A stretch of 46,426 nucleotides of DNA from Dialister succinatiphilus YIT 11850 (lineage in GTDB: Bacteria > Bacillota > Negativicutes > Veillonellales > Dialisteraceae). The notes beneath the pieces were generated by a model, which searched no databases, was not told the origin of the DNA, and saw nothing but the letters and a program-made list of their open reading frames with translations. Position 1 is the first letter of the stretch. Each line of letters starts with the position of its first letter. A program made the position numbers and the translations under genes. The DNA is taken from contig NZ_JH591187.1 of the NCBI RefSeq assembly GCF_000242435.1, positions 1,109,615 to 1,156,040 on the forward strand. The letters are read 5' to 3'. This document shows, one piece after another, positions 1-46,426 of the stretch.

Positions 1-50
1 TCAAGCCCGTCAGGGCTTGTCCATAAGGCGTGTCAACCTTCGGGAATACA
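1..50 (+). repeat. Right end of a mosaic intergenic repeat (cut by window edge)
   Basis: The first bases hold an AAGCCC...GGGCTT hairpin followed by TCCATAAGGCGTGTCAAC. The same ending closes the repeat block at about 3525-3575. Only the terminal piece of the copy lies in the window. Confidence 0.7.
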
Positions 51-101
51 GCTTCCCTGCGAATTGACGAAGGCGATATCAGGGGCAAATGATTCTCCCC
101 T

Positions 102-668
102 TTATTTCACAAATTTCCTTCCTTCTTTCCAGGCTTTTCCCACGGTTTTCCCTGTTTCCAGATAGGTGCCGTTCACTCCGTCGAAAATGAGGGGATGGAA
201 TTTAGCGGGATCCGGTCTGCCTCCGGTCAGGATGGATTCGTCTGCCAGGATGTGAACGATATCGCCCACCACGTGGAAGTCTTCGCCTTCGGGAATGAGT
301 TTTTCCACTTTGCATTCAAAGGTGAGGGGATATTCTTCAATCACCGGCGCATTGACGTATTCGCTCTTTACGGTGTGGAAGCCGGCTTTTCCGATTTTGT
401 CTTCCACGCGGGCTCCGGAGACGGTACCGAAGTAGTCGGACTGTGCCATGGTTTCCACGGTGGACATGCTGACGGTGAAGGCGCCGGTTTCTTTGATGTT
501 TTCCATGGTTTTGTGGCGATGGTCCAGCATAATGCCGATTTTGTCGGTATCATAAATACCGGCCCAGGCTGCGGTCATGGCGTCGGCGTGTCCTTCTTTA
601 TCCCAGGTGGCAATCACAATGGCAGGCTGGGGATATATCCAGGATGCCGGTTTGAATCCTTTTTTCAT
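102..668 (-). CDS. Flavin reductase family protein (FMN-binding split barrel)
   Basis: 188 aa, the usual size for small flavin reductase-like proteins. Such proteins bind FMN and use NAD(P)H to reduce flavin or a partner protein in the cytosol. The N-terminal part (PxPAIVIATWD..GHADAMTAAWAG, residues about 12-38) is the conserved opening of the flavin_reduct fold, followed by the SMSTVETMAQSDYFG segment that contacts the flavin. A good ribosome site (AAAGGAGAATTCCT) sits just before the ATG. The gene lies 66 bp downstream of the AEC permease on the same strand and could share its transcript. The physiological partner cannot be named from sequence. Confidence 0.85.
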   Translation of the reverse strand: MKKGFKPASWIYPQPAIVIATWDKEGHADAMTAAWAGIYDTDKIGIMLDHRHKTMENIKETGAFTVSMSTVETMAQSDYFGTVSGARVEDKIGKAGFHTVKSEYVNAPVIEEYPLTFECKVEKLIPEGEDFHVVGDIVHILADESILTGGRPDPAKFHPLIFDGVNGTYLETGKTVGKAWKEGRKFVK

Positions 669-734
669 AGGAATTCTCCTTTCTTATATAGAAATAAAAT
701 ATGAAATCTCTTATCTTTATTGTATCATTTTCGT

Positions 735-1673
735 CTATGAAAGGAGGAACATGTAGAGAGGAATGAAGAAGATACCGAGGAGGAGGGACAGGCAGTTGAT
801 GGTGGTGGCGTAGCGGACATCGGCGCCTACCGAGGCGGCGAGGATGGTCATGTTTGTCATGGCCGGCATACCGGCCTGCAGAAGAAATACCCGACCCGAC
901 ATGGGACTGACGGGGATGAAGGAAAGGAGCAGGAAAAGGCAGAGCGGTGAAAGGATGAACCGCCCGGCCATGGCGCCTGCCAGGTCCCGGTCCCAGTGGA
1001 TGGAGGAGAAGGGTATCTGGCTCATCTGGATGCCTACCACCATGAGGGCCATGGGGGTAGCCATATTTCCCACATACCTGCAGGCCGTCAGCACAGATGC
1101 AGGCAGCGGAATGTCCAGCAGCACCAGCACCACGCCGGCCAGGAACCCCATAAGAGGCGGCGTGCGGAGTTTCTTCGCCATTTCCGCAATGGTGAATTTC
1201 CTGCCGCTTCCTGCATCTTTCACAATCAGGTAGGCTCCCAGTCCCCAGAACATGGCGGTATTGGCTATGTAGTAGAGCATGGCGGAGGGCACGCTCTTTT
1301 CGCCGAAGAGGGCCACGTTCACAGGAAGACCGATGAAAATGGCGTTGGCTATGCAGCAGGTGCAGGTGAAGATACCCCGGTGCTCGAAAGACACATGGAG
1401 GATGGCTGCCCACAGGCGGCCGGCTATATAGGCCACGAAGATGGAGGCAAAGGGAAGGAGCAGATCCGGCGCCGTTTCTATCAGCCCCTGCCGGGTGAAA
1501 TTGGATTTCAGGGAATAAATCATGAATGGCGGCAGAGCCACGGTCATGGTGAGGCGGGTGAGATCCTTCCCCGCCGTCTCCCACAACCAGCCTGTACGGG
1601 ACAGAAAAAATCCAAGCCCTGCAATGAGGACCACTTCAAATATACCTGATAATCCTTGCAGCACAGCGTCCAT
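735..1673 (-). CDS. AEC family transporter (auxin efflux carrier-type permease)
   Basis: 312 aa inner-membrane protein with about ten hydrophobic segments in two halves. The glycine/proline-rich breaks (for example PPFMIYSLKSNF and QAGMPAMTNM) are typical of the AEC/BASS-like permease superfamily, whose bacterial members export or import organic acids. I start at the ATG at 1673, which has an AAAGGAATTTCT ribosome site; an upstream in-frame ATG has none and adds a hydrophilic stretch not seen in the family. It is divergent from a LysR regulator, a common arrangement in which the regulator controls the permease. Substrate unknown. Confidence 0.85.
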   Translation of the reverse strand: MDAVLQGLSGIFEVVLIAGLGFFLSRTGWLWETAGKDLTRLTMTVALPPFMIYSLKSNFTRQGLIETAPDLLLPFASIFVAYIAGRLWAAILHVSFEHRGIFTCTCCIANAIFIGLPVNVALFGEKSVPSAMLYYIANTAMFWGLGAYLIVKDAGSGRKFTIAEMAKKLRTPPLMGFLAGVVLVLLDIPLPASVLTACRYVGNMATPMALMVVGIQMSQIPFSSIHWDRDLAGAMAGRFILSPLCLFLLLSFIPVSPMSGRVFLLQAGMPAMTNMTILAASVGADVRYATTINCLSLLLGIFFIPLYMFLLS

Positions 1674-1882
1674 AGAAATTCCTTTCAGCAAAAGGGGTGT
1701 AAGTTTCCAGTTTCCAGTTTCCCGCTGGCTCCATGAGCCCATGCGAACCAGAAACCAGATCCCCCGTTTTCATTCCTTTACAGTATATCCCTTCCTATCC
1801 TATAATAATAATATAGTTTTATAATGAAACTTATTTAATTATTTTATAAATCCTATTCGTTCCTGATATAAGGTGATGGTCC
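1674..1882. promoter_or_regulatory. Divergent promoter/operator region between AEC permease and LysR gene
   Basis: 209 bp whose middle part (about 1795-1860) is very AT-rich. It includes a near-palindromic stretch around TATAGTTTTATAATGAAAC and several TATAAT-like hexamers on both strands. A TATACT on the minus strand near 1785 could serve the permease. LysR proteins usually bind T-N11-A sites in such divergent spaces. No single operator can be fixed by eye. Confidence 0.4.
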
Positions 1883-2764
1883 ATGAATACTGAATTTTAT
1901 AGAAATTTCATTGCCATGGTGGAAGCCGGCGGTATGAACAGGGCCGCCCGGGAAATCCATGTGGCCCAGCCGGCCCTGACCCGGCAGCTCCAGGTGCTGG
2001 AGAAGGAATATGGCGCTGTGCTGGTGAAACCCCGGAAAGGACGCCACACCCTGGAACTCACGGAGGCAGGCTGGATTCTGTACCGCCAGGCCCGGCAGAT
2101 ATGCGAAGCAGACCGCACAGCCCATGCGGAAATCTCTGCCCTGGAAAAGGGGCTGACCGGCACCCTCCGTCTGTCCCTGACCCCTTCCCTCATGCCCATG
2201 GTCATTGAAAAGGGCATCCTCCCTTTTCATAAAAAGTACAGGGATGTAACTTTCCGTTTTCGGGAATCCTACCAGGTGCCGCTGGCGGAAGAAGTGCGCC
2301 GGGGCATTTCCGAAGCAGGCATTACCAATGCGCCCCTGCCGGACCCCTTCCTTTTCCAGGTGCTCCACGAAGAAACATCATCCCTAGCGGCAGCCGCTTT
2401 AAAGGACTCCCCCTTCTTCCCCCAAAAGGAAACCCTGTCGGCCCGGGACCTCTCCTCGGTACCACTGGCCGTGAGCCGGAGTACCGAGGATCAGGTGAGC
2501 CAGTTCTTCCGGAATGAAGGCCTCCGGCCTTCCATCCTCTTTTCCATAGACGCCCGCGCCTCGGCCCTCCACCTGGCAGAAGAAGGCCTGGCCGCCGCCA
2601 TCGTCATGTGGGCTCCCTGGGATACGCTGCCGGATACCATGACCCTCCGACCCCTGGCCGGCCCGGCCTATAAACAGACCATCACCTTCTTCTGCCTGAA
2701 GGGCCACCGCCTGTCCCGGGGCATGGAACGGTTTCTGGACTGTCTGGAAAAGGAACTGAGGTGA
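1883..2764 (+). CDS. LysR family transcriptional regulator
   Basis: 293 aa, standard LTTR length. Residues 1-60 form the winged helix-turn-helix (FYRNFIAMVEAGGMNRAARE..VAQPALTRQLQVLEKEYGAVLV). Residues about 90-290 form the periplasmic-binding-protein-like effector domain. The start follows AAGGTGAT. Placement head-to-head with the AEC permease suggests it controls that gene and itself, responding to a small organic ligand. The effector-domain sequence gives no ligand. Confidence 0.93.
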   Translation: MNTEFYRNFIAMVEAGGMNRAAREIHVAQPALTRQLQVLEKEYGAVLVKPRKGRHTLELTEAGWILYRQARQICEADRTAHAEISALEKGLTGTLRLSLTPSLMPMVIEKGILPFHKKYRDVTFRFRESYQVPLAEEVRRGISEAGITNAPLPDPFLFQVLHEETSSLAAAALKDSPFFPQKETLSARDLSSVPLAVSRSTEDQVSQFFRNEGLRPSILFSIDARASALHLAEEGLAAAIVMWAPWDTLPDTMTLRPLAGPAYKQTITFFCLKGHRLSRGMERFLDCLEKELR

Positions 2765-3575
2765 CACGCCCGTAAGGGCGTGAGGGTTAACGGGGCTTTG
2801 GCCCGAGGGTTCTTAAGGTTCTTAAGTTTGACGGCCTTTCAGGCCGAGGGTTGTGGTGGCGGCTTCGCCGCAAGTTTTATAAAAAAGGGGCGCGGCTGAC
2901 GCCGCAGGTTGTGCAGAAGGGTTGTGAAGAGAAAGGTTGACGGCCCTCCGGGCCGAAGGTTGTGGCCGCCTGTCGGCGGCGAGTTATGTTCGCTTCGCTC
3001 AGGGGGCAGGGAGAAAGGTTCTTAGGATTGACCGGCCTGATGGCCGGAGGGGGCTTAAGTTTGACGGGGCCTTTGGCCCCGAGGGTTGCGGATTGCCCTG
3101 CGGGCAATGCTTATAAAGTCAGCGTTACGGGATTGGCTTTCTATGTCATATGGCATGAAAAGCATTCTGCGGATTGGCTCGCTACGCTCGCCACCCCCTT
3201 TCCGGCTGCGCCCGGACTTCCCCCTATTCAGGGGGCAGAATAGGTTTCTATGCTTTCCTGCAGAGACATGGCCACATGGCTAAGCATCCATAGTCCCACC
3301 ACGAAGTGGGGGGAAGGTGGTGGCGCCAGCCACCAAAGGGGGAATGCATTTCCTCGAGCGAAGCGAGGTTGGCCTGTTTTCCCACGGGCGAAAGCCCGGT
3401 TGTAAAGGTTTTATTATAAGAGGGCGCCTTCTATAAATTTAGAGGCGCCACCACAACCCTCGCGCCGGAGGCGCGTCAAACCTAAGAACCCTCGGGGCGA
3501 TAGCCCCGTCAAACTTTAGAACCCTCAAGCCCCATAGGGGCTTGTCCATAAGGCGTGTCAACTTTCAGGAATACA
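2765..3575 (+). repeat. Mosaic intergenic repeat, copy B (complete)
   Basis: A string of GC hairpins separated by GAGGGTTCTTAAG-type linkers (left arm, 2764-3100). Next comes the core TATAAAGTCAGCGTTACGGG at about 3112, then CGCTACGCTCGCC and GCCGG hairpins, then the right core GGTGGTGGCGCCAGCCACC and the GGCGCC..GGCGCC segment near 3420-3460. The right arm repeats the left-arm linkers as reverse complement (CAAACCTAAGAACCCTC). It fills the whole gap between lysR and trkA. No convincing gene lies inside. Confidence 0.85.
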
Positions 3576-3627
3576 GTCCACCATCCATCGAGCCGCGGAG
3601 AGGCGCCATATACTTCTATCCCCATCG

Positions 3628-3636
3628 TGATACAAT
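3628..3636 (+). promoter_or_regulatory. Extended -10 promoter for trkAH
   Basis: TGATACAAT, an extended -10 (TGn plus TACAAT), about 45 bp before the trkA start and just outside the repeat. No good -35 hexamer is seen 17 bp upstream, as is common for extended -10 promoters. Confidence 0.4.
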
Positions 3637-3681
3637 AGGAACCAGAGAGCAGGTATGAATTTCCAGCAAAGGAGTATGGAT

Positions 3682-5025
3682 ATGCGCATTATTGTGATTG
3701 GCGCCGGCCATTTGGGTTATATCATTGCAGAGCTTCTGTCCAATGAAGGCTACGACGTGGTGGTGGTGGATTCGGACGGCGATAAGCTGGAGGCCGTGCG
3801 GAATGATCTGGATGTACTCACCGTCCTGGCTGACGGCACCAGCCCTTCTTTTATGCGGAGCCAGGCACGGGGCAGCGATCTGCTGGTAGCAGTCACCGCC
3901 ATAGATGAAGTGAATATCATTGCCTGCATTCTGGCGAAGAAGAACGGCATCCCCCATACCATTGCCCGCATCCGGGATCCCAAGTTCCTGGCAGAGCCGG
4001 TGGACTATATCAAGGAAAATTTCGACATTGACCTCGTATTAAGTCCCGAGCTCATTACGGCCCGTGAAATCAGCCGACTTGTCATGACGCCTTCCGCCAT
4101 CAATGTGGAGGATTTTGCCGGCGGCCGGGTGCGGCTTCTGGAGTCGAAAATCAGTCCCCGGTCTCCCTATGCCCACCGGGAGCTGAAGGATATCAAACTG
4201 CCGCCTTCGGTGCTCATTGCCCTTATTCTCCGGGATCATCATATGATTATCCCCCACGGCAATGACCGTCTGCTGCCTTTGGACAACGTGTATTTCCTGG
4301 GAAATCCGGAATCTCTGGAGAAGTTATCTCTCCACAGCAGCGCCAAGTACCAGCGCCGGACGAAGAAGGCCTTAATCATTGGCGCCGGCCGCACAGGGCA
4401 GGCTCTGGCTCCCATGCTGGAGCGGCAGGGCATTTCCGTGAAGGTCATCGATAATGATGAAGACCACTGCCAGCAGATGGCGAGTAAGCTGAAAAAAGGC
4501 ATGGTCCTCTGCGGCGACGGTACGGACATGGACCTTCTTACCCATGAAGGGGTGTCGGAGGCGGACACGGTAATCTGCACCACCAAGGATGAAAGGCTGA
4601 ATCTGATGATGGCTCTGCTGGCCAAACATCTGGGCGCCGGGCAGACCATGGTGCGGGTGACCCGCACAGAATATATTTCCCTCATGCAGCAGGTAGGCAT
4701 CGATATCGTCCTGTCCACCCGCCTTCTGGCCGCCGGTGAAGTGCTGGGCTTTGTGAGAAGCGGCAGTGTGGTTTCCGTATCCCTTCTGGAAGGAGCCCGG
4801 GTACAGGCCATAGAAATCGTTCTCACCGAAGGTTCCAAGGCAGTGGGCCTGCCTCTGATGAAGGCCGATATCCCTCGGTCCTGTCTGGTGGGCGCTTATG
4901 TGCGGAATGGCCATGTGTATATTCCTGATGGCCATTCCGTCCTTTCCGCCGGTGACAGCGTCATCCTTATCGTGGAAGCGGACCATGCCCAGAGCGTGAT
5001 TTCCTATTTCAAAGGCAGGGATTAG
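3682..5025 (+). CDS. trkA: TrkA, NAD-binding regulatory subunit of Trk potassium uptake
   Basis: 447 aa, matching TrkA (about 450-458). It is a peripheral cytoplasmic protein that gates the TrkH channel in response to nucleotides. Two tandem RCK units are visible: Rossmann motif GAGHLG at residues 7-12 with an acidic VVVVDSDGDKL end, and a second GAGRTG near residue 230 with VKVIDNDEDHC. Each is followed by a TrkA-C domain. I chose the third in-frame ATG because AAAGGAG lies 7 bp upstream of it; the earlier ATGs at 3655 and 3676 lack a properly spaced site. It is followed after one base by trkH. Confidence 0.95.
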   Translation: MRIIVIGAGHLGYIIAELLSNEGYDVVVVDSDGDKLEAVRNDLDVLTVLADGTSPSFMRSQARGSDLLVAVTAIDEVNIIACILAKKNGIPHTIARIRDPKFLAEPVDYIKENFDIDLVLSPELITAREISRLVMTPSAINVEDFAGGRVRLLESKISPRSPYAHRELKDIKLPPSVLIALILRDHHMIIPHGNDRLLPLDNVYFLGNPESLEKLSLHSSAKYQRRTKKALIIGAGRTGQALAPMLERQGISVKVIDNDEDHCQQMASKLKKGMVLCGDGTDMDLLTHEGVSEADTVICTTKDERLNLMMALLAKHLGAGQTMVRVTRTEYISLMQQVGIDIVLSTRLLAAGEVLGFVRSGSVVSVSLLEGARVQAIEIVLTEGSKAVGLPLMKADIPRSCLVGAYVRNGHVYIPDGHSVLSAGDSVILIVEADHAQSVISYFKGRD

Positions 5026-5026
5026 T

Positions 5027-6475
5027 ATGAACAGGCAAATCATCCAATCCATGCTGAGCCGCATCATTCTGGGCTCCGGTGCCGTGCTTCTTCTGCCCCT
5101 GCTGCTGTCCCTCTACTACGGCGGCCCGGTGCTGTCCTTCCTCATTCCCGCCCTGCTGGCCCTTGTGCTGTCCCTGATGCTGAGGAAGAAGAACATTTCC
5201 CCCAATGTGAGCCTCACGCCCCGGGAAGGCACGGCCATTACGGCCCTTTCCTGGCTGTCCGTCTCTCTGCTCTACGCCATTCCCTACATCCTTTCCGGCA
5301 CCCTGCCCCTCCTTGACGGACTGGTGGAAAGCGTGTCCGGTCTCACCGGCACGGGAGCCACGGTGATTACTGATCTTTCGCCCCTGCCGCCGTCCATTCT
5401 GTTCTTCCGGGCCATGACCCACTGGCTGGGCGGACTGGGCATCATGGTCATCTTTGTGGCTCTCTTCCCCCAGGCCGGACGGGGCAGTGCCAAAATGGTG
5501 GATGCGGAAAGCACGGGCCCCACCTCCTCCAAAGCGCTCCCCCGCATCAAGGAAACGGCGCTGGCTCTCTTCTGCGTGTACTTCTGCTTCACCGCCGCCG
5601 CCACTGCCGCCTACATGCTCTGGGGCATGGGTTTTCTGGAGGCCCTGGACAACGCCTTTTCCACCATTGCCACCGGCGGTTTTTCCACCCGCAATGAAAG
5701 CGTGGCCTACTACGGGAGCCCTTCTCTGGAAATGATCATGGTGTTCTTCATGGTGATTTCCAGTGCCAACTTCGGCATCTATGTGAGCGCCTGGAAACGG
5801 GGCTTCCGCGTGATTTACGAGGATACGGAATTTCGGGTATACCTTTTCATCGTGGCTCTGGCCACTCTTCTGATGACTGCCTCCCTGGTGCTGCAGCAGT
5901 CCATGTCTTTCCCCGAGTCTCTGCGGGAAGCCCTGTTCCAGACTGCCTCCCTGTCCTCCACCACCGGTTTCGTGTCGGCGGACTTTGACCAGTGGCCTTC
6001 CTTTGCCAAATTCATCATTCTGCTGCTTATCATCGTAGGCGGCTGCGGCGGTTCCACTGCCGGCGGGCTGAAGGTAATCCGCCTCATTCTTCTCTTCAAA
6101 TGCTTCTCCGGCATTCTGAAACTTCATATGCACCCCCGGGCCATTTTCCATATGACCGTAGGAAAGGAGCAGTTCTCCCGGAATACGGTGCTCCAGGTAC
6201 TGGCGTTCTTCTTCATTTACATGTCCCTCTCCGCCCTCTGGGCCGGAGCCATGATGTTTGACGGCCTGGATTTCATGGATGCCCTTGGCGTTGCCTTCTC
6301 CACCATGAGCAACGCCGGTCCTGCCTTCGGAGAGTTCGGCGCCACCTGCACCTACGCAGCCCTTCCGGACTTTTCCAAAGTCATCGTGTGCCTGTCCATG
6401 CTCTTCGGCCGGCTGGAGTCCGTCACCCTTCTGGCCATCTTCATTCCCTCCTTCTGGAAACGGAGCGGATGGTAA
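5027..6475 (+). CDS. trkH: TrkH, potassium-translocating membrane subunit
   Basis: 482 aa, full length for TrkH/KtrB. The four pore-loop repeats with selectivity glycines are visible: LTGTGATVI (about residue 103), ATGGFSTRN (about 215), SSTTGFVSA (about 315) and SNAGPAFGE (about 430). Between them lie paired membrane helices of the K+ channel-like MPM fold. It starts one base after the trkA stop, so translation is almost certainly coupled. TrkA and TrkH together form the K+ uptake system of the cytoplasmic membrane. Confidence 0.96.
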   Translation: MNRQIIQSMLSRIILGSGAVLLLPLLLSLYYGGPVLSFLIPALLALVLSLMLRKKNISPNVSLTPREGTAITALSWLSVSLLYAIPYILSGTLPLLDGLVESVSGLTGTGATVITDLSPLPPSILFFRAMTHWLGGLGIMVIFVALFPQAGRGSAKMVDAESTGPTSSKALPRIKETALALFCVYFCFTAAATAAYMLWGMGFLEALDNAFSTIATGGFSTRNESVAYYGSPSLEMIMVFFMVISSANFGIYVSAWKRGFRVIYEDTEFRVYLFIVALATLLMTASLVLQQSMSFPESLREALFQTASLSSTTGFVSADFDQWPSFAKFIILLLIIVGGCGGSTAGGLKVIRLILLFKCFSGILKLHMHPRAIFHMTVGKEQFSRNTVLQVLAFFFIYMSLSALWAGAMMFDGLDFMDALGVAFSTMSNAGPAFGEFGATCTYAALPDFSKVIVCLSMLFGRLESVTLLAIFIPSFWKRSGW

Positions 6476-6477
6476 AA

Positions 6478-6522
6478 AAAAGGAGCTGTGAAAAATGATT
6501 TACATTTTTCACAGCTCCTTTT
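6478..6522. terminator. Bidirectional terminator between trkH and the BI-1 gene
   Basis: A 20-bp perfect stem (AAAAGGAGCTGTGAAAAATG and its complement) with a 5-nt loop, A-run on one side and T-run on the other. It lies between two convergent genes and can stop transcription from both sides. Confidence 0.92.
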
Positions 6523-6530
6523 GTATGTTC

Positions 6531-7235
6531 CTATTTCCTGTCGCCGAAAAGACGGAGGAGGTAAATGAAGATATTAATGAAATCCAGGTACAGGGTGAGG
6601 GCGCCCATGATGGCCACCTTCTGTCCCTCATCGGTGGCCCGGGAATGATAGGTCAGGGCCAGCCTCTTGATGGACTGGGTGTCGTAAATGGTGAGGCCTG
6701 TGAAAATCAGGATGCCTGCATAGGAAATCAGCATCTGCAGCAGGGTGCTGTCGAAGAAGAAACCCAGCACCGTGGCCAGGATGATGCCGAAAAGGCCCAT
6801 AAGGCACATATTTCCCATTTTGGACAAATCCGCTTTGGTCACATAGCCGTACACCGACATAATGCCAAAAGTGCCGGCGGTCATGAAGAATACGCCGCCA
6901 ATGGAGGACAGGGTGTAGGTGAGGAACACCGCCGACAGGGTAATGCCGTTCAGCACCGAATACACCAGGAACATGGCTGCCGCCGTTTTCAGGGACATTT
7001 TCCCCATGGCCGAGGACAGACGCCATACCAGGGCAAAGGTGGCCACAATCAGCACCAGGGTGCCTGTGCGGCTTCCCATAAAGAGCCCCCGGAGCAGGGC
7101 GTTATCTGCCACAAACCAGGCGCTGAATCCTGTCACCACCAGGGCGATGGCCATCCAGGCATATACATCCTTCATGAGACCGGTCATATTGATGGAAATA
7201 CTTTTCTCCCGTTCTGCTGTTAATTCATCATACAT
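6531..7235 (-). CDS. Bax inhibitor-1/YccA family membrane protein
   Basis: 234 aa with seven predicted membrane helices and the family end-signature ALTLYLDFINIFIYLLRL close to the C-terminus. Bacterial members (YccA, YbhL, YetJ) sit in the inner membrane. YetJ is a pH-dependent calcium leak channel and YccA modulates the FtsH protease. The acidic DT pair in ..TIYDTQSIKRLAL.. lies in the helix that forms the di-aspartyl sensor region in YetJ. A ribosome site AAGGGAG precedes the ATG. It is convergent with trkH and shares its terminator. Exact role unassigned. Confidence 0.9.
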   Translation of the reverse strand: MYDELTAEREKSISINMTGLMKDVYAWMAIALVVTGFSAWFVADNALLRGLFMGSRTGTLVLIVATFALVWRLSSAMGKMSLKTAAAMFLVYSVLNGITLSAVFLTYTLSSIGGVFFMTAGTFGIMSVYGYVTKADLSKMGNMCLMGLFGIILATVLGFFFDSTLLQMLISYAGILIFTGLTIYDTQSIKRLALTYHSRATDEGQKVAIMGALTLYLDFINIFIYLLRLFGDRK

Positions 7236-7271
7236 GGAAAGACTCCCTTCTGAAAGAAATGATCTATCTGC

Positions 7272-7439
7272 TTAAGGAAGCGCTGATTAAATCATTGTTT
7301 GCTTTTATTCTTGAATTTTTATGCAATGCGAGGAATGGGCTGACGCGAATAGCGAGCTATTTAAGGAAGCCCATGACGAAACAGTGCATAAAAATTCTTA
7401 TAAAAGAAAACTCTATGAAATTAATCGGTGCTTCCTTAA
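7272..7439. mobile_element. MITE-like element with ~55-bp imperfect inverted ends
   Basis: Bases 7272-7325 (starting TTAAGGAAGC) and 7385-7439 (ending GCTTCCTTAA) are inverted copies, about three quarters identical over 54-55 bp. They enclose 59 bp that themselves contain an ATGGGC..GCCCAT inverted repeat. The 168 bp encode nothing and are AT-rich compared with the surroundings. The form suggests a miniature derivative of an insertion sequence whose parent is not in the window. Confidence 0.65.
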
Positions 7440-7443
7440 AGAA

Positions 7444-7466
7444 GCGGCTTTTTACAAAAATGCCGC
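7444..7466 (-). terminator. Weak hairpin downstream of the WG-repeat gene
   Basis: GCGGC..GCCGC arms with A/T-rich inner pairs lie about 75 bp beyond the WG gene stop. There is no clean U-run after the stem, so terminator function is doubtful. A second small hairpin (GCTGA..TCAGC) lies at about 7479-7501. Confidence 0.3.
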
Positions 7467-7537
7467 CTCCCGGAAGAGCTGACTCTATGAACGAATCAGC
7501 ATGTATCTGATCATATTGTAGCACAATCCGTACAGTA

Positions 7538-8977
7538 TCACATCATCTGTAAATCCTTATAGGCAGGAGGTCTTACCCACTGCCCCTCTCTATCCATAAG
7601 CCCCCAGCGTCCCCGATGCTTCACCGGTGCCAGGCCGTGCCGGAAAGGACGCACCGTCTCTCCTTCCTGCAGGGTGAAAAGGGTCTGCCCCTTAAGGTCC
7701 ACCGCCTGGATATCCTTTCCCTTTTCCAGCCAGGCCATACCCTCTTCCGAATAGGGCAGCATGACAGCACCGGAGGGAATTTCCCTCACAACTGTACCAT
7801 CTGCCGCAGCCAGCACCGTTTTCCCCGCCTTTTCGTAAATCATGCGGTTTTCTCCAAGAAATGCGATCCGGTCATAGAGGAAATCCATGATCTGCCGGCC
7901 GTCTTCCAGACGAAAGGCACCCATCTTTCCACTCGCCCTGTCCTTCAGTGTCACAAGGCCTTCCTTCTCATAGAGCATGCCGCCGGACAGATCATAGCGC
8001 CCCGGCGGGATGATGTACTCGCCCTTCTGGTTCACAAAACCCAGAAGCCCCTTATTTTTTACGAAGGTCCCCCAGTCCGTCATGGGATACACCTCATCCG
8101 CCCGGCTGTCCACAATGATACGGCCACGGCTGTCCATGTATCCCCGTTTCACGCCGTCGTAGGAAAGGGGCAGCATGTCATCACTGCCGCCGCTGCCGCC
8201 AAGGCCCCCCAGCACGGCACCGGCCACTACGCCCCAGTTGAAACGGTTCACCTTCCGCCGGTATTCCGCAAGCCCCTTCCTATAGGGACCGGCGCTGTCA
8301 AAATCAGCAGTGAAGAGAACCTTCCCCGTCTCATCAATGCCGCCTTTCTGTCCATTGGAAAACTCCACCAGTGCTATGCCCTCGCTGAAAGGAGCCAGCA
8401 CCTGCCGGTACAGGGGCGCAGTCACCCTTTTCCCGGCCCTGTCCGAAATGCCGTATTTCCCCTTTTCTCTATAAAAAGAAGGCCCCTCCTCTATGGGCGG
8501 CGGCGCCGGTTTGCCGTCAGCTGTGATATAGGAAAAGCCCTTCTTTCCCTTCACCAGGAAAAGGCCCTCTCCCTCATAGCGGATGGAACTGTACACCGGA
8601 GGCACCAGTTCCTCCCCCTGTCTGCCCAGGAGGCCCCAGCCCTTCTCTCCCTTGAAGGCTGCCGATACGCCGTAGTCCCAGGCATCACCGCCCTCCCTCT
8701 GGACAAAAGCCCCGGGGAGCTTATTCTTTGCCAGATAGGGATACACCATGCCGCCTGCCGACGGCGCAGAAGGCAGGTTCACTGACACCTCGGAATGGGT
8801 AGTGGTTTTGGAAGAAGTCTTTTCCTCCACCCGGCTTTCCTCCCTGGTCACCGATGACCCTTCCCGATGAATATGGGTATACAAAAAAGCCGGTTCCTCT
8901 CCCCATGCAGGGGACCACGCAGCCGGCAAAAGCAGGAGGGATGTGATAAGCAGAATCTTTCCGGTTCTGTAGTTCAT
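7538..8977 (-). CDS. Exported WG-repeat (KWG) protein
   Basis: 479 aa. Residues 1-30 form a Sec signal peptide (KILLITSLLLLPAAWSPAWG, cleavage probably around AWG-EE). The rest is a series of about 35-50 residue WG/KWG-type repeats, seen as GEKGWGLLGRQGEELVPP, GKYGISDRAGKRVTAP, LLGFVNQKGEYIIPP, GKMGAFRLEDGRQI and GRWGLMDREGQWVRPP. They are expected to fold as a beta-propeller-like array. A glycine/serine-rich patch interrupts the repeats near residue 265. I start at the ATG at 8977 because AAAGGA lies 6 bp upstream. Cellular role unknown; such proteins act outside the cytoplasm. Confidence 0.85.
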   Translation of the reverse strand: MNYRTGKILLITSLLLLPAAWSPAWGEEPAFLYTHIHREGSSVTREESRVEEKTSSKTTTHSEVSVNLPSAPSAGGMVYPYLAKNKLPGAFVQREGGDAWDYGVSAAFKGEKGWGLLGRQGEELVPPVYSSIRYEGEGLFLVKGKKGFSYITADGKPAPPPIEEGPSFYREKGKYGISDRAGKRVTAPLYRQVLAPFSEGIALVEFSNGQKGGIDETGKVLFTADFDSAGPYRKGLAEYRRKVNRFNWGVVAGAVLGGLGGSGGSDDMLPLSYDGVKRGYMDSRGRIIVDSRADEVYPMTDWGTFVKNKGLLGFVNQKGEYIIPPGRYDLSGGMLYEKEGLVTLKDRASGKMGAFRLEDGRQIMDFLYDRIAFLGENRMIYEKAGKTVLAAADGTVVREIPSGAVMLPYSEEGMAWLEKGKDIQAVDLKGQTLFTLQEGETVRPFRHGLAPVKHRGRWGLMDREGQWVRPPAYKDLQMM

Positions 8978-9022
8978 AGAGCGTCCTTTCATTTAAACGA
9001 ATAAATTCGATATTGTGATTTC

Positions 9023-9051
9023 ATTATACTAAAATTCCCTTTTCCTGTAAA
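9023..9051 (-). promoter_or_regulatory. Sigma-70 type promoter of the WG-repeat gene
   Basis: Minus strand: TTTACA (9046-9051), 17-bp spacer, TATAAT (9023-9028). It is about 45 bp upstream of the chosen start. Confidence 0.75.
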
Positions 9052-9070
9052 TACCGACATCCTCTTCCTG

Positions 9071-9079
9071 TGATACAAT
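9071..9079 (+). promoter_or_regulatory. Extended -10 promoter for the 9115 gene
   Basis: TGATACAAT, identical to the extended -10 in front of trkA. It lies 36 bp before the start codon of the small gene and is back-to-back with the WG gene promoter. Confidence 0.45.
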
Positions 9080-9114
9080 AAAGAAAAAGAAACCATTTTC
9101 CAAAGGAGGCCGCC

Positions 9115-9300
9115 ATGGACATTACAGAAGAAATAACCAAAATGAACCTGTACAAAACCTTTGAGCCCTACATTGACCCTTCCGTCTCCATGAAAGACAG
9201 AATGGCCGGCAATATCCGCCTTGCCGAAAAGGCTCCGGAAGACGCACGCCAGGCCCTTGCCAAATGGAAGGCCATGAAATTGAAACAGCGCCTTTTCTGA
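9115..9300 (+). CDS. Small protein of unknown function, 61 aa
   Basis: Preceded by an optimal ribosome site (AAAGGAGGCCGCC) and a promoter-like extended -10. The product is acidic in its first half and ends in a basic helix (ARQALAKWKAMKLKQRLF); it has no membrane segment, signal or cysteine. It is 33 bp upstream of the TM2 protein on the same strand, so the two are probably co-transcribed. I do not recognise the family. Confidence 0.7.
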   Translation: MDITEEITKMNLYKTFEPYIDPSVSMKDRMAGNIRLAEKAPEDARQALAKWKAMKLKQRLF

Positions 9301-9333
9301 CAGGAATCCCCTGCCTTTATAAAGGAGGAAACT

Positions 9334-9675
9334 ATGGACGCCACCTTAGACAGCGAAGATATTGCCCTGCTGAACCAGCTCTCAGACAAGCAGAAAGACT
9401 ATGCCCTCACCCTCTACACCGCCCGGGAAAAGAAAAAATCCACCGCCTACATTCTGTGGATCCTTTTCGGCGTGTACTACTTCTATCTGGGCCACCCCTT
9501 CAAAAACATCCTTCTCTGGCTCCTCTGCTTCTGTTTCATCGGAGAAATCTGGTGGATCGTGGACCTCTTCCGCATGTCCGGCATGGTGAAGCGGAAAAAT
9601 AAGGAAATCTTGCTGGAGTGCATCAAAGAAGCGGTGCAGCTCTACCCGGCCCCACCTTCCCCCTCTGCCTATTAA
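9334..9675 (+). CDS. TM2 domain-containing membrane protein
   Basis: 113 aa. A charged N-terminal region (residues 1-38) is followed by a TM2 domain: a first membrane helix with the characteristic FGVYYFYLGHP turn (about residues 40-57) and a second helix LLWLLCFCFIGEIWWIVDLF (about 60-82). The segment ends WIVDLFRM, as TM2 proteins usually do. The C-terminal 30 residues are cytosolic. Ribosome site AAAGGAGGAAACT. TM2 proteins are common and small, and their molecular role is mostly unknown. Confidence 0.85.
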   Translation: MDATLDSEDIALLNQLSDKQKDYALTLYTAREKKKSTAYILWILFGVYYFYLGHPFKNILLWLLCFCFIGEIWWIVDLFRMSGMVKRKNKEILLECIKEAVQLYPAPPSPSAY

Positions 9676-9702
9676 ATAAAAACCAATTAAATAAAAACCA
9701 CG

Positions 9703-9750
9703 AAAAAAGCCGCCCGGAAAATGCTGACAAGCACTTCCCGGCGGCTTTTT
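9703..9750 (+). terminator. Intrinsic terminator after the TM2 gene
   Basis: GCCGCCCGGAA and TTCCCGGCGGC arms (one mismatch) around an 11-nt loop, with an A-run before and TTTTT after. It lies about 30 bp past the TM2 stop. Confidence 0.85.
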
Positions 9751-9789
9751 CCGGTCAATCACGATGTCTATGGGTATTATAACATATGT

Positions 9790-9829
9790 AAGTGATCTAG
9801 TGAGCTAGGGATCTGGTGAGCTAGGGAGT
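9790..9829 (+). repeat. Octamer tandem array (TAGTGAGC type), left copy
   Basis: Five 8-bp units in register: AAGTGATC, TAGTGAGC, TAGGGATC, TGGTGAGC, TAGGGAGT. It faces an inverted array at 10091-10138, and a third array is at 38968. Confidence 0.65.
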
Positions 9830-10090
9830 GGGAAAAGGTAAAGCGCGTAACATCTTTGCCCCTTGAGGGGCCATAGGGTGTACGAGGCTTCAAGATGGAA
9901 TGATACTCTACGCTGAACTGACTGCCAAACGGCAGCCTCCCCGCCGATTGGGATTTAACGACAAATGTCCCATATGCGCCGCATACCGAGATTCTTCGCT
10001 TCGCTCAGAATGACCATGCCGGTGGGAAGGAAACAGCGCCCAGCGCCCGACAGACAGCGGACAAGTGAACCGCCGTCAGCCGCCAGCCTA
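9830..10090. repeat. Decayed module of the mosaic repeat between two octamer arrays
   Basis: The first part (about 9845-9950) resembles a module found at about 22060-22170, 36780-36895 and 43400-43500: CCCCTTGAGGGG, GGGTGTACGAGG, GATACTCTA, then a CTGCCAAACGGCAG hairpin where the others have CCGCCAATCGGCGG. The remainder has short palindromes (TTCGCTTCGCTCAGAA) and no open frame with a ribosome site. Together with the flanking arrays this accounts for the gap between the TM2 gene and uraA. Confidence 0.5.
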
Positions 10091-10138
10091 CTAATCCACT
10101 AGCCCACTAGCTCACTAGTCCACTAGTCCACTAGCCTC
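10091..10138 (-). repeat. Octamer tandem array, right copy, inverted
   Basis: Six 8-bp units read on the plus strand as CTAATCCA, CTAGCCCA, CTAGCTCA, CTAGTCCA, CTAGTCCA, CTAGCCTC. These are the complement of TAGTGGNN-type units. The array overlaps the last two bases of the uraA stop codon. Confidence 0.65.
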
Positions 10139-11402
10139 ACTCATCATTGGACATATGGGTCTTATCAAAAATCAAAAAGCAGATGGAAATTATCATAGCT
10201 ACCACCGTAGCCAGACCCATGCCCTTCAGCTGTACCGGGCCCACCACGATGGTGGCGCCGGAGAGGCCGGAAATCATGGTCACTGCTGTTAAAATCAGAT
10301 TTCTGGATTTCGTGTAATCCACTTTCTTTTCAATGAGCATGCGGATACCGGAAGCAGCAATGAAGCCGAAGAGAAGAATGCACACGCCCCCCATGACAGG
10401 AGTGGGGATGGCATGGATCAGAGCCGCAATCTTTCCGATAAAGGAGAAAATAATGGCAAACACCGCAGCCCCTGCAATGACCCAGGTGCTGTACACGCCG
10501 GTCATGGCCATGACGCCCATGTTTTCACCGTAAGTGGTATTCGGCGTAGAACCGACGAAGCCGGAAATAATATTGGACAGGCCGTCGGCAAAGAGAGACC
10601 GGTGAAGGCCGGGATCCTTGATCAGATTTCTTCCCACAATATCACTGGTCACAAAGAGATGGCCCAGATGCTCTGCGAAAACCACGAATACCGCCGGCAG
10701 AATCATCATAATGGCGGACAGATTGAAATGGGGAGCATAGAAAGTGGGGAATGCCACCCAGGGCATCTCCTCCACATGGTGGAAATCCACCACCCCCAGA
10801 ATCACGGAGAGAATGTAACCGGCAATGACGCCTACCAGGATAGGGATAATGGAAATGAACCCCCGTCCCAGCACCGTAGCCAGAATGGTAACCACCAGAG
10901 TAAACATGGAAATCGTAATGGCCGTGGCAGAAGACATACCCTGAGGCTCACCGATAAAGCCGGACATGGTCATAGCCAGCGGCGCCAGCTCCAGCCCGAT
11001 AATGGCCACAATGGCACCCATGGCCGCCGGCGGGAAGAGCACATCAATCCAGTGCACCCCCGCCTTCTTCACCAGGAACGAGAGGAAAATAAAGCAGAGA
11101 CCGAAGGCAATGAACCCACCCTGGGCATCGGCATAAGACATGCCTGCCGTAGACGTCACCGCCAGCACCGGCGAAATAAAGGCAAACGAAGACCCCAGAT
11201 ACGCCGGAAGTTTCCATTTGCAGATCGCCAGGTACAAAAGAGTGCCTATGCCGTTCATAAAAAGGCAGGTGGCAGGATCCACATTCAGCAGAAAAGGCAC
11301 CAGCACCGTAGAGCCAAACATGGCAAACAAATGCTGCAGGCTCAGGGGAATGGTGGGCAGAATCGGAAGCCGTTCCTCCACCTCAATAATGCGTTTACTC
11401 AT
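10137..11402 (-). CDS. uraA: Uracil:H+ symporter UraA (NCS2 family)
   Basis: 421 aa, close to E. coli UraA (429). It is an inner-membrane nucleobase permease with about 14 helices in the 7+7 inverted repeat of the NCS2 family. Seen are the N-terminal PLSLQHLFAMFGSTVLVP signature and the TM10 region PNTTYGENMGVMAMTGVYS, whose Glu binds the pyrimidine ring. Ribosome site GGGAGG. The last codon abuts an octamer array. The leader contains a terminator hairpin, so attenuation is likely. Xanthine permeases are related, but the GENMGVMAMTG motif favours uracil. Confidence 0.92.
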   Translation of the reverse strand: MSKRIIEVEERLPILPTIPLSLQHLFAMFGSTVLVPFLLNVDPATCLFMNGIGTLLYLAICKWKLPAYLGSSFAFISPVLAVTSTAGMSYADAQGGFIAFGLCFIFLSFLVKKAGVHWIDVLFPPAAMGAIVAIIGLELAPLAMTMSGFIGEPQGMSSATAITISMFTLVVTILATVLGRGFISIIPILVGVIAGYILSVILGVVDFHHVEEMPWVAFPTFYAPHFNLSAIMMILPAVFVVFAEHLGHLFVTSDIVGRNLIKDPGLHRSLFADGLSNIISGFVGSTPNTTYGENMGVMAMTGVYSTWVIAGAAVFAIIFSFIGKIAALIHAIPTPVMGGVCILLFGFIAASGIRMLIEKKVDYTKSRNLILTAVTMISGLSGATIVVGPVQLKGMGLATVVAMIISICFLIFDKTHMSNDE

Positions 11403-11433
11403 GTTTACATTCCTCCCGGGAAAAAAGACTCAG

Positions 11434-11474
11434 AAAAAAGGAAGGCTTCCGAAACTTCCGAAGACCCTCCTTCC
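11434..11474 (-). terminator. Terminator hairpin in the uraA leader (possible attenuator)
   Basis: In the minus-strand transcript GGAAGG (11469-11474) pairs with CCTTCC (11440-11445), with an inner CTTC..GAAG pairing, followed directly by six U. It lies between the predicted promoter and the uraA ribosome site, so it would stop transcription before the gene unless relieved. I do not see a PyrR-binding-loop consensus. Confidence 0.6.
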
Positions 11475-11503
11475 TGAATCACTGTAAAATTTTCATCCTT
11501 ACC

Positions 11504-11532
11504 ATTTTATTCTTTTTGAAATGGAAATGCAA
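11504..11532 (-). promoter_or_regulatory. Promoter of uraA
   Basis: Minus strand: TTGCAT (11527-11532), 17-bp spacer, TAAAAT (11504-11509). The start would be near 11497, giving a leader of about 95 nt that includes the hairpin. Confidence 0.55.
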
Positions 11533-11535
11533 GGG

Positions 11536-12009
11536 GCTATGGGGCCGCTTTGCGGGCCTTGGACACACCTTCGGTGTGAGGGTTGACGGGCCTTTGGCCC
11601 GAGGGTTCTTAAGGTTCTTAAGTTTGACGGCCTTTCAGGCCGAGGGTTGCGGATTGCCGCTCTGCGGCAATGCTTATAAAGTCAGCGTTATGAGGGAGGG
11701 TTCTTAAGATGGACCGGCCCTATGGGCCGGAGGGTTCGTAAGTTTGACGGCCCTTCGGGCCGAGGGTTGTGGTATCGCCCTTACGGGCGATAAGTATAAA
11801 GTCAGCGTTACGGGATTTACTTTCACTTGATTGGCATCCTGCGGCTCGCTGCGCTCGCCTCCCCCTATCCGGCTCCGCCGGACTTCTCCACGGGAAAGCG
11901 TGTCACACGATTCTCAGGTCGCTTCGCTTCCTTACGAATCGTGTTCCCTTGCCACCCCTATTCAGGGGGCAGAATAAAACACCTCGAGGCCTCCCTTCAT
12001 AAGCAGCTC
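11536..12009 (+). repeat. Mosaic intergenic repeat, copy C, left half (split by IS3 element)
   Basis: Left-arm hairpins (GACACACCTTCGGTGTG, GACGGGCCTTTGGCCCG, GACGGCCTTTCAGGCCG) and two core motifs TATAAAGTCAGCGTTA at about 11674 and 11792. CGCTGCGCTCGCC and CCGGCTCCGCCGG hairpins follow. The copy stops at CTTCATAAGCAGCTC, exactly where the IS begins. The right half resumes at 13478. Confidence 0.85.
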
Positions 12010-12148
12010 TGCACTTGTCAACAAAAATTGGACACGAAACTAAAAAAATTAGGCATAAAAATTGAATACTTGTACAAGGCGCAGTGAATCTTCCAACATT
12101 GCCTCGGGGACCGACAGACACTTCATGCCAACTATAACTTGAATAAGT

Positions 12149-13009
12149 TCAGCAGTTAGAAATATGGCGTTCTCGGTACTGCTTCGGTGTCAGGTAGCCC
12201 AATGTATAGGCCGGCCTATATTCGTTAAAGAAATGGATGTAATTATCCACCTCTTCCGCGACGGACTTCTCCCCGGTCACGTGTAAGTCCATGAACATCT
12301 CGGCCTTAATCCATCCATTGACAGATTCCATTGCAGCGTTATCTGTCGGCGTTCCGGCACGTGACATCGACCGGGTAATGCCGTACATGGGCAACAGGTC
12401 GTTGTAGGCCTTAGATGCGTAGACAGATCCCTGGTCCGTGTGCAGAATCATTTGGTGCTCCGGATGTTGCTCCTTCCATGCAATCAGATCTTTCAGCCCA
12501 CTGATATAGGTCATGCGGTCGCCACGCTTTGCCGAAAGGGAATGGCTGACAATCTCATCGTTCCAGAGATCCATGTAAAGAGTCAGTTCGTAGTAGGTGC
12601 CCTTCACATAAAACGCTGTCATATCGCTCACGATGCACTGCATTGGCCCGTCAATCTGCATTTCTGACAGGAGCAGATTGGGGAATATTCGCGCCGGATC
12701 TCCAGCCTTCTTGTAGCGGTAATGCTTAGACTTGCTCTTGATTCCCGCAATCTTGCAACACTTATGAGCATAGGGGTCAGACAGGACAATATTTTTGTCC
12801 AGGCGTATCTTGGCATTCAGCCAGCGGTAACCATGCGATGGATACTTCAAGTGGTATTCTTGAAACAGCCTGACATTGCTTGCAAGGTTCTTCTCTCTTT
12901 CCGAAGGATGAGAAAGATGCTTCTTCCATGCGTAGAAACTGCTCCGCTGGATGCCCATTGCTTTACATAGAATCTTCACTGGGATTTCTCCTGACAGTTC
13001 CATAATCAC
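12149..13009 (-). CDS. IS3-family transposase OrfB (DDE integrase catalytic part)
   Basis: 286 aa. The N-terminal HTH_21-like segment (KAMGIQRSSFYAWKKH) precedes the rve integrase core. The catalytic triad is complete: D in VSDMTAF, D in LHTDQGS and E in AAMESVNGW, with usual IS3 spacing. The start codon is GTG within GTGA, overlapping the OrfA stop by 4 bases. No A6G-type slippery heptamer is seen just upstream, so coupled re-initiation at GTG is at least as likely as -1 frameshifting. Confidence 0.92.
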   Translation of the reverse strand: MIMELSGEIPVKILCKAMGIQRSSFYAWKKHLSHPSEREKNLASNVRLFQEYHLKYPSHGYRWLNAKIRLDKNIVLSDPYAHKCCKIAGIKSKSKHYRYKKAGDPARIFPNLLLSEMQIDGPMQCIVSDMTAFYVKGTYYELTLYMDLWNDEIVSHSLSAKRGDRMTYISGLKDLIAWKEQHPEHQMILHTDQGSVYASKAYNDLLPMYGITRSMSRAGTPTDNAAMESVNGWIKAEMFMDLHVTGEKSVAEEVDNYIHFFNEYRPAYTLGYLTPKQYRERHISNC

Positions 13010-13356
13010 TTGGTAGTCTTGCTGGCGTATAGAATGACCGTACCATCTCCCTTCACCTCGTATCCTTTTTTTAGCCTTGCTTCTGTGATCCTGGCTTTAA
13101 TCAGCTCCTGGATCAATTCCTCCTTTGTCATAGATTTCAGTTCATCCAGCTCTGCCGGCTCTTTCTTGAAAGAAAGTGCGCTGATGGATCTCTGTCCGCG
13201 TTTGGGCGGCAGCCGATTGGCATCCCGATACATTCTCATGTAATTCCGTGAGGTCTGCTCACTGATGCCATATTCTTCTGCGGCTTCATACCGGCTTATT
13301 TCGCTGTAGTAAATTCGTCGACCGATGTCCAATCTTTGTTCTTTCGTGTACTTCAT
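13006..13356 (-). CDS. IS3-family transposase OrfA (helix-turn-helix protein)
   Basis: 116 aa with an N-terminal HTH (KEQRLDIGRRIYYSEISRYEAAEEYGISEQTSRNYMRMY) that binds the element's ends. A C-terminal basic and leucine-containing part is the usual multimerisation region. It ends in AAG TGA, overlapping the GTG start of OrfB. Upstream, about 120 bp lead to the right end of the element. Confidence 0.9.
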   Translation of the reverse strand: MKYTKEQRLDIGRRIYYSEISRYEAAEEYGISEQTSRNYMRMYRDANRLPPKRGQRSISALSFKKEPAELDELKSMTKEELIQELIKARITEARLKKGYEVKGDGTVILYASKTTK

Positions 13357-13477
13357 GGCAAACCTCCTGTCCAGTAAAGGGGATACTCTGTCCAGTGCTT
13401 ATTTTGCACTGCCTATGCAGTGTACACTTGTATGTCTAAAGATTACCCCCTCTGTGTCCAATTTTAGTTTACCACTT

Positions 13478-13850
13478 CAGCTCACAGCATAACGGAGCTT
13501 TATAGTGCCCCCACGAAGTGGGGGTGGCAAAGGAACTGGATTCATAGGGGAGCCACGCGACCCGCGAATCCAGTGACATGCTTCCCACCGGGCAAGGTGG
13601 TGGCGCCAGCCACCAAAGGGGGAATGCATTTCCTCGAGCGGAGCGAGGCTGGCCTATTTTCCCACGGGCGAAAGCCCGGTTGTTAGGTTTTATCATAAAA
13701 GGGCGCCTTCTATAATTTAGAGGCGCCTACCACAACCCTCAGCGGCATAGCCGCTGTCAAACTTAAGAACCCTCGGGGCGATAGCCCCGTCAAACTTTAG
13801 AACCCTCAAGCCCCATAGGGGCTTGTCCAAATGGCGCCTGAACCCTCAAA
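13478..13850 (+). repeat. Mosaic intergenic repeat, copy C, right half
   Basis: Continues from CAGCTCACAGCATAACGGAG, as in uninterrupted copies. It carries the GGATTC..GAATCC palindrome, GGTGGTGGCGCCAGCCACC, the CGAGCGGAGCGAGG hairpin, the GGCGCC..GGCGCC segment and the right arm (AGCGGCATAGCCGCT, GGGGCGATAGCCCC, AAGCCCCATAGGGGCTT). It ends just before the dipeptidase stop. Confidence 0.85.
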
Positions 13851-13861
13851 TTTCAAATCTC

Positions 13862-14800
13862 TTACCTCAGCACATCCTCCAGGTACCGCAGGCCGTTCCA
13901 CCAGAAGATTTTATCGATTTCCCTTTCCCGAAATCCTCCCTTCTTCAGCGCCTCTGCCAAACGGCCCATATCAGAGGCATCCTTCAGCTCCAGCTTCGGT
14001 TCAATGCCGTCGAAGTCGCTGCCCAGGGCCAGCACGTCGATGCCTCCTATGTCCCGGATATGGCGGGCGTGTCGGACCAGATTTTCCAGGGTAGTCACCT
14101 CGCCGGTGCCGGTGAAGTGGTTGGCAAAGTTCAATCCTATAAGTCCCCCTTTATCACCGAAGAGACGGATCAGGTCGTCCGGCAGATTCCTCCTGTGGGC
14201 CGTCACCGCCCTGGCATCGGAATGGGACGCCACCGGCGGCACTTTGCAGGTCATCAGGATTTCCCTGGTCCCTTCATCATTGAGGTGGCTGGTGTCTACG
14301 ATCATATGCATACTTTCCATGGCTTTGATGATTTCCCATCCCTTCTTCGTAATCCCCCGGTCTTTTCCTTCCATGCCATTGGGAAATCCGATTTCGTTGG
14401 GATAGTTCCAGGTGAGCGTCATGAGGCGGACGCCATCCTTATACAGCTGTTCCAGCTTCTCCACGCTGCCTGCCGCTACTTCGCCCCCTTCAACGGAAAG
14501 AAGGGCCCCTATTTTCCCCTCTTCCTCCGCTTCCCGTATATCCTCCCGGCACCGGATAGGGCAGAGGCAGGTATGATATGCTTCCAGCTCCCGCTGAAAA
14601 GTGCCCAGCAGGTCCTCATACCGCTTCCAGAGATCCGGCGTTTCCTTCCGGTCCACCCAGAGGGCGAAATCCTGGATGAAGCAGCCACCCTTTTTCAGCT
14701 TCTGCAGGTCTATATAGAGAGAATTTTCCATGAGAGTCCCCTTCTCCGGATGGTCATGGAGCTCGGTGATGGTGTCGCAGTGGAAATCAATATATTTCAT
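13862..14800 (-). CDS. Membrane dipeptidase, peptidase family M19
   Basis: 312 aa, matching bacterial renal-dipeptidase-like enzymes, which are dinuclear zinc TIM barrels that hydrolyse dipeptides. Metal and active-site elements are visible: HCDT near the N-terminus (FHCDTITEL), the bridging glutamate in LSVEGGE, the histidine motifs DTSHLND and ASHSDARAV, and the aspartate in LGSDFDG. I start at the ATG at 14800 (GGGAGG ribosome site), which places HCDT where the family has it; a longer frame upstream lacks this support. No signal peptide, so probably cytosolic. Confidence 0.92.
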   Translation of the reverse strand: MKYIDFHCDTITELHDHPEKGTLMENSLYIDLQKLKKGGCFIQDFALWVDRKETPDLWKRYEDLLGTFQRELEAYHTCLCPIRCREDIREAEEEGKIGALLSVEGGEVAAGSVEKLEQLYKDGVRLMTLTWNYPNEIGFPNGMEGKDRGITKKGWEIIKAMESMHMIVDTSHLNDEGTREILMTCKVPPVASHSDARAVTAHRRNLPDDLIRLFGDKGGLIGLNFANHFTGTGEVTTLENLVRHARHIRDIGGIDVLALGSDFDGIEPKLELKDASDMGRLAEALKKGGFREREIDKIFWWNGLRYLEDVLR

Positions 14801-14935
14801 GGTGCCCTCCCGCATAAAACAAAAAAGCGCCGGCCATGAGGACCCGCGCCATGCAGACAATATGAAACTTCTTCCTGTATCATACCATTGGCCAAAGAGA
14901 GGCACAAGGGGCCGCAGAGAGTTTCCTGCAGGACT

Positions 14936-14964
14936 TTGCTCCATAATGTTTCTTACTGTACAAT
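14936..14964 (+). promoter_or_regulatory. Probable promoter of the tautomerase gene
   Basis: TTGCTC (14936-14941), 17-bp spacer, TACAAT (14959-14964), about 45 bp before the start. A small GAAAC..GTTTC inverted repeat follows in the leader. Confidence 0.5.
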
Positions 14965-15007
14965 AGAAACAGAGTTTCCATTGTTTATTTTAACAAGGAG
15001 GTTCATT

Positions 15008-15217
15008 ATGCCCTATGTGAACATCAAGATTACCAGAGAAGGACAGGTGACGCCGGAACAGAAAGCCCGGCTCATCAAAGGTGTCACCGACCTGCTGGCC
15101 GACGTGCTCCACAAGAATCCTGCCACCACGGTGGTGGTCATTGACGAAGTGCCCCTGGAAAACTGGGGCCTCGGCGGCGACCCCATCCTGGTGGCCAGGG
15201 AAAAGAGGAAGAAATAA
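15008..15217 (+). CDS. 4-oxalocrotonate tautomerase family protein
   Basis: 69 aa. The second residue is proline (MPYVNIKITREG), which becomes the catalytic N-terminal Pro-1 after methionine removal. The family pattern VTPEQKARLIKGVTDLL and VVIDEVPLENWGLGG follows. Members form small beta-alpha-beta hexamers that catalyse keto-enol tautomerisation. Excellent ribosome site (AAGGAGGTTCATT) and a promoter upstream. It is a single gene bounded by a repeat. Natural substrate unknown. Confidence 0.9.
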   Translation: MPYVNIKITREGQVTPEQKARLIKGVTDLLADVLHKNPATTVVVIDEVPLENWGLGGDPILVAREKRKK

Positions 15218-15975
15218 AAGGGGCCGCGGGTTCGACGCCCTTTGGGCGCCGAAGGTTCTTAAGATGGACCGGCCTGCGGCGTAAGGGTTGACGGGGCTGC
15301 GCCCCGAGGGTTGTGGCCGCCTGCCGGCGGCGGGTTGTGTAGAAGGGTTGTGGAAAAAGGTTCTTAGGATTGACCGGCCCTATGGGCCGGATGGTTCTTA
15401 GGTTTGACGGGGCCTTTGGCCCCGAGGGTTGTGGTATCGCCCTTACGGGCGATAAGTATAAAGTCAGCGTTACGGGATTTACTTTCAGTGTCATATGGCA
15501 TGATAAGCATTCTAGTGATTAGCCACCTCCGGTGGCTTTCCCCCCTTTGGTGCCTTACGGCACCACCTTCCCCCCACTGTGTGGTGGGACAATAAAGATC
15601 CGCAAAGCAATTCCTTCATAAGCTCACAGCATAACGGAGCTTTATAGTGCCCCCACGAAGTGGGGGTGGCAAAGGAACTGGATTCATAGGGGAGCCCCGC
15701 GACCCGCGAATCCAGTGACATGCTTCCCACCGGGCAAGGTGGTGGCGCCAGCCACCAAAGGGGGAATGCATTTCCTCGAGCGGAGCGAGGCTGGCCTGTT
15801 TTCCCACGGGCGAAAGCCCGGTTGTTAGGTTTTATCATAAGAGGGCGCCTTCTATCAATTCATAGGCGCCCACCACAACCCTCAGCGGCAAAGCCGCTGT
15901 CAAACTTAAGAACCCTCGGGGCCACAGCCCCGTCAAACTTTAGAACCCTCACGGCCCCAGGCCGTGTCAGTCATC
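15218..15975 (+). repeat. Mosaic intergenic repeat, copy D (complete)
   Basis: Shows the full order: left-arm hairpins, core TATAAAGTCAGCGTTACGGG at about 15455, CCACCTCCGGTGG and TGCCTTACGGCA hairpins. The junction CATAAGCTCACAGCATAACG follows, then the GGATTC palindrome, the right core, and a right arm with AGCGGCAAAGCCGCT and a variant GGGGCCACAGCCCC. The gap between the tautomerase and aroK contains nothing else. Confidence 0.88.
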
Positions 15976-15981
15976 AGTCCC

Positions 15982-16473
15982 TCACTCTTTGACCATATCC
16001 AGCAGGCGGGCCAGCACTTCTTTCTCGCTGCCCCGATTTTCCAGTATCCGATCTGCCGCTGCCCGATAGAGGGCAATCCGCTCTTTATAAAGAGTGAATA
16101 CCTTATCCGGTCCTTCCTTCAGGAGGGGCCTTTTTTCTACTTCCACGTCAGTGACGATATCCTCGGCCCGGCGGTCGATGAAGATGATAAGTCCCGATGC
16201 ATGAAGTTTTACCACGTTGCTCTGCCTTTTCACCACGCCGCCGCCGGTGGCGATGATGAGGCCCTGCCGGGCGGAAAGGTCTTCCACCGTTCTTTCTTCC
16301 GCATCCCGGAAGGCCTTTTCGCTTTCTGCGAAAAAGCTCTGAATGGTCCTTCCTTCCTTTTCCTCCAGATAGGCGTCGGCGTCTATGAAGGGGCGGTGAA
16401 GTCTTTCCGCCAGCGCTCTGCCGAAGGTGGTTTTGCCGCATCCCGGCATGCCAATAAGGACGATATTTTTCAT
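15982..16473 (-). CDS. aroK: Shikimate kinase
   Basis: 163 aa, usual length. Phosphorylates shikimate with ATP, step five of the chorismate pathway, in the cytosol. Walker A GMPGCGKTT at residues 8-16, shikimate-binding DADAYLE (about 32-38), Walker B-like GGGVV (about 77-81), and a lid arginine in KRPLL. The ATG overlaps the aroE stop as ATGA, so the two are coupled. A longer upstream frame would reach into aroE and is rejected. Repeat D lies just after the stop. Confidence 0.95.
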   Translation of the reverse strand: MKNIVLIGMPGCGKTTFGRALAERLHRPFIDADAYLEEKEGRTIQSFFAESEKAFRDAEERTVEDLSARQGLIIATGGGVVKRQSNVVKLHASGLIIFIDRRAEDIVTDVEVEKRPLLKEGPDKVFTLYKERIALYRAAADRILENRGSEKEVLARLLDMVKE

Positions 16474-17276
16474 TGGGTCATTTCCTCCACAATGTCTGTG
16501 ATGATTTCCCGGGGAATCTCTCTTTCCATCCATATTTCCTCTGCCGCCATGGCCTGCATCACCAGCATGTACATGCCATTGCTTGCGCTGCCTCTGGCGT
16601 CCTGAAGGAGCTTCGTTTCCGCAGGATTATAAATGATGTCCACCACCTTGGCAAAGGAGGCGGTGAGGTCTGATGAAACCGGGGATACCCCTGTTTTGGG
16701 ATACATGCCCACGGGAGTGGCGTTCACCAGAAGATAATTGTCCTTTTCCACTTTCAGACTGTCATAGCCTTCGATGATGACCCCTCTTTGGCGGGCAAAG
16801 GAAAGGAAATCCCGGTCCACCTTCTCCGGATGGCGGCTGATGACATGGATTTCTCCGGCCTTCTCGTCGAAGAGGCACTGGATAATGGCCCGGGACGCGC
16901 CGCCGTGGCCCAGGACCACCGCCTTCTTTCCCTTCACGTCACAGTCAATACGGGAAAGGGTGCGGGCAAATCCGGTGTAGTCCGTATTAAAGCCCCAGAG
17001 CTTCCCCTCCTTCCGGCCAATGGTATTCACAGCGCCAATGGTCCTGGCTTCCTGGGACAATCCATCCAGGAAGGGGATCACGTCCACCTTGTAGGGAATG
17101 GTCACATTCAGCCCGTCATAGGAAGAAAGAAGGGCCGGCAGGTCTTTCTGAAATGTATCCTTTGGAATTTCGATGAGCTCATAGGTCGATGAAATTCCCA
17201 GTTTTTGAAATAATTTTTCATGAATCACAGGAGACAGGCTGTGTCCCAGCACTTCTCCCAAAAGGCCAAGTTTCAT
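16470..17276 (-). CDS. aroE: Shikimate dehydrogenase (NADP+)
   Basis: 268 aa. Reduces 3-dehydroshikimate to shikimate. The substrate site SLSP (GHSLSPVIHE), catalytic lysine in NVTIPYK, NTDYTGF aspartate and the Rossmann loop GHGGASRA are all present. Start at 17276 is set by AAAGGAGCCAATC; the longer frame upstream has no ribosome site. It forms a coupled pair with aroK and is separated from the rest of the aromatic genes by repeat E and the IS110 element, so its own promoter or read-through is needed; no clear promoter is visible. Confidence 0.95.
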   Translation of the reverse strand: MKLGLLGEVLGHSLSPVIHEKLFQKLGISSTYELIEIPKDTFQKDLPALLSSYDGLNVTIPYKVDVIPFLDGLSQEARTIGAVNTIGRKEGKLWGFNTDYTGFARTLSRIDCDVKGKKAVVLGHGGASRAIIQCLFDEKAGEIHVISRHPEKVDRDFLSFARQRGVIIEGYDSLKVEKDNYLLVNATPVGMYPKTGVSPVSSDLTASFAKVVDIIYNPAETKLLQDARGSASNGMYMLVMQAMAAEEIWMEREIPREIITDIVEEMTQ

Positions 17277-17299
17277 GATTGGCTCCTTTCTGCTATGGA

Positions 17300-17357
17300 C
17301 TTTGGACACACCTTCGGTGTGGGGGGGACGGGCCTTTGGCCCGAGGGTTCAAAGCCC
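17300..17357 (+). repeat. Mosaic intergenic repeat, copy E, left fragment
   Basis: GACACACCTTCGGTGTG hairpin, then GACGGGCCTTTGGCCCGAGG and GGTTCAAAG, the standard opening of the left arm. It breaks off at the IS110-family element and resumes at about 19068 with the same orientation. Confidence 0.75.
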
Positions 17358-17482
17358 TATGGTAAGACTGCAAGTTAAGCTTTAATTAAAATCATCGCAT
17401 TTGCGTTGGGATTTAATTAAATTACTTGAAAATGGCGCACTCTAACCACGCCCTTCGAAAATCGATTTTTTCGAAGGCGTCC

Positions 17483-18718
17483 TCAGCTTATTCCAACATC
17501 GGGTTTGTACAGTTTATTTTCTTTCAGCAGGTAGAAAATAACTCGTACTAACTTCCGGGCTGTTAAAATGAGGGCTCGTTTATGTGCGTGTGTTTTGCTT
17601 TCTGCATATTTCTTCCGGTAATAAGCTTCAAAAACCGGATCGTGTATTCTAACCCGATTTGCGGCTTCGACTAGATAATATCTCAGCTTCTTATTTCCAG
17701 AAAGTACTGCAGCTTTATCCTCAGACTCTTTCTTTCCAGACTGGTTCCGCTTCCATTTGAAACCAGCCATCTTACCCAGGCTTTCCTGTTTCTGAAATCT
17801 GCTTATATCGCCTATTTCTGACATGATTCCAGCTGCAAGGACTGGGCCGATTCCTGGTATTGAGACTAAGATTGCGGGAACACTTTTCATCAGTTTCTCA
17901 ATGTTTTTGTCGCAATTATGAATTTCGTTTTCCAGTATCCTCATGATTTCCATATCACTGGCCATCGTTCTGTTCAGTGATTCTCTTACCATGGCGGGCA
18001 CTCTGTACGAGCTGCTGGCTGCCTTTTTAAGCACTTTGGCTATCTCTTCCGGATTCTGGAATTTTCCTCCTCCCTTCTCTTGGAGAAATTCCACCAGTTC
18101 CGGAATCGGCTTTTCCGCCAGCTCATCCAGCGTAAACTCTTCTTCTAAGAGCGACAGGGATGTTTTACTAAAAATGCTGTAGAACGGTTTCCCCGCTTCC
18201 ATTTCTGAAAAGCTTAGGAACAGTCGGGTTAAAAACTGGCTCTTCATCCGACTCAATGCCTGCACGTAGTTATATCTGCTTCGGGTCATAATCTTAAGTG
18301 CTTCCTGTCTGTCATCCAACTTGAATGGCAGAAGACCTGGGCGGATCCTTATAAAGTCGGCTATGGCGAAAGAATCGGTGATATCGTCTTTGTCCATATC
18401 CAAAAATGATTTCTTGTAATTCGCCACCATTATGGCATTCAGCGGAATAATTGAAAGCTTATGCTCATTCAATGCTTCGTGCTCGTACAAAAACCATACC
18501 AGGTTCTTGCTATAAACGGAGGTGTTTTCCATGCCAATCCTAATTGCTTCAAAATCTTCCTTCTCATAGTATGAAAGGATTTTCGCCACCAGCCGATCTG
18601 CACCTGATCCATTGTTGGAAAAGGTCAGCCTTCCAACAACTTTTCCCTCGCAATTCATGAAAGTAGCCACATTGGAACGTTTACTGATGTCAATGCCAAC
18701 GAACAGTGTGTTATTCAT
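17483..18718 (-). CDS. IS110-family transposase (DEDD recombinase)
   Basis: 411 aa. The N-terminal RuvC-like DEDD domain has its first acidic residue in VGIDISKRS (about residue 9), a glutamate in GMENTS and the DKDDITDSFAIAD aspartates. The C-terminal Transposase_20 domain carries a helix-hairpin-helix (SIPGIGPVLAAGIMSEIG) and the serine region KWKRNQSGKK. The start at 18718 has a GGGGAGGTGAG ribosome site; about 50 further upstream codons are open but unsupported. Apparently intact. Such enzymes use a bridge RNA from the element to pair donor and target DNA. Confidence 0.92.
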   Translation of the reverse strand: MNNTLFVGIDISKRSNVATFMNCEGKVVGRLTFSNNGSGADRLVAKILSYYEKEDFEAIRIGMENTSVYSKNLVWFLYEHEALNEHKLSIIPLNAIMVANYKKSFLDMDKDDITDSFAIADFIRIRPGLLPFKLDDRQEALKIMTRSRYNYVQALSRMKSQFLTRLFLSFSEMEAGKPFYSIFSKTSLSLLEEEFTLDELAEKPIPELVEFLQEKGGGKFQNPEEIAKVLKKAASSSYRVPAMVRESLNRTMASDMEIMRILENEIHNCDKNIEKLMKSVPAILVSIPGIGPVLAAGIMSEIGDISRFQKQESLGKMAGFKWKRNQSGKKESEDKAAVLSGNKKLRYYLVEAANRVRIHDPVFEAYYRKKYAESKTHAHKRALILTARKLVRVIFYLLKENKLYKPDVGIS

Positions 18719-19067
18719 AAATCTCACCTCCCCTTCCACACAGAGTAAGGAGCCAACAGAGCAGATGCCTTTGGGACTGGCGCAATACAGCCTCATTATT
18801 AGAATAGTCCGCGTACCGGGAATACACTCTTCCTTCCTGCTATAAGGAACCGGATGACGCAGCAAACAGCCTATGTGTTAGTAGTTTACCACCAGCCAAA
18901 GGAGACAAGCTTTGAAAGAATAGACGCACGCATCGTCAAACAGGGTTCAGCGGAATATCCTCTATGGCTCCTATAACCATTATTCCAAAGGCATGCTCAT
19001 GTTGTAAAGGGGAAAGATCCAGCAGGGATAAATCCTCTAATCTTCCCCTTCCAAACATATTATATGA
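18719..19067 (-). ncRNA. Candidate bridge-RNA region of the IS110 element
   Basis: Noncoding end of the element upstream of the recombinase, where IS110-group elements encode their bridge RNA. At 19009-19048 GGGGAAAGAT and ATCTTCCCC arms with an inner AGGGAT/ATCCTC pairing form a long stem, well placed for the 5' stem-loop. Loop-to-target pairing could not be established by eye. Confidence 0.35.
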
Positions 19068-19795
19068 GGGTTCAGAAGGTTCAGAAGGTTCAAAGGGAAG
19101 GTTCTTAGGATTGACCGGCCCTATGGGCCGGAGGGTTCTTAAGTTTGACGGCCTTTCAGGCCGAGGGTTGTGGTATCGTCCTTACGGGCGATGAGTATTA
19201 TAATGCCGCCTTTCGGCGGTCACGTCCACATCGAGTATCATAATCATTCTTACCCTCGTACATCCCTTCGCCACTTCGTGGCCCTCTTCCCCTAAAGGGG
19301 ACGCAAGAACGTTACGGGATTTACTTTCAGTATCATATGGCATGATAGGCATTCTGCTGATTGGCTCGCTGCGCTCGCCTCCCCTTATCCGGCTTCGCCG
19401 GACTTCCACCTAAAGGTGAAACGACTCACTATGATTTGTGCGTCGCTGGCGCTCCTTCAAATCATGTTCGCTGTGCATCCACGGGAAAGCGTGTCACACG
19501 ATTCGCAGGGAGCCGTAGGCGACTGAGAATCCAGTGACACGCTTCCCAGCGGGGCGGAAAGGTGGTGGCGCCAGCCACCAAAGGGGGAATGCATTTCCTC
19601 GAGCGGAGCGAGGTCGGCCTGTTTTCCTCGCCCGCCAGGGCGGTTGTAAAGGTTTTTTCATAAGAGGGCGCCTTCTATCAATTCATAGGCGCCCACCACA
19701 ACCCTCAGCGGCAAAGCCGCTGTCAAACTTAAGAACCCTCGGGGCGATAGCCCCGTCAAACTTTAGAACCCTCAAGCCCCATAGGGGCTTGTCCC
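19068..19795 (+). repeat. Mosaic intergenic repeat, copy E, main part
   Basis: Left-arm hairpins, then a rearranged core: GATGAGTATTATAATG replaces TATAAAGTCAGCG, extra modules are present near 19200-19310, and GTTACGGGATTTACTTTCAG resumes at 19312. GATTTG..CAAATC and GATTC..GAATC palindromes (19430-19530) precede the right core and right arm. It runs up to the pheA stop. Confidence 0.85.
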
Positions 19796-20632
19796 TTACG
19801 CCTTACAGGACGGGTAATTCCCCAGAATTTTGAAATAGGTGCACATGGACTTCAAGCCCCGAAGGGTCTGGGCATTGGAGGGGTCCTCCAGTTTGCCCAT
19901 GACGTCGATGTGGAAGAAGTATTCGAAGGGCCTTCCTTCCATGGGGCGGGATTCCAGATGGGTCATGTTCATGCCGCCATAGAAGAAGTAGCCCAGCACA
20001 TGGTAGAGGGCCCCCGGTTCGTGGCGCACGGAAATGACCAGGGTGATTTTATCAGCGTTCGGCTTGATTTCCATTTTCGGCCCGATGATGAAGAAGCGGG
20101 TGTAGTTGCTGGAGTTGAAGAAAATGTTTTCCGCCAGCACCGACAGACCGTAGAGCCGGGCAGCGGTGCGGCTGGCCACGGCGGCCTGGTTTTTCTTTCC
20201 GTCCTGGGCCACCTTTTCAGCGCTTCGGGAAGTGGAGAAATAGGGTTTCAATGTCCAGTCCCTGTGTTTATTGAAGAAGGGACGGCACTGGGCAAAGCCC
20301 TGAGGATGGGAGAAGACGGTGTCGATGTCTTCCAGCTTCGCCCCCGGCAGGCCCAGCAGGTTGTGCTCGATTTTCACGATCTGCTCTCCCACCACGGCAC
20401 AGCCGTAGCGCTGAATCAGGTCGTACACCTCGGTAATCCCGCCGGTGGAGGAGTTTTCGATGGGCACCACGCCGTAGTCGATATCCCCTTCCTGCACCGC
20501 CTTCACCACATCTTCAAAGAGAGGGAAATAGGATTCCTCTCTTTTTCTATTTTCAAACTGCTGCTCCATGGCTTCATAGGTATAGGAACCCTTGGCGCCG
20601 TAGCAGCCTACACGAAGTACTTTATCCGACAT
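19796..20632 (-). CDS. pheA: Prephenate dehydratase
   Basis: 278 aa, monofunctional type without chorismate mutase. Converts prephenate to phenylpyruvate for Phe synthesis. The dehydratase domain (residues about 5-185) ends with the catalytic TRFFIIG motif. The ACT domain follows (about 200-275) with the Phe-binding GALYHVLGYF and ESRP motifs, so feedback inhibition by Phe is expected. Ribosome site AGGAGGAATTCCC. The start overlaps the end of aroC by 11 bp, so they are translated from one message. Confidence 0.95.
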   Translation of the reverse strand: MSDKVLRVGCYGAKGSYTYEAMEQQFENRKREESYFPLFEDVVKAVQEGDIDYGVVPIENSSTGGITEVYDLIQRYGCAVVGEQIVKIEHNLLGLPGAKLEDIDTVFSHPQGFAQCRPFFNKHRDWTLKPYFSTSRSAEKVAQDGKKNQAAVASRTAARLYGLSVLAENIFFNSSNYTRFFIIGPKMEIKPNADKITLVISVRHEPGALYHVLGYFFYGGMNMTHLESRPMEGRPFEYFFHIDVMGKLEDPSNAQTLRGLKSMCTYFKILGNYPSCKA

Positions 20633-21722
20633 GGGAATTCCTCCTGTCCGTCAAAAGAAGATCCAGAATCACCAGGGCCGCCGCATTTTCAATCACCGGA
20701 ATGGCCCGGGGGATGATGCAGGGGTCATGGCGCCCGCCGATGGAAAGGTCTGTATCTTCCTTTTTTGAAATATCGATGGTGCGCTGCCTCTTCCCGATGG
20801 AAGCGGTGGGCTTCACTGCCAGCGTAAAGAGAAGGGGACTGCCGCTGGAAATACCGCCCAGCACGCCGCCATTATGATTGGTCAGGGCTTTCGGTGTTCC
20901 CCCTTCATAATGAAGGCTGTCATTGGCCTCGGATCCATAGCGGGACGCAAAGCCGAAACCTTCACCGAAGGAAATGGCCTTCACTGCCGGCACGGAAAAC
21001 ATCATGTGAGCCATTTCACTTTCCAGGGAATCAAAGAAGGGATCCCCCAGTCCCATCGGAAGACCCAGGGCCATGCATTCCACCACGCCGCCTACGGAAT
21101 CCCCCTCCTTCTGCGCCGCAAGAATGGCCTCTTCCATGGCCTTCCCTGCCTTTTCATCCATCACCGGCAGTTTCATGGCATCCAGCCTTTCGAAAAGGGC
21201 CTTTTCCTCCCCCAGAGGATGGAAGGGCCGGTCTTGGATGCCGTGAATCGCAAGGGCATGGGCACCGATGAAAATGCCCTCCTTCTCCAGCACCTGCCGG
21301 GCCAGGGCACCGGCAAAGGTGAGAGGCGCCGTAATGCGGCCAGAAAAATGGCCGCCGCCGCGGTAGTCATTGAAGCCGCCGTATTTGACGTATCCCGTAT
21401 AGTCCGCGTGTCCCGGACGCATGTGGTCCTTTAAAATATCATAATCTTTGGAATGCTGATTGCCATTCCTGATTTCCATGGCCAGCGGCGTGCCGGTGGT
21501 GTGGTCGTTGAAATAACCCGAAAGGATTTCAAAGCTGTCCTTCTCCTTCCGCGGCGTGGCCAGATTCGAACTCCCCGGCGCCCGGCGGGCCATTTCCCGG
21601 CGGACCTTATCCCAGTCAATGGAAATCCCCGGCGGAAGCCCGTCGATGACAGCGCCGATGGCGGTGCCATGGGATTCGCCAAAAATGGTGACTTTCAATG
21701 TTTCTCCAAATGTATTGCTCAT
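20622..21722 (-). CDS. aroC: Chorismate synthase
   Basis: 366 aa. Converts EPSP to chorismate using reduced FMN. Family signatures present: GESHGTAIG near the N-terminus, GHADYTGYVKYG, GGISSGSPLLF, and the C-terminal RHDPCIIPRAIPVIENAAAL. The catalytic histidines lie in these segments. Start at 21722 is set by CAGGAGACAACC; the longer frame has no ribosome site. It is first in a two-gene block aroC-pheA that is isolated from aroA by repeat F. Confidence 0.96.
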   Translation of the reverse strand: MSNTFGETLKVTIFGESHGTAIGAVIDGLPPGISIDWDKVRREMARRAPGSSNLATPRKEKDSFEILSGYFNDHTTGTPLAMEIRNGNQHSKDYDILKDHMRPGHADYTGYVKYGGFNDYRGGGHFSGRITAPLTFAGALARQVLEKEGIFIGAHALAIHGIQDRPFHPLGEEKALFERLDAMKLPVMDEKAGKAMEEAILAAQKEGDSVGGVVECMALGLPMGLGDPFFDSLESEMAHMMFSVPAVKAISFGEGFGFASRYGSEANDSLHYEGGTPKALTNHNGGVLGGISSGSPLLFTLAVKPTASIGKRQRTIDISKKEDTDLSIGGRHDPCIIPRAIPVIENAAALVILDLLLTDRRNSHVG

Positions 21723-21764
21723 GGTTGTCTCCTGTATCTGTGAATGGGATGCGGCTTCGCCTTT

Positions 21765-22640
21765 AGACACACCTTCGATGTGAGGGTTCACTGGACACAC
21801 CTGCGGTGTGAAGGTTCAGAGGGTTCAAAGGGGAAAGGTTCTTAGGATTGACCGGCCCTATGGGCCGGAGGGTTCGTAAGTTTGACGGCCTTTCAGGCCG
21901 AGGGTTGTGGTATCGCCCTTACGGGCGATGAACATAAAGTCAGCGTTACGGGATTGGCTTTCTATATCATATGGCATGAAAAGCATTCTGGTGATCAGCC
22001 ACCAAAGGGGGAAAACGCCGAAATGGTACCTGAAGTATATGACTCGCTGTTTTTTCCCTCATATCTCTCGTTTCCCCTTGAGGGGAAGTCCCGCGAAGCG
22101 GGAAAGGGTGTACGGGGCAGAGCACCGATAGGATGCTCCATCGCGGTCCTGACCGCCAATCGGCGGCCCCCTGAGCGAAGCGATGCACAAAATGTAGTGA
22201 GTCGTTTTCCCTTTAGGGCGATAAGACATGGAATAAGAATATCATAATCATTCTTACCACCGTCCACCCCTTCGCCACTTCGTGGCCCTCTTCCCCTAAA
22301 GGGGACGCAAGAGGCGTTACGGGATTTGCTTTTCTGTGTCATAGAGCGAAATAAGCATTCTGCTGACTGGCTCGCTGCGCTCGCCTCCCCTATCCGGGCT
22401 TCGCGGGACTTCCCCCTATGCAGGGGGAAGTCCCGCGAAGCGGGCAAGGAGGAAGCCGTTAGACGAGCGGAGCGAGGCTGGCCTGTTTTCCGACGCCCGC
22501 AGGGCGGTTGTCAAGGTTTTATTATAAGAGGGCGCCTTCTATAAATTAGAGGCGCCCACCGCAACCCTCACAGCCGCAGGCTGTGTCACCCCTAAGAACC
22601 TTCGGGGCGAAAGCCCCGTCAATCTTAAGAACCTTTCCCC
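21765..22640 (+). repeat. Mosaic intergenic repeat, copy F (complete, with extra module)
   Basis: Two GACACACC..GGTGTG-type hairpins, left arm, core (ATAAAGTCAGCGTTACGGG at about 21932), then a 150-bp extra module at about 22020-22170 shared with copies H and J. Decayed core material (GTTACGGGATTTGC at 22316), CGCTGCGCTCGCC hairpin, right core at about 22528-22555 and right arm follow. Fills the gap between aroC and aroA. Confidence 0.85.
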
Positions 22641-22668
22641 TTGCGTCTGGGAATACCAGCAAGCGCCG

Positions 22669-23943
22669 CTATGCCTCTACTACCTTCCCTCCCACTTTCC
22701 GGAAGTCTTCCCAGAAACGGGGGTAGGATTTCTTTACGCTTTCTGCGCCTTCTATGGTGAGGGGGCCCGTCAGTTTCGGGGTAATGGATGCCAGGGCCAT
22801 GGCTATGCGGTGATCGTTCCAGGAGGATACGGTGCCGCCGGAAAGGACGGGTTTCCCCCGGATGACCAGGCCTTCGGGCTTTTCTTCCACCTCTGCCCCC
22901 AGCTTGGTGAGTTCCACTGCCATGGCATGGAGGCGGTCGCATTCTTTGAGCCTCACCCTGCCGGCGTGGATGATTTCTGTCACTCCTTCGCTCACAGCGG
23001 CCAGGGCGGCGAAGGCGGGGACCAGGTCGGGCACGTTTTCCGCGTCCATGGTGATGCCGTGGAGGCTGCTTTTTTCTGCCAGAAGGCGGCCTTCTTTCTT
23101 TTCTATATGGCCGCCCATGTCTTTCAGAAGGGTGACAATGGCCCGGTCTCCCTGAAGGGAGGTGTCCGACAGGCCGGTAAGGGCTATGGTGCCGCCGGAA
23201 AGGGCGGCGGTGAGCCAGAAGGCAGCCTGGGAGTAGTCACCTTCTACGGCGAAGGTGCCGGTTTTGTAGTGCTGCCGTCCCGGGATTTCATACAGTCCCT
23301 CTTCTTTTTCATGGATGGTGATGCCGTGGCGGGCAAGGGTATCCAGGGTCATGTCCACATAGCTTTTGGACTCCAGAGGCGTGGTGCTTCGAAGGGTGGA
23401 GTCTTCATCTGCCAGAGGCAGGGCGAAGAGAAGGCCCGTGAAGAACTGGGAGCTCACGTCACCGGGGAGCTCATAGGCGCCGCCCGGAAGGGTGCCCTGT
23501 ACTTCCAGGGGCAAGCCGCCTTCGGTATGGTAGGAAATCTGTTTCCTGTCAAACATATCATAGTAGGGCGTCAGGGGCCGCTCCGACAGCCGTCCGCGGC
23601 CGGTGTAGACCACATGGTTTCCCGAGGAAAGACCCAGGGGAATTAGGAAGCGGAGGGTGGAGCCCGATTCGCCGGCATCGGCATGAAGTAGGCCTTCCTG
23701 CTTCGCAAGCCCTCCCCGAATGGAAAGGGTAATGCCTTCCTTTCCCTCTTTTTTCTCAATGGCTGCGCCAAAGAGGGACAGGATACGCACCGTGGCTTCG
23801 ATATCTTCGGACCAGGTCACGCCGGTAACCTCCGTCTCCCCCTTAGCCAGGGCAGCGGCAATGATTTCCCGATGGGTCATGCTTTTGGAGGAAGGCACCC
23901 GTAAGGTGCCGGAAAGGGGGGCGGGGCGGATGGTGATGTTCAT
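22669..23943 (-). CDS. aroA: 3-phosphoshikimate 1-carboxyvinyltransferase (EPSP synthase)
   Basis: 424 aa. Joins PEP and shikimate 3-phosphate. Visible are the N-terminal substrate-binding SSKSMTHR (K and S contact shikimate), the ESGSTLRFLIPL motif and the C-terminal SSWNDHRIAMALA signature. The classical PEP-loop GNAGTAMRPL is replaced by GESGSTLRFL, as in class II-like EPSP synthases. Ribosome site AAGGAGGTTTCC. It begins 10 bp after the aroB stop, in one operon tyrA-aroB-aroA. Confidence 0.94.
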   Translation of the reverse strand: MNITIRPAPLSGTLRVPSSKSMTHREIIAAALAKGETEVTGVTWSEDIEATVRILSLFGAAIEKKEGKEGITLSIRGGLAKQEGLLHADAGESGSTLRFLIPLGLSSGNHVVYTGRGRLSERPLTPYYDMFDRKQISYHTEGGLPLEVQGTLPGGAYELPGDVSSQFFTGLLFALPLADEDSTLRSTTPLESKSYVDMTLDTLARHGITIHEKEEGLYEIPGRQHYKTGTFAVEGDYSQAAFWLTAALSGGTIALTGLSDTSLQGDRAIVTLLKDMGGHIEKKEGRLLAEKSSLHGITMDAENVPDLVPAFAALAAVSEGVTEIIHAGRVRLKECDRLHAMAVELTKLGAEVEEKPEGLVIRGKPVLSGGTVSSWNDHRIAMALASITPKLTGPLTIEGAESVKKSYPRFWEDFRKVGGKVVEA

Positions 23944-23953
23944 GGAAACCTCC

Positions 23954-25021
23954 TTACTCTGTCACTATATACCGGGACAGTTCATCGGTGGAAATGGTGA
24001 GAAGCTCGGCTTCCCCGATTTTCTTCAGCACCACCAGGGTGATTTTCTTTCCCCTTCTCTTCTTGTCATGCATAATCTGGGGAATGAGATCCTCTGCCGG
24101 CACGCCGATGGATGTGGGCAGGGACAGTTTATGAAGCACCCGGATGAGACGGCTGGCGGTGCCTTTTTCCGTAAGGCCCATCTTTTCCGTCTGTTCCGTC
24201 AAAAGGCTCATGCCAATGGCCACCCCTTCGCCGTGGGTGAAGGTGGAATAGTGGAAATACCGTTCCACGGCGTGGCCGATGGTATGGCCGAAATTGAGGA
24301 CCTGCCTTTTGCCGGTGTCAAATTCATCTTCTTCCACCACCCTCGTTTTCTGCAGCACGCTGTGGAGAATGATTTCCTCTATATGCTTTTCCAGATCCTC
24401 TTCCGTTTCCAGGGCTTCAAAGATTTCAAAAAGTTCCCGGTCCCCGATGCATCCGTACTTCACCGCTTCCGCCAGACCGTCGTGCACGTAGCGGGTAGGC
24501 AGGGTCTTCAGAAGGTCCGGATCAATGAAAACGCCCTTCGGCTGGTAGAAAGCGCCGGCCAGGTTCTTCCCGCTGGGCAGGTCCACGGCCACCTTGCCAC
24601 CTACGGAGCTGTCAATCTGGGCCAAAATGGTGGTAGGGATCTGGAAGAACGGAATGCCCCGCATGTAGGTGGCTGCCGCAAAGCCGCCCAGGTCCCCCGG
24701 CACGCCGCCGGACAGGGTGACCAGCGCATCACTGCGGGACATATTGAACTCCGACAGCGCGTCATACACATCAGAAAGGACCTTCATGTTCTTGCTGGCC
24801 TCGCCGGCAGGAATGGCGATGACCCGCACATCGAAGCCCGCCTCGGTCAGCACCTTCCGGATCCGTTCCCCATAGAGAGGCTCCACATGGTCATCAGTAA
24901 TGACGGCGATTTTCTCCGCTTTCGTGAGAGCCCGGATTTTTTCGCCCACCCTGTCCAGAAGGCCGCGCTCGATTTCAATTTCATAGGAATCTTTTCCCAA
25001 ATTCACTTTAACTGTTGCCAC
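23954..25021 (-). CDS. aroB: 3-dehydroquinate synthase
   Basis: 355 aa, usual length. Cyclises DAHP to 3-dehydroquinate with NAD+ and a divalent metal. The metal ligands Glu (GLAEAVKYG), His (FGHTIGHA) and His (HGEGVAIG) are present. So are QIDSSVGGK, SGKN, the DEFDTGKRQVLNFGH stretch and HDKK. The NAD loop reads LSGGVPGD instead of the usual GGGVVGD, a mild change. It overlaps the end of tyrA by 14 bp. This is the canonical copy; a divergent paralogue lies at 35282. Confidence 0.94.
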   Translation of the reverse strand: MATVKVNLGKDSYEIEIERGLLDRVGEKIRALTKAEKIAVITDDHVEPLYGERIRKVLTEAGFDVRVIAIPAGEASKNMKVLSDVYDALSEFNMSRSDALVTLSGGVPGDLGGFAAATYMRGIPFFQIPTTILAQIDSSVGGKVAVDLPSGKNLAGAFYQPKGVFIDPDLLKTLPTRYVHDGLAEAVKYGCIGDRELFEIFEALETEEDLEKHIEEIILHSVLQKTRVVEEDEFDTGKRQVLNFGHTIGHAVERYFHYSTFTHGEGVAIGMSLLTEQTEKMGLTEKGTASRLIRVLHKLSLPTSIGVPAEDLIPQIMHDKKRRGKKITLVVLKKIGEAELLTISTDELSRYIVTE

Positions 25022-25868
25022 GATGCATCATTTCCCTTCTTCTTCTGCCCGCCTCTTCCAGAAAGGCGATAATTTCCTCTTCATCTCCTGCTGCAATGGC
25101 CTCCCTCAGGGTAGAGAGGGAAGCGCTGAACCGGTCGATTTCCTCCAGCAGCTTATCTTTGTTGGAAAGGAAAAGGGAAGTCCACAGCTTTCCATTAATA
25201 TCGGCCACCCTGGTCTCATCCCGAAAAGAGCCGCCGATGAAATACTTCGTTTTCTCCGAATAGGAGCTGCTGTTCATGAGCGCCGTGGCCACCACGTGGG
25301 TAAGATCGCTGGTGTAAGCAATGGCCCGGTCATGGTCCTCTGCCGTCACCACCGGCACATGGGCGCAGCCCAGCTCCCTGGCCATGTCCTTCACCAGTTC
25401 CAGATGCTCCTTCCTGTTCCAGGGCTCCGGAATGAGCACATAATTGGCACCGTCGAAAATGGCGCCGTCCGACTGGGCCAGCCCGGCCCCTTCCTTCCCG
25501 CACATGGGATGGCCGGAAACGAAATCCATGCCTTCCGGCAGAAGGGCGGCCACCTCTTTGGCAAAGCCATTCTTCACGCCCGCAATATCCGTGAGCACCG
25601 CCTTTTCATGAAGAAGGGACAAATGCTCTTTGATAAAAGAAAGAGTCCCCCTCTCCGGCGTACAGAAAATGACGATTTCCGCCTTCTTCAAATCCTTCGG
25701 ATCAATGGAATCAACGATTCCCATGGCCAGCGCCTCTTCCGCCACCTTTTTCGTGCGGTTCAGGCCAATCACCGGATGGCCCAGCTCTTTCAGCCTTCTG
25801 GCAAAGGAGCCTCCCATGAGGCCCAGGCCGATGACGGCAATGGGAATCTTTCTAAAGTCACTGTTCAT
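25008..25868 (-). CDS. tyrA: Prephenate dehydrogenase
   Basis: 286 aa. Oxidatively decarboxylates prephenate to 4-hydroxyphenylpyruvate for Tyr synthesis. Rossmann motif GLGLMGGS at residues 14-21, catalytic histidine in SGHPMCGKEGAG, and the helical dimerisation domain in the second half. No C-terminal ACT domain, so any Tyr inhibition would act at the active site. Ribosome site AAAGGAAACC. First gene of the tyrA-aroB-aroA block; repeat G separates it from aroF. Confidence 0.93.
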   Translation of the reverse strand: MNSDFRKIPIAVIGLGLMGGSFARRLKELGHPVIGLNRTKKVAEEALAMGIVDSIDPKDLKKAEIVIFCTPERGTLSFIKEHLSLLHEKAVLTDIAGVKNGFAKEVAALLPEGMDFVSGHPMCGKEGAGLAQSDGAIFDGANYVLIPEPWNRKEHLELVKDMARELGCAHVPVVTAEDHDRAIAYTSDLTHVVATALMNSSSYSEKTKYFIGGSFRDETRVADINGKLWTSLFLSNKDKLLEEIDRFSASLSTLREAIAAGDEEEIIAFLEEAGRRRREMMHRGNS

Positions 25869-25895
25869 AATGGTTTCCTTTATTTATGTATATAG

Positions 25896-26415
25896 CAGGG
25901 CCTCACGGCCCGGGTTTCTGAGAGTTCAGTGGGAAAGGTTCTTAGGATTGACCGGCCCTTGGCCGGAGGGTTCGTAAGTTTGACGGGGCCTTTGGCCCCG
26001 AGGGTTGTGGATTGCCCTTGGCAATGCTTATAAAGTCAGCGTTACGGGATTTACTTTTCTGTGTCATAGGGCTTGAAAAGCATTACGTCGATCAGCCACC
26101 TCCGGTGGCTTTCCCCCCTTTGGTACCTCACGGCACCAAAGGGGGAATCTCCTTCGCCCGCCAGGGCGGTTGGCCTGTTTTCCCTCGCCCGCAGGGCGGT
26201 TGTAAAGGTTTTATACAAACTGGCGCCTTCTATAATTTAAAGGCGCCGTACCTCGCCAGCGCAGCGATACTATATAACTCCCGAGGGCGAGAGCCCTCAA
26301 CCCGCCTGTAAGGCGAAGCCGATCACAGGCAGAACCCTTGGCGCCCAGGGCCAAAGGCCCGGCGGCGCCATCAACCCTCACGCCCGTAAGGGCGTGTCAA
26401 CCTTCGGGAATACCG
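25896..26415 (+). repeat. Mosaic intergenic repeat, copy G (short form)
   Basis: Left arm with one GACCGGCCCTTGGCCGG hairpin, core TATAAAGTCAGCGTTACGGG at about 26031, CCACCTCCGGTGG hairpin and right core GGCGCCTTCTATAATTTAAAGGCGCC (about 26223). The right arm is divergent: GGCGCC..GGCGCC and ACGCCCGTAAGGGCGT hairpins. It lacks the middle GATTC palindrome modules. Lies between tyrA and aroF. Confidence 0.82.
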
Positions 26416-26471
26416 GAAAGCACCGCCCAGGTCCCGATCCCGACCGCACTGCCACCGCCCCCAAACGCCGC

Positions 26472-26504
26472 AAAAGGCAGAGCTCCCATGAACCCTGCCT
26501 TTTT
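26472..26504. terminator. Terminator-like hairpin after aroF
   Basis: AAAAGGCAG (26472-26480) and CTGCCTTTT (26495-26503) arms, 14-nt loop, with T/A-rich flanks on both strands. About 35 bp past the aroF stop. If efficient it separates aroF from the tyrA block. Confidence 0.7.
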
Positions 26505-26536
26505 CTCCACTCCGAAAGAACATGCAGGGCTTCTGA

Positions 26537-27553
26537 TTACAATTCCCTTCCCACAATAGGAGCCAGCTGTTTCAGCCGTCCCATGAGGTCATCAAAAGTC
26601 TCTGGCGTAATGGACTCCGCTCCATCACACCATGCATGTTCCGGATCATTATGAACTTCACACATAATCCCATCAGCCCCGGCAGCAATGGCCGCCATGG
26701 CCATGGCCGGTACCATCTCCCGATGGCCCGTAGCATGGCTGGGGTCTACGATAATGGGCAGGTGGCTTCTTTCCTTCACCACTTCCACTGCCGACAGATC
26801 CAGCGTATTTCTGGTAGCCTTCTCAAAGGTGCGGATGCCCCGTTCGCAGAGAATCACATTGTGATTTCCTTCGGACATAATGTACTCCGCGCTCATGAGC
26901 CATTCCTCAATGGTGGCGGACATGCCCCGCTTCAGAAGCACCGGCACATTCAGACGGCCCACCGCCTTCAAAAGGTCAAAATTCTGCATATTTCTGGCGC
27001 CGATCTGGATGATATCCACGCCCTTTTCCAGGAACATACCGATTTTATCAGCGCTCATCAGCTCCGTCACCACCGGCATATTTTCCTTATGGGCAGCGGA
27101 AATGAGAAGATCCAGGCCCTTCTCCCCCAATCCCTGGAAAGAGTAAGGCGAAGTCCTTGGCTTGAAAGCGCCGCCGCGAAGGATAGCTGCCCCCGACGCC
27201 TTCACCGCTTTCGCAATGCCGCCGATCTGCTCAGGCGTTTCAATAGAACAGGGACCGGCCATGACCACCAGCTTCTTCCCGCCGATTTTGATGCCCTTCA
27301 CATCCACCACCGTATCGGCCGGATGGAAAGCCCGGCTGGCCCGTTTGTAAGGCTCCTGCACCCGCATCACCTTATCCACCCAGGGATTGCTGAGGAAATC
27401 CCTTTCATCCAGGGCAGACGTATCCCCCACCAGACCCAGCACCACCTTGCTGGAACCCTTACTGCGGTCCACCTGGAAACCCCGGTCCCTCATTTCCTGT
27501 TCCAGCTGCTCAATCACTGTAAGCGGTGCGTTCTGTTTCATTACAATAATCAT
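26537..27553 (-). CDS. aroF: 3-deoxy-7-phosphoheptulonate (DAHP) synthase, type I-beta with N-terminal regulatory domain
   Basis: 338 aa, the same length as the Thermotoga enzyme of this class. Condenses PEP and erythrose 4-phosphate, the entry step of the pathway. Residues 1-70 form the ferredoxin-like regulatory domain that binds Tyr/Phe. The TIM barrel shows AGPCSIET, GAFKPRTSPYSFQG, IGARNMQN, LLKRGMSATIEEW and IVDPSHATGHRE, which hold PEP, E4P and the metal. Start at 27553 follows GAGGAGGAATATC. Its leader carries a complete attenuator, so the gene is probably controlled both by transcription attenuation and by feedback. Confidence 0.95.
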   Translation of the reverse strand: MIIVMKQNAPLTVIEQLEQEMRDRGFQVDRSKGSSKVVLGLVGDTSALDERDFLSNPWVDKVMRVQEPYKRASRAFHPADTVVDVKGIKIGGKKLVVMAGPCSIETPEQIGGIAKAVKASGAAILRGGAFKPRTSPYSFQGLGEKGLDLLISAAHKENMPVVTELMSADKIGMFLEKGVDIIQIGARNMQNFDLLKAVGRLNVPVLLKRGMSATIEEWLMSAEYIMSEGNHNVILCERGIRTFEKATRNTLDLSAVEVVKERSHLPIIVDPSHATGHREMVPAMAMAAIAAGADGIMCEVHNDPEHAWCDGAESITPETFDDLMGRLKQLAPIVGREL

Positions 27554-27642
27554 GATATTCCTCCTCTGCCTTCTCCAAGGCACCTTCAATTCTCCGGGAC
27601 CCATGTCCCCTCTCTTCTAACTCCTATCCTTCCATCCTCCAT

Positions 27643-27678
27643 AAAAGAAAAGGACAGGCTCTGATGAGTCTGTCCTTT
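27643..27678 (-). terminator. Attenuator terminator in the aroF leader
   Basis: In the minus-strand RNA, AAAGGACAG plus ACTC pairs with GAGC-CTGTCCTTT: 13 bp with one G-U pair and a 4-nt loop, followed by UUUUCUUUU. It lies between the leader-peptide stop and the aroF ribosome site. Confidence 0.9.
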
Positions 27679-27721
27679 CATTCTGGAAATATCTTATCTG
27701 GAAAGGGAACGGGACTCATCA
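27662..27721 (-). promoter_or_regulatory. Antiterminator pairing region of the aroF attenuator
   Basis: UGAUGAGUC in leader codons 31-34 (27713-27721) is a perfect 9-nt complement of GACUCAUCA in the 5' arm of the terminator (27662-27670). The two structures exclude each other. A ribosome stalled on the aromatic codons just upstream would leave the first segment free and so favour the antiterminator. Confidence 0.8.
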
Positions 27722-27813
27722 CGGGCGCAGCAAAAGTAACCGAAGCCATAATAATAGCTCCAGCCAAAGACATCATATGCCATTCCTGCGTTCACGGAAG
27801 CCAGTCTCATCAT
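27694..27813 (-). CDS. Aromatic leader peptide of the aroF attenuator (39 aa)
   Basis: A 39-codon ORF with a strong ribosome site (AAAGGAGAGGGA) that opens with two Met codons. Residues 16-27 read FGWSYYYGFGYF, eight aromatic residues in twelve, with all three aromatic amino acids represented. The ORF ends 16 bp before the terminator stem and has no other recognisable protein feature. Length, position and composition match leader peptides of the trp/phe/his type, whose translation rate senses charged tRNA. Stalling at Phe, Tyr or Trp codons would allow aroF transcription. Confidence 0.88.
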   Translation of the reverse strand: MMRLASVNAGMAYDVFGWSYYYGFGYFCCARDESRSLSR

Positions 27814-27841
27814 TCCCTCTCCTTTCGTTAGAAGTTAGCTT

Positions 27842-27871
27842 AGTATAGGCTCACAGAGCCCCTTTTGTCAA
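27842..27871 (-). promoter_or_regulatory. Near-consensus promoter of the aroF leader
   Basis: Minus strand: TTGACA (27866-27871), 18-bp spacer, TATACT (27842-27847). The start would fall near 27835, about 20 nt before the leader-peptide ATG. Confidence 0.85.
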
Positions 27872-27880
27872 GAGGCAATG

Positions 27881-28135
27881 GGGCCGGAGAGGCAGAAGAA
27901 AAGCCCGGAAACTGCCAAAGGTTCTGTCCCTCGCTTCCCGCGAGAGAAGCGACTCATGTAATCAAAAAAGAAGCGGTGACCCCAACCACCGACAAGCCAG
28001 TGGAGGATTTACAGGGGCCAAACGCTTCTTATACAGTCAGTGCAGCAGACGCGCTTATCCGGAGTCAAGGACAGAAAAGGGCCCCGGGAGGCAGAAGAAA
28101 AGCCCGGGAGCCTCCAAAGGTTCTGCCTCCTTTTT
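27881..28135. repeat. Pair of ~50-bp direct repeats, each a hairpin
   Basis: 27881-27932 and 28081-28131 share GAGGCAGAAGAAAAGCCCGG, then CCAAAGGTTCTG. In the second copy GGAGGCAGAA (28087-28096) pairs perfectly with TTCTGCCTCC (28121-28130) and TTTTT follows, a terminator-like form on the plus strand. Between them a GAAGCG..CGCTTC pair spans about 27970-28033. No gene is evident in the 300 bp between the aroF promoter and the helicase stop. Confidence 0.6.
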
Positions 28136-28177
28136 GAAAACCTATCAAGAATCGCAGCGCTCTCAAACATATCCTGC

Positions 28178-31100
28178 TTACTTAGCAAGCTCCGGAAACA
28201 GTTCTTCCAGTTTCATAGCAAGGGTCCCTTTCTCTGCATAAGCCAGAGAGTCGCAGAGGCGGATATGGTCTTCCTTGATAGAAATCTTGTCGCTGAATCC
28301 CAGGATATAGGCGCAGCAGATGCGGTAAATGATTTTCGTAGGCGCCAGGCCGTAGACCTGCTTGGCAAAAATATGGTTCAGCCGCTTTTCCTTATCCGGA
28401 TAGAGAGTCTTCATCCTTGGGCTGTTGTAGAGACGCTTCACGATTTCCGTGATGTACATGCCAGACTTCATGTAAAGGTCGGCAAAAGTTTTGGTATCAT
28501 CGTCAAAACAGCCGGGATTCTCTTTCTCTAAAAGGTCCACCATCTTTTTTACGACCCAGCGGGGTGTAAAAATCTGGTTCGTCTTCTGGGGCGGAATATA
28601 GTTGAAAATATCTTCGCTCTGATTTTCCTCGAAATAATTGGCCAATTCCTTCTTTTTAGCCATAAACTGCCTGATGGAATCATCAAATACCACTTCATCA
28701 AAGAGGTGTCCGTCGAAGTGTTTCATTTCATGGGTCTCATGATCTTCGCAATCGCCGCCGTCCCGAAGAAAACGGAATTCATCTTCCGTAATGCCGGTTA
28801 CTTCTTTAAACACATCATCTTCGGTGTAATCGTCCAGATTGGCCAGGGTAAGCTGATCATCGCCATAAGCCATGAGGAAACTGGGGATGGTGCGGGAGAA
28901 ACCGCGGAGACGGTCACGGACCGTGTCTTCGATAGAATCTTTCGCTTCCTCCGCCTTGGTTTCCTCTATTCTGCGCACCAGTTCAACGGGCTGGCTTTGC
29001 ACGATATTCTGGATATCCTGGTGGATGCCCTGGTTGAAACTTTCTTCATTCTCCTTCATCCGGGCTTCAAAGTCCTTCAGCACCTTTTCCTGATTTTCAG
29101 AAGTTTCCGCTTCCCGGATTTTTTGATCCCTTTCCGCTTCCGCTATCCGTTTATTCTGCAGGAAATCGTCCTTCCGCTTCTGCAGGGTGATTTCAATCTG
29201 ATTTGTAACATCCCTGGTGATTTGTTTCGTCTTGGACTTGGGGATATGGTACTGTCCGGCCAGCGGAGTGATAAGGGAAGTAGTGACGGTCTCCACAGTG
29301 GTATGAACCAGATGGTCCACCTTATCCGCCACCGCAGCTTCATCTTTCGGCATTTCATGGAAACTGTCCACCACATCCTGGATGCCTTCATTCATGGTGT
29401 CATAAATCTTCGGCCCGAAAATGTCATGGGCCGTGCCGATGATTTTTTCATCGGGGATATCTACCTGTCCATTCTCATCTACCGGGACCGAGCCGTCAGT
29501 GAGTTCGTCCAAGTGGTCTTCCTTATGAATTTCCTCCTTGGCAGGAGTGAGCTTATCCAATATATCCTTGACTTCCTGGGGCGCTGCAAAAATACGGCCT
29601 ATATTGGCAAAGAGGAAATTGGACATAAAGCCCCGGCGCACCACTTCTTCCGACTTCAGTTTCCTGGGGATAGAGAGCACCTGGGCCGCATTGAGTTCCA
29701 CCATGGAGCCCTGACTGTCCTCGCCGATAACAGGGAAGAAATTCAGAAGGCGGCGGATATTCTTTGCCCTGTCATCCTTTGTTCCATGACCATCCACCGT
29801 ATCCTTGGAAAGATCATTGGCAAATTCATCATAAATGGTGAGGGTCCTGGCCGGGTCGAAATCAAATACATAGGCCGTCTCCTTGCGGAACCGCTCCCCC
29901 CTTTCTCCGATAAATTCGTAGGGATTCTGGGCACGGAAGGCGGCCTGCATATAGGAGGAGGGGCTCTTCATATTGCAGAGCATCAGCACGCCGCACCACT
30001 GGGGAATGGTAACACCTACCGTGAGCTGTCCCACAGAAAGGGTGATGGTCTTCGGGTAGTCATGAATGGCCTTCTTCACCTTATCATAGGCCTTCACTGT
30101 TTCTTCCTCTGCTGAAAGCTTCCCGTCTCCTGCCGCCAGCACCACATGGTAATCCTTAAACACCGGATCCTCCTGAAGAAGCTTAGCCAGTGCTTTGGCC
30201 GAACTTACATAATTCAGGAGCCACAGGGTGTGAGGCAGCTTCTTACGCAGCTCCTCCGTAGAAAAGGGATACTTGTCATTGGTAGAAAGGGCATGAAGGA
30301 ATTTCTTCACTTCCTCTTCATGAATGAATTTCCCACTGCTGTTAGTCAGGAAAAATTCATTCAGATCAAAGGCATAATCAGTGAAATCTTCCCCCTCCGC
30401 CCGAATCGATGCGCCCTGTTTGATTTCACCTGTAATCATGGGAGACATCTGGTAAGTAAACATGGCAAGCTGCGGCAGCCTTTCATAGGGATTGAAATCA
30501 TCGCCCTTCCAGTTTTCCTTGGCTTCCTGCTCATCAGCATAGGACCAGTTATAAATCTGGCTGTCAGAGAACTGCCCTTTAGCCAGCTGCTTGAAGGGTG
30601 TGCCGGACAGATAGAGAATGTGGTCGCAGTGGACCTTGTCAAAAGCCCGCTCTGTCTTGTAGGTCTCCACCCCTTCCTGGGACTCGTCCACAATAAGAAG
30701 GTCGAAATGAAGATCTGAAATCCACTTCAGCTTATCGATGCCACCGCCAAAATAGACAGAGCCCTTCAGCCCCTGCAGGGACTCAAAAGCCACCATCCCC
30801 TGATGGTGCTCTTCATCATGCCCCATGGCATCCAGAAATTCATCCCTTGTCATGACCCCTTTCTTTCCCTTCAGCGCATCCGTATCGGACACGAAATCAA
30901 GAGGCGTCTGCCAGGCGATGAACTTCTGGAAATCCTCAGCCCAGGAATTGGCAATGCTGGGCCTGTTCGTCACCACCAGTGTATTTCTAAATCCCATGGT
31001 GCGGATAAGATCATAGGATGTAAGAGTCTTGCCGAAGCGGGGCTTCGCATTCCAGAGAAACTCCCGGCCGCCCTTTTCGAAATAGGCCTTCGTCTTTTCC

Positions 31101-31513
31101 ACCGCTTCCCGCTGTTCCCGGCGAAGCACATAGGACAAGCCCTTTTCTACATCTACCTTAAAGTTTCTTTGGGCAAATTCATCGAAATAATCTTTGGATT
31201 TCTTGCCGTCGATGTGGAACCATTCCGTTTTCGGCTGACGATCTACACCCTTATACCGTTCCAGATACTCATGGAAATCATGGTCCGTGAAACTTTCTCC
31301 GCTGCCATCCTTGAAAATGGCATTGTCCTTCCAAAGGAGCTCCACCTGAATATCTGCCGTGTGGGTCTGCTGGCGGATGCGGTCCTCCACCTTCTGCTTC
31401 TCTGTATACCCGATTTTCGTCCAGCCCTCGTGATAAGAAACCCCTGGCGTGGTATAGGCGTAAATCATGGGAATAATGCGGCCATAGGGCTGAATCATAT
31501 CCACCGTCTTCAT
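28178..31513 (-). CDS. GIY-YIG-like nuclease / DEAD-DEAH helicase / methyltransferase-like restriction protein
   Basis: 1111 aa. Residues about 15-65 (MIYAYTTPG..WTKIGYTEK..VEDRIRQQT) match the GIY-YIG/T5orf172 nuclease pattern. A superfamily 2 helicase follows: motif I AKPRFGKT (156-163), motif II VDESQ (275-279), motif III LSGTP (302-306), then a second RecA domain with SVGQLTVGVTIPQW. A long charged, coiled-coil-rich region covers about 700-900. The C-terminus (FTPRWVVKKMVDLL..FADLYMKSGMYITEIVKRLY) resembles the start of an N6-adenine methyltransferase but has no NPPY. The ATG abuts the upstream methyltransferase stop and has AAAGGAGATG. Probably the restriction and translocation subunit of the operon. 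Confidence 0.8.
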   Translation of the reverse strand: MKTVDMIQPYGRIIPMIYAYTTPGVSYHEGWTKIGYTEKQKVEDRIRQQTHTADIQVELLWKDNAIFKDGSGESFTDHDFHEYLERYKGVDRQPKTEWFHIDGKKSKDYFDEFAQRNFKVDVEKGLSYVLRREQREAVEKTKAYFEKGGREFLWNAKPRFGKTLTSYDLIRTMGFRNTLVVTNRPSIANSWAEDFQKFIAWQTPLDFVSDTDALKGKKGVMTRDEFLDAMGHDEEHHQGMVAFESLQGLKGSVYFGGGIDKLKWISDLHFDLLIVDESQEGVETYKTERAFDKVHCDHILYLSGTPFKQLAKGQFSDSQIYNWSYADEQEAKENWKGDDFNPYERLPQLAMFTYQMSPMITGEIKQGASIRAEGEDFTDYAFDLNEFFLTNSSGKFIHEEEVKKFLHALSTNDKYPFSTEELRKKLPHTLWLLNYVSSAKALAKLLQEDPVFKDYHVVLAAGDGKLSAEEETVKAYDKVKKAIHDYPKTITLSVGQLTVGVTIPQWCGVLMLCNMKSPSSYMQAAFRAQNPYEFIGERGERFRKETAYVFDFDPARTLTIYDEFANDLSKDTVDGHGTKDDRAKNIRRLLNFFPVIGEDSQGSMVELNAAQVLSIPRKLKSEEVVRRGFMSNFLFANIGRIFAAPQEVKDILDKLTPAKEEIHKEDHLDELTDGSVPVDENGQVDIPDEKIIGTAHDIFGPKIYDTMNEGIQDVVDSFHEMPKDEAAVADKVDHLVHTTVETVTTSLITPLAGQYHIPKSKTKQITRDVTNQIEITLQKRKDDFLQNKRIAEAERDQKIREAETSENQEKVLKDFEARMKENEESFNQGIHQDIQNIVQSQPVELVRRIEETKAEEAKDSIEDTVRDRLRGFSRTIPSFLMAYGDDQLTLANLDDYTEDDVFKEVTGITEDEFRFLRDGGDCEDHETHEMKHFDGHLFDEVVFDDSIRQFMAKKKELANYFEENQSEDIFNYIPPQKTNQIFTPRWVVKKMVDLLEKENPGCFDDDTKTFADLYMKSGMYITEIVKRLYNSPRMKTLYPDKEKRLNHIFAKQVYGLAPTKIIYRICCAYILGFSDKISIKEDHIRLCDSLAYAEKGTLAMKLEELFPELAK

Positions 31514-32524
31514 TTATTTCATCTCCTTTACATGGGATTCAATAAAGGAGATTTCCTTCTCATCCAGCCCATATTTCCTGTAAAGCTGCTGGTCAATCTC
31601 TGGAATGGACTTTGACCAGTCGATATCGGAATGGGATGTGAAATCTTGAAGAGGAATATATCTAAAAGATTTGGGCGTAATGTGTTGTGTCGCTTTCATA
31701 ACGCCCAGTAAAGCTCTTGCAAATTTCCCAATGATATAATTTAGTGCATTCTGTGCTTCCTCATTTGTATCAAATCCACCTATGTCCATAAAAGTTTCTG
31801 TCGATACTTCATAAGGTTCTGCCAACACGGGTTTTGTAATAGTTTCACCGAATTTACCCGTACCTGATGCCTCGGGGATAAACAGCTTAAATTTGTCCAT
31901 ATCGGAAACGTCATCAACGTAATCCTTACGGATATATTTATTTACTCGTGCATTATTTAATCTTCCCAGAATCTTTAAATACTCATGCCCATCATCAGGA
32001 GCTCTATCAAAGAAAATCTGCGGAAGCAGCTCAAGAATATTGGTAGACATATCATATCGATGCCCTTTACTTAGTTGAGAAATTGCCTCCGGATGGTCTT
32101 CATGCATTTTCTCCGTTAAGCGGTATGCAGTACGTGATATAGCAATGGTTTCCATACTCTTAAAATCAGCGCTGCTTCTTACTTTTTTCAAAATGGAATT
32201 CAGCTCGGCATAGGGAGTAAATATGCCTATGGCTCCGAAATCCTTCTTATTATCATGGTATGAAACAACGATACCGCCTTTAATATCCTTATTGGGAAAG
32301 ATTTTATTACTAATGCCTTCATAATAGAGAATTTTAAAGTGCGGGTCTTCCAACATCTTCTTATTCCAGTCCTTCGGCGTGCTTCCGGCCTTGAATAAAA
32401 AACGAGCTGGATGAATTAATTCTACCTTATTTGCAATTTTATAGGCTTCATCCATAAAAAGATGGTAAACAGGAGGCGCATATGTTTCGTTTTCCCCTTT
32501 TGTTTCATCCTGATAGGGCGGATT
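31514..32524 (-). pseudogene. C-terminal half of split adenine-specific DNA methyltransferase (Eco57I-like)
   Basis: The frame begins with NPPYQDETKGENETYAPPVY (32524 down), the catalytic motif IV of N6-adenine methyltransferases. It then continues as the target-recognition part through DEAYKIANKVELIHPARFLF to the stop. The first usable ATG is at 32455, after the catalytic motif, so a protein made from it (313 aa) would lack the active site. The missing N-terminal half is at 32754-33695, on the other side of a 229-bp insertion. Middle and end show no further damage. It stops directly before the helicase gene, so the original operon order was methyltransferase then restriction protein. Confidence 0.82.
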
Positions 32525-32753
32525 GAATTTTATCTGGAGTCTCGCTTATAGGACATTCGATGCATTGGGAGGATTGACGGCACTGACCGGTACAGAAGGT
32601 CTTTTAAGGCCTGATTTAGGGTACAAAAATAGCCTGATGATGTAAACGGGTCCCTAAAGACCGGCATTGACATCATCAGGCTATTTTTGTGTGGGCCATC
32701 CAGGCCTCAAAAGGACTACCTGACTGACGCTGCGTCAGCTGACTCCAAATAAT
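32525..32753. mobile_element. 229-bp inverted-repeat element inserted in the methyltransferase gene
   Basis: Ends are inverted: TTATCTGGAGTC (32530-32541) against GACTCCAAATAA (32741-32752), 11 of 12 matching. Inside is a 21-bp perfect hairpin, arms 32623-32643 and 32670-32690, with a 26-nt loop. No coding capacity. Removing exactly these 229 bases rejoins ATC-GGA to AAT-CCG and restores IIGNPPYQ in frame. Confidence 0.75.
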
Positions 32754-33695
32754 TCCGATGATGTAATCAAATTTCATACCCTTTTTCCTCTTTCCTATTT
32801 CATTAAACGCAACGCTTTTTTTCTCATTTCTCCAGTCATAGATCCGGCAGGCCGGATGTATATCCTCTTCCTTAAAAGCAGGATCCGCCAGCTGAAAGAG
32901 GTCGGGTCCCAGCGGGTCCATTCTTGCATAGGGGATTTCGCCGGTAAGACCATCCATCTGCCACAGATTCCAGGTAATGATATTCTCGATTTTCTCCCAT
33001 TCTGAAAGCTCCGGTTCCTTCTGCCAGCGTTTTTGGTAAAATTCCCGGTAAGTCATCATGAAATTTACCCGGGAGATGAGAAGATTGTCGCCCTGAAATT
33101 CATAGCCATAGGTGGCTTCATAGGCCCGTTTAGCCCAGATTTTCCATTCTTCTTCTGTTTCCGCATATCGGGAAACTACCTGCAGCTTCCTGTCCAGTAT
33201 GCCCTTCCGCTCCGGCACAGGAATTATATTCCCTGTGGACACGTCATACCGCTGCACCAGAAAAGGCCCTTCGCCACAGGTGATTTCCAGCCGTTTTGAG
33301 TCCACGTATTTTTTCCATTTCTTCTTCACGAAAAGAACATCCATGGAGGAAAGAAAATCGATTTCTTTTACGCCAAACCATTCCTTATCCAGATGATCAA
33401 TCATAACATCGCAGATCCACCGGGGCGTGAACACTTCCCCATGCTGCCTTGTGCGTTCTGACTGCTGCTCAAAGGCCTTCCGTGCCCGGGTCTTCAAAAG
33501 CCCTGCATTTTCATAAAGAAGGAGAGACGTATCCATTTCCCTCTCCCTCTCAAAAGCAGGCCCCCGCTCTCTATATGCATCCGTTCCCCAGAGGATCTGC
33601 CCTTTCGTGGTTTTATCTTCCAGAAGCTTTTTCAAAAGCCCTGCCCGGTTCAATTCGATCATGTCGTCCGATATATTGATTATCAATGGCGTCAC
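32676..33695 (-). pseudogene. N-terminal half of split adenine-specific DNA methyltransferase
   Basis: 339 codons. HGEVFTPRWICDVMIDHLDKEW and LEITCGEGPFLV are the entry region and AdoMet motif I of the Eco57I/TaqI-like class. YGYEFQGDNLLISRVNFMMTYREFY and GMKFDYIIG lead up to motif IV. There the frame enters the inserted element (IIWSQLTQRQ...) and stops after 24 unrelated residues. The start may be GTG at 33695 or, with a better-placed AGGTGA site, TTG at 33686. With its other half at 31514 it once formed a single enzyme of about 675 aa. Confidence 0.82.
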
Positions 33696-33784
33696 CTGTC
33701 AAAAATTAAAGATAATTTGTCCGAACCTTTTCCTGTATCAGCATAATGTAATAACTATAGCTGCTGTTAAAACACTTCATCTAT

Positions 33785-33813
33785 ATTTTACTAATGTGGC
33801 AATTTATAGTCAA
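33785..33813 (-). promoter_or_regulatory. Promoter of the restriction-modification operon
   Basis: Minus strand: TTGACT (33808-33813), 17-bp spacer, TAAAAT (33785-33790), in an AT-rich stretch. Leader about 85 nt. The AT-rich 33700-33860 region holds no gene. Confidence 0.7.
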
Positions 33814-33893
33814 AATAATGAAAGTATCCATGTAAAAATGGGAAAAATAAAAGAGCATCCTGTTTCCAAAGAATGCTCATCTCTTGAACGCGC

Positions 33894-33971
33894 AAAAACT
33901 TCCTGAAATCTCCGGATGTCCCAGGCAGGCCCCTAAGGGCCCCTGGTTTTCCGAAATTTCAGGAAGTTTTT
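33894..33971. terminator. Long-armed hairpin terminator between the two operons
   Basis: AAAAACTTCCTGAAAT and its exact complement (16 bp) flank 46 nt containing an inner CAGG..GGGCCC-rich fold, with T-runs at either side. It lies about 160 bp past the TIM-barrel gene stop. A small GAGCAT..ATGCTC hairpin is at 33853-33878. Bases 33972-34132 show nothing I can identify. Confidence 0.7.
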
Positions 33972-34132
33972 CGATTGATTTCTTATATTTTTCAGCCGGC
34001 TGAGTAGAGAAGCGGACATTCCGATGCCCGGTCATCCCGCTTTCCATGGTTGCGCGCTGGCGGGATCTGGCGGCCGGGGATGGGCTCCCCTCGCCTCTCT
34101 GTCCATATAGTCCAAAGGGATGCGGTTTCCTC

Positions 34133-35080
34133 TCATGACCTGTTCCACAGGCCGGCCGCTTTCATCTGGAGGCGCACTTTGTCTTCGGGTATGGAGAAAT
34201 CGCTGCCGAAGAGTTCGTGGGTCACGTATCGGGGTTCTACGCAGTCCACGATGTCCCTGGCGGCGCTGGTGGTGAAGGGGCGGTGCTGGTCTATGGAGAT
34301 AATGTGGCGGCTGATGATATCCGGTGTCACCGAGGCCGGGATGGTGCCGGGGAGGCTTCTCTGATAGGCGCCGGAGAGGGAACAGCTGAGGTGGATGCCC
34401 AGGATGAGGGATTTCATGGAGCCCAGGCGGTTCACCACGCCTTTCACATAGCGGGCTCCGTCTTCTTCTGTGGCAAGACGGGGGTTCGTATTCATCAGGT
34501 GTCCCGTATCCAGCATGATGCCGGTGTTCTTTCCGGGAAGAAGGGAGAAGAAATAGTCCACTTCCTCCGGCTCCAGGGTGTAAAGGCCGGGCCAGAAGAT
34601 GTTTTCAAAAAGTACTGTCACCGACGGCGGCACTTCTTCCGCCACGGCGCCATACACTTCGGCTGCCGCTTTCAGCACGTCATGGCTGCTGTAGCGGAAG
34701 CGGCGGGTCCAGATTTCGTCCAGGGAGCAGTGGGCCACGTGCCATACCAGGTATTCCGGTTTTTCCGCCAGGGCGGCGCGGATATTCCTGCGGATTTTAT
34801 CTATCCAGTCTTCCACCGTGGTGCCGCCGAAGGTGTCTATCAGGGACTGCTTCGTGGGGAAATCTTTTTCGTAGAAATCCTTTTTCCCCAGGTAGAAATC
34901 CATCCAGTCCGGCCAATAGGCCAGATGGCAGCCCAGGGTGATTCTGTCCGCCGGATGGAGTGCGGGCTCCGTGCCGTATATGAGGTTTTCTATGCCATCC
35001 AGATGGAGTTTCCTCAGGGTCTTTTCTATGTCTTCTTCCCTGTCATGGGGCATCATGTAATGGCTCACTGACTGTTTCAT
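34133..35080 (-). CDS. Sugar phosphate isomerase/epimerase-like TIM-barrel protein
   Basis: 315 aa. The AP-endonuclease-2/xylose-isomerase-like TIM barrel is recognised from the series of strand-end acidic and histidine residues: LVWHVAHCSLDE, VLFENIFWPGL, GIMLDTGHLMNTN and ILGIHLSCSL. In this superfamily they bind a divalent metal; the E, D and H positions look intact. Ribosome site AGGAGGCAGAGC. It is divergent from the AroB-like gene at 35282. Members include inosose dehydratases, epimerases and hydrolases; the exact reaction cannot be told from sequence. Confidence 0.75.
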   Translation of the reverse strand: MKQSVSHYMMPHDREEDIEKTLRKLHLDGIENLIYGTEPALHPADRITLGCHLAYWPDWMDFYLGKKDFYEKDFPTKQSLIDTFGGTTVEDWIDKIRRNIRAALAEKPEYLVWHVAHCSLDEIWTRRFRYSSHDVLKAAAEVYGAVAEEVPPSVTVLFENIFWPGLYTLEPEEVDYFFSLLPGKNTGIMLDTGHLMNTNPRLATEEDGARYVKGVVNRLGSMKSLILGIHLSCSLSGAYQRSLPGTIPASVTPDIISRHIISIDQHRPFTTSAARDIVDCVEPRYVTHELFGSDFSIPEDKVRLQMKAAGLWNRS

Positions 35081-35281
35081 GCTCTGCCTCCTGATGATCC
35101 GATTTCTTTTATTACTATAACACTTAGGATTTATGGGATGTAAGAGGTGACCAGAACAAAAGCATCGGCGAAGCTGCCCGTTCCGACGGGAAAACGGGGA
35201 ACTTTCGCCCCCTATCGTCTCCTCTCTCCCATGATGTATAATATAGGTAAGTTAAGAGTATTTGAAAGAGGTGCTTCGGAT

Positions 35282-36358
35282 ATGGATAAAATTCATATTA
35301 ACCTTGGTAAGGATTCTTACGACATCCTCATTGATACAGGGCTGGTGCGCAAGGCGGGGCCTGCTATCCGGGATCTGACGGGCGCGGAGAAGGCGGCCAT
35401 TATTACGGAGGACGGCATTGATAAGCTTTACGGCATGAGTCTGGTGAAGTCTCTGGAGGAGGCGGGGGTCCGCACCCAGATGATCGTAGTGCCTTCCAGT
35501 GAAAAATCCCGGACCCTGCAGGTGGTGCGCCGGGTGTACGGGGCTCTGGTGGATTTCGGCCTGGGCTCCAGCGATACATTAATCGCCCTGGGCGGGCGAG
35601 TGGTGGGCGATATCACCGGCTTTACGGCAGCCACTTACCACCGGGGGATTTCCTATGTCCAGTTCCCCACGTCCGTGCTGTCCCAGATCGGCAGTTCCAT
35701 CGGCGGCAAGGTGACCCTGGATCTAGATATCCCGGCAGGGAAGAATGTGGTGGGCACTTTCTACCAGCCCAAGGCGGTATTCGTTGACCCGGGCATGGCG
35801 AAAACCCTGCCCCGCCGTTATTTCCACAACGGTCTGGGAGAAGCGGTGAAGCTGGGCTGCGTGGCAGACAAGGCGCTGTTCGAGCTCTTTGAACAGGTGT
35901 CGTCGGACATGGATATTTACCGGGTGCTTCCGGAAATCATCCGCCGCTGCTGCGCCATCAAGGCTCATTATGTGGAAATCGATCCTTTCTCCAAAGGAGA
36001 GCGGCGCATCCTCGATTTCGGCCACACCATCGGCGGTGCCATCGAACGGTGCCTTCGGTATAATGATGCGGAAATCACCCACGGCGAGGCTACAGCCATC
36101 GGTATGTACCTCATTACCCGCCGTTCGGAGCTGGAGGGCCTCACCAAACGGGGCACCACATCCCGGCTGGAGTATGTGCTGAAGTCCCTGTCCCTGCCTG
36201 TCAGCACCACGGTGCCCTATGATATCCTCTATGAGGCTGTGAAGCATGACAAGAAAATCAAGGGCGATGTGATCCAGATCACCCTGATTAAGGAAATCGG
36301 AAAAGGGTTCCTCTATACCCTTCCGGTAAAGGAAATCGGACAGTTCCTGAAGAGCTGA
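35282..36358 (+). CDS. Divergent 3-dehydroquinate synthase-like sugar phosphate cyclase (AroB paralogue)
   Basis: 358 aa, collinear with the AroB at 23954 over its whole length. The metal ligands are kept (GLGEAVKLG, FGHTIGG, HGEATAIG), as is SIGGK. Several positions that are nearly invariant in AroB differ: QIDSS is QIGSS, GHTIGHA is GHTIGGA, LNFGH is LDFGH, the DExE stretch is DPFS, and the NAD loop is GGRVVGD. Two residues are inserted before PAGKN. It probably binds metal and NAD but acts on something other than DAHP, or is inactive. Start at 35282 follows AAAGAGGTG; TATAAT lies at 35237. Confidence 0.8.
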   Translation: MDKIHINLGKDSYDILIDTGLVRKAGPAIRDLTGAEKAAIITEDGIDKLYGMSLVKSLEEAGVRTQMIVVPSSEKSRTLQVVRRVYGALVDFGLGSSDTLIALGGRVVGDITGFTAATYHRGISYVQFPTSVLSQIGSSIGGKVTLDLDIPAGKNVVGTFYQPKAVFVDPGMAKTLPRRYFHNGLGEAVKLGCVADKALFELFEQVSSDMDIYRVLPEIIRRCCAIKAHYVEIDPFSKGERRILDFGHTIGGAIERCLRYNDAEITHGEATAIGMYLITRRSELEGLTKRGTTSRLEYVLKSLSLPVSTTVPYDILYEAVKHDKKIKGDVIQITLIKEIGKGFLYTLPVKEIGQFLKS

Positions 36359-36359
36359 C

Positions 36360-37090
36360 GGGCGCGAGGGTTCATTGGACACACCTGCGGTGTGAGGATT
36401 CTTAAGATGGATGGGCCTTCGGCCCAAGGGTTCTTAAGTTTGACGGGCCGTTGGCCCGAGGGTTGTGGATTGCCGCTCTGCGGCAATGCTTATAAAGTCA
36501 GCGTTACGGGATTTACTTTCAGTGCCATATGGCATGATAAGCATTCTGGTGATTGGCTCGCTGCGCTCGCCTCCCCCTATCCGGCTGCGCCGGACTTCCC
36601 CCTATGCAGGGGGCAGAATAAATCGCTCTATGCTTTCCTGTAGAGACATGGCCCCATGGTGAAGCATCCATAGTCCCACCACGAAGTGGGGGGGAAGGTG
36701 GTGGCGCCAGCCACCAAAGGGGGATTGCCGGAGTGGTACATGAAGTATATGACTCTCTGTTTTTCTCCTCAAATTCCTTGTTTCCCCTTGAGGGGAAATG
36801 CCACGTAGTGGCAAAAGGGTATACGGGGCAGAGCAACGATGTGATACTCTATCGCTATCCTGACCGCCAATCGGCGGCCTCCCTTGCCACTTCATGGTCC
36901 TCCCCCCCTGCAAGCAGGTGGCACTCGTTTTAATAAGTGCAGTTGTAAAGGTTTTTGCATAAGAGGGCGCCTTCTATAATTTAGAGGCGCCCTACAACAA
37001 CCCTCGCGCCAAAGGCGCGTCAAACTTAAGCCCCTTAAGAACCTTCGGCCCAGCGGGCCGTCACCCCTCAAGCCCCAAAGGGGCTTGTCC
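36360..37090 (+). repeat. Mosaic intergenic repeat, copy H (complete, with extra module)
   Basis: GACACACCTGCGGTGTG hairpin, left arm, core TATAAAGTCAGCGTTACGGG at about 36492, CGCTGCGCTCGCC and CCGGCTGCGCCGG hairpins, GGTGGTGGCGCCAGCCACC. Then come the extra module (about 36740-36895), the GGCGCC..GGCGCC right core at about 36965 and the right arm ending in AAGCCCCAAAGGGGCTT. Confidence 0.87.
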
Positions 37091-37097
37091 ATCATAT

Positions 37098-37130
37098 CAA
37101 AAAACCGGCACATTATGTGTCGGTTTTTTG
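37098..37130. terminator. Terminator after the TRAP operon
   Basis: CAAAAAACCG.CACA and TGTG.CGGTTTTTTG arms with one internal mismatch and a short loop. T-run on each strand. 20 bp past the dctM stop, bordering repeat H. Confidence 0.88.
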
Positions 37131-37149
37131 ATTGCCTCTTTGATTGTCC

Positions 37150-38427
37150 TTATTTCAGAACGGAGGGCAGCCAGGTGGCAATGCCTGGGACGAAGCAGAG
37201 GAGGGCGATTTCCAGGACCATAATCACTGCAAATGGCGCGGCCCCTACGATGATGTCCTGAATGGAGCTGTCTTCGCTGATGCCTTTGATGACGAAGAGG
37301 TTCATGCCTACCGGCGGTGTGATGAGGGCCAGTTCCATGTTGATCAGGAGCACTACGTTGAACCAGATGGGGTCAAAGCCCAGGGCTTTGATAATCGGGT
37401 AAAGCATAGGCAGGGTGATGAGGATGATGGAAACGGTTTCCAGCACGCAGCCCAGGATCAGGAGGACAATGTTGATGCCGATGAGGACGATCCATTTGTT
37501 TAAGTGTCCTTCGGTAACCAGGGACATCAGGGCCTGTGGTACCTGGAGCACGGTTAAGATGTAGCCGAAGAGCATGGCGCCTACCATGATGGCAAAAATC
37601 ATGCAGGATGTTTTGATGGTAGCGCGGAGGATGGCCGGCATGTCTTCGATGGTTATGCTGTGGTAAATGAAAAAGGTAATAATAAGGGCGTACACTGTAC
37701 CTACGGCAGCGGCTTCGGTGGGGGTGAAGATACCGGTGTAGATGCCGCCGATAATGATGACCGGCAGGAGGAGGCCCCAGATGTTTTCCCGAAGGGATTT
37801 CATCTTGGCTTCATGGGAAGCCCTTTCTTCCCGGGGTTTGTTCCAGGAAGCAAAGACGATGTAGGCCACGAAGGCCAGGGTGAGAAGGGCGCCGGGCACC
37901 ACGCCGGACATGAAGAGTTTGCCCACCGATTCATCGGTGATGGTGCCATAGAGAATCATGGGGATGGACGGCGGAATGAGGATGCCCAGGGTGCCGCCGG
38001 CGGCCACGGAGCCTACCACCAGTCTGCGGTCATAGCCCCGTTTGAGCATTTCCGGAATGGCCATGGCGCCGATGGTGACGGCGGTAGCCACAGAGGAGCC
38101 GGAAATGGCGGCGAAAATGGCGCAGGCAAAGATGGTGGCAATGCCCAGGCCGCCGGGAAGGTGGCCCATCCATTTGCTGCCCAGGTCGAAGAGCCCGCTG
38201 CCCACCCGGCCGGTGAGCATGATCTGGCTCATGAGGATGTAAAGGGGCACTGACGTCAGTACGTAGGAGTTCAGTGTCTTAAAGGCAATCACCGGTACCT
38301 GGGAAAGGGTGGACATATCCACGAACTGGATGATACCCAGAATGCCTGCCAGGGACAGGGTGAAGGCCACAGGCATGCCTATAATGAGGAGGGCAATGAT
38401 AAACAGTGCGAAACCTGCCAGAACCAT
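37150..38427 (-). CDS. dctM: TRAP transporter large membrane subunit DctM
   Basis: 425 aa, usual DctM length, with about 11-12 membrane helices of the ion transporter superfamily. It is the channel subunit that moves solute with Na+. Family motifs include SVPLYILMSQIML, FAAISGSSVATAVTIG, GGTLGILIPPSIPMILYG and LITPPVGMNLFVIKG. The ATG directly follows the dctQ TAA (TAAATG) with AAAGGAGGGG upstream, so dctQ and dctM are coupled. It is the last gene of the operon. Confidence 0.95.
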   Translation of the reverse strand: MVLAGFALFIIALLIIGMPVAFTLSLAGILGIIQFVDMSTLSQVPVIAFKTLNSYVLTSVPLYILMSQIMLTGRVGSGLFDLGSKWMGHLPGGLGIATIFACAIFAAISGSSVATAVTIGAMAIPEMLKRGYDRRLVVGSVAAGGTLGILIPPSIPMILYGTITDESVGKLFMSGVVPGALLTLAFVAYIVFASWNKPREERASHEAKMKSLRENIWGLLLPVIIIGGIYTGIFTPTEAAAVGTVYALIITFFIYHSITIEDMPAILRATIKTSCMIFAIMVGAMLFGYILTVLQVPQALMSLVTEGHLNKWIVLIGINIVLLILGCVLETVSIILITLPMLYPIIKALGFDPIWFNVVLLINMELALITPPVGMNLFVIKGISEDSSIQDIIVGAAPFAVIMVLEIALLCFVPGIATWLPSVLK

Positions 38428-38937
38428 TTATTTCCCCTCCTTTTCTTCTTTAAAGAAATCACCCAGAAGATGGTTGATGATTTCCAGAAACAGCAGTACG
38501 AAGCCTATGACCATAAAGGTCTGGGGAATCCACATGGGTACCCGGAGCAGGGAGGGAGAAACCACTCCCATGGCCTGGCTCATGAGCATGTAATTGGTGG
38601 ATTCCGTCATGCATACGTACACAGCGAAAAGGGAAAGAATGGATGTGACAATGTCCAGTCCCCGCTGCAGGGGTCTGGGGAAACGACTGTAGAGAAAATC
38701 AACGGTAATATGCCCGTTCTTCCTCATGGTATAGGCCATGCCGAAGAAGCCGGCCAGCACCAGAAGGTAGGTGGAAATTTCCATGACCCACACCGTGGGA
38801 CTGTGGAAAATACTGCGGGCAATGATTTCATAGCAGATCATGAAGGCTGTCAATAAAATGGCAAGCCCTGCAATGGCTGCGGCAAAATTGGTGATATAAC
38901 CGAGAATGCGGTCATATATATGGTAAATAGAACGCAC
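38428..38937 (-). CDS. dctQ: TRAP transporter small membrane subunit DctQ
   Basis: 169 aa with four membrane helices, the usual DctQ pattern. The segment VWVMEISTYLLVLAGFFGMAYTMRKNGHITVDF is the conserved region between helices 2 and 3. It scaffolds DctM in the inner membrane. GTG start with AAAGGAGGGCTGTCCT. An 820-bp repeat-filled gap separates it from dctP, unusual for a TRAP operon, where spacing is normally short. Confidence 0.93.
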   Translation of the reverse strand: MRSIYHIYDRILGYITNFAAAIAGLAILLTAFMICYEIIARSIFHSPTVWVMEISTYLLVLAGFFGMAYTMRKNGHITVDFLYSRFPRPLQRGLDIVTSILSLFAVYVCMTESTNYMLMSQAMGVVSPSLLRVPMWIPQTFMVIGFVLLFLEIINHLLGDFFKEEKEGK

Positions 38938-38967
38938 AGGACAGCCCTCCTTTGTGAAATAATTTAT

Positions 38968-39015
38968 TAGTGAGCTAGTGGGCTAGTGGGCTAGTGAAAT
39001 AGTGAAATAGTGGGA
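38968..39015 (+). repeat. Octamer tandem array, third copy
   Basis: Six perfect-register 8-bp units: TAGTGAGC, TAGTGGGC, TAGTGGGC, TAGTGAAA, TAGTGAAA, TAGTGGGA. It directly adjoins the start of repeat I. Confidence 0.75.
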
Positions 39016-39757
39016 CATAAAAGGTTCTTAAGATGGATGGGCCCAGGGGGCCGCTCCGCGGCCCGGGTTCAGAGGGTTCAGAGGGTTCGGCCTGCCTTTG
39101 GCAGGCTGGTTCAAAGGGTGGTGGTATCGCCCTTACGGGCGATGAGTATAAAGTCAGCGTTATGAGGGAGGGTTCTTAAGATGGACCGGCCCTATGGGCC
39201 GGAGGGTTCGTAAGTTTGACGGGGCCTTTGGCCCCGAGGGTTGCGGATTGCCCTGCGGGCAATGCTTATAAAGTCAGCGTTACGGGATTGGCTTTCTATG
39301 TCATATGGCATGATAAGCATCACGTCGATCAGCCACCTCCGGTGGCTTTCCCCCCTTTGGTGCCTTACGGCACCACCTTCCCGCCCCGCTGGGAAGCGTG
39401 TCACTTGATTCTCAGTCGTCTACGACTCCCTGCGAATCAAGTTCCCTTGCCACCGCTGAGCGGTGGGACAATAAAGATCCGCAAAGCAATCCCTTCATAA
39501 GCAGCTCACAGCATAACGGAGCTTTATAGTGCCCCCTCATAGAGGGGGGAAAGGTGGTGGCGCCAGCCACCAAAGGGGGGAATTGCATTTCCTCGCCCGT
39601 CAGGGCGGTTGTAAAGGTTTTTTTATAAGAGGGCGCCATCTATAAATTAGAGGCGCCACCACAACCCTCAGCGGCAAAGCCGCTGTCAAACTTAAGAACC
39701 TTCGGGGCGATAGCCCCGTCAAACTTTAGAACCTTCACGCCCTTACGGGCGTGTCCC
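39016..39757 (+). repeat. Mosaic intergenic repeat, copy I (inside the TRAP operon)
   Basis: Left-arm hairpins, two cores (TATAAAGTCAGCGTTA at about 39148 and 39268), CCACCTCCGGTGG and TGCCTTACGGCA hairpins, and a GATTC..GAATC palindrome (about 39408-39440). The junction CTTCATAAGCAGCTCACAGC, right core and right arm follow. It runs up to the dctP stop. Confidence 0.87.
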
Positions 39758-40822
39758 TCAGTCCTTCGCAGCAGCGCTGGCTTTCAGGCAGTCATCTACC
39801 AGTTTCTTACCGAAGTCGCCCTGTTCCTGTTCGAACTTGGCCACTACCGGAGCGGTAGCTTCCTGCCAGAGGTGGATTTCATCCTTCGGAATTACATAGA
39901 CATCCATGCCCTTGTCAGAGAGTTCTTTCAGGCAGCGTTCGTCTTCTGCCTTGGTTTCCTTGCGGATTTCATCCTGGATTTCTTTGGCGGTGTCGGTGAT
40001 GATCTTCTGCTGTTCCGGTGTCAGTTTCTTCCAGGAGTTGTCGTTCATGGATACCAGGAATTCTACGTAGGAGTTGTTGGTCACAGTGAGGTACTTGGCC
40101 ACTTCGTAGATCTTACGGGACAGGATAGCGGTCTGGCCGGAGGACTGGCCGTCGATGGTGCCGTTCTTGATGGCCATGTATACTTCAGAGGAGCTCATGG
40201 TCGTGGGGGATGCGCCGAGAGCCTGGATGATGTCGGCAGAGGTTTCAGAGTAGGAGCGGATCTTCATGCCCTGGAAATCTTCCGGTTTTTCGATTTTCTT
40301 CACGTTGTTGCAGAACTGTACGTAGCCGTAGTCTGCCCAGATCAGCGGATGAACGCCTTTCTTTTCCATTTCCTGGTTCAGTGCCTTGCCCAGGTCTCCG
40401 TCCAGTGCATTATCTACAGCGGAATAGGAGGTGAGGACGAAAGGCATATCCAGTACTTTCAGTGCCGGCACTACCATGGACCAGCGGGCGGTGGAGTTCA
40501 TGCCGATATCCAGGCCGCCGCTCATGAGGGCGTCGTTCATGTTCTGGTCGTTATACAGCTGGCCTGCCGGATAGACTTTGATGTCGATCTGGCCCTTGGA
40601 TCTTTCGTTTACTTCTTTGGCAAATTTTTCAACGCTCTTGGACAAATGATGTTCTGCAGGAAGCTGGTAAGCCAGCTTCAATTCCACTTTCTGTCCATTG
40701 CCGGATGCAGCGGCCTGTTTCTGATCGCCGCCGGACATACCGCAGCCTGTCATCACGCCTGCAATGGCAAGGGCTGCTAAACCTGCTAAAACTACCTTAT
40801 GACTTCTCTTAAACATACCCAT
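39758..40822 (-). CDS. dctP: TRAP transporter solute-binding lipoprotein DctP
   Basis: 354 aa. The signal peptide ends in a lipobox (GVMTGC), so it is a lipid-anchored extracytoplasmic binding protein. The DctP fold is recognised from LAYQLPAEHHLSKSVEKFA, GQLYNDQNMNDAL, MPFVLTSY, the GMKIRS arginine that contacts the substrate carboxylate, and NGTIDGQSSG. ATG at 40822 follows AAAGGAGG by 8 bp. It is first in the operon, downstream of a T-box, so the ligand is likely an amino acid or a related carboxylate such as a 2-oxo acid. Confidence 0.94.
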   Translation of the reverse strand: MGMFKRSHKVVLAGLAALAIAGVMTGCGMSGGDQKQAAASGNGQKVELKLAYQLPAEHHLSKSVEKFAKEVNERSKGQIDIKVYPAGQLYNDQNMNDALMSGGLDIGMNSTARWSMVVPALKVLDMPFVLTSYSAVDNALDGDLGKALNQEMEKKGVHPLIWADYGYVQFCNNVKKIEKPEDFQGMKIRSYSETSADIIQALGASPTTMSSSEVYMAIKNGTIDGQSSGQTAILSRKIYEVAKYLTVTNNSYVEFLVSMNDNSWKKLTPEQQKIITDTAKEIQDEIRKETKAEDERCLKELSDKGMDVYVIPKDEIHLWQEATAPVVAKFEQEQGDFGKKLVDDCLKASAAAKD

Positions 40823-40896
40823 AGTGAAATCCTCCTTTAATAAAAATCATTTGTGTTCCCCATTTCAAATCAAGCTGTACCAGCCTGCCAAACTAC

Positions 40897-40932
40897 AAAA
40901 AACGCCCTGATTGATTAAAATCAACCAGGGCG
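40897..40932 (-). terminator. T-box terminator
   Basis: CGCCCTGGTTGAT and ATCAATCAGGGCG arms (one G-U), 4-nt loop, followed by six U, 75 bp before dctP. Confidence 0.95.
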
Positions 40933-41157
40933 TCACATCTACGCGGTACCACCTCGCACTATACTCATGCGGCTTTGTAACGGTGCCAAACGCCATATCT
41001 TACTCTGTTCAGATACAGGACTTGCGGACGACTCTGTGAGGACCTCCTGCTGCCTTCCACCCTGCGGCAGCTCTCTGTAAGAAAGCCGGTTCACTCGCTT
41101 CCGTTCCTTGTCTTTCATGCACAAGTGTGCTGTGAAGCTTTATTCAAAATTGAAGTT
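40897..41157 (-). promoter_or_regulatory. T-box riboswitch leader of the TRAP operon
   Basis: Reads on the minus strand from about 41157. Stem I has the AGAGAGCTGCC / GGCAGC distal arm with the GGGTGGAA loop. The T-box GGTGGTACCGCG is at 40942-40953, with UGGU for tRNA ACCA pairing (discriminator A). A strong terminator follows. The internal loop of stem I reads TCACAGAGTCG on its 3' side. GUC followed by G (41030-41032) is the best specifier candidate, valine, though this assignment is tentative. Uncharged tRNA would stabilise the antiterminator and turn on dctPQM. Confidence 0.9.
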
Positions 41158-41163
41158 GGAAAT

Positions 41164-41192
41164 AGTATACATGGACTCTACCGGTTTGTAAA
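41164..41192 (-). promoter_or_regulatory. Promoter of the T-box/TRAP operon
   Basis: Minus strand: TTTACA (41187-41192), 17-bp spacer, TATACT (41164-41169). Confidence 0.8.
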
Positions 41193-41224
41193 GGGGAAAT
41201 TGAAGAAATTTCGCCCCTTTTTTT
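41190..41224. terminator. Hairpin terminator between the dehydrogenase and TRAP promoter
   Basis: AAAGGGGAAATT and AATTTCGCCCCTTT arms with one bulge; eight T follow on the plus strand, while the minus side has only UUUAC. It lies 23 bp past the dehydrogenase stop and overlaps the TRAP -35, so it may insulate the two genes. Confidence 0.65.
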
Positions 41225-41246
41225 GCTATCTGAAACCACCTGCTAA

Positions 41247-42308
41247 TCAGTGATTTAATTTCTCCAGATCCATCATGGCCTTGTACACCATATCAAAAGT
41301 AATGTCATAGGGCTTCACCCGCATATCCTTGGTGTGAAGGCAGTTCTGCACCAGTTCGTCCGGATGGGCCGGGTCGATGCCGATATCTGCCAGGCAGTGG
41401 GGCAAGTCGATGGACTTTGCGAAATTGTAAATCTTATCCCTTTCCTCCAGCTGTCCGTCCATGGTGAGCATCACCTGAAGGCCGTAATTCACCACGGCGC
41501 CATGGAGGTGATTTCCCTTATGGGGCGTCCTTGTATGGCTGTTGTAAATGGCATGGGCCAGGGAGGAATCCAGGTCATCCTCAATGCACACAGAGGCCAT
41601 GCCCGGTGCCACAATGATGGAAAGAATGGCCGGTTCCAGGGCGTCATTCACTTCCTGCCGGTCCACTGCCGCCAGCGCTTCCTTGCCGTATTTCAAAATC
41701 CCCGGTGCCACATTCTGGGCATTCCGCACCCCTGTCTGCTGCACCCAGGTCAGATCCATGCCCCGGGCAGAGAAGGGAACTTCATACTGCTTGGCCAGGG
41801 CATCGCCCAGTCCGGCCCAGAAATATTCCCGGGGCGAGTGGGCAATAATTTCTGTATTGATAAACGTATGGTAGGCATTGCGGTCCCGGTAAATGGAACC
41901 CCGGAAGCTGTGATCCGGATTGTACATAATGCACACCGCCGTCACGGAAGCGCAGTTCGATGCCAGCGTGGGGAACGTGAAGAGAGGCTTCTTCAAAAGA
42001 TGGGAGGCCCACTTGGACGTATCCACTGCCCGTCCGCCGCCTACCGCAAAAATCATATCGGCCTTCTGGATTTCCGGAATCTTCGTCAGGGCCTCGGCAT
42101 TTTCAAAGGTGGCATCATCGCCGTAAAGAAAAGACCCCGTGATTTCGATGGTCCCCTCGCAGGCCTTCCGGATCAGCGGTTCCGCTGCAGCCCTGGACTT
42201 ATTGCCTCCTACAATCACCGCCGTCTTCCCGTACTCACGGCAGATACCGGGAATGGCATCATAGGCATCGGTGCCGATAGTGAAATGGGGGAAAAATGTA
42301 CTTTTCAT
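41247..42308 (-). CDS. Iron-containing alcohol dehydrogenase family protein (glycerol dehydrogenase-like)
   Basis: 353 aa. Family III metal-dependent dehydrogenase: an N-terminal NAD domain (AVIVGGNKSRAAAEP, FAVGGGRAVDTSKW) and a C-terminal helical metal domain with the ligand positions in GLGDALAKQYE (Asp) and HLHGAVVNYG (His). GGGRAVDTSKW is closest to the GldA/glycerol-1-phosphate dehydrogenase branch. ATG at 42308 has AAAAGGAGTTTCTT; upstream codons in frame lack support. Single gene with its own promoter. Substrate not certain. Confidence 0.87.
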   Translation of the reverse strand: MKSTFFPHFTIGTDAYDAIPGICREYGKTAVIVGGNKSRAAAEPLIRKACEGTIEITGSFLYGDDATFENAEALTKIPEIQKADMIFAVGGGRAVDTSKWASHLLKKPLFTFPTLASNCASVTAVCIMYNPDHSFRGSIYRDRNAYHTFINTEIIAHSPREYFWAGLGDALAKQYEVPFSARGMDLTWVQQTGVRNAQNVAPGILKYGKEALAAVDRQEVNDALEPAILSIIVAPGMASVCIEDDLDSSLAHAIYNSHTRTPHKGNHLHGAVVNYGLQVMLTMDGQLEERDKIYNFAKSIDLPHCLADIGIDPAHPDELVQNCLHTKDMRVKPYDITFDMVYKAMMDLEKLNH

Positions 42309-42381
42309 AAGAAACTCCTTTTGACCATAACCATATCTCTTGACCATAGCAGGTAACAGAACATCAGTCTATTATTGCTTC

Positions 42382-42410
42382 ATTATACTCCCCTTTCTGT
42401 GAAATGTCAG
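42382..42410 (-). promoter_or_regulatory. Promoter of the dehydrogenase gene
   Basis: Minus strand: CTGACA (42405-42410), 17-bp spacer, TATAAT (42382-42387). The leader contains a repeated TATGGTCAA. Confidence 0.8.
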
Positions 42411-42417
42411 TGATGAG

Positions 42418-43812
42418 AGGGACACACCTGCGGTGTGAGGGTTGACGGGGCTTTGGCCCGAGGGTTCTTAAGGTTCTTAGGATTGACGGCCCTTTGGGCC
42501 GAGGGTTGTGGTGGCGGCTTCGCCGCAGAATTTTAAAAAAGGGGCACGGCTTCGCCGCGGGTTGTGTAAAAGGGTTGTGGAAAAAGGTTATTAAGATGGA
42601 TGGGCCTTCGGCCCAAGGGTTCGTAAGATACTTAAGGGGAAGGTTCTTAGGATTGACCGGCCCTATGGGCCGGAGGGTTCGTAAGTTTGACGGCCCTGCG
42701 GGCCGAGGGTTGTGGTATCGCCCTTACGGTGCACAGCGAACACATTTTGCACTATGCGAACTGGATTTGTAAGGGAGCATCAGCGACCCGAAAATCCAGT
42801 GAGTCAGTGACAGCAGTGGATGAAGGAGCGCTAGCGACGCGCAAAATGTAGTGAGTCGTTTCCCCTTTAGGGGGCGATGAGTATAAAGTCAGCGTTACGG
42901 GATTGGCTCTTTGTGTCATATGGCATGAAAAACAATTCTGCTGATTGGCTCGCTACGCTCGCCTCCCCCTATCCGGCTTCGCCGGACTTCCCCCGCAAGC
43001 GGGGGGAAGAATAAAACACCTCGAAACATTCTCTTCATAAATGGCTCTACAGTAAGCACGGGTTATAGTGCCCCTGTGGAGGTCCTGCATGGGACCTCCA
43101 AGTGGGGCGAAGTAAGGCGCCTAGCCTGCCCATTAAGGCGCTTTCCTTTTGCCGCCCCACCGAACTGCGGGGGTGGCAAAGGAACTGGATTCATAGGGGA
43201 GCCCCGCGACCCGCGAATCCAGTGACATGCTTCCCACCGGGTGGCAAGGGAACTTGATTCGCAAGGAGCCGTAGGCGACTGAGAATCAAGTGACACGCTT
43301 TCCAACGGGCAAGGTGGTGGCGCCAGCCACCAAAGGGGGAAAACACCGGAATGGTACGCGAAGTATATGACTCGCTGTTTTTTCCCTCATATCTCTCGTT
43401 TCCCCTTGAGGGGAATTCCCGCGCAGCGGGAAAGGGTGTACGAGGTAAAGCACCGATTTGATACTCTATCGTTTTCCTGACCGCCAATCGGCAGCCTCCC
43501 TCGCCACCTCATTGTCCTCTCCCCCCCTGCAAGCAGGTGGCACTCGTTTTAATAAGTGCAGTTGTAAAGGTTTTATCATAAGAGGGCGCCTTCTATAAAT
43601 TAGAGGCGCCCACCACAACCCTCGCCCCTAAAGGGGAAACGACTCACTATGATTTGTGCGTCGCTTTGCTCCTTCAAATCATGTTCGCTGTGCACGCCGG
43701 AGGCGCGTCAAACCTAAGAACCTTCGGGGCGATAGCCCCGTCAAACTTTAGAACCTTCACGCCCCATAGGGGCGTGTCCCCGAGAGGCGCCCGAACCCTC
43801 AAGCCCAGGCAG
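42418..43812 (+). repeat. Mosaic intergenic repeat, copy J (longest, 1.4 kb)
   Basis: Opens with GACACACCTGCGGTGTG. The core TATAAAGTCAGCGTTACGGG is at about 42882, displaced by inserted palindrome modules at 42730-42870. It also has GGATTC..GAATCC and GATTC..GAATC palindromes at 43185-43300 and the extra module at 43345-43500. The right core is near 43585. Another GATTTG..CAAATC palindrome (43645-43690) is inserted in the right arm. The 1.66-kb space between the dehydrogenase and radical SAM genes holds only this and the two promoters. Confidence 0.87.
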
Positions 43813-43856
43813 TCAGCCGTCTCGCCGATCTTACATTAACATATTTAAATTTTTAG

Positions 43857-43885
43857 TTGTATTTTTCTTTCCCATACTGTATAAT
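43857..43885 (+). promoter_or_regulatory. Promoter of the radical SAM gene
   Basis: TTGTAT (43857-43862), 17-bp spacer, TATAAT (43880-43885). It supports a start codon downstream of this point. Confidence 0.7.
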
Positions 43886-43973
43886 GACATTCGTAACGTT
43901 TCTTACTCTGGGAAGCAGAACTTCCCGTTTGATAGGAAAAGGATTTTTCTTTTCCGCGAAAGGATATGAGCAC

Positions 43974-44885
43974 ATGGCAGGTTTATTTTTTGACGATTAT
44001 GATACCCCCGTTTTCCGTCCGCCCAGTGAAGCGGACAGCTTCATTCTCCGGGTTACCAGAGGCTGCGCCCACAACAGCTGCACTTACTGCAATATGTACC
44101 GGGGCGTGAAATTTGAAAAGCTCTCCGACGAGCAGATCATGCGGCAGATTGCCATCGCCTACTCTGTGGACCGGGACGGCGTACGCCGGGTGTTCCTGGC
44201 TGACGGCGACGCCCTGGTGCTTCCTACGGAAAGACTTCTCAAGATTCTGAACACCCTGAAGAAATATTTCCCCAACCTAGAGCGCGTTTCCTCCTATGCA
44301 GCACCGGGAGACATTCTCAGAAAGTCCCTGGACGAACTGAAACAGCTTCGGGAAGCGGGCCTCCAGCTTCTGTACTACGGTATGGAAAGCGGTGACTCCC
44401 AGACCCTGAAGGACATTCGCAAAGGGGTGAACGGTGAGCAGTCCATCGAAGTGGGCAAACGGGTCCGCGCAGCAGGCATGGATCTGTCCATTATGATCAT
44501 CCTCGGCATTGCCGGCGTACCGGGCAGTGAAAGACACGCCCTGGCCACCGCCCATGCCATCAACGAAATCAAACCGACCCACCTTTCCGCCCTCTCCCTC
44601 ATGCTCTATCGGGGCAGCGAGCTGAAGGACCAGTTCGAGCGGGGCGAATTCACTCCCCTTCCCCCCTATGGCCTCATGGAAGAACTGAAGGTCATTGTGG
44701 AACACTTGGACCTGCCGGAAACGGAACACATGATTTTCAGAAGCAACCATGTATCCAACTATATCCGCCTGGCAGCCACCCTCCCCAGAGATAAGGAAAA
44801 GCTCCTCGCCGACATCGACGAAAGCATCCGCTATCTGAAATCCAAGAAAAACTACGACGTCTACAACCACGACTGGACAAAATAA
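43974..44885 (+). CDS. Radical SAM protein
   Basis: 303 aa. The 4Fe-4S cluster motif is CAHNSCTYC at about residues 32-40, a CX4CX2C spacing instead of the usual CX3CX2C but typical of a family with TRGCxHNxCTYCNMY. The partial TIM barrel follows: VFLADGDALVLP, GLQLLYYGMESGD (SAM-binding GME) and SIMIILGIAGVPGS. The start at 43974 lies after the promoter and has AAAGGA 10 bp upstream; earlier in-frame codons overlap the promoter. Reaction unknown. Confidence 0.88.
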   Translation: MAGLFFDDYDTPVFRPPSEADSFILRVTRGCAHNSCTYCNMYRGVKFEKLSDEQIMRQIAIAYSVDRDGVRRVFLADGDALVLPTERLLKILNTLKKYFPNLERVSSYAAPGDILRKSLDELKQLREAGLQLLYYGMESGDSQTLKDIRKGVNGEQSIEVGKRVRAAGMDLSIMIILGIAGVPGSERHALATAHAINEIKPTHLSALSLMLYRGSELKDQFERGEFTPLPPYGLMEELKVIVEHLDLPETEHMIFRSNHVSNYIRLAATLPRDKEKLLADIDESIRYLKSKKNYDVYNHDWTK

Positions 44886-44898
44886 AGAAATACCACCA

Positions 44899-44930
44899 TT
44901 CCCGGAGCCAACAGGTTCCGGGATTTTTTT
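44899..44930 (+). terminator. Terminator after the radical SAM gene
   Basis: TCCCGGA(A)CC-type stem with the loop ACA, followed by seven T, 14 bp past the stop. The following 195 bp up to the protease show a TATAAT at 44968 but no clear -35. Confidence 0.88.
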
Positions 44931-45125
44931 GCTGCAGAGCCGCTGTGCCTCCCATTTCCCTCTTCTCTATAATGGAGTATCATAGAAAGAGACAAAGAAA
45001 GCACCGATTCATCGCCGCCTCTCCCGTGATCGGCCATGCCCCGTCACGGAATGGCACGAAAAGAGGAGATCCCGTCACCATGATGAAATCGTCTTTCCCG
45101 GACATGACAGAAAGGAGACAGTTTT

Positions 45126-46025
45126 ATGAAAAAGAAAATCCTCTGCCTGGCGGCAGCCGCCGCCCTGCTCTGCGGCTCCCTGGCCCCCGCCCCGGCAGCA
45201 GAAGCCTTCAGCCTCGGAGACATTATCGGCATTGCCCAGGGCGCTGCCCAGTACGCCATGCTGGACAAACAATTCAAGTATTACAACGATACCGAAGAAG
45301 GCCGGCAGAAACTCTTCCAATCCTATCAGCAGGAACTGGGTGTCCTTCACGATGAAGAAAAGGAAGACGAACTGGCAGGCATTATGAACCGCCTCACAGA
45401 AAGCATCGGCGCCGAAGACCCGGACATTTACAAAAAGCCTTACCTCTATTTCATCTGCCCCGACGAATCCTTCAACGCCGCCTGCTCCATGGGCCATGTG
45501 ATGATAGTGAATGACGGCATTTTCAAGTACCTCACCAACACCGATGAAATAGCCGTGGTGCTGGGCCATGAAATGGGACACGGCCAGAAAAACCATGTAG
45601 GAAACGCCATGTACAAGAAAGCCAAAACCAATCTGGGCGCCGCCGTCATTTCCGGTGCCCTGGGAGACAACGCCCTGAGCCAGGAAGTGCTGAGCCTTGC
45701 AGTCAACCAGATAGAAACGGTACAGATCAGCAGAAATGATGAAAAAGAAGCAGATAAACTGTCCTTCGACTACATCTACCGTGCCGGCTACAACCCCGGC
45801 GCCACCGCCGCCGTGTGGCAGCGGGTCATAGAAAAAAACGGTGACAACGACCCCACCTTCGCCCAGGAAGTCTTCTCCCCCTCCGACCACCCCTCCAACA
45901 GCGAGCGGAGAGACACCTATGAAAAGCGGCTCACCGCACTTTCCAAAAAACATGTCACCCTGAAAGAAAATACCAATACCCTGGAAGTCAACGGCAAAGA
46001 ATTCGTCACTCCCGCTCCGGCATGA
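45126..46025 (+). CDS. M48-family zinc metalloprotease, exported (reading frame ended by TGA)
   Basis: 299 aa. A signal peptide (KKKILCLAAAAALLCGSLAPAPAAEA) directs it across the inner membrane. The HEMGH zinc site with the downstream EADKLSFDY glutamate forms the M48 catalytic centre (BepA/LoiP-like envelope proteases). ADH-like FSPSDHPSNSER is the usual substrate-groove motif. Ribosome site AAAGGAGACAG. The TGA at 46023 is followed in the same frame by 64 more sense codons, so the protein may originally have ended at 46217. Confidence 0.9.
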   Translation: MKKKILCLAAAAALLCGSLAPAPAAEAFSLGDIIGIAQGAAQYAMLDKQFKYYNDTEEGRQKLFQSYQQELGVLHDEEKEDELAGIMNRLTESIGAEDPDIYKKPYLYFICPDESFNAACSMGHVMIVNDGIFKYLTNTDEIAVVLGHEMGHGQKNHVGNAMYKKAKTNLGAAVISGALGDNALSQEVLSLAVNQIETVQISRNDEKEADKLSFDYIYRAGYNPGATAAVWQRVIEKNGDNDPTFAQEVFSPSDHPSNSERRDTYEKRLTALSKKHVTLKENTNTLEVNGKEFVTPAPA

Positions 46026-46028
46026 GAC

Positions 46029-46217
46029 ATGAGCAGCGCCGAAAGGAAATACTTCGTCATGGGCAACCTGGCCGCCGCCTATGACCATGGAGAAAATAAA
46101 AAGCCTGCAGAAGACAGAAACGGCACCGTCTACCTGGGCAGCCAGGCCATCATGACCCCCGTAAACGGCGATCCCTCCGCCCAGACCCTGGCAGAGCGGC
46201 TGAATCAGATTAAGTAA
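46029..46217 (+). pseudogene. Probable C-terminal extension of the M48 protease, cut off by an in-frame TGA
   Basis: 62 codons from an ATG one codon after the protease stop, in exactly the same frame. There is no ribosome site before this ATG. The sequence (SSAERKYFVMGNLAAAYDHG..NGTVYLGSQAIMTP..LAERLNQIK) is well-formed, looks like a folded tail domain and shows protein-like codon use. Either the TGA is a nonsense mutation, or the tail is translated by coupled re-initiation or read-through. Confidence 0.55.
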
Positions 46218-46426
46218 GGACACGCCTGCGGTGTGAAGGTTCTTAAGATTGACCGGCCGTTGGCCGAAGGGTTCGTAAGTTTGACGGGGCCTTTGGCCCC
46301 GAGGGTTATGGATTGCCCGTAGGGCAATGCTTATGAAGTCAGCGTTACGGGATTGGCTTTTTGTATCATATGGTATGATAAGCACTACGGTAATCAGCCA
46401 CCTCCGGTGGCTTTTCCCCCCTTTGG
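46218..46426 (+). repeat. Mosaic intergenic repeat, copy K (cut by window end)
   Basis: GACACGCCTGCGGTGTG hairpin, left arm (GACCGGCCGTTGGCCG, GACGGGGCCTTTGGCCCC), core TATGAAGTCAGCGTTACGGG at about 46330 and CCACCTCCGGTGG, then the window ends. Same orientation as all other copies. Confidence 0.85.

Follow-up and report, generated by a model that had tools for sequence, protein, structure and literature searches.

Why should a T-box leader, an element whose specifier names an amino acid, stand in front of a TRAP transporter, and what does that transporter bring into the cell? The question is posed by the window, the 46,426-nucleotide stretch of the Dialister succinatiphilus YIT 11850 genome that was analysed, in which all three TRAP subunits, DctP, DctQ and DctM, occur together. 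We conclude that the importer probably brings in a precursor of valine and leucine, not an ordinary dicarboxylate. The whole reading that we favour, a valine T-box-controlled importer of 2-isopropylmalate that would feed LeuC, LeuD, LeuB and a carbon-carbon lyase, we hold with a probability of roughly 0.45. The features of the locus are as follows.

37150-38427, minus strand: dctM, TRAP large permease (PF06808, E 2e-106; TIGR00786, 415 > 268 bits)
38428-38937, minus strand: dctQ, TRAP small permease (PF04290, E 5e-29)
38938-39757, minus strand: repeat-rich spacer, dctP to dctQ (about 40 bp only in a congener)
39758-40822, minus strand: dctP, TRAP solute-binding lipoprotein, 354 aa (PF03480, E 9e-86; TIGR00787, 236 > 175 bits)
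40901-40934, minus strand: intrinsic terminator hairpin, 15 pairs (hairpin call, RF00230 positions, covariation)
40923-41117, minus strand: T-box leader, Stem I to antiterminator (RF00230 and orthologous leaders)
40953-40942, minus strand: GGTGGTACCGCG (sequence)
40948-40951, minus strand: UGGU bulge pairing with the tRNA acceptor end ACCA (sequence; tRNA-Val(GAC) ends ACCA)
41025-41028, minus strand: lower Stem I helix, 3' strand UCCG (pairs with 41103-41100, covariation)
41030-41032, minus strand: specifier codon GUC, valine (position rule; homologous column)
41100-41103, minus strand: lower Stem I helix fixing the register, 5' strand CGGA (covariation)
41164-41192, minus strand: sigma-70-type promoter, TTTACA-17-TATACT (consensus match)

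As read from the sequence, the minus strand from 41117 to 40923 is a complete class-I transcriptional T-box leader 5' of dctP-dctQ-dctM. The covariance model RF00230 aligns to it over its full length (1-219 of 219; 69 bits, E 6.4e-15). Although this score lies below the Rfam gathering score of 93, the shortfall is typical of the genome (2.5 Mb, 99.95% complete), because 22 of the 36 full-length T-boxes in this T-box-rich genome share it, and the orthologous leader of a congener scores 93.4. The promoter is believable by position alone, since about one such match would be expected by chance in a stretch of the window's size. By position, the 5' half of the terminator doubles as the 3' half of the antiterminator, and this shared strand marks the two structures as mutually exclusive; the terminator also covaries when 25 homologous leaders are aligned. 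A chance or misread T-box is excluded by the full-length match, by the presence of a T-box at seven of seven orthologous systems and by covariation. The sequence-only reading had described a full leader before dctP, and its promoter, Stem I, UGGU bulge and terminator were all found on the minus strand.

The amino acid named by the leader was called by the rule that the specifier codon lies one base 5' of the lower Stem I helix, with the position of the helix anchored at the start of the covariance-model match; a matching positional rule has been described by TBDB (PMC7778990). Across the 25 homologous leaders this helix (41103-41100/41028-41025) is paired in 100% of cells and shows changes on both sides at three of its four pairs, and sliding the helix partner abolishes the pairing. 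Applied to all 36 T-boxes of the genome, the rule gave the expected codon in 14 of the 14 cases whose downstream gene encodes a synthetase or is recognisably biosynthetic: thrS ACC, cysS TGC, serS and serC TCC, pheS TTC, trpE and trpD TGG, ileS ATC, valS GTC, glyQS GGC, leuC CTC, and ATG for the methionine genes metH, metA and metB/C (targets recognised from translations, leuC by NCBIfam). The acceptor end points the same way. The genome encodes tRNA-Val(GAC) at C2:625751 with discriminator A73, whereas its tRNA-Ser and tRNA-Asp have G73 and end in GCCA, so that UGGU suits a valine tRNA but neither a serine nor an aspartate tRNA. Serine frames (UCG, AGU), aspartate and other specifier frames are ruled out by the covarying helix together with the discriminator base. 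Both the GUC valine specifier and the match of UGGU to a discriminator A, as first proposed for this leader, are therefore upheld, the register now being fixed by covariation in the aligned leaders.

Several further T-boxes were noticed along the way. Tandem T-boxes reading CUC (Leu) and then AUC (Ile) precede livH at L035/L009 (C1:21834-22177). YkvI-family membrane proteins stand behind Ile and Leu T-boxes at L006 and L014, which suggests that these proteins are branched-chain amino acid transporters. Two Cys-type T-boxes lie about 560 bp apart at L018/L012 (C2:734758-735544), the second of them leading into the gene of a uroporphyrinogen-decarboxylase-like protein, which one would hardly expect to be governed by cysteine. 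Finally, L013 and L032 have a second antiterminator-terminator unit directly 3' of a full T-box (livJ; valine-controlled lyase).

The pairing of T-box and transporter is conserved. Orthologous DctP is found in seven of the 12 genomes of the family (54-100% identity), and a T-box lies upstream of the TRAP system in all seven; its specifier is GUC in the four genomes of the window's genus and CUC in the three of a second, sister genus, where a single operon consists of the T-box, then a lyase gene, then dctPQM. A wider search with this lyase as query, in which 380 genomes of the class (Negativicutes) were covered and the surroundings of the matches then read, showed that 17 additional genomes from five other families have a lyase-dctP-dctQ-dctM operon. 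A T-box precedes 16 of these 17 operons, that of genome G022 being without one, and two more T-box-lyase loci run off contig ends. The specifier is CUC in 18 of the 18 T-boxes read at these wider-class loci, and the homologous column holds CUC in 21 of the 25 leaders (seven from the family, 18 from other loci); AUC appears in none of the 25, which disposes of a citramalate/isoleucine route. In genome G329, one operon reads T-box-leuA-leuC-leuD-leuB-lyase-dctP-dctQ-dctM, with leuA, leuC and leuB exceeding their equivalog cut-offs. Because the 18 wider-class and three sister-genus T-boxes all read CUC, the leucine specifier is probably ancestral, and the window's genus would have changed it to valine by a single base (CUC to GUC).

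The leader of the window groups with those of the lyase-TRAP operons and brnQ (support 0.97), and this group nests in a branched-chain T-box clade (0.85) apart from valS, ileS and leuC, a placement that excludes inheritance of the leader from a neighbouring synthetase or from valS. The leaders of the genome's branched-chain transporters fall in the same clade; Leu-, Ile- or Val-type T-boxes precede five livJ-type binding proteins, livH, brnQ and two YkvI-family transporters. One might therefore suppose that the cargo is branched-chain amino acids as such, or another compound, and that the T-box simply enrols a further uptake system in the branched-chain regulon. We consider this quite unlikely, since the livJ-type, livH, brnQ and YkvI systems already cover amino-acid uptake and since it would leave unexplained why dctPQM shares an operon with the lyase and, in G329, with leuACDB.

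Structural modelling from 27 sequences gave a predicted DctP with the DctP fold (pLDDT 85.7; a model from six sequences reached only 45). Its best fold match is 4p47 (Z 37.5, rmsd 2.0 over 313 residues), and the protein shares about 30% identity with the closest DctPs of solved structure. These matches name no ligand because the matched TRAP binding proteins carry many different ones, and the family name "C4-dicarboxylate TRAP" is no test of the ligand either. At the position after Gly-Phe where the best solved relatives have Arg or Lys, 22 of 22 family DctPs have Val; as judged from sequence, this residue would go well with an aliphatic ligand, yet it costs a positive charge that a dicarboxylate might need. 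Of the DctP relatives that carry a name in the lists of sequence and structure matches, none is a 2-oxo-acid binder. The spacer between dctP and dctQ contains one weak terminator-like site, no more than chance predicts. Shared short repeats fill intergenic regions of the window (39121-39733, 42451-42908, 43311-43755, 46268-46414 and others), one example being AAGTCAGCGTTACGGG with nine copies; one repeat block lies between dctP and dctQ in this genome, whereas a congener has none there.

The lyase offers a second handle on the substrate. It belongs to the isocitrate lyase/PEP mutase superfamily and is petal-death-protein-like. The motif WPKRCGHM is invariant in 16 of 16 lyases, so the K-[KR]-C-G-H active-site motif is present. 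Among solved structures the petal death protein (1zlp, E 6e-66) is the best match, outranking methylisocitrate lyases and 2,3-dimethylmalate lyase, and the lyases of this genome (264.6 bits) and of G329 (279.5 bits) both miss the 354.4-bit cut-off of the prpB equivalog TIGR02317. The petal death protein accepts 2-alkylmalates. Lu et al. 2005 (cited in PMC7609661) present it in their title as a lyase for alpha-hydroxy/alpha-keto acids. Within the family the lyase is present in exactly the same seven of 12 genomes as the TRAP system. In the window's genus it is encoded at a separate locus (C2:62563-63477 in the present genome), behind its own GUC T-box in four of four genomes, and it falls in a sister clade of the operon lyases, beside stand-alone lyases with no TRAP genes or T-box nearby. 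Because of this placement the same reaction is not to be assumed for the window-genus lyase, and the chance that its reaction may differ counts against our main reading. Alternatively, the operon lyase could cleave another 2-alkylmalate, for example 2-isobutylmalate, directly to 2-oxoisocaproate for leucine, with the valine-controlled version in the window's genus acting on 2-isopropylmalate. Each T-box would then match the 2-oxo acid released: Leu on the lyase-TRAP operons, Val on a different lyase clade and Met-type on another. This division of labour strikes us as very unlikely, however, as it does not explain why leuCDB is retained without leuA, and 2-isobutylmalate-type compounds are less common than 2-isopropylmalate.

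Two other settings of such lyases were observed. In genome G007 (L193:6328-9774), a T-box reading AUG (Met) heads a run of four genes, for a MetQ-like lipoprotein, a 4Fe-4S protein, an unknown protein and, last, another lyase of this superfamily; this Met-type control also counts against our main reading. In large-genome Negativicutes (L186, L187, L190, L194, L195), LeuCD-like pairs (37-48% identity) lie near lyase paralogues, an arrangement that resembles the dimethylmaleate hydratase and dimethylmalate lyase of nicotinate fermentation.

The leucine genes connect the transporter and the lyase to a pathway. leuC is found in exactly the seven of 12 family genomes that have the TRAP system and the lyase and is missing from the other five; one such co-occurrence has odds of 1 in 792 if independent, but the genomes are related and the figure describes a pattern, not a p-value. 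A CUC T-box precedes leuC in all seven. In the present genome leuC-leuD-leuB form one run with equivalog matches (LeuC 661 > 611, LeuD 247.8 > 245.9, LeuB 491 > 353 bits). At the level of gene content, the rest of the route is lost: ilvC occurs in none of the 12 family genomes (14 of 14 controls were positive in the same search), ilvD in one of the 12, which has no TRAP system, and LeuA of either type in none of the seven TRAP-bearing genomes, in a search that could detect type-II LeuA (G011). Because LeuA is missing, LeuC, LeuD and LeuB make sense only if 2-isopropylmalate comes by another way. The genome has a single class-IV aminotransferase, which most resembles D-amino-acid transaminases and scores below every cut-off; by sequence it is no clear branched-chain transaminase, which counts against our main reading at the final transamination step. 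Both 2-isopropylmalic acid and 3-isopropylmalate have been reported from human stool (PMC7898679).

The missing LeuA could also be read in the opposite direction. Imported 2-oxoisovalerate would be transaminated to valine, while the lyase, running in reverse, would condense it with abundant gut acetate to 2-isopropylmalate, thus replacing LeuA before LeuCDB. Isocitrate-lyase-type reactions are reversible, a shared precursor of valine and leucine would explain both specifiers, and LeuA is missing just where the lyase and LeuCDB remain. A DctP that has lost the customary second basic residue would suit a monocarboxylate, and relatives with LeuA would gain little by splitting isopropylmalate. Nevertheless, a lyase under a valine T-box would be made during valine shortage and would then drain the valine precursor, and LeuA-containing relatives keep the lyase-TRAP operon; we judge import of 2-oxoisovalerate somewhat unlikely. 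The stricter proposal that the family lyase is an acetate-dependent isopropylmalate synthase, forming leucine from an imported branched 2-oxo acid and free acetate in place of acetyl-CoA, with the importer under a valine/leucine T-box, seems to us unlikely. Such substitution for LeuA is in any case not general among the relatives, those in other families keeping a genuine LeuA of one or other type. The sequence-only reading had expected an amino acid or its carbon skeleton as cargo, and the linkage to the lyase and leucine genes, together with the T-box specifiers, supports this. Its more specific suggestion of a branched-chain 2-oxo acid was right in kind, as a carbon skeleton, and is one of two live options, but it is not the best fit given CUC in 21 of 25 leaders, the lyase operon, leuACDB in G329 and the retention of leuCDB without leuA.

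The ligand that fits best is 2-isopropylmalate, because it is malate bearing an isopropyl group, is the substrate of LeuCDB and would by superfamily-type cleavage yield 2-oxoisovalerate and acetate; such a cleavage would in turn account for the valine T-box on the lyase. A branched C4-dicarboxylate is favoured because leucine control appears ancestral, because the lyase and, in one genome, leuACDB share the operon, and because, within the family, every genome with the TRAP system retains leuCDB but has none of leuA, ilvC and ilvD. Against this interpretation, splitting 2-isopropylmalate would look futile for leucine in prototrophic relatives with ilvC and LeuA. From its anatomy we infer how the switch would act: the transcription-terminating T-box would read uncharged tRNA-Val(GAC), and when valine is short the anticodon would pair with GUC in Stem I and ACCA with UGGU, so that the antiterminator forms and dctPQM is transcribed. 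The transporter is one part of a conserved module with the petal-death-protein/PrpB-like lyase and LeuC, LeuD and LeuB. We infer that its ligand is most likely 2-isopropylmalate, perhaps with other 2-alkylmalates; being a branched C4-dicarboxylate, this compound falls in the class that DctP proteins bind. LeuCDB would convert the imported compound to 2-oxoisocaproate for leucine, and the lyase would split it to 2-oxoisovalerate and acetate, the former for valine. In the window's genus, which is without ilvC, ilvD and leuA, this import route would replace de novo synthesis, with a leucine T-box on leuCDB and valine T-boxes on the lyase and TRAP genes.

T-box specifiers belong to the small set of sequence features from which the end product of an unknown transporter can be read, and TRAP systems are a class whose ligands are hard to predict; here the specifier and the comparative data connect one of them with leucine genes and a lyase. 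If our interpretation is correct, gut Negativicutes make valine and leucine from leaked intermediates, the isopropylmalates seen in stool, a kind of cross-feeding missed by genome-based auxotrophy predictions. The locus also provides a clear natural case of a single-base change, CUC to GUC, that gives the T-box of one and the same transporter a new amino acid.

With known class-I transcriptional T-boxes (RF00230) the leader shares Stem I, the specifier loop, the AG-rich distal loop motifs, the UGGN bulge and the antiterminator/terminator, but it controls a TRAP transporter. TRAP is not one of the seven transporter families listed under T-boxes by Wels et al. 2008 (PMC2494555), and the full-text literature searched, a scope outside which the two main T-box target reviews lie, held no T-box-controlled TRAP transporter; it likewise held nothing direct on isopropylmalate uptake or cross-feeding via TRAP transporters. 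With DctPQM systems of the DctP/SiaP type the window system shares all three subunits and the DctP fold, and it differs in the Val that replaces Arg/Lys after Gly-Phe and in its genetic link to leucine synthesis. As in the known leucine pathway, LeuC, LeuD and LeuB are equivalog-level matches under a leucine T-box, yet the family keeps them without leuA, ilvC or ilvD. Finally, the lyase has in common with the petal death protein, 2,3-dimethylmalate lyase and PrpB the WPKRCGHM motif and a best solved match to 1zlp, but it falls under the prpB cut-off and is linked to a TRAP importer and to leucine and valine T-boxes.
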